DNA from: Arcobacteraceae bacterium | GTDB lineage: Bacteria > Campylobacterota > Campylobacteria > Campylobacterales > Arcobacteraceae | NCBI GenBank assembly: GCA_021107755.1 | Contig: JAIOSF010000029.1 | Coordinates: 1-55,421, forward strand | Direction: 5' to 3' | Length of the DNA: 55,421 bases | Shown here: one piece after another, positions 1-55,421 of the stretch | Numbering within the stretch: the first letter of the stretch is position 1 | Layout: each line of letters begins with the position of its first letter | Made by a program: the position numbers and the translations under genes | Notes under the pieces: generated by a model | Seen by the model: the letters and a program-made list of their open reading frames with translations, nothing else | What the model was told of the DNA's origin: nothing | The model's database searches: none

Positions 1-61
1 AAATGATACTATAATAAAATTTACTTAGTTGAAAATATTACATTTTGCAATTAATTGGTAT

Positions 62-117
62 CCTGTCCCCAGATTTTTGGATTGAGACTGTTGGTTATTT
101 CACAGTCTCAGGAGAGG
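62..117. other. Structured intergenic element, unidentified
   Basis: Three complementary segments can fold together: 62-68 with 111-117 (six of seven pairs), a small hairpin at 69-80, and a strong 9-bp hairpin pairing 83-91 with 102-110. No start codon or open frame of useful length crosses it. It could be the end of a small RNA or a processed leader, but the strand is undecided and I do not recognise the family. The gene to its left lies outside the window. Confidence 0.3.
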
Positions 118-132
118 TGGAACGAGAAAATC

Positions 133-153
133 GAGGTCACATTTTGTGACCTC
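133..153 (-). terminator. Hairpin terminator downstream of the 172-600 gene
   Basis: GAGGTCAC (133-140) pairs perfectly with GTGACCTC (146-153) around a 5-base loop. On the minus strand it follows the stop at 172 by about 20 nt and is followed by a short T-rich run (TTTTCTC). It plausibly ends the minus-strand genes to its right. Confidence 0.6.
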
Positions 154-171
154 AAGATTTTAAACTCTTCT

Positions 172-600
172 TTATTCCGCTTTAGCCAATAATGCTTTCA
201 TTAATTCAGCTTTACTTTGTAAGTCATAGTCTATGTTTTCTAGCCAATCATTTATTACTTCTTTTTTATACTCCAACTCTCTTTCTCTATAAGCTGCAGC
301 TTCTGCCTCTTCATCCCAATTTCCATCCTTATCTAAAAATGAATCTTGAGCAAAAATACCTTCAAGAGTAATTTTAGTAGGTATTTTATTATTATTTTCA
401 TCAAAGGTATATCCATCTAGTTGTACATAATTTGAAAGAGATGGTACATAAGGTTCAGAACTTACTACTTGAAGGGCACCTTCAAAATTAGCAAATTCAG
501 AGTTTTTTGGAATACTAAGATTAATGGGTTCTTTATTACTATTAATTGTCGTAAAAAAACCAATATTAAAATCATTTACTATACTATCAATTGAGGTCAT
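172..600 (-). CDS. Hypothetical protein, 142 aa
   Basis: I do not recognise this protein. It is acidic, with no signal peptide, membrane segment or cysteine motif. The N-terminal two thirds look beta-rich (short alternating hydrophobic stretches), and the last ~50 residues are strongly helical and charged, rich in Glu, Ala and Lys. AAGGAGCC lies just upstream of the ATG at 600, a good ribosome binding site. It is the last gene before the hairpin at 133-153 and lies 38 nt behind the fbp-like gene, so it is probably co-transcribed with it. No function is proposed. Confidence 0.7.
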   Translation of the reverse strand: MTSIDSIVNDFNIGFFTTINSNKEPINLSIPKNSEFANFEGALQVVSSEPYVPSLSNYVQLDGYTFDENNNKIPTKITLEGIFAQDSFLDKDGNWDEEAEAAAYRERELEYKKEVINDWLENIDYDLQSKAELMKALLAKAE

Positions 601-638
601 AAGTGGCTCCTTAATTACATAATTATAATTTACTTACT

Positions 639-1475
639 TTAAAAAGTAGATTTAACTCTTGCTATCTCATCTTTTGAACCAAAGTAAATCGGTGTTTTTT
701 GATGTAAAGAGGGAGATTTTATATCTAAGATTCTATTTTTTCCATCTATAGCTTTACCGTTTGCAAGTTCGATTATAAATGAGATAGGAAATGCTTCAAA
801 GATAACTTCTAAAGTTCCATCTATATTTGATGGTGTTGCTGGACTTGAATAAATTCCACCTTTTTTAAATAAAATTTGATGAGTATCTAGACAAAGAGAG
901 TTACTCACTCTTAATCTATACCCTTCATTGAAAAAGCTATCTAAGAGTGCTTTATGTTCACTACTAAATTCACTTGCTTTTCCTGCTGTTGAGTTGATCT
1001 TTCCACAACTATTAAGTACCAATGGATCTTGTTGGATAAATTCCCCATGTTCATTAGAGAAGTATTTTACCCCTTCATCTTTTGAAGCAAATACAAGTTG
1101 GAATGTTGGACCATAGGTGATATAAATAGCAGCTTTTAGATTATCTGCTTCAAACTCATTTTCATAGATACCAAAAATAGTTCCAAGTGAAAAGTTTAAA
1201 TCAAGAAGTTCAATATTATCAATAGCTACAAAACTCACAATATATTTTCCATTTTCATTAATACTACAAAATTGCTTTTTATCTTTTCCTATGATACTTT
1301 TTACATTTTTTAAGTATTCAAATTCCGTTTCTATAACATCTGAACAGTATTTATATACATCTTCATGTATCTGTTGTTCTGTTTTTGTTTCACTAGTAAA
1401 ATTGTTGTAATCTATAAAAACATTTTTTTCAATTTGATTTGCAATATTTGTTATTGCATTATAAACTTCTATCAT
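639..1475 (-). CDS. fbp: Class I fructose-1,6-bisphosphatase homologue with degraded active site
   Basis: The overall match to class I FBPase is clear. The core motif LGTIFGIYENEF (residues 98-109), YGPTFQLVFA (121-130), GGIYSSPA (206-213), the region around FEAFP (226-230, with the equivalent of metal-binding Glu280) and FGSKDEI (265-271) are all in family order, at a length (278 aa) usual for Campylobacterota. Two metal-site signatures are not conserved. The SEE motif reads GKD (63-65), and DPLDGSS reads VAIDNIE (83-89), which keeps only the second Asp (D86). On family knowledge this should abolish or greatly lower phosphatase activity. The frame is intact, so it is either a non-catalytic paralogue or a recently inactivated gene. 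It follows pgm by 37 nt. Confidence 0.8.
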   Translation of the reverse strand: MIEVYNAITNIANQIEKNVFIDYNNFTSETKTEQQIHEDVYKYCSDVIETEFEYLKNVKSIIGKDKKQFCSINENGKYIVSFVAIDNIELLDLNFSLGTIFGIYENEFEADNLKAAIYITYGPTFQLVFASKDEGVKYFSNEHGEFIQQDPLVLNSCGKINSTAGKASEFSSEHKALLDSFFNEGYRLRVSNSLCLDTHQILFKKGGIYSSPATPSNIDGTLEVIFEAFPISFIIELANGKAIDGKNRILDIKSPSLHQKTPIYFGSKDEIARVKSTF

Positions 1476-1512
1476 TTATATTTGCCTTTTCATGTAATAT
1501 ATGTAATTATAA

Positions 1513-3120
1513 CTAAAAGAGGCTTGTAACAATTTTTTGTGCATCATTTTGGATACTTTTTAAGTGCTCTTTATCTATAAAACTCTCTGCATATATTTTA
1601 TAAACATCTTCAGTTCCAGATGGTCTTAATGCACACCAACCATTTTGAGTATTGATTTTAAGTCCCCCAATTTTAGCACCATTTGAAGCAGTTGTTAAAA
1701 TAGAAGTTATCTTTTCCCCTGCAAGTGTATTAGCTTTGATATCTTCACTTACAAGATTTTTAAGTATATTTTTTTGCTCACTATTAGCAGGTGCATCAAT
1801 TCTAGCATAGATAGGTTTTCCGTGTTTTTTTATAAGATTTTCATAATAAACCCCTGGATCACTTTTTGTGTTTGCTAGTATCTCAGCAGAGAGTAGATTT
1901 AAGATAATCCCATCTTTGTCTGTAGTCCAAGGTTTTTTATCAAATCGTAAAAAACTAGCCCCAGCACTCTCTTCCCCACCAAAAAAAACCTGACCATCAA
2001 TAAGAGGTTTAACAAACCATTTAAACCCAACTGGCGTTTCAAAAAGTTCTTTATTATTATCATTTGCAACTCTATCTATCATAGAACTACTTACAAGAGT
2101 TTTTCCAATTCCTAGACCATCAAATTCTCTATTTCTTGAAAGATAATCTATAGCAACACTTAAGTAGTGATTTGGATTTAATAAACCTACACTCTTTGTT
2201 ACTATACCATGTCTATCAAAATCTGTATCATTTCCAAAGGCTATATCAAATTTATCTTTGTACTCAATAAGTCCAGCCATTGCATAAGGGCTAGAACAAT
2301 CCATACGGATTTTTCCATCTTTATCACAATGCATAAAAGAAAAAGTAAAATCAACAGAGTCATTAAATGTAGTTATATCAAGACCATATTCTTTAGCAAT
2401 TGCTTCATAATATTTTAATCCACTTCCACCCATACAGTCCGCACCAATTTTGATATTTGATTGTTTGATAATATCCATATCTATTACATTTTTTAAATCT
2501 TTTACATAAGGTGTCATAAAATCATATGCTTTGATAGGTTCTTGTTGTATTGCTTCATCAAAGTCAAGATAAACAACACCTTGTAAATCATTTGATAAAT
2601 ATTCATTTGCTTTGTTTTCTATCCAAGTTGTGATATCTACATCAGCAGGCCCACCATCAACTCCATTGTACTTAAATCCACCATCACAAGGAGGATTGTG
2701 TGAAGGTGTTATTACAATACCATCACTCCCTTTTTTGTTTAAAATAGCATGAGAGATAACTGGAGTAGGGGTATACTCGAAATTTGTGGCATAACATACT
2801 TCAACATCATTGGCAGCTAATACCTGTAAAGCTGTTTTATGTGCAGGAGTTGATAGCGCATGAGTATCCATCCCTATAAATAAAGTTCCAGTGATATTAT
2901 GTGCTTTTCTATAATCTACGACCGCCTGAGTTACAGCTAAGATATGTGCTTCATTAAAACTATTTTTTAAGCTACTTCCTCTATGACCTGAAGTTCCAAA
3001 AGCAATTTTTTGTGTTTCATCTTGTGTATTTGGATAGTTTGTATAGTAACAACTTATAAGTTCTGCTATATTTTCTAAAATCTCTTTTGGTGCAATTTTT
3101 CCTGCATTTTTATCAATCAT
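1513..3120 (-). CDS. pgm: Phosphoglucomutase (alpha-D-glucose phosphate-specific)
   Basis: Interconverts glucose 1-phosphate and glucose 6-phosphate, linking central carbon metabolism to sugar-nucleotide supply. Phosphohexomutase hallmarks are present: FGTSGHRG near residue 42, the phosphoserine loop TPSHNPP near 138, a metal-binding DTDFDRHG-type loop near 300, the sugar-binding GGEESAG near 385, and a phosphate-binding RPSGTEDVYKIY near 500. Length (535 aa) fits the Pgm type. The gene is followed closely by the fbp homologue and preceded by the terminator behind pstS, so its own promoter probably lies in 3121-3179. Confidence 0.93.
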   Translation of the reverse strand: MIDKNAGKIAPKEILENIAELISCYYTNYPNTQDETQKIAFGTSGHRGSSLKNSFNEAHILAVTQAVVDYRKAHNITGTLFIGMDTHALSTPAHKTALQVLAANDVEVCYATNFEYTPTPVISHAILNKKGSDGIVITPSHNPPCDGGFKYNGVDGGPADVDITTWIENKANEYLSNDLQGVVYLDFDEAIQQEPIKAYDFMTPYVKDLKNVIDMDIIKQSNIKIGADCMGGSGLKYYEAIAKEYGLDITTFNDSVDFTFSFMHCDKDGKIRMDCSSPYAMAGLIEYKDKFDIAFGNDTDFDRHGIVTKSVGLLNPNHYLSVAIDYLSRNREFDGLGIGKTLVSSSMIDRVANDNNKELFETPVGFKWFVKPLIDGQVFFGGEESAGASFLRFDKKPWTTDKDGIILNLLSAEILANTKSDPGVYYENLIKKHGKPIYARIDAPANSEQKNILKNLVSEDIKANTLAGEKITSILTTASNGAKIGGLKINTQNGWCALRPSGTEDVYKIYAESFIDKEHLKSIQNDAQKIVTSLF

Positions 3121-3179
3121 TTAAAGCCTTTAAATATATTTAATTTGTATTATATCTACAAAATGTTAAGAAAATAAAA

Positions 3180-3207
3180 AAGGTAACTTGAAAACTCAAG
3201 TTACCTT
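3180..3207 (-). terminator. Rho-independent terminator after pstS
   Basis: A 12-bp stem (AAGGTAACTTGA with its complement) closes a 4-base loop. On the minus strand it is followed by a T-rich tract starting TTTTTATTTTC. It sits 30 nt past the pstS stop and separates pstS from pgm. Confidence 0.85.
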
Positions 3208-3236
3208 ATAATTAGGAGTTAATTTTTGTTTATAGT

Positions 3237-4298
3237 TTAGTGTTTTTTAGATAAATCTTCTAAAGTTAATTTTGTTCTTTTTGCAACAGAGTTTCTAATA
3301 GCTTCTCTTGTAGCATCTGGAAGTGCGATTAAACCAATCTCACCTAAAATACCATTGTTTCCAATCATATCTTCAGACATAAACATATCTACATATTTAG
3401 CCATAGCAGGTACATCTTTAGAGTGTGAATTTTTCACATAGAAAAATAAACTTCTTGCAATTGGATATTTCGCACTTGCAATTGTATCTGGTGTTGGTAA
3501 GTAACCATCAACTTTAGCACCTTGAACTTTATCTTGATTTTCCATTAAGAAAGAGTATCCAAAAATACCAACAGCATCTCTGTTTTTATCTAGTTTAGCA
3601 ACAATTAAGTTATCATTTTCACCACTTGGAACATATGCACCATCAGTTCTAATTTCAGAATATTTTTTGTACTTTTTATTTGCTTTTTTATCAGCTTTGT
3701 AAAGATCAGTATAAACATTCATTTTTTTGAATGTACCTTGTAAAACCATCTCTTCAAAAGCATCTCTTGTTCCAGAAGATTTTGGAGGACCATATACTAT
3801 AATATCTCTGTTTGGTAAAGATGCATCTATATCAGACCACTTTTTGTAAGGATTTGCAATAAGTTTTTTACCGTCTTTACTTGGAACTTCAGCAGCAGTT
3901 GCAAGTGCAAGTTGTTTTTTTGTTAAAGACATAGCTTTATTTGATTTTGCTTGAGCAATAGCAATACCGTCATAACCAATAATAGCTTCTGTTATATCTG
4001 TAACACCATTTTCTGCACACATTTTAAATTCTTTAGTTTTCATTCTTCTTGATGCATTTGTGATATCTGGAGTATTTAAATCATTTCCAGCACAAAATAG
4101 TTTCATACCACCACCTGAACCAGTTGATTCAACTACAGGAGTAGGGAAAGATGTTGTTGCACCTAGCTCTTCAGCAACTGAAGAAGAAAATGGATACACA
4201 GTTGATGAACCAACTATTTTAATTTGGTCTCTAGCACTAAGAGATACAGTTAAAGCAGAGGCTGCTAATAGCGCAATTGCAGTTTTTTTCATTGTCAT
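3237..4298 (-). CDS. pstS: Phosphate ABC transporter substrate-binding protein
   Basis: Periplasmic phosphate-binding protein of the PstS/PBP-like family. A signal peptide (MTMKK followed by a hydrophobic stretch ending SLSA) precedes IKIVGSSTVYPFSS, the usual phosphate-binding N-terminus. GSSTVYPF, ESTGSGGG and SSGTRDAFEEMV supply the typical phosphate ligands. I place the start at 4298 (353 aa) because AAGGA lies 9 nt upstream of this ATG; the frame extends 15 codons further without a comparable site. No pstCAB or phoU genes are in the window; the neighbours are a CBS protein and a two-component system, so the partner permease must lie elsewhere. Confidence 0.9.
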   Translation of the reverse strand: MTMKKTAIALLAASALTVSLSARDQIKIVGSSTVYPFSSSVAEELGATTSFPTPVVESTGSGGGMKLFCAGNDLNTPDITNASRRMKTKEFKMCAENGVTDITEAIIGYDGIAIAQAKSNKAMSLTKKQLALATAAEVPSKDGKKLIANPYKKWSDIDASLPNRDIIVYGPPKSSGTRDAFEEMVLQGTFKKMNVYTDLYKADKKANKKYKKYSEIRTDGAYVPSGENDNLIVAKLDKNRDAVGIFGYSFLMENQDKVQGAKVDGYLPTPDTIASAKYPIARSLFFYVKNSHSKDVPAMAKYVDMFMSEDMIGNNGILGEIGLIALPDATREAIRNSVAKRTKLTLEDLSKKH

Positions 4299-4382
4299 TT
4301 GTAAAGTCCTTTTGTTTTTTTTCAGGAGAATTATAAAGGACAATGATTACTATTTGGTTACAATATAAAAAGGGCTAAAGAA

Positions 4383-5018
4383 TTAAGCCCAGAGTTGAAA
4401 ATTTGGAATATGTGAGATTGCTTGAATTATATCAGTTTTTGAGACAATACCTGTCAATCTATTATCTTTATCTACAATAGGAATAGCATCTATTTTATAC
4501 TTTATCATCACTTTTGCAATTTTTCTTATATCACACATTGGATCAGTAGTAATAACTTCAGGTAAAAATATTTCATTTAATTTTTTTTCCATAATTAATT
4601 GTCCATTTTTAACATCTTCAAGAATTAGATTAAGTATGGTTTTTTTACTTATCATGCTTATGATTTTATTTCCAAAAGTGACAATCGGTACTTGACTAAT
4701 TTGGTTTTCTTTTAAAAGGTAGTATGCATTGTACACTGTATCTTTTGAGTCAATAGATATAAAGTCTTTTGTCATGATATCTTTCACATAATAAACTCTT
4801 TCTTTGGTATCTAAGTGCGAAACCTCTTGATATGAAGCTATAGCATTTTCTCTTTGTTTATTTTGATGTTTTCTATTCAAAATATCATCAAAACTATAGT
4901 AAATATCATCATCAGGTTTATGTCTTGATTGAGCTAACTCATCAACTTTGTCTAGATTGTATAAATTATCAGAAGTACTTCTAAACTGAACACTTCCATT
5001 GTTATAAACTGCAAACAT
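4383..5018 (-). CDS. CBS-domain pair protein
   Basis: The 211-residue protein has an N-terminal ~85 residues rich in polar and charged amino acids. Two CBS motifs follow: one beginning VKDIMTKDFISID near residue 78, the other near 145 with the PIVDKDNRLTGIVSKTDII signature. CBS pairs bind adenine nucleotides and usually regulate an attached or partner protein; no catalytic domain is present, so this is probably a stand-alone sensor. It starts 10 nt after the 28-codon membrane peptide and lies between a two-component system and pstS. Its target is unknown. Confidence 0.8.
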   Translation of the reverse strand: MFAVYNNGSVQFRSTSDNLYNLDKVDELAQSRHKPDDDIYYSFDDILNRKHQNKQRENAIASYQEVSHLDTKERVYYVKDIMTKDFISIDSKDTVYNAYYLLKENQISQVPIVTFGNKIISMISKKTILNLILEDVKNGQLIMEKKLNEIFLPEVITTDPMCDIRKIAKVMIKYKIDAIPIVDKDNRLTGIVSKTDIIQAISHIPNFQLWA

Positions 5019-5027
5019 TTAAAACTT

Positions 5028-5114
5028 TTACCTTTTTTTTGCTAGTGCAATAAAGCCTAAAACTACAGCAACTATCACAATCCCTAAAAATACTATTAAT
5101 CCTATATTTTCCAT
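5028..5114 (-). CDS. Small single-pass membrane protein, 28 aa
   Basis: ATG at 5114 is preceded by AAGGGG seven bases upstream, a strong ribosome binding site. The peptide is MENIG, then an uninterrupted hydrophobic stretch of about 20 residues, then a KKR tail, matching the positive-inside rule for one transmembrane helix with its C-terminus in the cytoplasm. It is wedged between the histidine kinase and the CBS gene, 10 nt before the latter, so the two are probably co-translated. Small peptides of this design often modulate kinases or transporters; that role here is inference only. Confidence 0.65.
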   Translation of the reverse strand: MENIGLIVFLGIVIVAVVLGFIALAKKR

Positions 5115-5223
5115 TATTTACCCCTTATTTATAGTTATAATGATTCTATAAAGAAAGTGTCAATTTTACAAGGTGATATATCTTGACACTTTCTTGACAA
5201 AATAGTTTAAGAGGTGTAGCGTA

Positions 5224-6582
5224 TTAGAATTTTATTGAAAATATATTATAAGAATCTTCATAAGTATAGTGAAGTTTTAACTTGTGTATTTGAAGAATCT
5301 TATTAACAATATTTAAACCTAATCCGTGCCCTTGTTGTTGATTTGGTTCTCGCGTAAATGGTTGTAAATAATAAACTAAATCATTTGAAAGTTTGTTTCC
5401 ATAGTTTTGAATATACAGTGTGTTATTTGCAGTTTTTATATGTATAGGAAGTTTTGTACTATATTTTATAGCATTATCTATAAGATTTTTAATTGCCATA
5501 TTAAGGTAATAAATATCCCCTTTTATTTCAAAATCATCAACTATATCAACAAGTATATTAGATTCATCATCAATGGAAAGTTTTTCTAAAGATTCTAAAA
5601 TCAAGGTTGTGATTTTAAAGGAGGAACTTTCTAAAGAGATAAAATTGAGTCTATCTCTTTGTAAAAGTTTACTTGTAAGTTTTTCAATATCACAAAAAAC
5701 ATCATTAATATTTTGGATTGTATTATTGTTCTTTTCCTCTTTTATTTTCTCAATTAAAAACTTCCCTTTAGTAATAGGTGTTTTGAGCTCATGGCTAATA
5801 TTTCGAAGTAGTTCTTCTCTTGATTGTATAATTTGATCTTTATGTTTAAGATATTGATTGAAATTAGCAGTTATCACATTTAATTCATTATTTTTACCAA
5901 TATCAAGTTGTATAGTATGTTCATTGTTGTTTAATAACTGTAAAATTCCATCATTGAGTTTAGATAGCATAGTTTGAATATCATGAATTACTTTAGAGGA
6001 TATGATAAAAGAGAGTAAAAATGCTACTAATAATAATATTACTAACTCAACTTTAATGGTACTGATAAAATTGTTTTTTAGTTTTTCTGTTTCATCAAGT
6101 TTTTGTTGCAAAAGATCTATTTTTTCAATAATTAAAAAACTTGTTGCTTCTCTAAGTGGTTTAAATTGAATATTAAATTGTTCAATATCATTTTTTTCTA
6201 GTTTTCGTTTGATAAGTTCTTCTATTTTTTTAAAATGGCTAAATATGAGTTGTGTACGCTCTTTTTCAATAGTAGTTTCTTTATCTTTTAAAAGGGGATT
6301 TTCCAATAAGTAGATATTTTTAAATAGTTCATTGAGTCTATTTTGTTTTTGAACTATAACCTCATTGTTTCTCTTATCTATAAATATATCTAAAGCAATC
6401 CAAGAAAGGGCATTTTTATACTCTTTGAGTTTTTCCACTTTTCGTATCTGCTCAAATCTATGGTTTTGTTCTAAATAGATAGTATTGAGATGCAACATGG
6501 TATAAAAGAAAATAGCAATTATAAATACTATAATAATTAATATAAGTGAAAATGAGGTAAAAAGTTTTTTTCTAATTGTCAT
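5224..6582 (-). CDS. Membrane sensor histidine kinase (ArsS/RacS-like)
   Basis: Two transmembrane helices (about residues 9-31 and 178-196) flank a ~145-residue helical periplasmic domain. A HAMP-like linker follows, then the phospho-acceptor box RNISHELKTPITKGK with H264, the N box NLIDNAIKYS and the G box GHGLGLNIV. The TPITKGK variant of the H box is typical of ArsS/RacS-type kinases of Helicobacter and Campylobacter. The gene overlaps its response regulator by 11 bp, so they form one unit. The signal is not readable from sequence; nearby pstS suggests phosphate, while the family suggests pH or temperature. Confidence 0.9.
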   Translation of the reverse strand: MTIRKKLFTSFSLILIIIVFIIAIFFYTMLHLNTIYLEQNHRFEQIRKVEKLKEYKNALSWIALDIFIDKRNNEVIVQKQNRLNELFKNIYLLENPLLKDKETTIEKERTQLIFSHFKKIEELIKRKLEKNDIEQFNIQFKPLREATSFLIIEKIDLLQQKLDETEKLKNNFISTIKVELVILLLVAFLLSFIISSKVIHDIQTMLSKLNDGILQLLNNNEHTIQLDIGKNNELNVITANFNQYLKHKDQIIQSREELLRNISHELKTPITKGKFLIEKIKEEKNNNTIQNINDVFCDIEKLTSKLLQRDRLNFISLESSSFKITTLILESLEKLSIDDESNILVDIVDDFEIKGDIYYLNMAIKNLIDNAIKYSTKLPIHIKTANNTLYIQNYGNKLSNDLVYYLQPFTREPNQQQGHGLGLNIVNKILQIHKLKLHYTYEDSYNIFSIKF

Positions 6583-7252
6583 TTATAAATTTATACCCAA
6601 TTCCCCAAACGGATTTTATATAGATGGGTTCTTTTGAATCATCATCAATTTTAAAACGAATATTACTAATATGCATGTCAATTGTTCTATTTTTTGTATC
6701 ATTTTTTAATGAGGTGAGTTTTGCAATATTTTCTCTTGAGATAATTTTGTTGATATTTTTTATTAATAATAAAAATATCTCCATCTCAATTTTTGTAAAC
6801 TCTATCTCTTGATTTTTTAAAAATACTTGTTCCTTTTCTATGTCTATTAAAAGTTTATTTATCTTTATTTTTTCAGTATTATAATTTCTTTTTAAAATAG
6901 CTTCAATTCTTAATATCAGTTCTCTTGGTTCGTATGGTTTAGAAAGATAATCATCAGCACCCAGTTCAAAACCATAAATTTTATTACCAATATCATCTCT
7001 CGCTGTTGATATAATGATTGGAATATTTTTTATTTTTTTTAGACTTTTAAAGAGATCAAATCCATCCATTTGAGGCAACCCTAAATCCAATACAACAAGA
7101 GAATATTGATTGTAATTAAGAGTATATTCTTTTAATGCATCAATAGGATGTGAAAAAATTTCACAACAAAAATTGTAGTCGTGGAGATATTCACTTATTA
7201 ACTTTTGTAAATCAGTATCATCTTCAATAAGTAAGATTTTTTTATGATGCAA
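6572..7252 (-). CDS. OmpR/PhoB-type response regulator
   Basis: The receiver domain carries the acidic pair EDD (10-12), phospho-acceptor D56 in VVLDLGLP, and the GADDYLSKPYEPREL signature. A C-terminal winged helix contains the family pattern FTKIEMEIFLLL...TIDMHISNIRFKI...VWGIGYKF. At 226 aa it is full length. It is the first gene of the cluster and faces pepD across a 122-bp intergenic region. It should be phosphorylated by the overlapping kinase and act as a DNA-binding regulator. Confidence 0.92.
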   Translation of the reverse strand: MHHKKILLIEDDTDLQKLISEYLHDYNFCCEIFSHPIDALKEYTLNYNQYSLVVLDLGLPQMDGFDLFKSLKKIKNIPIIISTARDDIGNKIYGFELGADDYLSKPYEPRELILRIEAILKRNYNTEKIKINKLLIDIEKEQVFLKNQEIEFTKIEMEIFLLLIKNINKIISRENIAKLTSLKNDTKNRTIDMHISNIRFKIDDDSKEPIYIKSVWGIGYKFINDN

Positions 7253-7374
7253 TTATATCTCCTAAATATTCTTTTAGACAAATCATATCATATTTAATTG
7301 AGAAAAAAATTTAAAGTAAAAAGTAATATAATCAAGATTAAGTTATAATCAAAAAAAATTATTTAGGTAACAAT

Positions 7375-8658
7375 ATGAGAGTAATAGAAATCTTTAAAGA
7401 GATAACAAAAATTCCCCGATGTAGTGGTACTTTTGAACCATTTATAAACTATATAAAAGAGTTTGCAACAAAAAATAACTATATATGTAAAGTGGATAGT
7501 GCAAACAATATATTATGTTATAAAGAGAATACAAAAATAGAATTATGTTTACAATCACACTATGATATGGTGTGTTTAGAAGATGGAAAAATACCAACTA
7601 TTATAGAAGAAGATGGTTATTTAAAAGCAAAAGATTCTACACTTGGAGCTGACAATGGAATAGGGTGTGCTTATATGTTAGCTTTGATGGAAGAGGGGGA
7701 AAGTGTAGAACTACTTTTTACAAGTGATGAAGAGGTTGGACTAATAGGGGCAAACAATATAGAATTTGAACTTCAATCATCAAAAATGTTAAATCTTGAT
7801 AGTGAAGCGCAAGGTGAAATTTGTATAGGATGTGCTGGTGGAATTGATATATTTGGGATAAATAACAAAGGTGAATATCTAAAAAACAAAGACCATAAAA
7901 AGCTTTATGAGATAACAATTGATAATCTTGATGGTGGACATAGTGGAGTTGATATAGATAAAAATATCCCAAATGCTTTGAAACTTATGGCAAAAACTAT
8001 TAAAGAGTGTGATTCTGATTTACTTGATATTAGTGGAGGTGAACGGATAAACTCTATCCCAAAATCAGCTCGTGCTATTATAGTGTCTCATAAACGGCCA
8101 CAGCCTACACATCCTAATATGGAAATAATAGAAGTGGATACAAATACGCAACATTATAAAAAATTAGATGAGGGTATAATTAACTTTTTATATACCTTTT
8201 CAAATGGTGTTAGAGGATACGATAAAGAGTTAGGGGTAGTACTGAGCTCTATTAATTTAGCAATCATAGAAAACTCAATTGAGGGATTAAAAATTAGTTT
8301 AAGTGGTAGAAGTATGGATAATGATGAGTTAAAAATTGTAGCTGCTGAAACAATTGAAGCGTTAAAAATATTTGGGTTTGAAGTGACTACAAATGGAAAA
8401 TACCCAGCTTGGAAGCCAACTCATAGTGACTTTACAGCTGAAGTTTTAAAAGTGTATAAAGAGGTTATTCCAGAAGCTACACTTAATGCAATTCATGCAG
8501 GATTAGAGTGTGCTATATTTAAAGCAAAATATCCAAATATTGATGTATGTTCTGTTGGACCTAATATCTACTTTCCACACTCACACAGAGAGGAGTGTGA
8601 AATTAGTTCAGTGATAAAATTATATGATGTTGTACAAAAGGTAGTTAAAAACTTTTAA
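7375..8658 (+). CDS. pepD: Cytosol non-specific dipeptidase (PepD-like, M20)
   Basis: A zinc-dependent M20 peptidase of the aminoacyl-histidine dipeptidase type. Metal and catalytic signatures are visible: SHYDMVC (first metal His/Asp, near residue 62), STLGADNGIGCAYMLALME, TSDEEVGLIGA (catalytic Glu pair) and GLECAIFKAKYP with a late HSHREE. At 427 aa it is shorter than E. coli PepD (about 485), a length common in this phylum. TAGGTAA precedes the ATG, and a TATAAT at 7344-7349 lies 25 nt upstream. Its stop overlaps the converging cheY-like gene by 4 bp. Confidence 0.88.
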   Translation: MRVIEIFKEITKIPRCSGTFEPFINYIKEFATKNNYICKVDSANNILCYKENTKIELCLQSHYDMVCLEDGKIPTIIEEDGYLKAKDSTLGADNGIGCAYMLALMEEGESVELLFTSDEEVGLIGANNIEFELQSSKMLNLDSEAQGEICIGCAGGIDIFGINNKGEYLKNKDHKKLYEITIDNLDGGHSGVDIDKNIPNALKLMAKTIKECDSDLLDISGGERINSIPKSARAIIVSHKRPQPTHPNMEIIEVDTNTQHYKKLDEGIINFLYTFSNGVRGYDKELGVVLSSINLAIIENSIEGLKISLSGRSMDNDELKIVAAETIEALKIFGFEVTTNGKYPAWKPTHSDFTAEVLKVYKEVIPEATLNAIHAGLECAIFKAKYPNIDVCSVGPNIYFPHSHREECEISSVIKLYDVVQKVVKNF

Positions 8659-9047
8659 AAAGTTTCGTGTCTGTTAGTATATTGTAAAGTAAGTTCAATA
8701 CCTTTTTGAAATTTCTCTTGATCAAAAGGTTTAACTATCCAAGATGTAGCACCAGCTTCTCTCCCTTTTTGTTTCATATCATTACCTCGTTCTGTTGTTA
8801 GAACCATAATAGGGGTACTCATATAATCAAATTTATCTCTAATTCGTCTAATAAGTTCAAAACCGTCCATTCGTGGCATATTGATATCTACAATAAAAAA
8901 CTCAAACTCCTCTTCAGCTGCTTCAATTTTTTCTAGTGCATCAATCCCATCTTCTGCTGTTTCAAAATCATTATATCCTGCTGAATATAGTGTTTGTGAT
9001 ACTAAGTCTCTAATTGTCGATGAATCATCTACTGCTAATATTTTCAT
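8655..9047 (-). CDS. CheY-like single-domain response regulator
   Basis: A stand-alone receiver of 130 aa with the CheY pattern: acidic pair D7/D8, phospho-acceptor D54 in FIVDINMPRMDG, the conserved Thr in VLTTE and Lys in IVKPFDQEKF. The sequence MKILAVDDSSTIRDLV is that of chemotaxis-type CheY proteins, so binding to the flagellar switch is possible. No other che genes are in the window. It starts 20 nt after the diguanylate cyclase gene on the same strand, so the two may be co-expressed and share a role in the motile/sessile decision. Confidence 0.88.
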   Translation of the reverse strand: MKILAVDDSSTIRDLVSQTLYSAGYNDFETAEDGIDALEKIEAAEEEFEFFIVDINMPRMDGFELIRRIRDKFDYMSTPIMVLTTERGNDMKQKGREAGATSWIVKPFDQEKFQKGIELTLQYTNRHETF

Positions 9048-9067
9048 GAATCTCCTTAATATAATAA

Positions 9068-10375
9068 TTATTTCTTGATATTATTTCTTCCATTTTGCTT
9101 TGCTTTGTATAGCTTTGTATCAGCTAAATGGATATATTCTTCCAATAAATGCTTATTATAACTATCTTTAGCTTCAATTTCAATCATACCTATACTTACA
9201 GTTGTATTAATATTATTATTTTCAAAAGAGAGAGTAAAATTCTCGAAACTTTTTCGAATTTTTTCTAAAACATTATAGGCATCTTTAGTAGTTATTGCGG
9301 GTAAGATTAATACAAATTCTTCCCCACCATATCGAATAATAATATCTGAATTTCTAATATGAGATTTAACAATAATAATAAATTCTTGTAACACTTTATC
9401 TCCAGCAATATGTCCATAATTATCATTGATTTTTTTAAAATAATCTAAATCAAACATTGCTACTACAAATTTTGATGAGGTTGCTAATGAAATCTCATAT
9501 TGATTTTGAAATATTTGTTCTAATACTTGTCTCCCTAATGCACCAGTTAATGTGTCTTTAGCAGCTTTTTGATTGACAATTGTATTATCTATGAGAGCAA
9601 GTTCTGTACCTATAGAAAGTGATAAAAGTTCGCATTTTTCAAGATATGTTAACAATATATCATAGTCATAATTATGATCATTAAGTGTTAAAATATGTTT
9701 AATTTGTGATGATATATAATGAATCTGAGAATGAACCTTTTCTAACTCTTTAAGTTTTGAATTATTTTTAATAATATTTGATCCATCTTGTGCTAACCAT
9801 TTTCCAAAATTGCACAATGTTTTGTCTGTTTGAGGAAAAGAATTTATATTGGTATCTTTAATGTTTTGTGCAAGATTGATAAGCCATTTTATATGCTCTA
9901 CATAGTGTTCAACAACATAATGTTCAAGCATGTCGTGTATGCTTGAGAGTCTAATGTTACATATAGATATTAAATTTGTCGTATAAATATTAAGGTACTC
10001 TTTTGCAACTTTATTTTGTGATACAGCAGAAAGTTTATATAAGGCAATAGTTTCAATTTTTTTATCATAGTTGATAAAAAGTTCAATAAGAATACTTTGT
10101 AAATGGTTTAATTCATTTAATAATACAACATATGGAATCTCCATTTGAATATAAAGGCGGGTTAATTTAACAAGTGAAGTAAGAAGCTTTTTTAAATTAC
10201 CATTGCATAAGTTATTTAAAAATATTTGATAATTATATTTGATATCAGAGGTGTTTGCACTCTTTATAGTTTGAGAAAGAAGGTTTCTTTCTAAAAATTC
10301 ATCGGTAATAAAACTTTGTTTAGATTTTAAAAAACTTATAGTTTCTGGGGAAAAATACTCTACTTTTGTTAACAT
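9068..10375 (-). CDS. Diguanylate cyclase with CZB-like zinc-sensing domain
   Basis: Makes cyclic di-GMP. The C-terminal GGDEF domain starts at DTLTGALGR (274-282), contains the metal/substrate segment FDLDYFKKINDNYGH, and has RYGGEEF (348-354) as active-site loop, a GGEEF variant compatible with activity. Ahead of it, residues ~155-225 carry the signature of a chemoreceptor zinc-binding domain: H161 (or H157), C188 in CNFGKWL, H215 and H219. The C-to-H distance of 27 and H-to-H distance of 4 match my recollection of E. coli DgcZ. A further ~150-residue all-helical N-terminal domain is unidentified. Zinc control of the cyclase is inferred from that family. Confidence 0.87.
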   Translation of the reverse strand: MLTKVEYFSPETISFLKSKQSFITDEFLERNLLSQTIKSANTSDIKYNYQIFLNNLCNGNLKKLLTSLVKLTRLYIQMEIPYVVLLNELNHLQSILIELFINYDKKIETIALYKLSAVSQNKVAKEYLNIYTTNLISICNIRLSSIHDMLEHYVVEHYVEHIKWLINLAQNIKDTNINSFPQTDKTLCNFGKWLAQDGSNIIKNNSKLKELEKVHSQIHYISSQIKHILTLNDHNYDYDILLTYLEKCELLSLSIGTELALIDNTIVNQKAAKDTLTGALGRQVLEQIFQNQYEISLATSSKFVVAMFDLDYFKKINDNYGHIAGDKVLQEFIIIVKSHIRNSDIIIRYGGEEFVLILPAITTKDAYNVLEKIRKSFENFTLSFENNNINTTVSIGMIEIEAKDSYNKHLLEEYIHLADTKLYKAKQNGRNNIKK

Positions 10376-10378
10376 TGA

Positions 10379-11440
10379 TTATCCCTTAAGATTGGCTTCT
10401 TTTTCAACCTCTTCAAGAAACTTTTGAAGAAGTTGATCCGTTGGAAGTTTCTCTATAACTTCCCCTTTTTTTATAATAAGACCACTTCCTTTTCCATATG
10501 CTATTGCCACATCTGCACTTTTAGCTTCACCAATTGCATTTACAACACAGCCCATTACAGATACATTTAGGGGAGTTTTTATATGTTTTGTTGCCTCTTC
10601 TACCTCTTTTACTGCACTTACTAAATCAGCTTCAATTCTTCCACAAGTTGGGCAAGAGATGATATTTAAACCCTCTTTTGCAATTCCTGCATCTTTTAAA
10701 ATTGCTCTACCAACCTCTATCTCTTTTTCTAGCTCACCTGTCATAGATACTCTTAATGTATCTCCAATTCCATCAAGAAGTAAAGCCCCCAGCGCAATAG
10801 AAGATTTAATTGTACTGTGAAACTCAGTTCCAGCTTCAGTTACACCTAGATGAAATGGATAGTGATTTAAAGGTCGTAACATCCTATATGCTTCAACAGT
10901 CCTTTGTACATCACTAGCTTTTAGAGAGATTTTTATATCAGTAAAGTCCAAATCCTCAAGAAATTTTATATTATAAATTGCAGATTCAACCATACCTTTG
11001 GCTGTTTGACCATATTTATCCTCAAATTGTGCTTCAAGTGAGCCACAATTTACACCAATACGAACTGGTATTTTTCTATCTTTACAAGCTTTTACAATCT
11101 CTTTTATACGAGATTGTTCACCAATATTTCCAGGATTGAAACGGATACAGTCAACCACTTTAGCAGCTTCTAAGGCAAGTTTATAATTAAAATGTATATC
11201 GGCAACTATAGGTAAACTAGTTTGTTCTTTTATAGCTTTTAAAGCAAGTGCCGCTTCCATATCAGGAACCGCTAGACGCACTATATCAGCTCCTGCAAAA
11301 TGAAGTTGTCTAATTTGCTCAACAGTTGCTTCAATATCACTTGTTTTTGTATATGTCATGGATTGTACACTTATTGGTGCATCCCCACCAACAGCTACAT
11401 CTCCAACAAATATTTTTTTTGTAAGGTATCTTTTTATCAT
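10379..11440 (-). CDS. ispG: 4-hydroxy-3-methylbut-2-enyl diphosphate synthase
   Basis: Iron-sulfur enzyme of the non-mevalonate isoprenoid pathway, converting methylerythritol cyclodiphosphate to HMBPP. The protein opens with the family motif [13 protein letters not shown]. It contains [11 protein letters not shown] and the C-terminal cluster ligands ISCPTCGR and VMGCVVN. Length (353 aa) is normal. The start at 11440 has no obvious Shine-Dalgarno; TAGAAT lies 6 nt upstream, so translation from a leaderless or very short leader is possible. It lies 3 nt before the cyclase gene on the same strand and is probably co-transcribed with it. Confidence 0.95.
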
Positions 11441-11582
11441 TTGGCAATTCTATCTAATTATTATTAAAAAAGCTATATTGAAAAATTGTTAAAATTTTTT
11501 GTAACTAAATTGTTATTTTTAGATTCTCTTAGTTGTTTTTGGATATAATCTTGAAAATTTAGGGTAACTAACTAGGAAAGTT

Positions 11583-12212
11583 TTGGAAAATATTAATCTA
11601 TTTGATCTCATTGTTTTATCGTTGATAGTAATTCTTGGTCTTAAGGGACTTTTTAGAGGTCTAACAAAAGAGTTATTTGGACTTATCGGTATTGTAGGTG
11701 GGGTTTTTATCGCTTCAAGACTAGCGAAAAATGTTGGCGAGATTGCAAATAGTATAATCCCTGTTGATAATGAAAGTACAATTCTTCTTATAGGTTTTAT
11801 CATTACATTAATACTATTTTGGATAATTGCCTATGTGTTAGGTGTTGTTTTAGAGAAAGTATTCAGTGCAAGTGGATTGGGTGTTTTTGATAGGCTTTTA
11901 GGTTTTGTTTTTGGTGCAGGAAAGATATTTTTACTATTTGCAATTATAGCTTATGCGTTATCAAATGTAAAAATGATAAATGATAATTTACAACCAAAAT
12001 TAAAAGATAGTATGGTATTTCCAATGTTAGTAGAGACAGGGAGTTATATTATTAAACTCGACACCTCAAATATGCAACAAGAGGTATCAAAAAAATTTGA
12101 AAGTGCTGTGAAATCGGCAAAAGACTCTTTAGAAGAATTATCAAAAGAGGAATTAGCTAAGCGAGCTGAAGAGCTAAAAAAACAACTGCAGGAAACAACA
12201 AATGCAAAATGA
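11583..12212 (+). CDS. cvpA: CvpA family membrane protein
   Basis: Inner-membrane protein with four predicted hydrophobic segments in the first ~130 residues: near 7-22, 31-47, 60-85 and 104-126. A charged, helical C-terminal tail of ~80 residues (cytoplasmic) follows. The motif FDLIVLSLIVILGLKGLFRGL is replaced by no variant here: the family-typical RG and GLF residues near 20-26 are present. The start is TTG at 11583, with AGGAAAG five bases upstream. Its 3' end overlaps fur by 11 bp. CvpA proteins are linked to colicin V production and envelope stress, but the molecular role is unclear. Confidence 0.85.
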   Translation: MENINLFDLIVLSLIVILGLKGLFRGLTKELFGLIGIVGGVFIASRLAKNVGEIANSIIPVDNESTILLIGFIITLILFWIIAYVLGVVLEKVFSASGLGVFDRLLGFVFGAGKIFLLFAIIAYALSNVKMINDNLQPKLKDSMVFPMLVETGSYIIKLDTSNMQQEVSKKFESAVKSAKDSLEELSKEELAKRAEELKKQLQETTNAK

Positions 12213-12648
12213 TAAAACTGTTTTAGAAGATTTAAAAGTTGTTTTAAAAGATAAAGGTATGAAGTATACCGAGCAAAGAGCTGTTATACTTCAAATACTT
12301 TTAAACATAGATGACCATCTTAATGCTGAAGAGGTTCACCGAATCGTAAAAGAAAAATATCCAGAACAAAATATAGGGATTGCTACAGTTTATAGAACAT
12401 TGAATTTTTTAGAAGATGTAAATCTTATCTCATCAATCTCTTTTGGTAAAGATGGGAAAAAATATGAAGGAAATGTAACAAAAGAACATCATGACCATAT
12501 TATTTGTACTTCATGTGGAAAGATTGTCGAGTTTTTTGATGAAGATATAGAGAAAAGACAAGAAGATATAGCCAATAAAAATGGTTTTAAAATTACAGAT
12601 CATACGATGCAAATATTTGGTATTTGTCAAAAATGTCAAGAAAATTAA
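12202..12648 (+). CDS. fur: Fur-family metalloregulator
   Basis: A winged-helix metal-dependent repressor of 148 aa. The DNA-recognition region reads GIATVYRTLNFL (near 65-76). The regulatory metal site EHHDHIICTSCGKIVEF follows at ~95-111, with CxxC in the first pair and a second CxxC (CQKC) at the C-terminus for the structural zinc. The sequence fits ferric uptake regulator better than Zur or Nur, though PerR cannot be excluded. It sits in the cvpA-fur-lysS-glyA order known from Campylobacter. Confidence 0.9.
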   Translation: MQNDKTVLEDLKVVLKDKGMKYTEQRAVILQILLNIDDHLNAEEVHRIVKEKYPEQNIGIATVYRTLNFLEDVNLISSISFGKDGKKYEGNVTKEHHDHIICTSCGKIVEFFDEDIEKRQEDIANKNGFKITDHTMQIFGICQKCQEN

Positions 12649-12671
12649 TATTGAATAAGGAAAGTTAAAAA

Positions 12672-14198
12672 TTGTTTGAAAATAAATACATACAACAAAG
12701 AATAGAAAAAGCAAATGTTTTAAGAGAAGCTGGATTTAATCCATATTGTAATCAATCAAAGCGAAACACTACAATAGAAAAATATATAAATGTAAATAGT
12801 GATATAGAGCACAAAGATGATAAAAGAGATGAAAATAGAATCTATACGGTTGCAGGAAGAATTAAGTTTTTTAGACTTATGGGGAAAGCTACTTTTCTTA
12901 AAATAGAAGATGAAAGTGGTATGCTTCAAGTGTATGTAACAAGGGATAATCTTCCAGAAGGTTTTTACAATGAGATATTTAAAAAAACTATCGAAGTTGG
13001 AGATATTGTTGAAGTTACTGGTTTCCCATTTGTTACAGGGAAAGGGGAACTTTCACTTCATGTAAATGGCTTTAAAATATTAACAAAAGCCATCTCTCCA
13101 CTTCCAGAAAAATATCATGGAATCCAAGATAAAGAGTTAAGATATAGACAAAGATATCTTGATCTTATTATGAATAGTGAAGTGAAAAAAACATTTCATA
13201 TTAGAAGTAAAGTGATAAGTCTTACAAGAAGATTTTTTGAAGATAAAGGATTTTTAGAAGTTGAAACTCCTATGATGCATCCAATTGCAGGTGGAGCAAA
13301 TGCAAAACCTTTTACAACACACCACAATGCACTTGGTGTTGATAGATTTTTAAGAATTGCACCGGAGTTATATTTAAAAAGATTGATTGTTGGTGGTTTT
13401 GAAGCAGTATTTGAAATAAACAGAAACTTTAGAAATGAAGGTATGGATGCTACACACAATCCTGAGTTTACATCGATAGAGTTTTATTGGGCATATAAAA
13501 CTTACAAAGATTTAATAGCCATTACGAAAGAGTATTTTGAGTATCTATTTGATCACTTAAATTTACCTACAATTTTACCTTATGGTGAGCTTGAAGTAGA
13601 TTTTTCAAAATTTAGTGAGATTCCACTTATTGCTTCATTAACTGAGATTGGTGAAGTCCCAGCTGATGTTGCAGTTGATAAAGAAAAAGCGATAGCATAT
13701 CTAAAAAAAGACAATGTAGATGTAAATGAATCTATGAATTTAGGGCAACTTCAAGGTGAAATGTTTGATGAGTATGTTGAAGATAAACTTATCAATCCAA
13801 CATTTATAACAGAATATCCAGTAGAGATATCTCCACTTGCTAGAAGAAGTGATGAAAATACACATCTTACAGATAGATTTGAATTGTTTATTGCAGGTAG
13901 AGAGATTGCAAATGCATTTAGTGAGTTAAATGATCCACTTGATCAATTAGAGCGATTTGAGGGGCAAATGGATGCAAAAGATAGTGGTGATGATGAAGCT
14001 CATGAGATGGATGCGGATTTTGTAAATGCATTATCTTACGGTATGGCTCCAACAGCGGGACAAGGGATAGGGATAGATAGACTTGTAATGATGCTTACAA
14101 ATCAACATAGTATTAGAGATGTATTGTTATTTCCAGCTATGAAACCTGTAGCTGCTGAGATAGACTTACATAGTGATATTGAAGAAGAAAATAAATAA
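12672..14198 (+). CDS. lysS: Lysyl-tRNA synthetase, class II
   Basis: Charges tRNA-Lys. An N-terminal OB-fold anticodon-binding domain (about 55-155; [19 protein letters not shown]) precedes a class II catalytic core. Motif 2 is visible as [20 protein letters not shown] and motif 3 as GIGIDRLVM. At 508 aa it is full length. The start is TTG at 12672, with AAGGAAAG 8-15 nt upstream. It follows fur by 23 nt and precedes glyA by 19 nt. Confidence 0.96.
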
Positions 14199-14217
14199 TT
14201 AAATAAAAGGAAATAAT

Positions 14218-15492
14218 ATGAGTAAAAATACAGAATTCTTAAGTAGTAATAATTTAGCAACTGCAGATGCAGAAGTTTTTGGAATGATTGAAAATGAGTT
14301 AGAGAGACAAACAAATCATCTTGAGATGATTGCATCGGAGAACTTTACATCGCCAGCAGTTATGGAAGCTATGGGTTCAGTTTTTACAAATAAGTATGCA
14401 GAAGGTTATCCGTATAAAAGATATTATGGTGGGTGTGAATTTGCAGACCAAGTTGAGCAATTAGCAATAGATAGAGCTTGTGAAATTTTTGGATGTAAAT
14501 ATGCGAATGTACAACCACACTCAGGAAGTCAAGCAAATGGTGCAGTGTATGCAGCACTTTTAAAAGCTGGGGATAAAATTTTAGGGATGGATTTAAGTCA
14601 TGGTGGACATTTAACTCATGGATCTAAACCAAGTTTTTCTGGTAAAAATTATAGTGCATTTTACTATGGTGTTGAGCTTGACGGACGAATCAATTATGAT
14701 AGAGTTATGGATATAGCAAAAATTACTCAACCAAAAATAATCGTTTGTGGAGCCAGTGCATATGCAAGAGAGATTGATTTTGAAAAATTTAGAGAGATAG
14801 CGGATGCTGTTGGGGCTTTACTTTTTGCAGATATTGCACACATTGCTGGACTTGTTGCAGCGGGTGAACATATGTCTCCATTCCCTTATGCAGATATTGT
14901 TACAACAACTACACACAAAACATTAAGAGGACCTAGAGGTGGTATGATTATGTGTAATGATGAAGATATTGCTAAAAAAATTAATAGTGCAATTTTTCCA
15001 GGATTACAAGGTGGACCACTTGTACATGTAATAGCTGCAAAAGCTGTTGCATTTAAAGAGATTTTAGATCCATCATGGAAAGAGTATGCAAAACAAGTAA
15101 AAGCTAATGCAAAAGTATTAGGTGAAGTATTAGTAAAAAGAGGGTATGATTTAGTAAGTGATGGTACAGATAATCATCTTGTACTTGTGAGTTTTTTAAA
15201 TAAAGATTTTTCTGGTAAAGATGCAGATGCAGCACTTGGAAATGCAGGTATCACTGTAAATAAAAATACAGTTCCAGGTGAAACAAGAAGTCCGTTTGTA
15301 ACTTCAGGTATCAGAATAGGAAGTCCTGCTTTAACTGCACGAGGGATGAAAGAGAAAGAGTTTGATTTAATTGCAAATAAAATTGCTGATGTTTTAGATG
15401 ATATTGAAAATATTCAATTACAACAAACAGTAAAAAAAGAGTTAGAAGAGTTAGCTAAAAACTTTGTGGTTTATACACAATCAACTTATTAA
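14218..15492 (+). CDS. glyA: Serine hydroxymethyltransferase
   Basis: PLP enzyme interconverting serine and glycine with transfer of a one-carbon unit to tetrahydrofolate. The N-terminal [15 protein letters not shown], the [11 protein letters not shown] segment and the PLP lysine in [14 protein letters not shown] identify it. Length (424 aa) is standard. AAAGGAA precedes the ATG at 14218. Confidence 0.97.
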
Positions 15493-15527
15493 TATTGTGA
15501 AGTATTAGTAGTAATAATAAGGGGAAT

Positions 15528-16520
15528 ATGATGGAAGTAGATGGAAAAGAATTTTTAAGAAATGTTGGTCTTGAACAAGATAAAGAGAGACTAATGCAAG
15601 AACAAAGAAAGCTTGAAGCATTAAAAAGAGAATCTGTAATGAAAGAGAAACAATTTAGTGCTCCTACAGAAGACTCTGCTTATGTAAATCTATCTGCGGA
15701 TAAAAACCCTTATAAAGAAGAGGAAAATGTTATAGAAGATTTAATGTTAGAAACTGAAAATCCTGAAAAAAATAAAAAAAGATATATTCTTTTAGGTATT
15801 GGTTTGATTTTAGTTTTTATTATAACAATTTTAGTAATAAGACTTGTATCAAATAATGATACAAAAGAGAAAATGGAAAATCTTAATCCAGAAACAACTG
15901 AACTTGCCACTGATAAAATACTCAATAAAATTGATACAAATGAAGAGTATCAAAAAGTGATTGACGAAAAAGCAACAATGCAAGAGATGCAAAAACTTGA
16001 TCAATCAAAACAAAACAATTTAAATGAGATAGTAATACCAAATGAAACAGCTCAAGACACCCCTTTAGTTATTGATAAACCAAAACCAATACAAAAACCT
16101 CAAAGAGATCTTTTTGGACTTACAAAAGAGGAAGCTGCTCAAAAACAAGAAACTGTTGAAGCTGTAACACCACAACCAAAACCACCTGTTGTGAAAAAAG
16201 AGGTGGTAAAACCAGTGATAAAAGAAAAAGTTGTAAAACCTGTAGCTGTAAAGCCTCCAGTTGTATCAACAACAAAAACAGCAAATGTAGCTGGATATTA
16301 TATTCAAATAGGTGCTTTTACAAAAGAGCCTGCTGCAACCTTATTGAATAGTATTGAAAAGAAAGGTTACAACTACAATGTACACCAAATGACAATTAAA
16401 GGTACAGTGTATAACAAAGTTTTAATAGGAGCATATCCAACAAGAGAGATAGCTTTAAAAGACTTAGATAATGTTAAAAAAGATTTTAACAATAAAAATG
16501 CATATATATTAAAGTTTTAG
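15528..16520 (+). CDS. Membrane-anchored SPOR-domain protein
   Basis: A bitopic protein with a ~84-residue charged cytoplasmic N-terminus, one transmembrane helix at about 86-107 (YILLGIGLILVFIITILVIR), and a long Lys/Pro/Val-rich periplasmic linker. A C-terminal SPOR domain follows at ~255-330, beginning GYYIQIGAFTKEPAA. SPOR domains bind denuded septal peptidoglycan, so a role at the division site is likely. Two ATGs lie in tandem (15528 and 15531) behind AAGGGGAAT; either may be used. An equivalent gene follows glyA closely in Campylobacter. Confidence 0.85.
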   Translation: MMEVDGKEFLRNVGLEQDKERLMQEQRKLEALKRESVMKEKQFSAPTEDSAYVNLSADKNPYKEEENVIEDLMLETENPEKNKKRYILLGIGLILVFIITILVIRLVSNNDTKEKMENLNPETTELATDKILNKIDTNEEYQKVIDEKATMQEMQKLDQSKQNNLNEIVIPNETAQDTPLVIDKPKPIQKPQRDLFGLTKEEAAQKQETVEAVTPQPKPPVVKKEVVKPVIKEKVVKPVAVKPPVVSTTKTANVAGYYIQIGAFTKEPAATLLNSIEKKGYNYNVHQMTIKGTVYNKVLIGAYPTREIALKDLDNVKKDFNNKNAYILKF

Positions 16521-16533
16521 GGTATAAGGGTAT

Positions 16534-17955
16534 ATGAATTTTTATAATAAAACTCTATTTTTAGATCAATTTACACCTGTATCAATATATCAAAAAGTAA
16601 AAGAGATTTTCCCCCATGAGATAACTTTTCTTTTTGAATCTGTTGTAAATGGAGATGATGGGAATTTTAGTTATATTTTTGTAGGTGATAGAGAAAGAGT
16701 ATGGCACAAAGATTCTCAAAGTTTTTATAAAGATGAAGAGGGAAAAGTTAAAGAGATAGATAAAAACCCTTTTGTTTTTCTAAAAGAGTATTATAAAAAT
16801 ATAGATAAAAAATTTTATCATGACAAAGGAAAAGAGCTAGGGATTGGACTCATTGATGGTTTTATAGGAAATATGGGTTATGATATGGTTGCTACTTTTG
16901 AACCAACATTACACAAATCTATGGATGGATTAAAAGATGAATTTGGGATTGCAGATTGTGATCTTATTCGTCCTAAGATGGTTTTAGTTTACTCCCATAA
17001 AACATCACAACTGACTCTTATAACTTCCATGGAAAGTATGAGTTGTTATATAGAACAGATAGAAAACAAACTGCAACAAAATTTTGAATATACCCCATTG
17101 AAAAAAGTAGAACTTTTAGATGAGGGTAGTTTCGCTCACACAAAAGAAGAGTTTTTTGAGATGATTGCAAAATCAAAAGAGATGATACGAAGTGGTGATG
17201 TTTTTCAAATACTTATGACCAATCGATATACTAGAAAAGCAAAAGTAGATACTCTTAGTTTTTATAGAGCGTTAAGAAGTAAAAATCCAAGCCCTTATCT
17301 TTTTTTACTAGAGTATGAAGATTTTACAATTGCTGGAAGTAGTCCAGAGGTAATGGTGAGACTTACAGATGATAGAATACTTCTTAGGCCAATTGCCGGT
17401 ACTAGAAAAAGAGGGAAAACCGTCTCAAAAGACAATGAGATGGAACAAGAGATGCTCAATGACCCAAAAGAGGTAGCAGAGCATGTTATGCTTATAGATC
17501 TTGGAAGAAATGATGTAGGAAGAGTTGCAAAAGTAGGAACTGTACAAGTGACAGATAAAATGAGAGTAGAGCGATACTCACATGTTATGCATATGGTTTC
17601 TGATGTGGAAGCGGACATCGATGAAAAGTATGATATGTTTGATCTATTTGCAGCTACCTTCACTGCAGGTACTATGACAGGTGCTCCAAAAATAAGAGCT
17701 ATGGAACTTATAGCCCAATTTGAAAAACTCAAAAGAAGTTTTTATAGCGGAAGTGTTGCGTATTTTGGATTTGATGGAAATATGGATAGTGCAATTACTA
17801 TACGAACAACAATGATAAAAGATGATACAGTTGTATTTCAAGCAGGTGCAGGAGTTGTTGCAGATAGTGTACCTGAGTTGGAATTTCTCGAAGTAAATAA
17901 TAAATTAGCAGCAAATATAACAACACTTGAAGATTTAAGTAAAATAGAATCATAA
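16534..17955 (+). CDS. trpE: Anthranilate synthase component I
   Basis: Converts chorismate to anthranilate with an amidotransferase partner, the first step of tryptophan synthesis. The N-terminal segment FLFESVVNGD matches the LLES-type tryptophan-feedback motif. The catalytic half carries SGDVFQILMTNRY, LLRPIAGTRKRG, LIDLGRNDVGRVAK and TFTAGTMTGAPKIRAMELI. Length 473 aa is normal. No trpG or other trp gene is adjacent, so the glutaminase subunit must be encoded elsewhere. PabB or isochorismate synthase are less likely because of the feedback motif. Confidence 0.88.
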   Translation: MNFYNKTLFLDQFTPVSIYQKVKEIFPHEITFLFESVVNGDDGNFSYIFVGDRERVWHKDSQSFYKDEEGKVKEIDKNPFVFLKEYYKNIDKKFYHDKGKELGIGLIDGFIGNMGYDMVATFEPTLHKSMDGLKDEFGIADCDLIRPKMVLVYSHKTSQLTLITSMESMSCYIEQIENKLQQNFEYTPLKKVELLDEGSFAHTKEEFFEMIAKSKEMIRSGDVFQILMTNRYTRKAKVDTLSFYRALRSKNPSPYLFLLEYEDFTIAGSSPEVMVRLTDDRILLRPIAGTRKRGKTVSKDNEMEQEMLNDPKEVAEHVMLIDLGRNDVGRVAKVGTVQVTDKMRVERYSHVMHMVSDVEADIDEKYDMFDLFAATFTAGTMTGAPKIRAMELIAQFEKLKRSFYSGSVAYFGFDGNMDSAITIRTTMIKDDTVVFQAGAGVVADSVPELEFLEVNNKLAANITTLEDLSKIES

Positions 17956-17967
17956 CAAAGGATAATT

Positions 17968-18831
17968 TTGAATAATATAACAGTAGCTCACTCACCAGAT
18001 GCAGATGATATTTTTATGTACTATGCTATAAAGTTTGGTTGGGTTACTTTAAAAGATATTAACTTCGATAATATTGCACTTGATATAGAGACATTAAACC
18101 AAGCTACACTTAAAGGTGAGTATGATATTTGTGCTATTAGTTTTGCACTGTATCCTTTTGTTAAAGATGATTTTGCACTTTTAAAAACAGCAGTTAGTTT
18201 TGGTGATGGTTATGGACCAAAGCTAGTAAAATTAAAAGGCAAAGAGCTCAAAAGAAACTTCAAAGTAGCATTAAGTGGAAAATACACTACAAATGCACTA
18301 CTATTTAAAATAAAGTATCCAGAAGCTCGAATTACATATATGAATTTTTTAGAGATAGAACAAGCGGTGCTTGATGGTACTGTTGATGCTGGTGTACTTA
18401 TCCATGAATCAATTTTAACTTACGATGAGAAGTTAGAAGTTGAAGCAGAGCTTTGGGATATTTGGCAAGAGCTAGCTGGAAAAGAATTACCACTCCCACT
18501 TGGAGGTATGTGTTTACGAAGAAGTATTCCTCTAAATCGTGCAATAGATTATGAAAATACACTTATAAAAGCTGTTCGTGTAGCAAATGACAATAAACTA
18601 TTACTCTCTAAGATGCTTCTAGAACGAGACTTAATCCGAGTAGATCATGATACACTCCAAACCTATCTAGGATTATATGCAAATGATGATTCTATAGAGT
18701 TATCACCTTTACAATACCAAGCATTAGACAAGCTTTATTCTCTCGGGTTTCAGCATGGTTTTTATGAGCAACTTATTAAATCAGAAGATTATCTTATCCC
18801 ATCTGAGTATGAAGAGTTACGAAACTCTTAA
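17968..18831 (+). CDS. mqnD: 1,4-dihydroxy-6-naphthoate synthase (futalosine pathway)
   Basis: Acts late in the futalosine route to menaquinone, the quinone route of Campylobacterota. It has a periplasmic-binding-protein-like fold. AHSPDADDIFMYYAI at the N-terminus, YDICAISFALYPFV, and FGDGYGPKLV match COG2107. The segment DGTVDAGVLIHESILTY is also characteristic. The start is TTG at 17968 with AAAGGATAA just upstream, 12 nt after trpE. MqnA belongs to a related fold but has a different N-terminal motif. Confidence 0.9.
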   Translation: MNNITVAHSPDADDIFMYYAIKFGWVTLKDINFDNIALDIETLNQATLKGEYDICAISFALYPFVKDDFALLKTAVSFGDGYGPKLVKLKGKELKRNFKVALSGKYTTNALLFKIKYPEARITYMNFLEIEQAVLDGTVDAGVLIHESILTYDEKLEVEAELWDIWQELAGKELPLPLGGMCLRRSIPLNRAIDYENTLIKAVRVANDNKLLLSKMLLERDLIRVDHDTLQTYLGLYANDDSIELSPLQYQALDKLYSLGFQHGFYEQLIKSEDYLIPSEYEELRNS

Positions 18832-18943
18832 TACTTCATAATCCCTTATAATTATTATTTATTTTATATATTTTCTATTAACTCTTTATTAATGTTTTCT
18901 TGCTAAACTTTTTATTTGAAATTCTTATAAAAAAGGGGAAAAT

Positions 18944-19960
18944 ATGAGTGGAAGAGGTTTGAAAGTTTTAAGTATTATTTTTACAATAATTTTGACATTT
19001 ACAAGTTTAAATGGTGCAGGAAAAGTTACAGGTGGTAGCGATCATGCTATGCCTACTTGGTTTAAGCAAAGTTTTCTTGATATGAATGAAGATGTACTTG
19101 AAGCTAAAGATGAGGGGAAACATGTAATACTTTTTATGAGTTTAAAGTTTTGTCCATATTGTACAAAAATGCTTAAAGAAAATTTTGAAGAGGGTGCAAA
19201 ATTACAACCATATATTCAAGAAAATTTTGATGTAATTGCTATAGATATCAAAGGAAGTCGTGAACTAGCTATCAATGAAGATACAACTATGACAGAGATA
19301 GAATACGCAAAACACTTAAAAGTGCAATACACTCCTACAATTCTTTTTCTTGACCAAGATAATAAGATAGTTGTAAGAGTCAATGGATATAGATCACCAC
19401 AAAACTTTAAACATATTTTAGATTTTGTAAAAAATAAAGAGTATAAAAATATGACGCTAACTCAATATATAGAGAAAGTTAAAAATAAAACTTACTATAC
19501 CCTACAAGATAATCCAATGTTTAAAGATATCAAAGACTTATCAAAAATCAATGGACCACTTGCAGTAATCTTTGAAGATGGAAGTTGTACGCAATGTAAC
19601 TATCTGCATAACACAACACTAAAAAACAAAGATGTGATAGAAGAGGTATCAAAAGTTACCGTTGTAAGATATGATGCAATGTCCCAAGAGAAAATTATCA
19701 CACCTGATGGGAAAATAACTACACCAAAACAGTGGGCAAAAGATATGGTACTAGATTATAGACCAGGGATTGTACTATTTGATAAAAAACAAGAGATAGT
19801 AAGAATTGATGCACTTCTTTATAGTTTTCATTTTAAAGAGTTATTTAGATTTGTAAGTGGTGGGTATTATAATAAGTTTCATACATTTTTAGATTATTTA
19901 AAACCCAGACAAGATGAGCTTTTACAACAGGGGATTGATATAGATATTTCTGATAAATAA
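18944..19960 (+). CDS. Periplasmic protein with two thioredoxin-like folds
   Basis: After a signal-like hydrophobic segment (residues 7-24) come two thioredoxin-fold units. The first has the CPYC site C70-C73 in SLKFCPYCTKM and a cis-Pro in YTPTILFLD. The second (about 195-325) has C215-C218 in DGSCTQCNYL. Such SoxW/DsbD-gamma-like tandem thioredoxins work in periplasmic thiol reduction or cytochrome maturation, but the substrate is unknown. AAAGGGGAAA precedes the ATG. The gene stands alone between the mqnD stop and the terminator at 19981. Confidence 0.8.
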   Translation: MSGRGLKVLSIIFTIILTFTSLNGAGKVTGGSDHAMPTWFKQSFLDMNEDVLEAKDEGKHVILFMSLKFCPYCTKMLKENFEEGAKLQPYIQENFDVIAIDIKGSRELAINEDTTMTEIEYAKHLKVQYTPTILFLDQDNKIVVRVNGYRSPQNFKHILDFVKNKEYKNMTLTQYIEKVKNKTYYTLQDNPMFKDIKDLSKINGPLAVIFEDGSCTQCNYLHNTTLKNKDVIEEVSKVTVVRYDAMSQEKIITPDGKITTPKQWAKDMVLDYRPGIVLFDKKQEIVRIDALLYSFHFKELFRFVSGGYYNKFHTFLDYLKPRQDELLQQGIDIDISDK

Positions 19961-19980
19961 GTGAGTTTGTTAAAAAGGAA

Positions 19981-20004
19981 AAGGGATTGATATTTCAATC
20001 CCTT
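19981..20004. terminator. Bidirectional Rho-independent terminator
   Basis: A perfect 10-bp stem (AAGGGATTGA with TCAATCCCTT) encloses a 4-base TATT loop. It is followed by T6 overall on the plus strand and preceded by A-rich sequence, so it can serve both the thioredoxin gene (plus) and the FecR gene (minus), whose stops face each other here. Confidence 0.88.
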
Positions 20005-20029
20005 TTTTATTGGAGTGTAAAGTGAATAT

Positions 20030-21448
20030 CTATTGTTTGGTAGCTTTATAAACACCTTTGTTACCAGATACATCAAAAGTTCCTGCAGTGGTATTGAAGT
20101 TATCATAAAAACTTCCTTGAAGAGAACCTGTCTGTTGAGCATTATCAGTAATAGTATATACTGAACCGCTAGTAGTGTAATCTCCAGCTATTATATTAAA
20201 CCCTGTAGAATTGTTAATTTGTGTACTTACATCAACTTTATTTGAACCAAAATTAAAATCTAAAGTTATAGTTGAAGTATTTGTTGGATCAATAAATGTT
20301 CCTCCTGATGTTACTCCCATTATTTTTCCACTATAAGAGGCAGTACCACTAAGGGAAGAAATATCAGTTACAAGATTTTTTGCTGTAATCCAAGCTTTTT
20401 CTACTGTAAACTCGTTAAGTCCTGGTTCTGGATGAGTTATAGAGCTATTTCCCCAAAATCCCCAATCAAAACTATCTTCTCCACTGTTAAGAGATAAGTT
20501 TGTACCGTCACTTTGTGAATCTGGAATATCTATTATATATCCTGTACCTAACTTACTAATAATTGAATTATAATCACTATTAGTACTACTCATTAAACTG
20601 TAATCAATATCTGAAGAAGATATTGTAGTTGAGCTAATAGTTGTGTAATGTACAGAAGTTTGTAGTGTATTAATTGTATCTGTTGCTTCAGAATCTAATT
20701 TATCTGAAATTGTATTTTGAGCTAAATTATCAGCATCATTGTTTACTGGATCTGGATTTCCTACATCTATGCCACCATCTTGAGTAGGTGTATTTGATTG
20801 ATAAAACACATTTTCATCTTGCCCCGATTCTTTCTCATTTTCAGAAGCACCAGAGTTTTTCTCTGCATCAGCTTTTTGTTTAGGTTTCATATCTTGTGGA
20901 GGTGTTGGTGCTTGGTTTGGTTTCACTGTTGTAAATTGATTTGCCCCAACCTGTTGAATTCCAGCAGGAGTAAAAACTTCAATGATACCATCCGAACAAC
21001 TAAGAATTTCAGGTTGTGTTGGTTCCGGTGGAATATCTCCAAAGAAGATAGTTCCACGAATACCAATAGATGCAGAACGAGTTTTAAGGGTAAACTTATT
21101 TGGATTTACTTTTCCTATTTGTCCTGTAATTGTTTTAAAAATCCCTTTTGCTACTTTAAAAGAAGCTTTTGTTTGGGTAGGTTTTTGTATATCATAGAAA
21201 TACTCTTCTATATCAAATGTAGAGTTCTTACCAAGAGAGATAATTGTTTTATCATTAAATAGTAACTGTGCCCTAGCATTTGAACTTGTTGCTATTTTAT
21301 CTTTTTCTTGAAGTTCAAATCCTATGGTTGCTGGAATCGTTTTTGAGTCTCTAGAGATATTTACTTCACCACTTAAAGCAGATATTTTTCCAATATTAGC
21401 AAATAGTGTTGTGGTAAATATTAAAACTGATAATAGTAAAATTTTCAT
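20030..21448 (-). CDS. Exported FecR-domain protein
   Basis: A signal peptide (residues 1-17, ending LFA) is followed by a FecR domain at ~20-130: SALSGEVNI, LQEKDKIATSSNARAQLLF and SIGIRGTIFFGDI. Then comes a Pro/Glu/Gln-rich low-complexity linker (~175-240) and a Ser/Thr/Gly/Asn-rich beta-type C-terminal domain of ~230 residues with no membrane anchor. Classical FecR is an inner-membrane anti-sigma regulator with a transmembrane helix; that architecture is absent. It lies 12 nt downstream of the TPR-barrel gene and is probably co-expressed, suggesting a periplasmic or surface partner of that protein. Confidence 0.75.
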   Translation of the reverse strand: MKILLLSVLIFTTTLFANIGKISALSGEVNISRDSKTIPATIGFELQEKDKIATSSNARAQLLFNDKTIISLGKNSTFDIEEYFYDIQKPTQTKASFKVAKGIFKTITGQIGKVNPNKFTLKTRSASIGIRGTIFFGDIPPEPTQPEILSCSDGIIEVFTPAGIQQVGANQFTTVKPNQAPTPPQDMKPKQKADAEKNSGASENEKESGQDENVFYQSNTPTQDGGIDVGNPDPVNNDADNLAQNTISDKLDSEATDTINTLQTSVHYTTISSTTISSSDIDYSLMSSTNSDYNSIISKLGTGYIIDIPDSQSDGTNLSLNSGEDSFDWGFWGNSSITHPEPGLNEFTVEKAWITAKNLVTDISSLSGTASYSGKIMGVTSGGTFIDPTNTSTITLDFNFGSNKVDVSTQINNSTGFNIIAGDYTTSGSVYTITDNAQQTGSLQGSFYDNFNTTAGTFDVSGNKGVYKATKQ

Positions 21449-21460
21449 TGTTAGTCCTTT

Positions 21461-22792
21461 TTAGAATGCAAAAGTGTAATTAAGATTTACACTTCTTTTT
21501 TTGTAAGTATAGAGATTGATATTTGAATCATTTTTTATATCACTTAACTCTACCATAATTGATTTTGTATTATCAATCTTTTTTACAACACCTAAAGTGA
21601 TATCTCTTTTATCATCTTCTCTTTTTGCTGTAATAGTACCTACATCTTTGTATCTATTTTTTTCTATTTGGTATCCTAGTGTTGCACTATATGTTTCAAA
21701 AATATTTTTAGTATAAGAGAGTTTATACCTGTTTGTATCTTTACTTATATCTATTCTTGTGCCATGTTCTTTTCTTTCACTTGCATATGAAGTAAATATA
21801 TTAAGTTTATCTTTATTTGGTAAAGGAAGTAGGTAATTTAGAGCAATCTCTTTTATATTTGAGTGTTTTTGACTATCAACATCTTGTATCATTTTTTTCT
21901 TTTTATATTTTAAATCTAGTGTTAGAAGATGATTTTTATAGATGTTGTATTTCATTGTATTTTTTAATCCATAGATATATAATATCTGATCTCCTCCTAA
22001 CCAAACATGGTCATAAGTAAAAGAGGTAAGATTTTTATATTTTTGGTTTGTATATCCGATTCCACTTTCGAGTGAAATTAAAAATATATCATTGTCATGA
22101 TAGTGGTTTTGCTCTTTGGCATATACAACACCAGTACTTTCCCATGAAAGTTTATCATTTGACTTGCTTGGAACTATCAAATTTCCAACTAAAATTGCTT
22201 TAAAATCAGTATCAGATCTTTTATCTGTATTATTATTGAGTCTCAATCCACCCAATATATCTGTATAGGATTCATAAGTATTGTTATTAACATTATTATC
22301 CCATCCTAAACCAACAATTACAACTCTATTAAGAATATAGTTTTTCTCTTTTTGTTTAATCATTTGTAAAAACTTTTCAACATTTAATCGAACACTTTGT
22401 GGAATAGGTGAAGCTAAAACAGCTTCAAACTCTTTTTTTGCTTCTTTATATGATTGCATTAAAAAAAGTGTTCTTGCATATTCTAGTCGTACTCTGTGAT
22501 TATCTGGCTTTGAGATAAGTATTCTATCATAAGCTGCTAGTGCAAAGTCATACTTTTTTAACTCAAAAGCACTTCTTCCATAATAATAATTTATAAGTTC
22601 ATGACCTGGATATTTATCAACTAGTTCACTAAATATATTAAATGAGTTTTCATAATCTTTTTGATTATAACTGTATAATCCCTGACTATATTTTATAGTT
22701 GCTTCTTTATTTGTTGCAAAATTTGTATCTGCAGCCAATAAAAAAGTACTAATTACACTTAGTAAAATAATTAATAACAATTTATTTTTCAT
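21461..22792 (-). CDS. TPR plus outer-membrane beta-barrel protein (Slam-like architecture)
   Basis: After a signal peptide (1-20), residues ~30-150 form TPR-like helical repeats, including YYYGRSAFELKKYDFALAAYDRIL. Residues ~155-443 are a run of alternating short amphipathic strands ending NLNYTFAF, with terminal Phe, the normal C-terminal signal of outer-membrane barrels. The TPR-then-barrel layout resembles surface lipoprotein assembly modulators (DUF560), but I cannot confirm that family by sequence alone. It leads the pair with the FecR-domain gene. Confidence 0.72.
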   Translation of the reverse strand: MKNKLLLIILLSVISTFLLAADTNFATNKEATIKYSQGLYSYNQKDYENSFNIFSELVDKYPGHELINYYYGRSAFELKKYDFALAAYDRILISKPDNHRVRLEYARTLFLMQSYKEAKKEFEAVLASPIPQSVRLNVEKFLQMIKQKEKNYILNRVVIVGLGWDNNVNNNTYESYTDILGGLRLNNNTDKRSDTDFKAILVGNLIVPSKSNDKLSWESTGVVYAKEQNHYHDNDIFLISLESGIGYTNQKYKNLTSFTYDHVWLGGDQILYIYGLKNTMKYNIYKNHLLTLDLKYKKKKMIQDVDSQKHSNIKEIALNYLLPLPNKDKLNIFTSYASERKEHGTRIDISKDTNRYKLSYTKNIFETYSATLGYQIEKNRYKDVGTITAKREDDKRDITLGVVKKIDNTKSIMVELSDIKNDSNINLYTYKKRSVNLNYTFAF

Positions 22793-22929
22793 CGACTATC
22801 CCTTTTGTTAAGTATTCTTTAAGGATATTTTACCTTAAAAAATATTAATAGTAAATCAAAAGTAAACAGTTTAGTTCTTTGATAACAATTAGATTACAAA
22901 AAGAAATAAATTCATAATAAAACAAATGA

Positions 22930-22935
22930 TATAAT
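22930..22935 (+). promoter_or_regulatory. Minus-10 box directly before murB start
   Basis: TATAAT ends 5 nt before the murB ATG and there is no Shine-Dalgarno between them. Transcription would begin at or within a base or two of the start codon, giving a leaderless message. Confidence 0.6.
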
Positions 22936-22940
22936 CAAAT

Positions 22941-23711
22941 ATGTTTAAAACAATAAATTTTAAAAAATACACCTCTATTCATATTGGTGGAGAGCATAAT
23001 GTAAAAGTTATAAATGAGATAGGTGAATATTCACAATTCCGAATTTTAGGTCGTGGAAATAATATTCTTATCTCAACTACTCCACCCCCAATGGCACTCT
23101 TAGGCGAAAAGTTTGATTATATGAAACAAGTGGATGAAAAACTTATAGTTGGTGCAGCTACATCTAGTGGTAAACTTCTTACATATTGTAGAAAAAATGA
23201 TATAGCACATTTTGAGCTTCTTGCAAAACTCCCTGGAAATATGGGTGGTTTAGTGAAGATGAATGCAGGGCTTAAAGAGTGGGAGATATTTAACTATCTT
23301 TATTCTATAAAAACTCAAGATGGGGAGATATTAAAAAAAGATATTCCTCATAGTTATCGTCATACACAAATTGATGGAATCATCTATGAGATTACTTTTA
23401 TAGTAGAAAAAGGGTATGATAAAGAGTTACAAAAAATGTTTAACACTATGAGAGACAACCAACCAAATCTCCCAAGTGCAGGAAGCTGTTTTAAAAATCC
23501 AAAGGATAATAGTGCAGGGTACTTAATAGAACAAGTAGGACTCAAAGGGTATCAAATTGGAGATATGGCTTTTAGTTCACAACATGCAAATTTTTTAGTA
23601 AATTTAGGTGAGGGTACTTTTGATGATGCAACAAAGTTAATAAATTTAGCGAAAGAAAAAGTAAAAAAGCAGTTTAATATAGAGTTAGAGTTAGAGATAG
23701 AGATTATTTAA
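22941..23711 (+). CDS. murB: UDP-N-acetylenolpyruvoylglucosamine reductase
   Basis: FAD enzyme of peptidoglycan precursor synthesis, reducing UDP-GlcNAc-enolpyruvate to UDP-MurNAc. FAD-binding RILGRGNNILIS (33-44), LAKLPGNMGGLVKMNAG, the SYRHT segment, and the catalytic SAGSCFKNP are present, followed by AGYLIEQVGLKGYQIGDMAFSSQHANF. At 256 aa it is the short form seen in Campylobacter and Helicobacter. The start codon lies 5 nt behind a TATAAT box. Confidence 0.93.
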   Translation: MFKTINFKKYTSIHIGGEHNVKVINEIGEYSQFRILGRGNNILISTTPPPMALLGEKFDYMKQVDEKLIVGAATSSGKLLTYCRKNDIAHFELLAKLPGNMGGLVKMNAGLKEWEIFNYLYSIKTQDGEILKKDIPHSYRHTQIDGIIYEITFIVEKGYDKELQKMFNTMRDNQPNLPSAGSCFKNPKDNSAGYLIEQVGLKGYQIGDMAFSSQHANFLVNLGEGTFDDATKLINLAKEKVKKQFNIELELEIEII

Positions 23712-23790
23712 AATTGCAAATTGACATTTTTTTTAATAGAAAAAAAATATTGTAGTACAATTCCTTTATAAAATATTAAAGGAGTGTGTT

Positions 23791-25286
23791 ATGAAGTCAT
23801 TAAAATCAGCTTCATTAGATGGGATAGATGCTGTTAGTATTGATGTAGAATCTACTTTTACAAAAGGGCTACCAAGCTTTAGTATAGTTGGTATGGCAAA
23901 TACCGCAATCCAAGAATCAAAAGAGCGTATAAAGTCATCACTATTGACAAACGAATTTAAATTTCCACCAAAAAGAATCACAATCAATCTTTCCCCTTCT
24001 GAATTAGCTAAAAAAGGGAGTCATATAGATTTACCTATTGCATTACTAATTGCTTTACAAGAGACAAAACTCAACTTACAAGATTTCTATGTATTTGGGG
24101 AGCTAGGACTTGATGGAAAGCTTAAAGATACAAAGTCTATTTTTGTACTTATCTTATCTCTTGTAAGACAAGGGAAAATTAAAAATGTACTTATACCAAA
24201 AGAGTCTATTGAAAAAGTTTCAATGATACCAAATATCAATATTTATAGTGTAGAAACATTAGCTGATGCGATACTTTTTTTTCAATCACAAGATAAAGAA
24301 CTTTATAAAATAAGTAATAAAACTTATGAATATAAATCGATAACTATTAACAATCAAAACTATTTTTATCAAAAAAATTATAAAGTAGATTTTCAAGATG
24401 TAAAAGGGCAAAAAATTGCAAAAAGAGCAGCACAATTAAGTGCAGCAGGTGGACACAATATTATCTTTGAGGGAAGTCCAGGCTGTGGAAAAAGTATGAT
24501 TGCAAAACGATTACAATATATTACACCACCTATGGAACTTGAAGAGATTTTGGATATTGCAAAGATGGAGTCTTTGCAACTAAAACAGCCTACCTTTATC
24601 CCTCAAAGAACTTTTATCTCTCCACATCACAGCTCAACAAAAGCTTCAATCGTAGGTGGAACACAAATAGGGGAGGTAGCTTTATCAAATCATGGGGTAC
24701 TGTTTTTTGATGAATTACCACATTACGACAAAAATGTTTTAGAAGCTATGAGAGAGCCTTTGGAAGATTATGAAATATCTATATCAAGAGTGAATAGTAA
24801 GGTAAAGTATCCTACAAAGTTTCTTTTTGTAGCAGCACAAAACCCTTGTCCCTGCGGTAATTTACTTTCTCAAACAAAACTATGCCGATGCAATGATGTT
24901 GAGATACAAAGATATAAAAATAAAATATCTGATCCTTTTTTAGATAGAATTGATCTTTATGTGGTGATGAATGAGGTAACAAAAGAGGATAAATCTGATG
25001 TAACATCAGAACAATTACACTTACAAGTATTAGAAGTATTTAAGCGTCAAAAACTTCGTGGACAAAAAGAACTTAATGGAAAACTTAATGATGAGGATAT
25101 AAAAAATATTGTACTACTTCAATAGAAGCACAAAATATTTTAAACCTCTCTATTGAAAAGTTTTCTCTATCTTTTCGTTCTATAAATAAAGTATTAAAAG
25201 TATCAAGAACAATCGCTGATTTAGATAATAGTCATACAATAGAAAAACAGCATATTATAGAAGCTTTGAGTTATAGAAAGAGATAG
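23791..25286 (+). pseudogene. comM: ComM/YifB-family AAA+ Mg-chelatase-like ATPase, frameshifted
   Basis: A hexameric helicase-like ATPase needed in other bacteria for branch migration during natural transformation. The first frame (23791-25125, 444 aa) has the N-terminal Lon-like domain, Walker A EGSPGCGKSMIAKR, Walker B VLFFDELPHYDK, a CPCG..CRC zinc motif near 350-365 and an arginine-finger region. It stops early after IKNIVLLQ. The missing C-terminus continues in another frame from ~25107 to the TAG at 25284-25286 (SIEAQNILNLSIEKF ... RTIADLDNSHTIEKQHI). One extra A in the run at 25101-25106 would restore DIKKYCTTSIEAQ, matching the family. Either a sequencing error, a phase-variable tract or a true recent mutation. 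Confidence 0.88.
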
Positions 25287-25287
25287 T

Positions 25288-26052
25288 TTAGTGTTGTTTC
25301 CATGCAATATTAAATGGAACTTTTTTATAATATATAGTTGAACAAAGCTCTGTTAAGCCTGTTTTTTTGAGAATATATTTTACTTTTTTAGGCCAAGTAT
25401 CTCTATAGTTAAAAGAGTTATCTCTTCCACCTATTTTTGAAGCAAACTCTAGATTTGTTTCAAGTGTAAAAAGTGTATCGATACCTTCTTTTGCTACTTT
25501 ATTTTCTAGCCATAATTTTGTTTCTCTAAATGGTGCATATTTGTGGTTTTCTCTTAGCCATTTAGTTAAAAAATCATCCACAGATTGTAGTTTTGCTTTT
25601 TTAAATTGATTTGGGTTATATTTAAAAAACTCTAAATTTGTAGTTTTACCTGCAATATTTTTGGGTCTATAATCTTTTTTTAAACTTTTTGGTCTTTTTT
25701 TCCAGATAAGTTCTTGACATTTCTTTTGCTCTTTTGGATCAAATAATGCTTTTTTATTTTTGTCTGTTTTGCAATAAGGGATAGTGAGTGCTGGTAATTG
25801 TATGTCATTTTTATTTGCACCAAGGCTTAGTATATTTCCAGTTATTTTAGATACATAACCACTTCCATATCCAGATTCAAGTCCTGCAATAGCGAGTATA
25901 ACAGCAGGTGGTGTATTGTGTTTGATTGAGAGTTGTATCACATCACTTGTAATTGAAGAATAGAAATTTTCTACATTTTTAAATTCTCTATACTTGAATT
26001 TGTTTGCTTGTGATAGGGTTAGAAGTAGGGTTAGTATTAGTAGGTATTTCAT
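25288..26052 (-). CDS. Bax-like glucosaminidase
   Basis: A signal peptide (1-16) precedes a glucosaminidase domain of the Bax type. The catalytic segment AIAGLESGYGSGYVSK places the acid Glu near residue 58; a WP...YRPKN linker and the late LTELCSTIYYKKVPF fit COG2992. It probably cleaves peptidoglycan glycan strands in the periplasm. Its stop is 1 nt from the end of comM, on the opposite strand. TATAAT at 26059-26064 (minus) lies 6 nt before the ATG, again without a Shine-Dalgarno. Confidence 0.8.
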   Translation of the reverse strand: MKYLLILTLLLTLSQANKFKYREFKNVENFYSSITSDVIQLSIKHNTPPAVILAIAGLESGYGSGYVSKITGNILSLGANKNDIQLPALTIPYCKTDKNKKALFDPKEQKKCQELIWKKRPKSLKKDYRPKNIAGKTTNLEFFKYNPNQFKKAKLQSVDDFLTKWLRENHKYAPFRETKLWLENKVAKEGIDTLFTLETNLEFASKIGGRDNSFNYRDTWPKKVKYILKKTGLTELCSTIYYKKVPFNIAWKQH

Positions 26053-26130
26053 TGATTAATTATAGAATATAATATTGAGAATTTGAATTTTTAAAGCGTG
26101 ATTATACGGCTATTTTGGTGCAAAGAAACT

Positions 26131-26219
26131 GAGATTTATGGTTCGTGTTTCACACAAACACATAAATCTCGTTAATTCCTAAAAATGACACGCAGGTGTC
26201 ATTTTTTTACGGAATTAAC
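26131..26219 (-). other. Nested inverted-repeat structure behind fusA
   Basis: Three structures are stacked. A hairpin pairs 26131-26140 with 26161-26170, with TGTTT/AAACA pairing inside it. GTTAATTCC (26171-26179) pairs with GGAATTAAC (26211-26219), the latter containing the fusA stop. Inside this stem lies the terminator hairpin 26181-26206. Together they cover 89 bp without a reading frame. Confidence 0.7.
26181..26206 (-). terminator. Rho-independent terminator after fusA
   Basis: AAAAATGACAC (26181-26191) pairs fully with GTGTCATTTTT (26196-26206) around a GCAG loop. It is palindromic in effect, so T runs follow on either strand. It starts 9 nt beyond the fusA stop. Confidence 0.85.
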
Positions 26220-28329
26220 CATTTCTCTTTTTCATAATCTCATCAGCAACATTTTTTGGAACTTCCATATATTGATCAAAAATCATAGAATATGTAGCTC
26301 TACCTTGTGACATAGATCTAAGGTCAGTTGAGTATCCAAACATCTCTGCAAGTGGAACTAAAGCAACAACAAGTTTAACACCAGCTCTATCATCCATAGA
26401 TTGAACTAGTCCTCTTCTTTTGTTACAATCTCCAATAACATCACCCATGTAATCTTCAGGAGTTTCAATCTCAACTCTCATCATAGGCTCTAGAATACAA
26501 GCTTGTGCAGCTGCTTGTCTACAACCAGCTTTAAATCCCATAGAAGCTGCAAGTTTAAATGCCATCTCAGATGAATCCACATCATGGTAAGAACCATCAT
26601 AACAAGTAACTCTAATGTCAACTAGTGGATAACCAGCAAGTACCCCACCAAGCATTGTTTCTTTACAACCTTTTTCAACAGCAGGAATATATTCTTTTGG
26701 AATAGCTCCACCTTTGATTTCATTAACAAATTCAAAACCTTCTTCATTTGTCTCTTCAGCAGTCATAGGCTCAATTTTTAGGTATACATGTCCATATTGA
26801 CCTTTACCACCAGATTGTTTAGCATATTTGTACTCTTGATCAACTGCATTTTTAATAGTTTCTCTATAAGCAACTTGTGGAGCACCAACTTCAGCTTCAA
26901 CATTAAATTCTCTTTTCATTCTATCTACAAGAATCTCAAGGTGTAACTCACCCATTCCTGAAATAATAGTTTGACCAGATTCTTCATCAGTTTCAACTCT
27001 AAATGATGGATCTTCTTGAGCTAGTTTACCTAAAGCATTACCCATTTTTTCTTGGTCAGCTTTAGTTTTTGGCTCAACTGCAACAGAAATAACTGGTTCT
27101 GGAAAATCCATTCTTTCTAGAATAACTGGATCTTTTTCAGACGCAAGAGTATCTCCTGTAATTGTTGATTTAAGACCAACAACAGCACCAATCTCACCAG
27201 CATATAATTGAGAAACTTCTTCTCTATTATTTGAATGCATTTTAAGAAGTCTTCCGATTCTCTCTTTTTTCATCTTTGTAGAGTTAAGTACATAAGTACC
27301 TGATTCTAAAACACCTCTATAGATTCTTGTAAAAGTAAGTTGACCAACAAATGGATCTGTCATAATTTTAAAAGCAAGTCCAGCAACTTCACCATCATCT
27401 GTTGATGGTACAATTACAGGTTCACCCTCTTGAGTTTCACCTTTAATATCTTCAACCTCTAATGGAGATGGCATATACATAGCAACAGCATCAAGTAAAG
27501 TTTGAACACCTTTGTTTTTAAATGCAGTACCACAAGTCATTGGAGTTAATTTTAGAGCTAAACAACCAGCTTTAAGACCTTTAGTGATCTCCTCTTCTGT
27601 TAACTCTTCACCCTCTAGGTATTTTTCCATTAATTCATCAATAGATTCAGCAGCAGCTTCAACCATTTTTTCTCTATACTCTTCAGCCATCTCTTGTAAG
27701 TCAGCAGGAATATCTTCGATATGATAGTTAGAACCCATAGCAGCATCTTCATCCCAAACGATAGCTTTCATCTGAATTAAATCAACTACACCTTGGAAGT
27801 TTTCTTCTGCACCAATTGGTATTTGAATTGGAACAGCGTTTGATTTTAATCTTTCATTTACTTGTTTTTCAACCATAAAGAAATCTGCACCAGTTCTATC
27901 CATTTTGTTAACGAATATCATTCTTGGTACTCTATATTTATTTGCTTGTCTCCAAACTGTTTCAGATTGTGGTTGAACCCCACCAACTGAACAGAATACA
28001 GCGACAGCTCCATCAAGAACCCTCATAGATCTCTCAACTTCAATTGTAAAGTCAACGTGACCCGGAGTGTCAATAATGTTAATCATTAAATCATCATTTG
28101 TTTTTGGGTGTTTCCAGTGACAAGTTGTAGCAGCAGAAGTAATTGTAATACCTCTTTCTTGCTCTTGTTCCATCCAGTCCATTGTTGCAGCACCATCATG
28201 TACCTCACCAATCTTGTGAGATACACCTGTATAGAATAAAATTCTTTCAGTAGTTGTAGTTTTTCCTGCATCAATATGCGCAGCAATCCCAATATTTCTA
28301 ACTCTGTTAAGTGGTGTTTTTCTTGCCAT
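26215..28329 (-). CDS. fusA: Elongation factor G
   Basis: Ribosomal translocase GTPase. G1 [15 protein letters not shown] (17-31), the switch region [11 protein letters not shown]3 DTPGHVDFT, and G4 NKMDR are all present. Domains II-V follow, with [11 protein letters not shown] and the C-terminal [19 protein letters not shown]. Length 704 aa is normal. It follows rpsG by 9 nt in the rpsL-rpsG-fusA order. Confidence 0.97.
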
Positions 28330-28338
28330 TTTAGTTTC

Positions 28339-28809
<471 letters not shown>

Positions 28810-28822
28810 CTAATCCTTCTAC

Positions 28823-29197
28823 TTATTTCTTTGGTTTCTTAGTACCATATTTAGATCTAGCAACTGTTCTATTTGCTACACCAGCTGTATCTAACGCACC
28901 ACGAACGATATGGTATTTAACACCAGGTAAATCCTTGATTCTACCACCTCTTACTAGAACAATAGAGTGCTCTTGTAAATTGTGACCTTCACCACCGATA
29001 TATGAAATTACTTCAAATCCTGTAGTTAATCTAACTTTTGCAACTTTTCTTAAAGCCGAGTTAGGTTTCTTTGGTGTTGTTGTATATACTCTTGTACATA
29101 CTCCTCTTCTTTGTGGACATTTTTCAAGTGCTGGAGATTTTGATTTTTCAATCTGTTTCTTTCGCTCTTTTCTAATCAATTGATTGATTGTAGGCAT
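28823..29197 (-). CDS. rpsL: 30S ribosomal protein S12
   Basis: Decoding-centre protein. [14 protein letters not shown] and the KKPNSALRK loop (the usual streptomycin-resistance lysine, here K42/K43 region, in wild-type form) are present, along with the [12 protein letters not shown] and [12 protein letters not shown] segments. AAGGAAAA lies just upstream of the ATG. It begins the str operon. Confidence 0.97.
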
Positions 29198-29222
29198 TGT
29201 TTTCCTTTATATAATTTGGTTA

Positions 29223-29251
29223 GAACAACTCTAAAGTATACCTTGTTGTTC
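29223..29251 (-). promoter_or_regulatory. Hairpin in the rpsL leader
   Basis: GAACAAC (29223-29229) pairs with GTTGTTC (29245-29251), 25 nt before the rpsL start on the minus strand. A TATAAT box on the minus strand at 29334-29339 would give a leader of about 130 nt containing this hairpin and a second, TCGAAAA-based one at 29302-29320. Attenuation or ribosomal-protein feedback is possible but unproven. Confidence 0.45.
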
Positions 29252-29396
29252 AGTCTTCTCTATAGCAAAATAGTAAAAACTATTTCAGATACTACCTAAT
29301 CTCGAAAAGGTATTTTTTCGAAAAAAGTTTTGGATTATACTGAAATAAAACTTAGAAGTTTATTATATGTAGATGATTGTTTATTTTAGTTAAGAG

Positions 29397-29427
29397 AAAA
29401 CTCTTTATTATATTAATAAAGAGTTTT
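29397..29427 (-). terminator. Rho-independent terminator after recA
   Basis: A 14-bp perfect stem (AAAACTCTTTATTA with its complement) around a 3-base loop, 10 nt past the recA stop on the minus strand, with A/T tails on both sides. Confidence 0.8.
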
Positions 29428-29437
29428 AATTTTGAGA

Positions 29438-30460
29438 TTATTCTTCTGTTGTTTGTGTAGTTTCAAGTGATGTTACACCCATAGCTTCAAGTATTTTTGC
29501 TTCAATCTCTTTTGCTAGTTCAGGATTGTCTATTAAAAACTGTTTACTATTCTCTTTCCCTTGACCTATTTTACTATCGTTGTAACTAAACCAAGCACCA
29601 GCTTTATCAATAATATCCATTTTTACACCATAATCAATAAGTTCACCTGTTTTTGAAATACCTGAACCAAACATAATGTCAAATTCGACAACTTTAAAAG
29701 GAGGAGCAACTTTATTTTTTACAACTTTTACTTTTGTTCTATTTCCTATAACCTCTTCACCTTGTTTTAAAGAAGCGATTCTTCTAATATCAAGTCTTAC
29801 TGAACTATAAAATTTTAATGCATTTCCACCGGTAGTTGTTTCTGGACTTCCATATCCTGTCATACCAATTTTCATACGAATTTGGTTGATAAAGATAACT
29901 GTAGTATTCATTTTATGCATAATTCCAGTAATTTTTCTAAGTGCTTTAGACATCAGTCTAGCTTGAACACCAACTTGTTGATCATCCATATCTCCATCAA
30001 TCTCTACTTTTGGAGTAAGTGCAGCAACAGAATCTACAACAATTAAATCAACTGCTCCACTTCTTACAAGTGTTTCTAAAATTTCTAAAGCTTGTTCTCC
30101 ATAATCAGGTTGTGAAACTAGTAGATTGTCGATATCAACACCAAGGTTTTTTGCATAGGCTGTATCTAGTGCATGTTCCGCATCAATAAAAGCACAAACA
30201 CCACCTGATTTTTGACATTCTGCAATAGCATGAAGAGTTAAAGTAGTTTTACCTGAACTTTCAGGTCCATAAATTTCTACTACTCTTCCTTGTGGTAAAC
30301 CACCAACACCTAATCCTAAATCTAAACCTAATGAACCTGTACTAATTGCTTCCATCTCTACAACAGGTTTATCACCTAATCTAATTAATGTACCTTTTCC
30401 AAAAGCTTTATCCATCTGTTTTATAGCTAAGTCAAGTGCATTTTTTTGCTGATCATTCAT
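29438..30460 (-). CDS. recA: Recombinase A
   Basis: Strand-exchange and SOS co-protease. Walker [13 protein letters not shown], the [10 protein letters not shown] motif, [13 protein letters not shown] (Walker B) and INQIRMKIG with the L2 loop [14 protein letters not shown] are present. Length (340 aa) matches the Campylobacterota form. It lies divergent to eno across 150 bp. Confidence 0.98.
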
Positions 30461-30520
30461 TGTTTTTCCTCATTAAATATTTTATATGTAGAAGTATAGC
30501 AGTTTTTTTCTAAGTGTATA

Positions 30521-30547
30521 AAAAAAATTGCATTTTGCAATTTTTTT
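30521..30547. other. Terminator-like hairpin between recA and eno
   Basis: A-rich stem 30521-30532 pairs with 30536-30547 (12 bp, TTGCA/TGCAA core, 3-base loop) and is flanked by T runs. It lies midway between two divergent starts, about 60 nt from each, where a terminator is not expected. Confidence 0.5.
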
Positions 30548-30610
30548 ATTTTTAAGTAAAAATAGGATATCATAATATGTTAAAAATTATGATTAAAAGG
30601 AATATTATAA

Positions 30611-31888
<1,278 letters not shown>

Positions 31889-31901
31889 ATTATAAATATA
31901 G

Positions 31902-32141
31902 ATGTTAAGTAGTAATAAAAAGTTTATACTTCTATCAACTTTTTTAATATTGTTGACATTTATATTGGCTTATTATATAGCTAATTTACTTTTTTATGGT
32001 AAAAATTCTTATGAAGTTTACTCTAATTTAGAAAATAGAAAACTAAAATTGCAACAAGATATAAAAATGTTACAATATGAAAATGCAATGTTACAAAAAA
32101 AATATTTTGAACTTAAAAACTTGGAGCCTGAAGAATTATGA
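31902..32141 (+). CDS. FtsB/DivIC-like small divisome protein
   Basis: A 79-residue bitopic protein: transmembrane helix at about 8-31, then a coiled coil (residues ~38-72, heptad leucines) in the periplasm. This is the septum-formation-initiator layout (FtsB/DivIC). The sequence is too short and plain to name with certainty. It begins 14 nt after eno and its last codon overlaps the next gene by 4 bp, so translation is coupled. Confidence 0.7.
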   Translation: MLSSNKKFILLSTFLILLTFILAYYIANLLFYGKNSYEVYSNLENRKLKLQQDIKMLQYENAMLQKKYFELKNLEPEEL

Positions 32142-32788
32142 AAAAATTATTACTATTTGTATTTATAAGTTTATTAGCTATAAATTTAAGTGCTAGAATG
32201 AATCCTTTTGAGCCAACTGATACTTTTATTGAACAACAAAAAGAGTATGAGATGAAACAAAAGCAAGAGGAACAAAAGCAAATTGAGCTAGAACAGCAAA
32301 GAAAAATAGCACTATTAGCTCAACAAGAAGCAGAAGAAAAAGCTGAGCAGTTGCGATTAGAACAAGAGCAAGCAGCTCAACTAGAAAAACAACGACGACT
32401 TCAAGCGGAAAAAACAGCTCAAATGATTAAAGTTGTTGAAAAAAAAGAGGAAATAGTAGTACCTAAAGATAGTTACAAAATTTTACCTTTTGTAAATATA
32501 AAAGTCTCAGATGAAGAGATAGAGATATTTATTGATAAAAGATATAAACTTGTAAATCAAGATATTTTAGAAGAACAAAAAAAGTTTTTATTTGATTTTA
32601 GAGCAACAGAGAGTTTTTATACTATAAGAAAAGCTCTTAATAATAAGAGTTTTAAATCATTTGCTGTGGGAACACATATGGATAAGAAGTTTTTTCGAGT
32701 TGTGGTTGAGTTAACTGATACTGTTTCAAAATATAAAGAACATATCAATAGCAATACAAGTTATATAAAAATCAAAAAAATCAAATAA
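32138..32788 (+). CDS. Exported AMIN-like domain protein
   Basis: The signal peptide (1-18, ending LSA) is followed by a ~75-residue Glu/Gln/Lys coiled coil and a C-terminal domain (residues ~115-216). The latter's beta pattern (INIKVSDEEIEIFIDKRY, FFRVVVELTD) resembles AMIN domains that bind cell-wall material. It occupies the position of a periplasmic gene downstream of eno in Campylobacter. A function in envelope or division is likely, given the FtsB-like neighbour it overlaps. Confidence 0.6.
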   Translation: MKKLLLFVFISLLAINLSARMNPFEPTDTFIEQQKEYEMKQKQEEQKQIELEQQRKIALLAQQEAEEKAEQLRLEQEQAAQLEKQRRLQAEKTAQMIKVVEKKEEIVVPKDSYKILPFVNIKVSDEEIEIFIDKRYKLVNQDILEEQKKFLFDFRATESFYTIRKALNNKSFKSFAVGTHMDKKFFRVVVELTDTVSKYKEHINSNTSYIKIKKIK

Positions 32789-32827
32789 GATATACAACTA
32801 TTTTATATTATAGGGTACTAGAATATC

Positions 32828-33967
32828 CTATAATGTTTTTGATACTAACCTAATTAAAATCATGGAGATAATTACTTCAAATATAGCACTTAAAATAAAA
32901 GCATAATAGTAAAACTGACTTATACTTTGGTTTTGAAAAGCTAATGTTGCAACAGCTATTAGAAGAGTAAGTGGCATAGAGTGTGAAAGAGCTAAAAGTA
33001 TAGATTGTCTCAACCCAATATCTTTTACAAATAGCATAGAACTTATAACCCTTATAATAATCATACTAAATGTTATCATTAAAGCTGTATATATTAGGTT
33101 CTCCATAAAAAGAGATTCAAGTTGAAATGATGTTCCAACCCATACAAAAAAGATAGGTACAAGCCAACCAAAACCAAAATGCTCTAACTTGTGAGGTAGC
33201 TGTTTATTGTGTTCAAAAAATGTTTTGATAAATACCCCTGCAATAAATGCACCCAGTGCTACTTCTAAATGGAGATATAACATAACAGCAATCATAATAA
33301 AAAATATCCCCATAGATACCCTTACATCTTGCTCTTGATTGTCATCTTGTGGCATAAGATAGTTTTTTAGTTCGGGATACCACCAAATAAGATTATGAAA
33401 AAAGTTATAGAAGATAATCATAACTCCAAAAACTAATACAAGCTCTATAAGGGTACTATAGAACCTTCCACTTAACCCAAATTCTAGACCAGCACTTACA
33501 GCTGTTAAAACAATAATTGAGATAATTTCCCCTATAAGACCAACAGTAATAGCAAGATTCAACCATTCTCTATCTCCATACTCTTTTTTTAAAACAGCAA
33601 GTAAACCTATAGAGATAAGAGGAAGTGTAACTATAAATATTTTTGATAAATCAAATCCCCAACTAAAAAGAGCTGCAAACACATAAAGTAAAGTAGAATA
33701 TATAAGCCCCTTTTTTAACATATTAGGAGATATTTTTAAAAGTTGTTTTAGGTCAACCTCTAATCCAGCAAGAAACATTAGGTATAAAAATCCAAGTTCT
33801 GCTACAAGTGTAAAAAGATGATTTTTTTCAATAAGTGCTAAAGAAACAGCAACTGAGCCTAAAAATATTTCAATAGGAATTGTAGGTATTCTAATCAATT
33901 TTGCTATTAAAGGGGAGGCAAAAATAATTGCAGATAGAGTAATAATTATTGAAACTTCATTTGTCAT
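32828..33967 (-). CDS. Cation:proton antiporter, CPA2/Kef-type membrane domain
   Basis: A 379-residue polytopic membrane protein with about 10-12 hydrophobic segments. RIPTIPIEIFLGSVAVSLAL near the N-terminus, FLYLMFLAGLEVDLKQL and the unwound-helix-type GLIGEIISIIVLT fit Na+/H+ or K+/H+ antiporters of the CPA2 superfamily. There is no RCK/TrkA nucleotide domain, so it is the transporter core only. The ion is unknown. It starts 13 nt beyond bioB, on the same strand, and probably shares its transcript. Confidence 0.85.
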   Translation of the reverse strand: MTNEVSIIITLSAIIFASPLIAKLIRIPTIPIEIFLGSVAVSLALIEKNHLFTLVAELGFLYLMFLAGLEVDLKQLLKISPNMLKKGLIYSTLLYVFAALFSWGFDLSKIFIVTLPLISIGLLAVLKKEYGDREWLNLAITVGLIGEIISIIVLTAVSAGLEFGLSGRFYSTLIELVLVFGVMIIFYNFFHNLIWWYPELKNYLMPQDDNQEQDVRVSMGIFFIMIAVMLYLHLEVALGAFIAGVFIKTFFEHNKQLPHKLEHFGFGWLVPIFFVWVGTSFQLESLFMENLIYTALMITFSMIIIRVISSMLFVKDIGLRQSILLALSHSMPLTLLIAVATLAFQNQSISQFYYYAFILSAIFEVIISMILIRLVSKTL

Positions 33968-33980
33968 CGTATCTTTAACC

Positions 33981-34841
33981 TTATTGTGTACAGCTTGAAG
34001 CTATTTTGAATCCAAGATTTTCTAGTGATTGTAAATCTTGCGAAGCTTGATTTCCATTTGTTGTAAGATAATCACCAATAACAATTGAGTTTGCACCATA
34101 ATTAAATATATCATATTGTTGCTCTTTAAACATAAGTTCTCTTCCACCTGCAACCATGATTTTATGTGCATTAGGATTGTATTGTTTGGTTAGTTTAATT
34201 AGTTCAAAAGCTTCTTGCTTTGTTATACTATTTTCAACTATAGGTAATGCCTCATTTGGATGAAAAAAGTTTATAGGCACATTCATAGGTTCTAAAGATG
34301 CGATGGATTCTAACATAGAGATTCTATCCTCTTGAGTTTCCCCTAGACCAAAAATACCTCCACATACTAAATTAAGACCAGCTTCTTTTGCATTAAGACA
34401 AGTTTGATATCTTTCATCCCAACTATGTGTTGAAACAATTGTTGGATAAAACTCTTTTGAAGTTTCTAAGTTATGATTATAGTTATCTACACCAGCTTTT
34501 TTTAATTTTTGTAGTTGTTCCAAAGTTGCAGTACCGTTACAAGCGATTATTTTTAAACCTAAGTTTTCTTTTTTTACAGCAGTAGCAGCAGCACATACAA
34601 ATTCTAATCTTTCAGGTGTTAAACCTTTTCCTGCTGTTACAAGGCAAAACCCTATAGCTTTATTTACTCTTGCAGTTTTAGCTTCTGTAACAATTGTATC
34701 TATATCTTTTCTCTTATATCTTTGAATATCCGCTTTGTATTTTACACTTTGTGTACAGAACTTACAATCTTCATTACAAGTACCACTTTCGATATTTGAT
34801 ATAGCACATAGATATATTGTTTTATTATTTTTCATATTCAT
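33981..34841 (-). CDS. bioB: Biotin synthase
   Basis: Radical-SAM enzyme that inserts sulfur into dethiobiotin. The cluster motif is CNEDCKFC in the segment SGTCNEDCKFCTQS. Further matches are YNHNLETSKEFYP, GGIFGLGET and the NFFHPNEALP segment. At 286 aa it is shorter than E. coli BioB (346), a form found across Campylobacterota. It overlaps the phosphoesterase gene by 17 bp. bioA lies 8 kb away, so biotin genes are dispersed. Confidence 0.93.
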   Translation of the reverse strand: MNMKNNKTIYLCAISNIESGTCNEDCKFCTQSVKYKADIQRYKRKDIDTIVTEAKTARVNKAIGFCLVTAGKGLTPERLEFVCAAATAVKKENLGLKIIACNGTATLEQLQKLKKAGVDNYNHNLETSKEFYPTIVSTHSWDERYQTCLNAKEAGLNLVCGGIFGLGETQEDRISMLESIASLEPMNVPINFFHPNEALPIVENSITKQEAFELIKLTKQYNPNAHKIMVAGGRELMFKEQQYDIFNYGANSIVIGDYLTTNGNQASQDLQSLENLGFKIASSCTQ

Positions 34842-35337
34842 AAACTTTTGTTTCCCAAGTATTAGATTCAGGTTTTTTGTAATTATACTCTATTATATAT
34901 TTATCCTCTTTTATCTCTAAAAGTACACACTCCGTTAAGTTTTTATTTCTGGCACAAACTTCCCCTGGATTTATAAATAAAGTGTTATTTGTATATTGTT
35001 GTTCAAAGTTGTGTGTGTGACCAAATATTACTACATCACTATCAGGAGTGAGATAGTTTGGTATATGCATAAGTTTAAAAGTGACCTTTTTTATTTTAAA
35101 ATAGTAAGGCTCTTGATTTATATTATAATTATTTGAGTATTTAGTGAGATTATAGTCATTGTTTCCAAAAACACTTACATAGGTTAAACCAGAGTTTTTT
35201 AATATATCTAAATTTTCTTTTATCTCTAAATCACCAGCATGTACAAGGTATTGAGCCCCTTTTGATTTAAGCATCTCTATAGCTTGAGTAGTGAGTGTAG
35301 TTTTTTGATGTGAATCTGATAATAACGCAATCTTCAT
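34825..35337 (-). CDS. YfcE/MJ0936-type metallophosphoesterase
   Basis: A 170-residue calcineurin-like phosphoesterase. Metal ligands are visible in LLSDSHQK (start), VHAGDLE, VFGNNDYN (near 60), and VVIFGHTHNFE with NPGEVCARN. Homologues are cyclic nucleotide or general phosphodiesterases. The ATG at 35337 follows a minus-strand TATAAT (35345-35350) by 7 nt with no Shine-Dalgarno, so the message may be leaderless. Confidence 0.85.
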   Translation of the reverse strand: MKIALLSDSHQKTTLTTQAIEMLKSKGAQYLVHAGDLEIKENLDILKNSGLTYVSVFGNNDYNLTKYSNNYNINQEPYYFKIKKVTFKLMHIPNYLTPDSDVVIFGHTHNFEQQYTNNTLFINPGEVCARNKNLTECVLLEIKEDKYIIEYNYKKPESNTWETKVYEYEK

Positions 35338-35419
35338 GGGGAGGATTATAGCAGATTTAAATTCAAAGAAGCTATAATTGTCAAACTAAATTAATACAAA
35401 AAATACAAAAAGGTTTGAT

Positions 35420-35854
35420 ATGGAATGTGAAATGCCACAAGTAAATAGTAATAAAGAGGAGATAAGAGTAATTTTAGAGGATACAAAAACTATTGCTATA
35501 ATAGGATGCTCACCAAATAGTGAAAAAGCTAGTAATAAAGTGGCTGTTTATTTAAAAAATCATGGTTATACTATAATACCAGTCTATCCAAAAGAGGATA
35601 TGATACTTGGAGAAAAAGTGTATAAAAGTTTAAGTGATATTCCCAAAGATATTAAAATCGATATGGTAGATATATTTAGAAAACCAGATGTAATAGCCTC
35701 TGTTGTAGATGAGGCATTACAAAGAGGTGATGTGAAGTGTATTTGGACTCAGTTAGGATTAGTTCATAATCACGCAGCCACAAAAGCTAGAGATGCTGGC
35801 TTAAAAGTGGTACAAAATCATTGTACTAAGATAGAACATACAGCTTTATTTTAA
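35420..35854 (+). CDS. CoA-binding domain protein (YccU-like)
   Basis: 144 residues forming a Rossmann-type CoA-binding domain: IAIIGCSPNSEKASNKVAVYLKNHGY, IIPVYPKED, DMVDIFRKPD and WTQLGLVHNHAA are typical of the YccU family. The exact role is unknown; some relatives carry CoA or protect thiols. AAAGG lies upstream of the ATG. Its stop overlaps the converging kinase gene by 4 bp. Confidence 0.85.
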   Translation: MECEMPQVNSNKEEIRVILEDTKTIAIIGCSPNSEKASNKVAVYLKNHGYTIIPVYPKEDMILGEKVYKSLSDIPKDIKIDMVDIFRKPDVIASVVDEALQRGDVKCIWTQLGLVHNHAATKARDAGLKVVQNHCTKIEHTALF

Positions 35855-37140
35855 ATAGTACAAGTAGGATTACTTTGCAACTGTAAGGTTGCAATAGTAC
35901 CACTTATTCCATCAGTTCTATTTTTTAAAGAGATTGTACCACCTAGTGCTTCAGCAGCACTTTTTGCCAAAAATAGTCCAAGACCTGCACCCTTTTCATT
36001 TCCAATTCTTTTAAATGGTGCAAAAAGATCAATCGCCTCATCACAACCAATACCTTCATCAATAACTTCTATTTTAATTGATTGCTCATAAGGTGTAGTT
36101 CTAATTAAAATCTCTTTATTATTCGGGGTAAATTTAATAGCATTTTGAACAAAGTTTTGGATAATTTGTGTTAAAAGTGTTTGTTGAATAATTGTTGTGA
36201 AACTATCTATTTCTGTATGAAACTCTAAATTGATATTTTTTTCACAGGCTAAAAGTTTAAAGCTTTCCGCTTTTGTTTTAAGATAGTTGACAATATCAAG
36301 CTCTACAGGCTTTTCAAATTGGGCTCCCTCTTGTCTACCCATGTCAAGTATAGAAGTTATCATATGGTTCATCCCATCTATCTCTTCAAGATGTACTTTT
36401 AAAACCTCTTCATATTTTTCAGGCTCTCTTTTTTTCCGTAAGGTTACTTGGCTTTTTAGTTTCATAACTGCAAGTGGTGTTTTAAGCTCATGAGCAGCCC
36501 CAATAAAAAGCTCTTTTTGGTATTTTACATGATTTTCAATTCTTGTTGTAAGAGTATTAATAGAGTTCGCTAGTGGTATAAATTCTTGAGGCATCTTTTT
36601 TGTATCTATTTGCGTAAGAGAGTTTTCATTCATATTTGAGAGTTTATTAGTAATTCTTAAAATTGGGAATAGTAAAGTTTTAGACATAGCAAAAGCATAT
36701 ATAATAATCAAAATAAGACCACCAGTACCTAAAAATAATAAGTTACTAAATATTTTATTTAACATTTTATGGGAAGAATTTATATTTCTAGTTAATTTTA
36801 GGTATTGGTTAGTTTCTAAACTCATAGGGTATATTAATTCCATAAAATGGTTATTATCAATTTTATATTTTTTGTAGTTTAGTTTTGGAACGATAGAGAT
36901 AGTTACAACTTCAATTGTTGTATCATCATTAACTAATACTCGTAAATTATCGTGATCATTTGTTTTGTTTTGTGCAAGTGTAACAATAAGTTTGGCATCT
37001 TTTAAGAGCTCTTCAGAGATCTCTTCATAAATTGTAGCTTTTGTAAAACCATAAAAAATAAGGGATAATACAATAACAAAAAATGAAGTTGCAAATATAA
37101 GCTTCTGAGAGAATTGCTTATATATGCTTTTTGTATTCAT
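35851..37140 (-). CDS. Membrane sensor histidine kinase
   Basis: Two membrane helices (~15-34 and ~132-151) flank a ~95-residue periplasmic sensor. Then follow HAMP, the H box GAAHELKTPLAVMKLKSQV with H217, N box QNFVQNAIKFTPN and G box KGAGLGLFLAK. 429 aa, full length. It lies 4 nt after its response regulator gene, an evident operon. The stimulus is not apparent. Confidence 0.9.
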   Translation of the reverse strand: MNTKSIYKQFSQKLIFATSFFVIVLSLIFYGFTKATIYEEISEELLKDAKLIVTLAQNKTNDHDNLRVLVNDDTTIEVVTISIVPKLNYKKYKIDNNHFMELIYPMSLETNQYLKLTRNINSSHKMLNKIFSNLLFLGTGGLILIIIYAFAMSKTLLFPILRITNKLSNMNENSLTQIDTKKMPQEFIPLANSINTLTTRIENHVKYQKELFIGAAHELKTPLAVMKLKSQVTLRKKREPEKYEEVLKVHLEEIDGMNHMITSILDMGRQEGAQFEKPVELDIVNYLKTKAESFKLLACEKNINLEFHTEIDSFTTIIQQTLLTQIIQNFVQNAIKFTPNNKEILIRTTPYEQSIKIEVIDEGIGCDEAIDLFAPFKRIGNEKGAGLGLFLAKSAAEALGGTISLKNRTDGISGTIATLQLQSNPTCTI

Positions 37141-37144
37141 ATTT

Positions 37145-37828
37145 CTAGTTTTCTTCTTCTACTTTTGGAGGATAACAAAATCTGTAACCTCTTCTTCTAA
37201 TTGTTTCAATTGTAGCTATGTTTAATGGTTTATCCATTTTTTGTCGAATTTGGTTAATAGCAACTTCAATTACATTTGGAGTAACTAATTCTGGTTCTTC
37301 CCAGATTGCATCAAGTAATTGCTCTTTTGAAACAATTTGATCTCTATGTCGTGCTAAGTGTGTTAAAACTTCAAATGGTTTCCCTTTAAGTTCAATCTCA
37401 ACACCGTTGTACATGATTTTTTCTTCATCTGGGTTTATTGCTAAATCTTCAATTTTAATGATGTTTGTACCACCAAATCTTAATCTACACTCAATTCTTG
37501 CTAATAAAATATCAAAATCAAAAGGTTTTTTAATATAGTCATCAGCACCAGTTTTAAGAGCTTTTATCTCACTATCTTTGTCATCTCTTGCACTTACAAT
37601 TACAACTGATGTTCTACCACTTCTATTTTTTACAATTTTTGTTAACTCTAATCCATCACCATCTGGTAACATCCAATCAGTAAGAACTAAATCATAATTT
37701 CTAATCTCTATAAAATACTCTGCATCTTTAAAGTTTTCTGCTATATCAACTTGATATCCAAAGTCTTGTAGTCCCTCTTGTAATGTTCTATTTAATGTAC
37801 TTTCATCTTCTACTATTAAGATTCTCAT
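37145..37828 (-). CDS. OmpR-type response regulator
   Basis: Receiver domain with EDES (7-10), D51 as phospho-acceptor in LTDWMLPDGDG, and TGADDYIKKPFDFDIL. The winged helix follows, with KPFEVLTHLARHRDQIVSKEQLL and RRRGYRF. 227 aa. A long palindrome lies 28 nt upstream of its start, suggesting autoregulation. QseB/CpxR-type subfamily cannot be assigned. Confidence 0.92.
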   Translation of the reverse strand: MRILIVEDESTLNRTLQEGLQDFGYQVDIAENFKDAEYFIEIRNYDLVLTDWMLPDGDGLELTKIVKNRSGRTSVVIVSARDDKDSEIKALKTGADDYIKKPFDFDILLARIECRLRFGGTNIIKIEDLAINPDEEKIMYNGVEIELKGKPFEVLTHLARHRDQIVSKEQLLDAIWEEPELVTPNVIEVAINQIRQKMDKPLNIATIETIRRRGYRFCYPPKVEEEN

Positions 37829-37856
37829 GTAATTTTATCCTTTTGGTATTTGTATT

Positions 37857-37878
37857 GTTAACTTAAAGTTAAGTTAAC
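37857..37878. promoter_or_regulatory. 22-bp palindrome, candidate response-regulator operator
   Basis: GTTAACTTAA and TTAAGTTAAC form perfect 10-bp arms around a 2-bp centre. It sits upstream of the response regulator (start 37828) in the 275-bp region shared with peb4. Further TTAAGTTAA-like sequences occur near 37932-37945, around 37979 and around 38054. OmpR-type proteins often bind tandem repeats of this length. Confidence 0.45.
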
Positions 37879-38103
37879 TCTTAGTTTTAAAGGTTGGGAT
37901 TATAGCATAAAAAAAACAAAATTTAAAGAGTATTTAAGTTAAATTTTAAAATTTGTCATTCTTCGCGTAATTTCTTTGTTAATTTTAAGTAAATTTGAAT
38001 ATGAGGTTTACCTTATATTTATAGATATAATTAAAACTTCTAAATAGTGTTTAAATTAAGTTCTGATACAATAAAGCCTAAAAAATAAAAAAGGTTAATC
38101 AAT

Positions 38104-38928
38104 ATGTTAAAAAACAGCAAAAAAGTATTATTAAGTTTAGTTGCGGTGATTGCTATGACTAGTTCTGCATTAGCAGAAACAGATAAAGTGTATGCTACAG
38201 TAAATGGTATGGATGTTACTCAAAAAGATGTTGCAGCACTTCTTAGAGGTCAAAATGTAGAGTTCGAATCTTTACAAAAAGAGCAACAAAGACAGATACT
38301 TGATAATTTAATTGAGCAAAAGTTATTAGCCGATATGGCTTACAAATCAAAGATTTCAAAATCTACTGAATACAAAGAAGAGTTAGAAAGATTAAAGAAA
38401 TCTTTGGCATTTCAAATGTGGCTAAGAGATTTTAGTCAAAATGTTAAGATTGATGATAAAGAGGTTAAAAAGTTTTATGATGAAAATAAAGCGAAATTTA
38501 AAACACCTGATCAATTAAAAGCAAGCCATATTTTAGTAAAAACAGAACAAGAAGCAAAAGATATTATCAAAAAATTATCTAGTGCAAAAAAATTAAAAGA
38601 TGAGTTTACAGCATTAGCAAAAGAAAAATCAGTAGGACCATCAGGTTCTAATGGTGGTGAGTTAGGTTGGTTTACAAAAGAAAAAATGGTTCCAGAGTTT
38701 AGTACTGCAGCTCAAAAATTAGCAGTAGGTGCTATTACTAAAACACCTGTAAAAACAAATTATGGATATCATATTATTTATTTAGATGATAAAAAAGCTT
38801 CAGCAGTATTAGAATATGCTAAAGTAAAAGATAGACTAAAACAAGACTTGATACAGCAAAAATTTGCAAAAGATGCAAAAGAAGAAGCAGTTAAGTTAAA
38901 GAAAAAAGCTAAAATAGAATATAAATAA
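38104..38928 (+). CDS. peb4: Periplasmic parvulin-type peptidyl-prolyl isomerase (PEB4-like)
   Basis: Chaperone for exported and outer-membrane proteins. A signal peptide (1-24, cleavage after ALA) precedes a SurA-like N-domain (~28-120) and a PpiC domain (~132-230), with KASHILVKTEQEAKDI, GPSGSNGGELGWF and TNYGYHIIYLDD. A Lys-rich C-terminal helix completes the chain. The peb4-fba order is also found in Campylobacter jejuni. AAAAAGG precedes the start. Confidence 0.9.
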   Translation: MLKNSKKVLLSLVAVIAMTSSALAETDKVYATVNGMDVTQKDVAALLRGQNVEFESLQKEQQRQILDNLIEQKLLADMAYKSKISKSTEYKEELERLKKSLAFQMWLRDFSQNVKIDDKEVKKFYDENKAKFKTPDQLKASHILVKTEQEAKDIIKKLSSAKKLKDEFTALAKEKSVGPSGSNGGELGWFTKEKMVPEFSTAAQKLAVGAITKTPVKTNYGYHIIYLDDKKASAVLEYAKVKDRLKQDLIQQKFAKDAKEEAVKLKKKAKIEYK

Positions 38929-38941
38929 GAGGATAAATTAA

Positions 38942-40009
38942 ATGGCAGTATTAGATGTTGTAAAAGCTGGAGTATTGAGTGGTAGTGAAACGAAGAAGTT
39001 GTTTGATTATGCAAAGGAGAATAATTTTGCAATACCAGCTGTGAATATTGTAAATACAGACTCAATAAATGGGGTACTTGAAGCAGCAGCAAAAGTTAAT
39101 TCACCTATTATATTGCAGTTTTCAAATGGTGGTTCAACTTTCTTTGCGGGAAAAGGATGTAAACATCCAAATGCTTCAGCATTAGGCGCAATTAGTGGTG
39201 CTAAACATATCCATATGATGGCAGAAGCTTACGGTATACCAGTTGTTTTACATACTGATCATGCTGCAAGAAAACTATTACCTTGGATAGACAGTTTATT
39301 AGATGCTAGTGAGCAGCACTTTAAAGAAACAGGAAGACCTCTTTTTAGTTCTCATATGTTAGATTTGAGTGAAGAAACTTTAGAAGAGAATATTGATACA
39401 TGTGTAGAGTATTTTAAAAGAATGAATGCCATGGATATAATGATAGAGATAGAATTAGGTATCACAGGTGGGGAAGAAGATGGTGTAGATAACAGTGATA
39501 TTGATAATGCACTTTTATATACACAACCTAGTGAAGTTGATTATGCATTTACAAGATTAAGTGAAGTTGGAGAAAACTTTACGATTGCTGCTAGCTTTGG
39601 AAATGTGCATGGCGTATATAAACCAGGGAATGTAGTACTTACACCAAAAATACTTGATAACTCTCAAAAATATATCCAAGAGCAACATAACTTATCTGCT
39701 AAACCTGTAAATTTTGTGTTTCATGGTGGAAGTGGTTCTAGCTTAGAAGAGATAAGAGAAGCTATAGGGTATGGTGTTGTAAAAATGAACATCGACACAG
39801 ATACGCAATGGGCTTTTTGGGATGGAGTAAGAGGATTTGTAGCAGATAAATATGATTATTTACAAGGACAAATTGGAAATCCTGAAGGTGATGAGAAACC
39901 AAATAAAAAATATTATGATCCAAGAGTTTGGTTAAGAGCAGGACAGATGACACTTATTGCTAGGCTAGAAGTTGCATATAATGATTTAAATTGTATAGAT
40001 ACAAATTAA
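38942..40009 (+). CDS. fba: Fructose-bisphosphate aldolase, class II
   Basis: Zinc aldolase acting in glycolysis and gluconeogenesis. Zinc ligands and catalytic signatures are visible: VVLHTDHAARKLLPWID, MIEIELGITGGEEDGVDN, FGNVHGVYKPGNV and FHGGSGSS followed by KMNIDTDTQ. Length 355 aa fits class IIA. It follows peb4 by 13 nt and ends at a strong terminator. With the degraded fbp at the other end of the window, it is relevant to how this organism completes gluconeogenesis. Confidence 0.96.
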   Translation: MAVLDVVKAGVLSGSETKKLFDYAKENNFAIPAVNIVNTDSINGVLEAAAKVNSPIILQFSNGGSTFFAGKGCKHPNASALGAISGAKHIHMMAEAYGIPVVLHTDHAARKLLPWIDSLLDASEQHFKETGRPLFSSHMLDLSEETLEENIDTCVEYFKRMNAMDIMIEIELGITGGEEDGVDNSDIDNALLYTQPSEVDYAFTRLSEVGENFTIAASFGNVHGVYKPGNVVLTPKILDNSQKYIQEQHNLSAKPVNFVFHGGSGSSLEEIREAIGYGVVKMNIDTDTQWAFWDGVRGFVADKYDYLQGQIGNPEGDEKPNKKYYDPRVWLRAGQMTLIARLEVAYNDLNCIDTN

Positions 40010-40026
40010 CATATATTATTTTCATT

Positions 40027-40060
40027 AAAAAAGGGTAGCTAAATATAGCTACCCTTTTTT
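40027..40060. terminator. Bidirectional terminator between fba and the FTR-like gene
   Basis: A 15-bp perfect stem (core GGGTAGCTA/TAGCTACCC) with a 4-base loop, flanked by A6 and T8 tracts. It can end both converging genes. Confidence 0.92.
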
Positions 40061-40076
40061 TTATTAGAGAAGTTTT

Positions 40077-40826
40077 TTACTTCTCTTCTCCTGAAGTTCT
40101 TTCCCCTTGGTATGTTACAATACCATGAGTATAGTTAGAAACTTGTTTCCATCCCATATCTTGTAATACTCTTTGACAATACGCACTTCTACTACCTGTT
40201 AGACAATATAAAATAGTAGGTTTTTCTTTTTGATTTTCTATTTGATCAACAGTATTATAAAAAGATGTAGTTGGTATTAGGTAATCAGTACCTACTATCC
40301 TATCTTGATTCCATTCCATCCACTCCCTAACATCTACAAGGTTAAATTCAACCATACCTAAATCTCTAGCTTCTAATAGTGCTGTAATCTCATCACCATC
40401 TAGTTGCTCATGTTTTAGTATCGCTTCACACTCCTCTTTTGTAAGACCTCTTGAGTGTGTATGTGCTACCTCTTCAGCTATCTCTTCAATTGCATTTGCA
40501 GCTGCATACTCAGGCGTACAGAAAATTCCACAGTGACATTTTCCATCTTCAGGTATCTCTTTTTCTATAGCAGGTTTACATGGACAGATTCTATTATCAG
40601 CAGCTTTTCGCTCCTCTTTTGTTTCTCCAATAACCATAAAACAAGGGCAAAATCTTTTATTATATATTATTTTATTTCTAGCAAGACCCATTGTAACACC
40701 TTCGTTTACATCTTCAATTGGATTATATACCCAACCATTACTAGAACACATTTTATCTGTGAATTCTTTAGTTTTTCTCATCTCCTCTTTAAATTCTTCA
40801 GATTCCATATCTATTTTTATCATCAT
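40077..40826 (-). CDS. Ferredoxin-thioredoxin reductase catalytic domain fused to rhodanese
   Basis: The N-terminal ~120 residues match the ferredoxin:thioredoxin reductase catalytic chain. The six ligand/active cysteines appear as CPC (60-62), CPC (81-83) and CHC (97-99), with an extra C103. From ~125 on, a rhodanese-like domain follows, with LVDVREWMEWN and the active loop CLTGSRS with C208. Together they suggest iron-sulfur-based disulfide reduction coupled to sulfur transfer, in a non-phototroph. There is no partner variable chain nearby. Function is inferred from domains; the fusion itself is what the sequence shows. Confidence 0.8.
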   Translation of the reverse strand: MMIKIDMESEEFKEEMRKTKEFTDKMCSSNGWVYNPIEDVNEGVTMGLARNKIIYNKRFCPCFMVIGETKEERKAADNRICPCKPAIEKEIPEDGKCHCGIFCTPEYAAANAIEEIAEEVAHTHSRGLTKEECEAILKHEQLDGDEITALLEARDLGMVEFNLVDVREWMEWNQDRIVGTDYLIPTTSFYNTVDQIENQKEKPTILYCLTGSRSAYCQRVLQDMGWKQVSNYTHGIVTYQGERTSGEEK

Positions 40827-40924
40827 TTTTACTTACCTAATTAATAATTTACATAATGATAGAGAAATTTTGTTAATGTACACTTAATTTGACTGTTTAA
40901 TTCTTTTATAAAGGGTAACTATAT

Positions 40925-40930
40925 TATAAT
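40925..40930 (+). promoter_or_regulatory. Minus-10 box directly before the 40936 start
   Basis: TATAAT ends 5 nt before the ATG of the ATPase gene, the same spacing as at murB, with no Shine-Dalgarno between. Indicates a leaderless message. Confidence 0.55.
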
Positions 40931-40935
40931 ATTTT

Positions 40936-42006
40936 ATGAATATATTAGAACAAATTTATGAAATAAATTTTAATAAAGTTAATTTTCTTGAGAGAAAAAT
41001 TTCAATACAAAATCCAAATACTATTTTAGTAGGAAGTCCAAAAAGTGGTAAAACATACCTTATATACGATTATTTAGCACGATTTGAAAATGAACAATAT
41101 ATTTATATTGATTTTGATGATTATAAAAATAATTTTAATGAAATATCAGAAAACTTAGAGGCATTTATTAAAAAAAATAATATATTAGTTTTAGTTCTCG
41201 AAAATTATAAATTTAATCTTAATTTACCAAAAGTTACAAGTACGATTATTACAACGAAAGAAAAAAATATTATTGCAGGTTTTGATAAAATATTTGTAAA
41301 ACCACTTGATTTTGAAGAGTTTTTACTTTTTGATACAAAACATCAAAATACTTTAAATAGTTTTAACAGTTTTTTAAAGTTTGGAAATACTCCAGAGGTA
41401 TTAGAATACAGTGAACAAAAAAAATCTCAACGGAATTTTGAGATTTGTAAGCTTTATTGTGAAGATAAAACACAATTAGATATATTACTTATTATCATTA
41501 AATTCTCCTCTGAAACGAGATCCTTATTTCAGCTTTTTAGTGCTTTAAAAAAAGAGAAAAAAATATCAAAAGATAAGTTTTATAAAACTTGTGAGGAATT
41601 TGAACAAAACAAGTTACTATATTTTTGTTCTAAATATGAACAACCAAAAGCGGTAAAAAAAATATTTGTTTTTAATCATGCTCTTATTGATATAGTTTCT
41701 TACAAAAAGAATTTTAATAATCTTTTTAAAAATATGGTATTTTTAGAATTAGAAAAAAGATATATAAATATATTTTATCTTGATAATATTGATTTTTATA
41801 TGCCACAGGAAAATCATATAGTTTTAGCAATCCCTTTTTTCAATGATCTTATATCTTCAACAATCGTTTCTAAGGTGATTCCTATGGTTGAAGAATATAA
41901 TATAAACCATATCTCAATAGTAACTGTAAGTAGTGAAAAAACAATATTTATAGGGGAGATAGAAGCTAGAATTTTACCTTTTTATAACTGGGTGTTAACA
42001 CTATGA
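40936..42006 (+). CDS. P-loop ATPase of unknown role
   Basis: 356 aa with Walker A GSPKSGKT at residues 33-40 and a hydrophobic strand ending IYIDFDDYK that may be an equivalent of the Walker B region. The rest is helical with many Lys/Phe/Asn residues and has no recognisable helicase or clamp-loader motifs. It resembles the single-domain AAA/ATPase class that partners with a variable C-terminal domain. It overlaps rnhB by 4 bp, so translational coupling is likely, but this need not mean shared function. Confidence 0.65.
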   Translation: MNILEQIYEINFNKVNFLERKISIQNPNTILVGSPKSGKTYLIYDYLARFENEQYIYIDFDDYKNNFNEISENLEAFIKKNNILVLVLENYKFNLNLPKVTSTIITTKEKNIIAGFDKIFVKPLDFEEFLLFDTKHQNTLNSFNSFLKFGNTPEVLEYSEQKKSQRNFEICKLYCEDKTQLDILLIIIKFSSETRSLFQLFSALKKEKKISKDKFYKTCEEFEQNKLLYFCSKYEQPKAVKKIFVFNHALIDIVSYKKNFNNLFKNMVFLELEKRYINIFYLDNIDFYMPQENHIVLAIPFFNDLISSTIVSKVIPMVEEYNINHISIVTVSSEKTIFIGEIEARILPFYNWVLTL

Positions 42007-42587
42007 GAGAAAATTATCATACGAATTTATGTGGTATTGATGAAGCAGGAAGGGGACCATTTGCCGGACCTTTAGTTGTGGCTGGTGTGATATTAAAAAA
42101 AGAGTTACAGGAGCTTGATGATTCCAAAAAACTAACTGAAAAAAAAAGGGAAAAACTTTTTGAAATAATCAAAGAGAATAGTATCCATCATATCGTTTTT
42201 ACAAGTGCAAAAGAGATAGATGAATTAGGTTTAAGTATCTGTTTGCAAAACTCCATAAAAGAGATTATGAAAAATCTTGATGCGCAACAATATTTAATGG
42301 ATGGAAATACAGCTTTTGGAATAGCTAATCTACAATATCTCATAAAAGCAGATGCTCAAATAAAAGAGGTAAGTGCAGCTTCAATATTAGCAAAAGTAAG
42401 TCGTGATAGATATATGTGTGAAATATCCTCTTCTTATCCTCAATACTCTTTTGAGAAACACAAAGGGTATGGTACAAAAGCTCATATTGAAGCTATAGTA
42501 ACTTATGGGTATAGTGATATTCATAGAAGAAGTTTCAAGATAAAACAACTTGAAAATATCACCATCAAGGAGCCTACTTTATTTTAA
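42003..42587 (+). CDS. rnhB: Ribonuclease HII
   Basis: Removes RNA primers and misincorporated ribonucleotides. The signature CGIDEAGRGPFAGPLVVAG (10-28) carries the catalytic Asp-Glu, followed by LDDSKKLTEKKR, MDGN (third Asp) and KADAQIKEVSAASILAKVSRD with the fourth. 194 aa, normal. Its 3' end overlaps the converging bioA gene by 9 bp. Confidence 0.95.
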   Translation: MRENYHTNLCGIDEAGRGPFAGPLVVAGVILKKELQELDDSKKLTEKKREKLFEIIKENSIHHIVFTSAKEIDELGLSICLQNSIKEIMKNLDAQQYLMDGNTAFGIANLQYLIKADAQIKEVSAASILAKVSRDRYMCEISSSYPQYSFEKHKGYGTKAHIEAIVTYGYSDIHRRSFKIKQLENITIKEPTLF

Positions 42588-43805
42588 GCTCTCCAAGGCT
42601 TTTTTGATTGTATTTGTTATCTTATAAAGTTCTTCATCACTAATAGTATAGGCAACTATACTATAAACTAGTTTTCCAAATGGTCGTATCCAAACACCAT
42701 TGTTGACACAGTATTCTTGAATAGTTTGTGCATGAGTATCATCTTTGAGCTCTACAACTCCTATAGCCCCTATATTTCTTGTATCTTGAACTATATTTAA
42801 TTTTTGAAGTGATGCTAACTCTTGAGTAAATATATTCTCTATATTTTTTACTTTTTGCTCCCAAGATGAATGTAATAGTAAATCAATACTAGCATTTGCT
42901 ACACTACAAGCTAAAGGATTTCCCATAAAAGTGGGACCATGCATAATAACACCAATATCACTAGATGAAATTGTATCACTAATATTTTTTGTTGTCATCA
43001 TAGCAGCCATTGTCATAACTCCACCAGTTAATCCTTTTCCTACAGTGATAATATCAGGCTTTATATTTGCATGGTCACATCCCCACATTTTTCCTGTATG
43101 TCCAAAACCTGTAGCTATCTCATCTGCAATAAGTGGGATATCATATTTTGTACAAAGTTCTCTAGCTACTTGTAAGTATTTTGGATTGTGTATCTTCATA
43201 CCACCTGCACCTTGTACAATTGGTTCTACTATTACTCCTGCTACTTCATCTTTATAGTTTGTGATAGTTTCCCCTAAATCAGTAATATCACAAAAAATAT
43301 TTTGAGGTAAATACTCCCCATATAAAGAGTGCATAGAGTTTTTTGGATCACAAACTCCCATACAACCTAAAGTATCTCCATGGTAAGCATTGTTTAGTGC
43401 TATAAATTTTGAGACATTTTTCCCTTTTGCTTTTTGGTATAAAATAGCTGTTTTTAGTGCCACTTCAACAGACACACTTCCACTATCAGCTAAAAATACA
43501 CTAGGAAGTCCACTAAGATTTGCTAGTTTTTTACATAACTCTACAGCTGGTTTGTGAGTTAGTCCACCAAACATAATATGTGGCATAGTGTTTGCTTGCG
43601 TTTCTAGTGCTTGTATCAAAATAGGGTGATTGTATCCATGGATTGCACTCCACCATGAACTCATAGCATCAGTTAGCTTTCTCCCATCTTCTAAAACTAT
43701 AGTTTGTCCGTAAGTTTCTTTTACTGCAAGTATCGTTGTCTTTGATGGAAGTGAGTTGTATGGATGCCAAGTGTGTTGATTATCAAGTTCTAAAATATCT
43801 ATCAT
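42579..43805 (-). CDS. bioA: Adenosylmethionine-8-amino-7-oxononanoate aminotransferase
   Basis: PLP enzyme of biotin synthesis that transfers an amino group from SAM to KAPA. HTWHPYNSLPSK at the start, SSWWSAIHGYNHP, the DEIATGFGHTGKMWGCDHA segment and the PLP lysine in TVGKGLTGGVMTMAA are diagnostic. 408 aa, complete. It follows the CBS-kinase gene by 7 nt, a proximity likely without functional meaning. Confidence 0.94.
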   Translation of the reverse strand: MIDILELDNQHTWHPYNSLPSKTTILAVKETYGQTIVLEDGRKLTDAMSSWWSAIHGYNHPILIQALETQANTMPHIMFGGLTHKPAVELCKKLANLSGLPSVFLADSGSVSVEVALKTAILYQKAKGKNVSKFIALNNAYHGDTLGCMGVCDPKNSMHSLYGEYLPQNIFCDITDLGETITNYKDEVAGVIVEPIVQGAGGMKIHNPKYLQVARELCTKYDIPLIADEIATGFGHTGKMWGCDHANIKPDIITVGKGLTGGVMTMAAMMTTKNISDTISSSDIGVIMHGPTFMGNPLACSVANASIDLLLHSSWEQKVKNIENIFTQELASLQKLNIVQDTRNIGAIGVVELKDDTHAQTIQEYCVNNGVWIRPFGKLVYSIVAYTISDEELYKITNTIKKALESLK

Positions 43806-43812
43806 TATATCC

Positions 43813-45660
43813 CTATTTTTTTAATGGTAATTCTATAAAAAATTTTGCACCATGAGTGGAGTTTATGGCGTATAATTTTCCATCAAAACTCTCTTTAATT
43901 ATTTTATGACTCATATATAAACCAAGTCCAGTACCATTAGAAGCATGTTTTGTTGTGAAATACTCCTCAAAGATTTTATCTAGTATATTATGCGGGATTC
44001 CCCCAGCATTATCTTCTATAGTTATGATAGCTTTATTGTTTTCAATGAGTAAATTTATCTCTATCCATGGACTTGATATATTGTTTTCAACTAAAGCATC
44101 TTTTGCATTATTAATAATATTGATGATCACTTGATCAAGCTCCCCTAAAAACATTGTCATAGGTGTTTGTTTTTCATAATCTATATTATTAATAAGTTCT
44201 ATATAGTTGTTTTTTAATGATGTATCAACGATAATAAGTGTATTTTCTATTCTTTGTTCTAAAATAAGCTCTTTTAGCTCTTTTTTCTCTTTTAGAAAGT
44301 TTTTAAAAGTATCTATTGTTCTTGACAGATAGTCAACATTTGTAATGATAGTTGATGTCATTGTGTCAAAATCATCATCACTAAGGGTGTGAAAGTCTTT
44401 TTGTACTTTCATACCACTAGCTGCAACAGAGATAGTACTTAGAGGCTGTCTCCATTGATGAGCAATATTTCCTATCATCTCACCCATTTGTACCATTTTT
44501 TGTTGTTCAAAAAGAAGCTTTTGTTGCAATTCATTCTGTTTTTGAAGTTGATTGTTAATGTTTGTAATTTTTGTTATGTCATATAAAAAAAGCTTAATTA
44601 TTTTATTATTTAAAAGTGTTCCATAACTCCCTTTAAGTTGAAAATATTTTTTTTGAATATGAATTGTTTCAAATATCACTTTATCATTTAAAAGTTTTTT
44701 TAGTAAACTATCCCATAACTCTTTTGGAATTATGTTTGTAATGACATCATCTATATTTATATTAAAATTTTCTTTTGTAATAGAATTTGTCCAATAGATT
44801 ACTTGTTCATTATCTATATCAATTAATTCAATAATTGATTCAGATAGAGCATTAAAAGTATTCCGTGTATCAAAAAGTTTCAATTCTAAAAATTTAGCAT
44901 AGTTCCCTTTAAGATTATTCGTTAAATCTTTAGAATTTAAAATATGATATCTATTAGAACTTTTGGTTTGAACAACAACTCGACGAATATTATGATTTTT
45001 CATAATATCAATCATATCACTTACATTTTTAGAAGCTTCAATAGTAATAATAGGAGAATGCATAAAAATTTTAATTGCAATATTACGATTTGTACGCTGT
45101 TGTGCTAAGCGTACAACATCACTTTCTGATATTATACCAACAACTTTATCTTTATGTGAAATTAATAAGGATGTTATACCATGTTCATCCATTGTATCCA
45201 GTGTATATTGTAAATTCTCATTTTCATCTATAATTATTGCTGTATTACTTGAATTAAGTAGCTGTTCAATAGAAGTATCAGTACTATGTATCTCTTTCTC
45301 AAAATGGTAAACAATATCTTCTTGTTCTATACAACCTAAATATTCATCATCAGAATTTACAACTATAATTTTTCTAATATTATTATCTATCATTATAGTT
45401 AAAGCGTATTGAGCTAATCTTGTACTATGTAAGGTAATTAATTCTTTTTTTGCATAATCCACTGCTAAATTATGAAAGTTGATATTGTTTTTATAAAGGT
45501 TAACAATATCTTTTTCTGTTAGTATTCCAATTGCTTTTTTATTATCAACAATTAGTATATGGTGTAGTTTATTTTTCGACATTAAATTTACAGCATTTTG
45601 AATAGTTGCATCTATGCTAACAGTATCATCAATATTCTGAATTAAATTTTTTAAAAACAT
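43813..45660 (-). CDS. Soluble histidine kinase with tandem CBS domains
   Basis: 615 aa, no membrane helices. Four CBS-type motifs fill residues ~1-245, for instance HILIVDNKKAIGILTEKDIVN and VVGIISESDVVRL. A PAS-like linker (~255-370) and a coiled coil follow, then the H box AHQWRQPLSTISVAA with H401, and an ATPase domain with N box NIINNAKDALVE and TGLGLYMSHKII. CBS motifs bind adenylates, so sensing of cell energy state is an inference. No adjacent response regulator exists, so it acts in an orphan pathway. Confidence 0.87.
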   Translation of the reverse strand: MFLKNLIQNIDDTVSIDATIQNAVNLMSKNKLHHILIVDNKKAIGILTEKDIVNLYKNNINFHNLAVDYAKKELITLHSTRLAQYALTIMIDNNIRKIIVVNSDDEYLGCIEQEDIVYHFEKEIHSTDTSIEQLLNSSNTAIIIDENENLQYTLDTMDEHGITSLLISHKDKVVGIISESDVVRLAQQRTNRNIAIKIFMHSPIITIEASKNVSDMIDIMKNHNIRRVVVQTKSSNRYHILNSKDLTNNLKGNYAKFLELKLFDTRNTFNALSESIIELIDIDNEQVIYWTNSITKENFNINIDDVITNIIPKELWDSLLKKLLNDKVIFETIHIQKKYFQLKGSYGTLLNNKIIKLFLYDITKITNINNQLQKQNELQQKLLFEQQKMVQMGEMIGNIAHQWRQPLSTISVAASGMKVQKDFHTLSDDDFDTMTSTIITNVDYLSRTIDTFKNFLKEKKELKELILEQRIENTLIIVDTSLKNNYIELINNIDYEKQTPMTMFLGELDQVIINIINNAKDALVENNISSPWIEINLLIENNKAIITIEDNAGGIPHNILDKIFEEYFTTKHASNGTGLGLYMSHKIIKESFDGKLYAINSTHGAKFFIELPLKK

Positions 45661-45719
45661 AAATTAAGTTTACCTTATGTTTGTTATAATTTTACTTAAA
45701 GATATACAAAAATGTATGC

Positions 45720-45748
45720 TTGCAATTGGAATAAAAATTAGCTATAAT
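45720..45748 (+). promoter_or_regulatory. ssrA promoter
   Basis: TTGCAA (45720-45725) and TATAAT (45743-45748) are separated by 17 bp and lie 16 nt before the mature tmRNA 5' end, consistent with transcription start a few bases upstream and trimming by RNase P. Confidence 0.75.
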
Positions 45749-45764
45749 TCCAAACATATTTAAT

Positions 45765-46163
45765 GGGGTCGACTTGGTATCGATTAGAGCAGTGAGTATT
45801 AGTTGCATGTCGGTTTGAACATATCGATAATCTGTTCACTTTTTTTAGACGCAAACAATACAAATTACGCTCCAGCTTACGCAAAAGCTGCGTAAGTTTA
45901 ACAACTTAACGGACTCCCCCTTTTAGGGGTTGAGACCATGGAGGTTCTCACCACGGATTCTATCTATGTGGGTTTAGAGGACTCAAACCAGATAGATTAT
46001 CTTTATAGCTTGATTGACTATAAGGAGACATTTAAATCTTAGCCTAAAAGTTTTCTTTGCAGGTTGAGTTGCTTTTTAGGTGAAAATTTTCAACCTCTCT
46101 AAGCATGTAGACGCTAATATGAATTGTTTTAAGACTCCGGTTCAATCCCGGACGACTCCACCA
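45765..46163 (+). ncRNA. ssrA: Transfer-messenger RNA (tmRNA)
   Basis: The 5' end GGGGTCG pairs with CGACTCC near the 3' end (one G-U pair), followed by the A discriminator and encoded CCA (46161-46163). The 3' T-arm GGTTCAATCCC is present. The tag reading frame at 45851-45892 followed by TAA encodes ANNTNYAPAYAKAA, the Campylobacter type with substitutions. At 399 nt it is of usual size. Its 3' end is the integration site of the adjacent island. Confidence 0.97.
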
Positions 46164-46172
46164 TTAAATAAT
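46141..46172 (+). repeat. attL: ssrA 3' end, left attachment repeat
   Basis: 32 bp spanning the tmRNA T-arm, acceptor and nine bases downstream. It recurs at 51665-51695 with one base missing. Confidence 0.9.
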
Positions 46173-46275
46173 CTAACCTAATCTAATAAAATCTAAATAA
46201 ACCCTTTAAATATAAGCTTTAATACGCTATAATAGTCTAAGTTAATCTAATAAGATATAAACAAATCTATCTTAT

Positions 46276-46309
46276 TTAGGGGGTAATATAAGGGGTAGTG
46301 TAAAAATAC
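46276..46309 (+). repeat. Sub-terminal repeat, left copy
   Basis: TTAGGGGGTA, then five A/T bases, then AGGGGT and TGTAAAAATAC. The same sequence with small changes lies at 51601-51637, 64 bp from the right boundary. Candidate arm-type integrase site. Confidence 0.7.
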
Positions 46310-46352
46310 CCCTTATTTGTAAAATATAAACCCCCCTAAATTTTAAGGGGTA
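46290..46352 (+). promoter_or_regulatory. int: int leader with alternative pairings around the ribosome binding site
   Basis: AAGGGGTA occurs at 46290-46297 and again at 46345-46352, the latter being the ribosome binding site. TACCCCTT (46307-46314) lies between and can pair fully with either. A further CCCCT/AGGGG hairpin (46333-46337 with 46346-46350) can also mask the site. TATAAT at 46228-46233 would make this a transcribed leader of about 120 nt. Confidence 0.45.
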
Positions 46353-46357
46353 TTATT

Positions 46358-47596
46358 ATGGCACGACAAACTACATCTTTAACAGCTACACAAGTTAAAA
46401 ATGCAAAACCAAAAGAAAAGAAATACAAGCTTTCAGATGGAGGAGGTTTGTTTTTACTTGTTAATCCAAATGGTTCAACACTTTGGAGATTAAAGTATCG
46501 TTTAAATGGAAAAGAGAAAGAATATGCAATAGGTGTGTATCCTACTTTATCGTTATCTGATGCAAGAGCAAAAAGAGAAGAGTTAAAAAAACTTATTGCT
46601 GATGGTGTTGATATAAACCAACAAAAGCAAACTAATAAAAAGATACTCAAACAAGTAGAACAAAAAAAAGATAATTCATTTTACAAGGTATCTCAATTAT
46701 GGCTTAAGAGTTATGAGAAAGAGGTATCTGAAAACTATCATATAAAACTAGGTAAAGCACTTGAAAACTATGTATATCCATTTATCAAGAATGAACCAAT
46801 AGAAGAGATTACAAGACTTGATTTAATAGAAGTAATGGAAGATTTAAAAAGTAAAGGGATATTAGAGACAGCAAGTCGTGTTCTTATGCTTTTAAATAAA
46901 ATTTATATGTATGCAGTAACCTATGAATATGTAAAGCACAATATAACAGCTGATATAGATAAGAAAGTTATATTAGGTTCAATCAAAAAGAAACACTATC
47001 CAACTTTTACAAAAGAAAGTGATATCAAAGCTTTATTGTTATCAATAGATGAATATAGCGGTGATTATACTACTAAAAAAGCCTTGCAGATGTTACCCTA
47101 TGTATTTGTACGAAGTTTGAATATAAGACACTGTGAATGGTCAGAAATTGATTTTATAGATGAGGTTTGGAGAATACCTGCAAGTAAGATGAAAACAAAA
47201 GAAGAGTTTATCTTGCCACTACCAAAACAAGTGATAACCATACTACAAGAGATAAAAAAGTTTAGTAGTGATGGAAAGTATGTGTTCCCAAGCTTTAGGG
47301 GTAAAGATAACCCTATGAGTGATAATACTTTGATAAGTGCAATTAGAAGAATGGGATACACAAAAGATGAGTTTGTACCTCATGGTTTTAGAGCTATGTT
47401 TTCGACTATAGCATACGAGAAAGCAAATGTAAAAGATGGACATACTTTTACAAGTGAAGTCATAGAGTCGTTACTTGCACATAAAGAGCCAAATAAGGTA
47501 AAAGGTGCATACAATAGAGCTGAGTATGTAGAACCAATGAGAGAGCTTATACAGTGGTATGCTGATTGGTTAGATGAGGTTAAAAATGACAAATAA
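46358..47596 (+). CDS. int: Tyrosine recombinase (P4-type integrase)
   Basis: 412 aa. The N-terminal arm-binding domain (1-85; LTATQVKNAKPKEKKYKLSDGGG, IGVYPTLSLSDARAKREE) is of the P4/DUF4102 type. The core-binding domain is at ~105-205. The catalytic domain has R252, a Lys near 279, HGFR (H342/R345), H375 in LLAHK and the nucleophile Y385 in GAYNRAEY. Catalyses insertion into and excision from the ssrA 3' end. Ribosome binding site AAGGGG is 7 nt upstream. It overlaps the next gene by 11 bp. Confidence 0.95.
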   Translation: MARQTTSLTATQVKNAKPKEKKYKLSDGGGLFLLVNPNGSTLWRLKYRLNGKEKEYAIGVYPTLSLSDARAKREELKKLIADGVDINQQKQTNKKILKQVEQKKDNSFYKVSQLWLKSYEKEVSENYHIKLGKALENYVYPFIKNEPIEEITRLDLIEVMEDLKSKGILETASRVLMLLNKIYMYAVTYEYVKHNITADIDKKVILGSIKKKHYPTFTKESDIKALLLSIDEYSGDYTTKKALQMLPYVFVRSLNIRHCEWSEIDFIDEVWRIPASKMKTKEEFILPLPKQVITILQEIKKFSSDGKYVFPSFRGKDNPMSDNTLISAIRRMGYTKDEFVPHGFRAMFSTIAYEKANVKDGHTFTSEVIESLLAHKEPNKVKGAYNRAEYVEPMRELIQWYADWLDEVKNDK

Positions 47597-48122
47597 AGAT
47601 TTAACTTATACTCACTATCAATATGTTGCGAAACAAATGGCTTTAAGACATCTAGATGCGTTAAAGTTTACGAAAGAATATATTAAAACAGGATTTATGA
47701 AAAGTATTGATAAAGAAATCAATGACTACCTTTACCAAAATTTTGGACTTGATTTTTCATATGTAGATTATGTAGATATAAATGGTGAACCAAATGAAGT
47801 AATAAAATATTCAATGGAAAATTGTATAGTTTGTAAAATACCTATTTATGTAGAGTTTATGAATAGTAAAATTGAAACTATACCAAGACAAGTTGATAAG
47901 ATAGAATTACCAACTAAATCTTTAAAAGCTTCAATAAATACAAAGGAACTCAGAATATCCTCAATAGATGAAGAGCTTTTTAAAACATATGATGCAAAAT
48001 ACATTTTTTATAAGAGCAAATACTCAGTTAAAGGAAATTCAAACGATAATACACGAACAAATGAACAACTGGAAAAACTTCACAACATAATTCAAGAAAA
48101 ACTTTGGACTAAACTCATTTAA
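47586..48122 (+). CDS. Hypothetical protein, 178 aa (island)
   Basis: I do not recognise this protein. The start is taken at 47586, where GAGG lies 7 nt upstream; the frame runs four codons further. It is soluble, Lys/Tyr/Asn-rich, with two Cys close together in ENCIVCK. A polar C-terminal segment (KGNSNDNTRTNEQ) precedes a helical end. It overlaps the integrase end, so expression is coupled to it. No transmembrane or DNA-binding motif is evident. Confidence 0.65.
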   Translation: MTNKDLTYTHYQYVAKQMALRHLDALKFTKEYIKTGFMKSIDKEINDYLYQNFGLDFSYVDYVDINGEPNEVIKYSMENCIVCKIPIYVEFMNSKIETIPRQVDKIELPTKSLKASINTKELRISSIDEELFKTYDAKYIFYKSKYSVKGNSNDNTRTNEQLEKLHNIIQEKLWTKLI

Positions 48123-48267
48123 ATACTTAAATAGGTGACATTAAATTTTTTTTTGTCACCTTACAAAACTTTATTCTTTTCGTACAATCTCATTATGCAT
48201 TTATATAAATTGGTTTGGACAATTCGCGTTATGTCCTTTAACCCTATGAAAAATTATGGAGAAAATT

Positions 48268-48453
48268 ATGCACGATGGATTTATTAGAATTAATGATGTT
48301 ATGAGTATGACAGGACTTGCAAAAAGTACTGTGTGGTTGTGGGTATCACAAAATAAATTACCAAAACCAATCAAATTATCAAGTCGAGTAACGGTATGGA
48401 AAAAGTCAGATATAAATAATTGGATAGAACAACACTCAAAGGCGGTTGCATAA
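48268..48453 (+). CDS. alpA: AlpA-like excisionase/regulator
   Basis: 61 aa, start at 48268, set by GGAG 8-11 nt upstream (the frame opens four codons earlier). A helix-turn-helix follows the AlpA pattern: IRINDVMSMTGLAKSTVWLWV, then PKPIKLSSRVTVWKKSDINNWIE. AlpA proteins activate or direct excision of P4-like islands, fitting the integrase type here. The next gene starts within its stop codon (TAATG). Confidence 0.85.
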   Translation: MHDGFIRINDVMSMTGLAKSTVWLWVSQNKLPKPIKLSSRVTVWKKSDINNWIEQHSKAVA

Positions 48454-48719
48454 TGGAAAATATAGATATAAAAAAATTTGTAGCAAACAAAGTTAAATCA
48501 AATCCAAGTTTATATGGTGGAGATAAAGGTAATACACATTTAGTGTATGACTATTTCAAAGAGATTAAAGGTATAGATATACCAAAATATTTTGATTCCA
48601 CATCTAACAGTCTTATAAGGGCTAAAAATATGTTTCTTGAAAAAGAACCAAAATTTGATTATAGGAAAATAAACAAAGGAATATTTACAGGGCTTAAATT
48701 TAATCCTTTGAATAAATAA
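48453..48719 (+). CDS. Hypothetical protein, 88 aa (island)
   Basis: Start ATG at 48453 overlaps the alpA stop (TAATG) with AAAGGCGG ahead, so the pair is translationally coupled. The 88-residue product begins MENIDIKKFVANKV and contains SLYGGDKGN and an aromatic Tyr/Phe-rich core. It is basic and soluble and looks like a small DNA- or protein-binding factor. I do not recognise it. Confidence 0.7.
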   Translation: MENIDIKKFVANKVKSNPSLYGGDKGNTHLVYDYFKEIKGIDIPKYFDSTSNSLIRAKNMFLEKEPKFDYRKINKGIFTGLKFNPLNK

Positions 48720-48934
48720 AAAACTTACCACAAATATTTTTTATAAAAATAGATAAGGTTTGATATATGATTAGAGATATAGGTAAGATATTTGATATGG
48801 TTAGATTAGATATGAAACTGTAGTAGATACTTATACTATATCTCATACGAGTTAGTGTACTAAATAGTGATTATATTTAGTGAATATTAGTCTAAGATGG
48901 TTACAAATAATGAAACTAAGAAAGGAAAGTGACA
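48720..48934. other. Non-coding stretch with GATAT repeats (island)
   Basis: No open frame of useful length. GATAT occurs at 48762, 48776, 48787, 48794 and 48809, five times in about 50 bp, within TTAGA-rich flanks. Iteron-like or regulator-binding sites are possible; chance in AT-rich DNA is not excluded. Confidence 0.3.
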
Positions 48935-49288
48935 ATGGAATTATTGAAAAATTTATGTGCAAAAAAAGGTATTGAGATGATAGAAAGTGTATTAGAAGTA
49001 AAACAAAATGAACTTCCAGAAGATAAATCTATAAAAGATTTTGGAGGTGGGTATGTTGAGTGTTTAAAAACAAAAGCAAATGTAGTTTTATATTTTGGTT
49101 TTGATAAGAGTAATAACAGAGTATCTCTTAAATTTCAGATTAATAGAAATGAGGTACTTTTGTGGCAAGAAGCAATTAGTGAAAAAATATGGAATAAAGA
49201 AAAAAATAGTGATGAAATTATTGCTTTTGGAATCATAGATAAACCAATCAATATAAATGATGATGAAAGTCCATTTACAAATACTTAA
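48935..49288 (+). CDS. Hypothetical protein, 117 aa (island)
   Basis: Start at the ATG at 48935, with AAGGAAAG just upstream. A GTG two codons earlier is possible. The protein is acidic, compact and mixed alpha/beta: helix MELLKNLCAKKGIEMIES, a charged loop, and a strand pair GGGYVECLKT and NVVLYFGFDK. No known motif. It stands alone between the GATAT-repeat region and a hairpin-rich gap. Confidence 0.65.
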   Translation: MELLKNLCAKKGIEMIESVLEVKQNELPEDKSIKDFGGGYVECLKTKANVVLYFGFDKSNNRVSLKFQINRNEVLLWQEAISEKIWNKEKNSDEIIAFGIIDKPININDDESPFTNT

Positions 49289-49353
49289 AATACTTCAACA
49301 TCAACTTACAGTACTTACTACTGCATTTCGCTAAATCGCTCTTTCGTTTAGTT

Positions 49354-49376
49354 GTTGTTCCCCGTTAGGGAACAAC
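49354..49376. terminator. Hairpin between converging island genes
   Basis: GTTGTTCCC (49354-49362) pairs with GGGAACAAC (49368-49376) around a 5-base loop. No T tract follows, so termination would be weak. It lies in a 182-bp gap between two genes that converge (48935-49288 on the plus strand and the XRE gene on the minus strand). Confidence 0.4.
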
Positions 49377-49470
49377 TGCCTTTACTCAATCACTCTTAAG
49401 CTCATTTGTAGCTCTTTGATTCAGTCAATAATTTGCTTTATTACTACATAATATATAATATACAACACAC

Positions 49471-49728
49471 TTAGATAATATCCTCAAAGAAAGATGATAT
49501 AGGAACTTCAAGAACTTTTGCAATAAGATATAGTTGTCTTATATTAAAATGTTTATTTTCAAGATTAGCTTCAATTTTTGATAACATACTTGCCGAAGAA
49601 TGACCTATTGCGAGAGCTAATTGTTCTTGTGTAAAACCTTTTAGTTTTCTATACTTTTTAACATTTTTATTAATTGTTGTAAATAAAATTTCAAATTCTT
49701 CTTCATCTACATCTAAATATATTTTCAT
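49471..49728 (-). CDS. XRE-family transcription regulator
   Basis: 85 aa with a Cro/CI-type helix-turn-helix at about 18-73: LKGFTQEQLALAIGHSSASMLSKIE, then NIRQLYLIAKVLEVPISSFF. I choose 49728 because AGGG lies close upstream. Two earlier ATGs (49782 and 49824) are in frame, and the one at 49782 also has AGGGAG ahead. It is transcribed divergently from the lipoprotein gene across a short region holding a duplicated sequence, likely its own operator. Expected to act as the island's repressor. Confidence 0.8.
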   Translation of the reverse strand: MKIYLDVDEEEFEILFTTINKNVKKYRKLKGFTQEQLALAIGHSSASMLSKIEANLENKHFNIRQLYLIAKVLEVPISSFFEDII

Positions 49729-49799
49729 AAATTCCCTATAGGTGTTATTAATTTGTAAGTTTATTAAAGATACTATTTTCATGTAACTCCCTATGAGTG
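49721..49799. repeat. Imperfect direct repeat, candidate XRE operators
   Basis: 49721-49744 and 49776-49799 share ATTTTCAT, a short spacer, and CCCTAT followed by GTG, 55 bp apart. Each copy carries a possible start codon and ribosome binding site for the XRE gene, so it may have arisen by tandem duplication. Both lie between the XRE and lipoprotein genes. Confidence 0.45.
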
Positions 49800-49815
49800 A
49801 AAATAAAGGAAAAAG

Positions 49816-50286
49816 ATGAGACATTTGAAGAACAGCATAATATTATTAAGTATAAGTTTATTCATGAGTGGTTGTACACAAGCTCCATATCCAATGGGTG
49901 GAGGATTACATACTGTAAGTGCTACATGTCTTGGATTTAGTGCTGGACCAGCAGTAAAAACCGTGTATGAAGAAGCAGATAAATATGCAAAAGAAAAGAA
50001 TATGGTTGTTGTTCCAGAATCTATTACAGCAAAAGATGCAGTACCTTTTGGACCTCACCCATCGGCAGTATTAGTTTTTAGATTAGTAAGTCCTGATAGT
50101 CCAGAAGCTAAATCTAAACATAAAATGACAACTGGACTACAAAAAGTGCAGATAATTGGAAATAAACCAAAAAAAGAAGAAAGTGTAGAAGAAAAACTTT
50201 CAAAATTAAAAAATCTCTATGATTCTGGAAGTATTACAGAAGAAGAATATAAAAAAGCTCGTTTAGGTATTCTATCTAATTTTTAG
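49816..50286 (+). CDS. SHOCT-domain lipoprotein (island)
   Basis: A lipoprotein signal peptide ends in the lipobox LFMSGC with C20 as the acylated Cys. The middle contains GGGLHTVSATCLGFSAGPA and a Lys-rich stretch. The C-terminal ~28 residues form a SHOCT module (LSKLKNLYDSGSITEEEYKKARLGIL), a short oligomerisation motif. AAAGGA precedes the start. It faces the XRE repressor divergently. Its task is unknown. Confidence 0.8.
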   Translation: MRHLKNSIILLSISLFMSGCTQAPYPMGGGLHTVSATCLGFSAGPAVKTVYEEADKYAKEKNMVVVPESITAKDAVPFGPHPSAVLVFRLVSPDSPEAKSKHKMTTGLQKVQIIGNKPKKEESVEEKLSKLKNLYDSGSITEEEYKKARLGILSNF

Positions 50287-50419
50287 AATAGGAAATATTA
50301 TGACATTTGAGGAATATTAATAATTGGGGTAAAAGTTGCTATTGCTTTATTAAGTAATTATTCAGCATCTCAAAAATAAAAGATAATTATGTTAATTTAT
50401 ATTTAAAGGATAATATATA

Positions 50420-50614
50420 ATGCTATCATATTTTATAATCTTTACAATAGTTGGATTTGTAATCAATAAAATAAACCAAGACAATGAATCACAAGCTTTT
50501 GGTATTATTATTGTTGTAGCAGTAATATGGGGAATAGCTTACGCTCCAATATGGGGATTAGCAAGTTTAGGAGAGATGGCTTTAGGTTATTTTATTGCTA
50601 AACAAATTAAATAG
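50420..50614 (+). CDS. Small membrane protein, 64 aa (island)
   Basis: Two hydrophobic segments, about residues 2-15 and 27-60 (the second probably two helices), flank a polar loop (NKINQDNESQ). AAAGGA lies 12 nt upstream of the ATG at 50420. It begins a run of three closely spaced genes ending at 51428. No family recognised. The 130 bp before it contain only short stop-interrupted frames. Confidence 0.6.
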   Translation: MLSYFIIFTIVGFVINKINQDNESQAFGIIIVVAVIWGIAYAPIWGLASLGEMALGYFIAKQIK

Positions 50615-50625
50615 AAAGGGATAAA

Positions 50626-51048
50626 ATGGGTTTTTTTAGTAAAGTATTAGGAATGGATAAAACAGCACAAGATATGGCTACACTTATAGCTTTACATCTT
50701 GAAGCAATTAAATCTTTAGATTTTAATAAGAAAAATATTCAAGAGTATCTAAATAAAAATAATATTGATAATGTGATTATGAATGATGGTTGGTTAAAAT
50801 GGCAAATTATTTTTAAATCGAAAGATATTCTTACTTTACGATTATATGATGAAAATAAGGAGGATTTATCAGTTTCCGCATATTTTGATATATTTTCAAA
50901 TAGTCCACTATCTGAAATATCTATGATGTGTAGTGATAAATACAAAGACATTGATATTGGCAACTACAAAGGATATGAGTCCCAAATGTCATCTATAGCA
51001 AAAGTTTTTGTAGAAACATTGGAAGAATTAGGATATAAAAAACTATGA
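50626..51048 (+). CDS. Hypothetical protein, 140 aa (island)
   Basis: Soluble, with a short amphipathic N-terminus (MGFFSKVLGMDK). Two aromatic-rich strands (WLKWQIIFK and LTLRLYDENKEDLSVSAYFDIF) lie in the middle, and a C-terminal helix ends LEELGYKKL. AAAGGG lies 10 nt before the ATG. It overlaps the next gene by 4 bp. Not recognised; the alternating strands suggest a small alpha/beta binding protein. Confidence 0.65.
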   Translation: MGFFSKVLGMDKTAQDMATLIALHLEAIKSLDFNKKNIQEYLNKNNIDNVIMNDGWLKWQIIFKSKDILTLRLYDENKEDLSVSAYFDIFSNSPLSEISMMCSDKYKDIDIGNYKGYESQMSSIAKVFVETLEELGYKKL

Positions 51049-51428
51049 AATATATATTTAAAATAATAGTAGCATTGCTGTTATCCAAAGGAATGTTATC
51101 TGCCACCAATCAAAATGATTTATATGCTGATAAAACATTAAAATCATCTTGTATATCTAAAATAAAAATACCAACTAAATTCTATGAAATTGATTATTAC
51201 TTAAGAGGTTTAACAACAGGATTAGGTTTTATAATTAAAAGTGTGCCATCTGATTGGGATAGGAATAAACCGTTATTTGATAATAAAGATATAGTTCAAG
51301 TATGTCAAAATGCACGACTTACTGAAATGCAATATGGTAGTTTTGAAATAGCATTAGGTGCATCAATGTTTCAAAATTTAATGTCAAAAGGAATTATTTT
51401 TAAGAAGTTAAATAAATTCGCAAATTAG
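51045..51428 (+). CDS. Exported hypothetical protein, 127 aa (island)
   Basis: A signal peptide (residues 1-20, ending MLSA) is followed by a ~107-residue mature domain with two cysteines (C36, C87) that could form one disulfide. The central LRGLTTGLGFII is Gly-rich and hydrophobic. Its 4-bp overlap with the cytosolic 140-aa gene suggests a coupled secreted/cytosolic pair. No known domain is apparent. Confidence 0.65.
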   Translation: MKYIFKIIVALLLSKGMLSATNQNDLYADKTLKSSCISKIKIPTKFYEIDYYLRGLTTGLGFIIKSVPSDWDRNKPLFDNKDIVQVCQNARLTEMQYGSFEIALGASMFQNLMSKGIIFKKLNKFAN

Positions 51429-51600
51429 TAAGAAAATCAAAATGCTATTTTTGCATAATCGAATTTATATTCTCCCCCTCTTATGATTCAGTAAATAAAA
51501 AAAACTTTGATGAATAACTGTTTTAAGTTTTAATATACATACTATACTATAAAATGTTACATTAATGAGAACAGGTAATATATTGGTGTAGCAGAAAATC

Positions 51601-51637
51601 TTAGGGGGTATTTTAAGGGGTTTTGTGTAAAAAATAC
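51601..51637 (+). repeat. Sub-terminal repeat, right copy
   Basis: Matches 46276-46309 in TTAGGGGGTA, AGGGGT and TGTAAAAA(A)TAC, with changes in the spacers. TTTTAAGGGGT here (51611-51621) is also identical to 46341-46351. Confidence 0.7.
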
Positions 51638-51664
51638 TATTTATATATAGTATTTAAAGTAAAC

Positions 51665-51695
51665 TTCAATCCCGGACGACCCACCATTAAATAAT
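51665..51695 (+). repeat. attR: duplicated ssrA 3' end
   Basis: 31 bp equal to 46141-46172 except for one missing T before CCACCA. Marks the right boundary of the island; no other part of a tRNA or tmRNA accompanies it. Confidence 0.9.
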
Positions 51696-51748
51696 AATAT
51701 GTTACAATTCTCTTCATAAAAATATAAATCAAACATGGATACAAAAAA

Positions 51749-51904
51749 ATGAAAGAGTACTTATCAGATCTTAAATTTACACTTGGAATACTTTTTATTA
51801 TCTTTATAATTATCATATATAACAGTAGCTATTTCTTATCTGATCAAACTATTTCACAAGTGAAAATTATAGAATCAACTATTGTAGAAGGTGAGGGAAA
51901 ATAG
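51749..51904 (+). CDS. Small single-pass membrane protein, 51 aa
   Basis: Begins MKEYLSDLKFTLGI, then a ~15-residue Ile/Phe-rich transmembrane helix, then a polar ~25-residue tail of periplasmic type. The reading frame ends exactly one base before the acyP ATG, and its GAGGG serves as the acyP ribosome binding site, so the two are coupled. Short, but the frame, helix and coupling argue for a real gene. Confidence 0.55.
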   Translation: MKEYLSDLKFTLGILFIIFIIIIYNSSYFLSDQTISQVKIIESTIVEGEGK

Positions 51905-52174
51905 ATGCAAAGTTATAGATTTATCGTAATAGGTCATGTACAAGGTGTATACTATAGAAAGAATATACAAGAAAATGCAACAAAAGAGAGATTTTGTGGT
52001 TATGTTAAGAATTTACAAGATGGAACAGTAGAAGCTTGTGTAACTTGTGATGAAAGTCGTTTAGAACCATTTTTAGCTATACTACAAAAAGGTTCACCAA
52101 ACAGTATTGTAAAAGATATTAAACAATTTCATTGTGATGAGTTTTTTACTAAAGATTTTGAAATAAGGTATTAA
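51905..52174 (+). CDS. acyP: Acylphosphatase
   Basis: 89 aa. The signature GHVQGVYYRK (9-18) supplies the phosphate-binding loop and catalytic Arg, and GYVKNLQDGTVEA the catalytic Asn. Hydrolyses acyl phosphates. Length is normal; coupled to the small gene ahead of it. Confidence 0.93.
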   Translation: MQSYRFIVIGHVQGVYYRKNIQENATKERFCGYVKNLQDGTVEACVTCDESRLEPFLAILQKGSPNSIVKDIKQFHCDEFFTKDFEIRY

Positions 52175-52212
52175 CATTCTAAAAGATATAATACAAAAAA
52201 AAGGATTATAAG

Positions 52213-52782
52213 ATGAAAAAAATATTATTAAGTGTAGTAACAGTTTCTGTACTATTTTTAGGTTGTAGTGATGAGTCTAAAGAGGAAGTAAAAGCAACAA
52301 CAAATAAAGCTATAGACAATGTAGCACAAGCAAGTGAAGATGTACAAGAAAAAGCAACAAGTATTGCTCAAAAAGTTACTGAAAAAACAAAAGAAGTTGT
52401 AGATGAAGTAACACAAAAAACAGCACCAGTAGTTGAAGAGGTAACAACAAAAGTAAAAACAGTAGCCAGTGATGTTACAACAAGTGTGGTAAAAGTAAAA
52501 GAAGATGTACAAGAAAAAATACACACAGCAACTGCACCAAAACTAGATGGGAAAGCATTATTTAAAGTATGTGTCTCTTGTCATGGACAAAATGGTGAGA
52601 AAAAAGCACTGAACGCTTCACAAGTGATTCAAGGTTGGTCAAAAGAGAAAGTTGAAACTGCATTACATGGATATAAAAATGGCACATATGGTGGTGCTAT
52701 GAAAGGTGTTATGCTTGGTCAAGTAAGAAATTTAGATGATAATAAAATATCAGCGTTAGCGTCATATATATCAACATTATAA
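52213..52782 (+). CDS. Lipoprotein c-type cytochrome with amphipathic tether
   Basis: Signal peptide with lipobox LFLGC (C18), then a ~85-residue region (24-107) of Lys/Glu/Val/Thr/Ala repeats with the periodicity of late-embryogenesis-abundant or apolipoprotein helices. A small cytochrome c domain follows with CVSCH (C120, C123, H124) and a likely Met axial ligand in AMKGVMLGQ. The tether would hold the haem domain away from the membrane. Class: c553/cytochrome c, one haem. AAAGGA lies upstream. Confidence 0.85.
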   Translation: MKKILLSVVTVSVLFLGCSDESKEEVKATTNKAIDNVAQASEDVQEKATSIAQKVTEKTKEVVDEVTQKTAPVVEEVTTKVKTVASDVTTSVVKVKEDVQEKIHTATAPKLDGKALFKVCVSCHGQNGEKKALNASQVIQGWSKEKVETALHGYKNGTYGGAMKGVMLGQVRNLDDNKISALASYISTL

Positions 52783-52783
52783 T

Positions 52784-53170
52784 ATGAATAACCAAACAAC
52801 AATAACTTTTATAAAACTTGGTGCGTTGATGATGGCTTTGAGTGTTGCATTTGGTGCATTTGGAGCACATGCTTTGAAAAATGTCTTAGACGAGCATATG
52901 ACAAAAGTATACCATACAGCAGTAGAGTATCAGTTTTACCACTCTTTAGGTATGTTTGCTGTAGCTTTTGTCTCTTTTATCAATGATGATAAAAAGGTAA
53001 AAATAGCTGGATATATTATGCTTGCAAGTACAGCAGTTTTTTGTGGTAGTTTATATACTATGACAATTACAGAACTAAAATGGCTAGGGGCAATTACACC
53101 TATTGGTGGAGTTGGTTTTATTATCTCTTGGATTATGTTGATGCTTAGTCTAAATCCTAAAATGAAATAA
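52784..53170 (+). CDS. DUF423 membrane protein (YgdD-like)
   Basis: 128 aa with four hydrophobic segments and the family pattern LSVAFGAFGAHALKN, then YHTAVEYQFYHSLGMFAV and ITPIGGVGFIISW. Function is unknown. It begins 1 nt after the cytochrome stop, without a separate ribosome binding site, so it depends on translation of the upstream gene. Confidence 0.85.
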   Translation: MNNQTTITFIKLGALMMALSVAFGAFGAHALKNVLDEHMTKVYHTAVEYQFYHSLGMFAVAFVSFINDDKKVKIAGYIMLASTAVFCGSLYTMTITELKWLGAITPIGGVGFIISWIMLMLSLNPKMK

Positions 53171-53194
53171 GTGTTTTTAAGATATAATTTTTGT

Positions 53195-53488
53195 ATGAAA
53201 AAAATCAGAGAAGAACTTAGTAAATATCTTGTGATTGTGAAAAAAGAGAGTGATCATACAAGAACTATGGTGATCACTTTTAAAAGACTATTACATAAAC
53301 AACTAGGTGGAAAATCTCATCCCACAGAAGAGGAAGTAAAAGAGGCTATTATGCAACTAAAAGATGTAGGTAAGATAACTGCACTTTTACCGCTTGTTGC
53401 ACTTCCAGGTTCTATTCTAACTATCCCAGTACTTGTAAAAATTGGTAAGTATTATAATATAGATATTCTCCCTAAAATAAAGAAATAA
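53195..53488 (+). CDS. LETM1-like small protein, 98 aa
   Basis: I place the start at ATG 53195, where TATAAT (53183-53188) lies 6 nt upstream; the frame extends 8 codons further. The C-terminal half contains KEAIMQLKDVGKITALLPLVALPGSILTIPVLVK, close to the LETM1 ribosome-binding region, with a hydrophobic helix. Bacterial relatives have no assigned function. The gene may be leaderless. Confidence 0.65.
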   Translation: MKKIREELSKYLVIVKKESDHTRTMVITFKRLLHKQLGGKSHPTEEEVKEAIMQLKDVGKITALLPLVALPGSILTIPVLVKIGKYYNIDILPKIKK

Positions 53489-53660
53489 CTATTTTTTAAT
53501 TTAAAAAACTGTGACTTCCAGTAATAAAAATAACCACTACCAGATAAAAAGGACAAAAATAAATGAAAAAACTTTAAAATATTTAATATCTAAATCAAAT
53601 TTTTATATATTATAAAGACTTAAATATCACAAAAGCAGTCATAAAGGGTTTTAAACACTA

Positions 53661-54998
53661 TTAATAGGTACCTAACTTTTCTTTTATTATTTCATTAGTA
53701 CAATATTTAAAAAGATTACATTTCTTTTTTTGAAAAGTATTATACTGCTCTCCTAAACTTTCTTTTTCTAATACACAAGGAGAACAAAATCCCTCTAATT
53801 GGCAATTTGTACATTCCTGCCACTTTCCAAATAAATAAGGATTTTCTTTATTAGTATACTCATCCCATACTTTTCCCATATTATCTATAGAACCAAGAAT
53901 TTTATTATGATATTCACAAAACCTTATTTGCTTATCTGGTGTAACATAAATTCCACCACGGGAACTAGCTGAACATAAAGAAATATCTCTTTTATTATCC
54001 CACATATTTTTTATCGGAATAGTCCACATTCCACCAACCTCGATATTAAATTTCTTTGCTCTACATCGTAAATCAATTAGTTTTTTTCCAACTACTTTAG
54101 TCTCCTCCTTAAGTAATGATAAATTGTCTATATTTATAGTTATATTAGAAATTTTCATTTCAGATAACCTTTTAAGTAATTTATCGCTAAATGCCATATT
54201 ACTATTTTGGTTATATACAGCACTTATTGATATGGAACAATCCTCTTTACTTAATAAAGAGAGTCCTTTCCATGTAGAATGCCAAGTGCCTTTACCATTC
54301 TTAAATTTTCTGTTAAGATCATGAATTTTTTTTTCACCATCCACGCTTATGATTACGTCACAAGAGATATCCTTTAATTGTTTAGCAATATTTTTAGTGA
54401 CAAGACTCCCATTCGTAATAATACGATATTTAATAGTAATATTATTATGAATCTTTTTATTATGCTTTATTATGTTTTCTATATCGTGCCAGTTTAAAAG
54501 TGCTTCACCACCAGTAAGAACTAAGTTAAAACTTGTAAAAGAGGGATTTATAGACTTACAAGTTTTAATATAATTATCTATAGTTTCTATTGCAATTTTA
54601 CAATCTAATACCCCTATGTCACCAATATTTCTTTCTGCAATACAATAAGTACAAGCATAATTACATTTAGTAGTTAATGTTAAAACTAAACCATTAGAGA
54701 AAAGAGATCTATTTTTTGATTCATCACTAAGTTTTTTTATAAAAAGTTCTCTTTCATCTTTGTCATTTTCAATTAAAAAATTTAAATCTAGCAAATCAGC
54801 AATGGTGGAAATTTGATCATTTTTAAGTTTCTTAAAATCAAATAATGTAAAAGGTTTATCAATATTTTTCAGGAAAAGGATAAGATCATTACCAACTAAA
54901 GTTGGATTCCCATTCAATGAATGGTACAATATTGATTTATCCTTCCCCCCTAATACTTTTAAAAAAGGTGACTTTTTAAATAGTACCTTATTTGTCAT
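53661..54998 (-). CDS. Radical-SAM/SPASM peptide maturase
   Basis: 445 aa. The N-terminal ~95 residues resemble PqqD-type precursor-recognition folds (LYHSLNGNPTLVGNDLILFL). The radical-SAM core begins LTLTTKCNYACTYC, with C112, C116 and C119 binding the 4Fe-4S cluster, followed by LVLTGGEALLNW. The C-terminal SPASM-like domain has C396, C399, C405, C408, C427 and C433, plus a Cys pair upstream (SLC, RFC). This is the layout of enzymes that crosslink RiPP precursors. It lies 17 nt behind a precursor-like peptide gene. The product is unidentified. Confidence 0.9.
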   Translation of the reverse strand: MTNKVLFKKSPFLKVLGGKDKSILYHSLNGNPTLVGNDLILFLKNIDKPFTLFDFKKLKNDQISTIADLLDLNFLIENDKDERELFIKKLSDESKNRSLFSNGLVLTLTTKCNYACTYCIAERNIGDIGVLDCKIAIETIDNYIKTCKSINPSFTSFNLVLTGGEALLNWHDIENIIKHNKKIHNNITIKYRIITNGSLVTKNIAKQLKDISCDVIISVDGEKKIHDLNRKFKNGKGTWHSTWKGLSLLSKEDCSISISAVYNQNSNMAFSDKLLKRLSEMKISNITINIDNLSLLKEETKVVGKKLIDLRCRAKKFNIEVGGMWTIPIKNMWDNKRDISLCSASSRGGIYVTPDKQIRFCEYHNKILGSIDNMGKVWDEYTNKENPYLFGKWQECTNCQLEGFCSPCVLEKESLGEQYNTFQKKKCNLFKYCTNEIIKEKLGTY

Positions 54999-55015
54999 GA
55001 ATTATAAAAGATACC

Positions 55016-55225
55016 TTATGTTCTTGCCATACAGCCACTATATTGATTAGCCAAAGAACAAGATCTTGTATTCTCTTTAGCCTGCATTGAAGGTTCTATT
55101 GACTCAATAACATATGCAGATCGCTCTTCACCTATTTCTCTTAATGCCTTTGATAAAGGAGTACCTTTTTCAATTAAAATTTCAAGTTTTTCTATATCAA
55201 CTGCTTTTTGTACGTCTTGTGCCAT
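55016..55225 (-). CDS. Putative RiPP precursor peptide, 69 aa
   Basis: A helical, charged leader of ~45 residues (VDIEKLEILIEKGTPLSKAL near 9-28) precedes a short C-terminal core of Ser, Gly, Asn and two Cys at C56 and C65, ending YSGCMART. AAGGAG is 7-12 nt upstream, a strong ribosome binding site. The adjoining maturase and the cysteines limited to the last 14 residues are the grounds for this call. The core may be cut after the Ser/Met/Gln stretch around 45-50. No family name is claimed. Confidence 0.72.
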   Translation of the reverse strand: MAQDVQKAVDIEKLEILIEKGTPLSKALREIGEERSAYVIESIEPSMQAKENTRSCSLANQYSGCMART

Positions 55226-55259
55226 AATAGACTCCTTAAAGTAATATTCTAATATTAGT

Positions 55260-55289
55260 AATATATCAAAAGTTAATATAGTTTGTCAA
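55260..55289 (-). promoter_or_regulatory. Probable promoter of the peptide cassette
   Basis: On the minus strand TTGACA (55284-55289) and TATATT (55260-55265) are 18 bp apart, 35 nt before the precursor start. The minus-35 box overlaps the stop codon of the upstream transposase remnant. Confidence 0.6.
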
Positions 55290-55421
55290 GTTTTTGTATT
55301 AGTCCATAACATTTGGCACTGAGGATTATTTTCAATAAGATATTGTACAGGAGTTTTCATTAGTAAGCTATGATGTGGTATTTTAGTATTATAATCAATA
55401 AGCCAATTAGACATCTCTTTA
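55286..55421 (-). CDS. Transposase/integrase-core C-terminus, partial at window edge
   Basis: The frame runs to the window edge, so the 5' part is outside. The visible 44 residues include SNWLIDYNTKIPHHSLLMK and TPVQYLIE, matching the end of DDE integrase-core transposases (IS3/IS481 group: Trp-Leu, Tyr-Asn, Pro-His-His, Thr-Pro). It ends in TGA at 55286-55288. Whether the element is whole cannot be seen here. Confidence 0.75.
   Translation of the reverse strand, partial: KEMSNWLIDYNTKIPHHSLLMKTPVQYLIENNPQCQMLWTNTKT

Follow-up and report, generated by a model that had tools for sequence, protein, structure and literature searches.

A candidate minimal RiPP cassette of a two-cysteine peptide and a radical-SAM/SPASM maturase in an Arcobacteraceae bacterium

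The window analysed here is the whole 55,421-nucleotide stretch of contig JAIOSF010000029.1 from an Arcobacteraceae bacterium. Towards its end, a gene for a small peptide and a gene for a radical-SAM/SPASM enzyme lie together on the minus strand, beside an insertion sequence (IS):

55295..55421, minus: right end of the IS with the C-terminus of an rve_3 transposase, cut by the contig end (Pfam, contig-end comparison)
55290..55294, no strand: 5-bp target-site duplication of the IS (AAAAC on the minus strand), with a partner copy at the 3' end of contig C21
55289-55260, minus: promoter TTGACA-18-TATATT with TG before the -10 (extended -10; promoter scan)
55232..55237, minus: Shine-Dalgarno sequence AAGGAG of the precursor gene, 6 nt before the ATG
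55225-55016, minus: precursor peptide gene, 69 aa, ATG start (program ORF and sequence)
55019..55072, minus: putative core peptide, residues 52-69, NTRSCSLANQYSGCMART (from sequence and disorder in the model; leader/core boundary inferred)
54998-53661, minus: radical-SAM/SPASM maturase, 445 aa, ATG start (ORF list, Pfam, NCBIfam, PDB, fold match)
54759..54998, minus: maturase residues 1-80, a strand-rich predicted RRE (PqqD-like) domain (model, TigE and CteB matches)
54642..54665, minus: CX3CX2C radical-SAM cluster motif, C112-C116-C119, invariant in the relatives' alignment
53718..53975, minus: SPASM region with Cys C342, C361, C396, C399, C405, C408 and C427 (alignment)

The first-pass annotation had placed the maturase 17 nt after a 69-residue reading frame with C56 and C65, and this is exact, with both genes co-directional. 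The small ORF has codon-position G+C values of 0.46/0.40/0.16, a low-GC3 pattern like that of neighbouring genes, and 20 shuffles of the window gave zero ATG-ORFs of at least 60 aa with a Shine-Dalgarno-like sequence upstream; together these support it as coding. Its promoter scores 11/12 against sigma-70 and is the best site of the region, although overall promoter-like sites occur no more often there than in shuffled sequence. A Shine-Dalgarno sequence of similar quality is missing at the maturase start, from which more peptide than enzyme would be expected. Neither a terminator nor an Rfam match was found.

The precursor (MAQDVQKAVDIEKLEILIEKGTPLSKALREIGEERSAYVIESIEPSMQAKENTRSCSLANQYSGCMART, translated from 55225-55016) has only two cysteines, C56 and C65, with eight residues between them. 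Based on the structure model, its leader (approximately residues 1-51) has predicted helices at 11-19 and 24-30, and the C-terminal core carrying both cysteines is disordered; model confidence is low outside the two helices. The model agrees with the helical leader and two-Cys core proposed earlier. Cysteine accounts for 2 of the 18 core residues, which include the spacings C56-x3-N60 and C65-x3-T69. No NCBIfam precursor model matches the 69-aa peptide, and the TVGG/TIGG repeats that mark the Tvg/Tig cyclopropylglycine RiPPs are absent from it.

The maturase matches Pfam Radical_SAM (PF04055) at 44.2 bits against a cut-off of 29.5, and all seven of its SPASM cysteines are kept with little or no variation across 42 relatives, although the Pfam SPASM model has no match in it. 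Together with the CX3CX2C motif, this upholds its description as a radical-SAM/SPASM enzyme. An AlphaFold model built from the 42 relatives (pLDDT 85, pTM 0.86) has its best fold match in TigE (8VPO; TM 0.78, 23% identity) and its second in the SCIFF maturase CteB (5WGG), each over the whole chain. These matches support an N-terminal RiPP recognition element, and both structures serve as references for recognising RRE homologues (PMC12710340). The earlier description of a PqqD-like N-terminus therefore stands on predicted structure, whereas Pfam PqqD does not detect it. 8VPO is also the best PDB sequence match (4e-24, residues 12-440). Classing the maturase as an RRE/radical-SAM/SPASM RiPP enzyme is supported by the SAM motif, the SPASM cysteines, the predicted RRE and the adjacent small precursor gene.

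NCBIfam returned 55 matches to the maturase, and those shown all lie far under their cut-offs. The best are peptide or protein-crosslink maturases throughout: PapB (NF047865), at 89.2 bits against 340, then CcpM, HxsB and NlpM. PapB with its product freyrasin, and SCIFF with CteB, resemble the present pair in being the best curated model and the second fold match, respectively, and in a short Cys-bearing core. However, freyrasin has six thioether-forming cysteines and SCIFF six in 45 residues, against two here; the SCIFF maturase model (TIGR03974) scored 59.6 bits against 425, and no SCIFF precursor model matched. FibroRumin systems (TIGR04135/TIGR04136) similarly place one or more small Cys peptides directly upstream of an RRE/SAM/SPASM maturase, but their maturase is 22% identical (42.4 bits against 400), their precursors are rich in Cys and have another leader, and their precursor model does not match the 69-aa peptide. 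A viperin/pVip assignment (PADLOC) was rejected, the match being weak and confined to the SAM core (residues 107-272) rather than full-length.

No credible precursor homologue was found in 397 genomes of the phylum, in plasmids or in viral contigs, through which we ran the search for homologues beside the same maturase that the first-pass annotation had proposed. None of the small ORFs near the maturases of about 100 relatives matched the precursor either. Matches in the phylum at E 0.004-0.07 were weak and were treated as chance; internal stops interrupt four of the five frames, and the remaining one (L285) matches at 34% identity over 38 residues. Copies of the small protein away from any radical-SAM gene, which would have spoken against the earlier reading, did not occur, there being no credible homologue at all. 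No homologous pair was found elsewhere through which conservation of C56 and C65 might be demonstrated. A maturase-only pattern scan of genome contigs gave 68 pattern matches, none of them real homologues, and no close maturase homologues were found in phages or viral contigs. One viral contig (L116:92-4410) carries Cys-x3-Cys-repeat proteins close upstream of a radical-SAM/SPASM gene. In the genome-collection scan, the best full-length relatives, in Chloroflexi and Planctomycetes, are at most about 26% identical, a value from scans that relied on short exact-match patterns or on sampled genomes, so that closer relatives may exist. With no fit to a curated family, no precursor homologue and full-length relatives this distant, it is justified on sequence comparison to regard precursor and maturase as an apparently undescribed pair, in line with the earlier statement that the precursor family was not recognised.

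Nearer at hand, the closest proteins that direct search gave among 104 genomes of the bacterial family and the 397 of the phylum are QHNDH-type maturases, about 30-36% identical over the SAM core only, and one other radical-SAM protein; the plasmid search gave QHNDH and other maturases at 20-34%. This kinship would suit an enzyme that acts on a remote protein partner (of QHNDH or sulfatase-maturase type) or on a small molecule, the 69-aa protein being an unrelated small regulator, and to the eye the leader is loosely helix-turn-helix-like. We consider this unlikely. The QHNDH maturase QhpD/PeaB, which forms Cys thioethers, acts on the subunit encoded by an adjacent gene, as at the contrast loci L004 and L007, whereas no QHNDH subunit gene (TIGR03906 test) occurs among the neighbouring ORFs and no sulfatase gene stands next to the enzyme. 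Moreover, the enzyme matches RRE-bearing RiPP maturases over its full length, the two genes form a tight co-directional pair, and Pfam finds neither an HTH nor any other family in the small protein. An HTH origin of the leader was dropped on that result and for want of a significant fold match.

In the tree, the window enzyme stands alone on a long branch (2.49). Its nearest rows, L149, L150 and L148, are placed without strong support, and the loose group around it also takes in FibroRumin enzymes. Beside their maturases, L149 and L169 encode GGTIGG/GGTVGG-repeat peptides, which are TvgA-type cyclopropylglycine precursors. In L148 (L148:5155-7395), a Chloroflexi radical-SAM maturase is fused to an N-terminal segment with CACACACY that looks like an in-cis precursor. 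TigE and TvgB/TvgA resemble the present system in full-length fold with an N-terminal RRE-like domain, a conserved YHSL-type N-terminal motif and the SPASM cysteines; the TvgB reaction yields cyclopropylglycine with no cysteine involved (PMC9062424). The enzyme might accordingly keep to RiPP logic but install a non-thioether change, either a C-C bond such as a cyclopropane or an epimerisation or desaturation, with the two cysteines forming a disulfide or binding metal. The closest solved structure and these tree neighbours favour such a chemistry; the Cys content of the core, the lack of TIGG/TVGG repeats and the top-scoring NCBIfam model, that of a thioether maturase, argue against it, and we hold it to be rather improbable, if the strongest of the alternatives weighed here. 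Because the nearest relatives include TvgB/TigE-type and FibroRumin enzymes, the earlier label of sactipeptide or ranthipeptide is not proven, while the pairing of a precursor with an RRE/radical-SAM/SPASM maturase that underlay it is retained.

The earlier remark on how little such cassettes are known from Campylobacterota was too strong. A complete FibroRumin cassette (L297:1465-3187; maturase at 707 bits, two precursors above cut-off) occurs in the same phylum, an HxsB maturase in another genome (L301; maturase profile and NCBIfam), and curated QHNDH-type cassettes in others. The cassette type is not unusual in the phylum; this particular pair is. Further arrangements were seen. In other genomes of the phylum, L302:1030-2622 and L308:933-2562 each encode, directly upstream of a radical-SAM/SPASM gene, a peptide whose N-terminus is Tat-like and in which the motif CGM(G/S)(M/Y)xC recurs; the enzyme is nearest StsB, far below cut-off, and none of the RiPP precursor models matches the peptides, making them a candidate separate RiPP family. 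In L303:655-2730, a radical-SAM/SPASM gene is followed by genes for a 216-aa protein and a 46-aa peptide ending ADTICAGDVLCGSNWTTCFS; the peptide has no NCBIfam precursor match and may belong to another uncurated RiPP cassette. L298 carries the maturase and second gene of this arrangement.

The contig ends at 55421 inside the IS. In a comparison of all contig ends, its right end was reached from C10 and C23 and its left end from C4 and C21; by their 5-bp duplications, C21 belongs with C23 (AAAAC) and C4 with C10 (TTAAC). The sequence beyond the window, which the first-pass annotation had recommended reading, could thus be followed across the IS to C21, where aroE and a gene for a TonB_C lipoprotein lie. 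The lipoprotein was rejected as a cassette gene, as its family is present in 96 of the 104 genomes of the bacterial family. No dedicated transporter or protease adjoins the cassette among the neighbouring ORFs or across the IS junction on C21, which extends the earlier observation for the window; far from here in the genome are genes for two proteins of about 715 aa with a C39 peptidase domain. On the cassette's other side lie a convergent 105-aa gene and DUF423, a neighbourhood not conserved in relatives. Two copies of the one IS are present (L104:6885-7724 at the C21 3' end; window 55295-55421), and in both cases (C10 and C23) a promoter-like -35 element follows within a few bases of the insertion. 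A genomic island (46142-51695; integrase 46358-47596) is integrated at the tmRNA gene, whose tag in this genome, ANNTNYAPAYAKAA, is typical of Campylobacterota and, with the first-pass annotation, underlies the assignment to that phylum; at 51665-51695 the 3' end of the tmRNA is repeated almost perfectly (TTCAATCCCGGACGAC...CCACCATTAAATAAT). We rejected the cassette as part of this island, since the att repeat closes it at about 51,695.

About 70 nt separate the IS from the precursor ATG downstream of it, and with no transporter remaining, the locus could be read as the decaying remnant of a larger cluster that the insertion inactivated. This seems very improbable: both ORFs are intact, all catalytic cysteines are present, the promoter and ribosome binding site lie between the IS and the precursor, and the gene beyond the IS belongs to a widespread lipoprotein family, not to a cluster.

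The two genes probably constitute a minimal, thioether-forming RiPP cassette. In the role that we infer for it, the 69-aa peptide would be made in excess from its own promoter, and the enzyme encoded downstream would bind its helical leader through the N-terminal RRE. The radical-SAM centre would take a hydrogen from one of the core's acceptor residues, and a SPASM cluster would ligate a core cysteine. The product would carry one or two thioether bridges joining C56, C65 or both to Asn/Thr residues close by, most likely in a non-alpha, ranthipeptide-like linkage. An unlinked peptidase or exporter might then cleave and release the core. Thioether formation is the likeliest modification because the short core offers two cysteines together with Asn/Thr acceptors; Asp, Asn and Thr are known ranthipeptide acceptors (PMC8326336). 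The lack of a homologous pair, scores far below the cut-offs shown, the TvgB/TigE- and FibroRumin-type tree neighbours, the absence of a transporter or protease gene alongside and the low confidence of most of the precursor model count against it, and the TigE/TvgB kinship of the maturase leaves room for C-C or other chemistry.

It is conceivable, if doubtful, that the pair founds a RiPP subclass of its own, in which a TigE-like RRE/SPASM lineage would act on a two-Cys core to give a compact one- or two-bridge peptide, exported with no transporter of its own; the Gram-negative lineage concerned yielded neither a maturase nor a precursor of close kinship. Being small, intact and outside every curated model, the pair is a clean expression target of one peptide and one enzyme. 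Since the enzyme is closest to TigE in fold and to a thioether maturase by curated-model score, its product would discriminate between these chemistries and show whether this RRE/SPASM branch makes thioethers, carbon-carbon bonds, or both.
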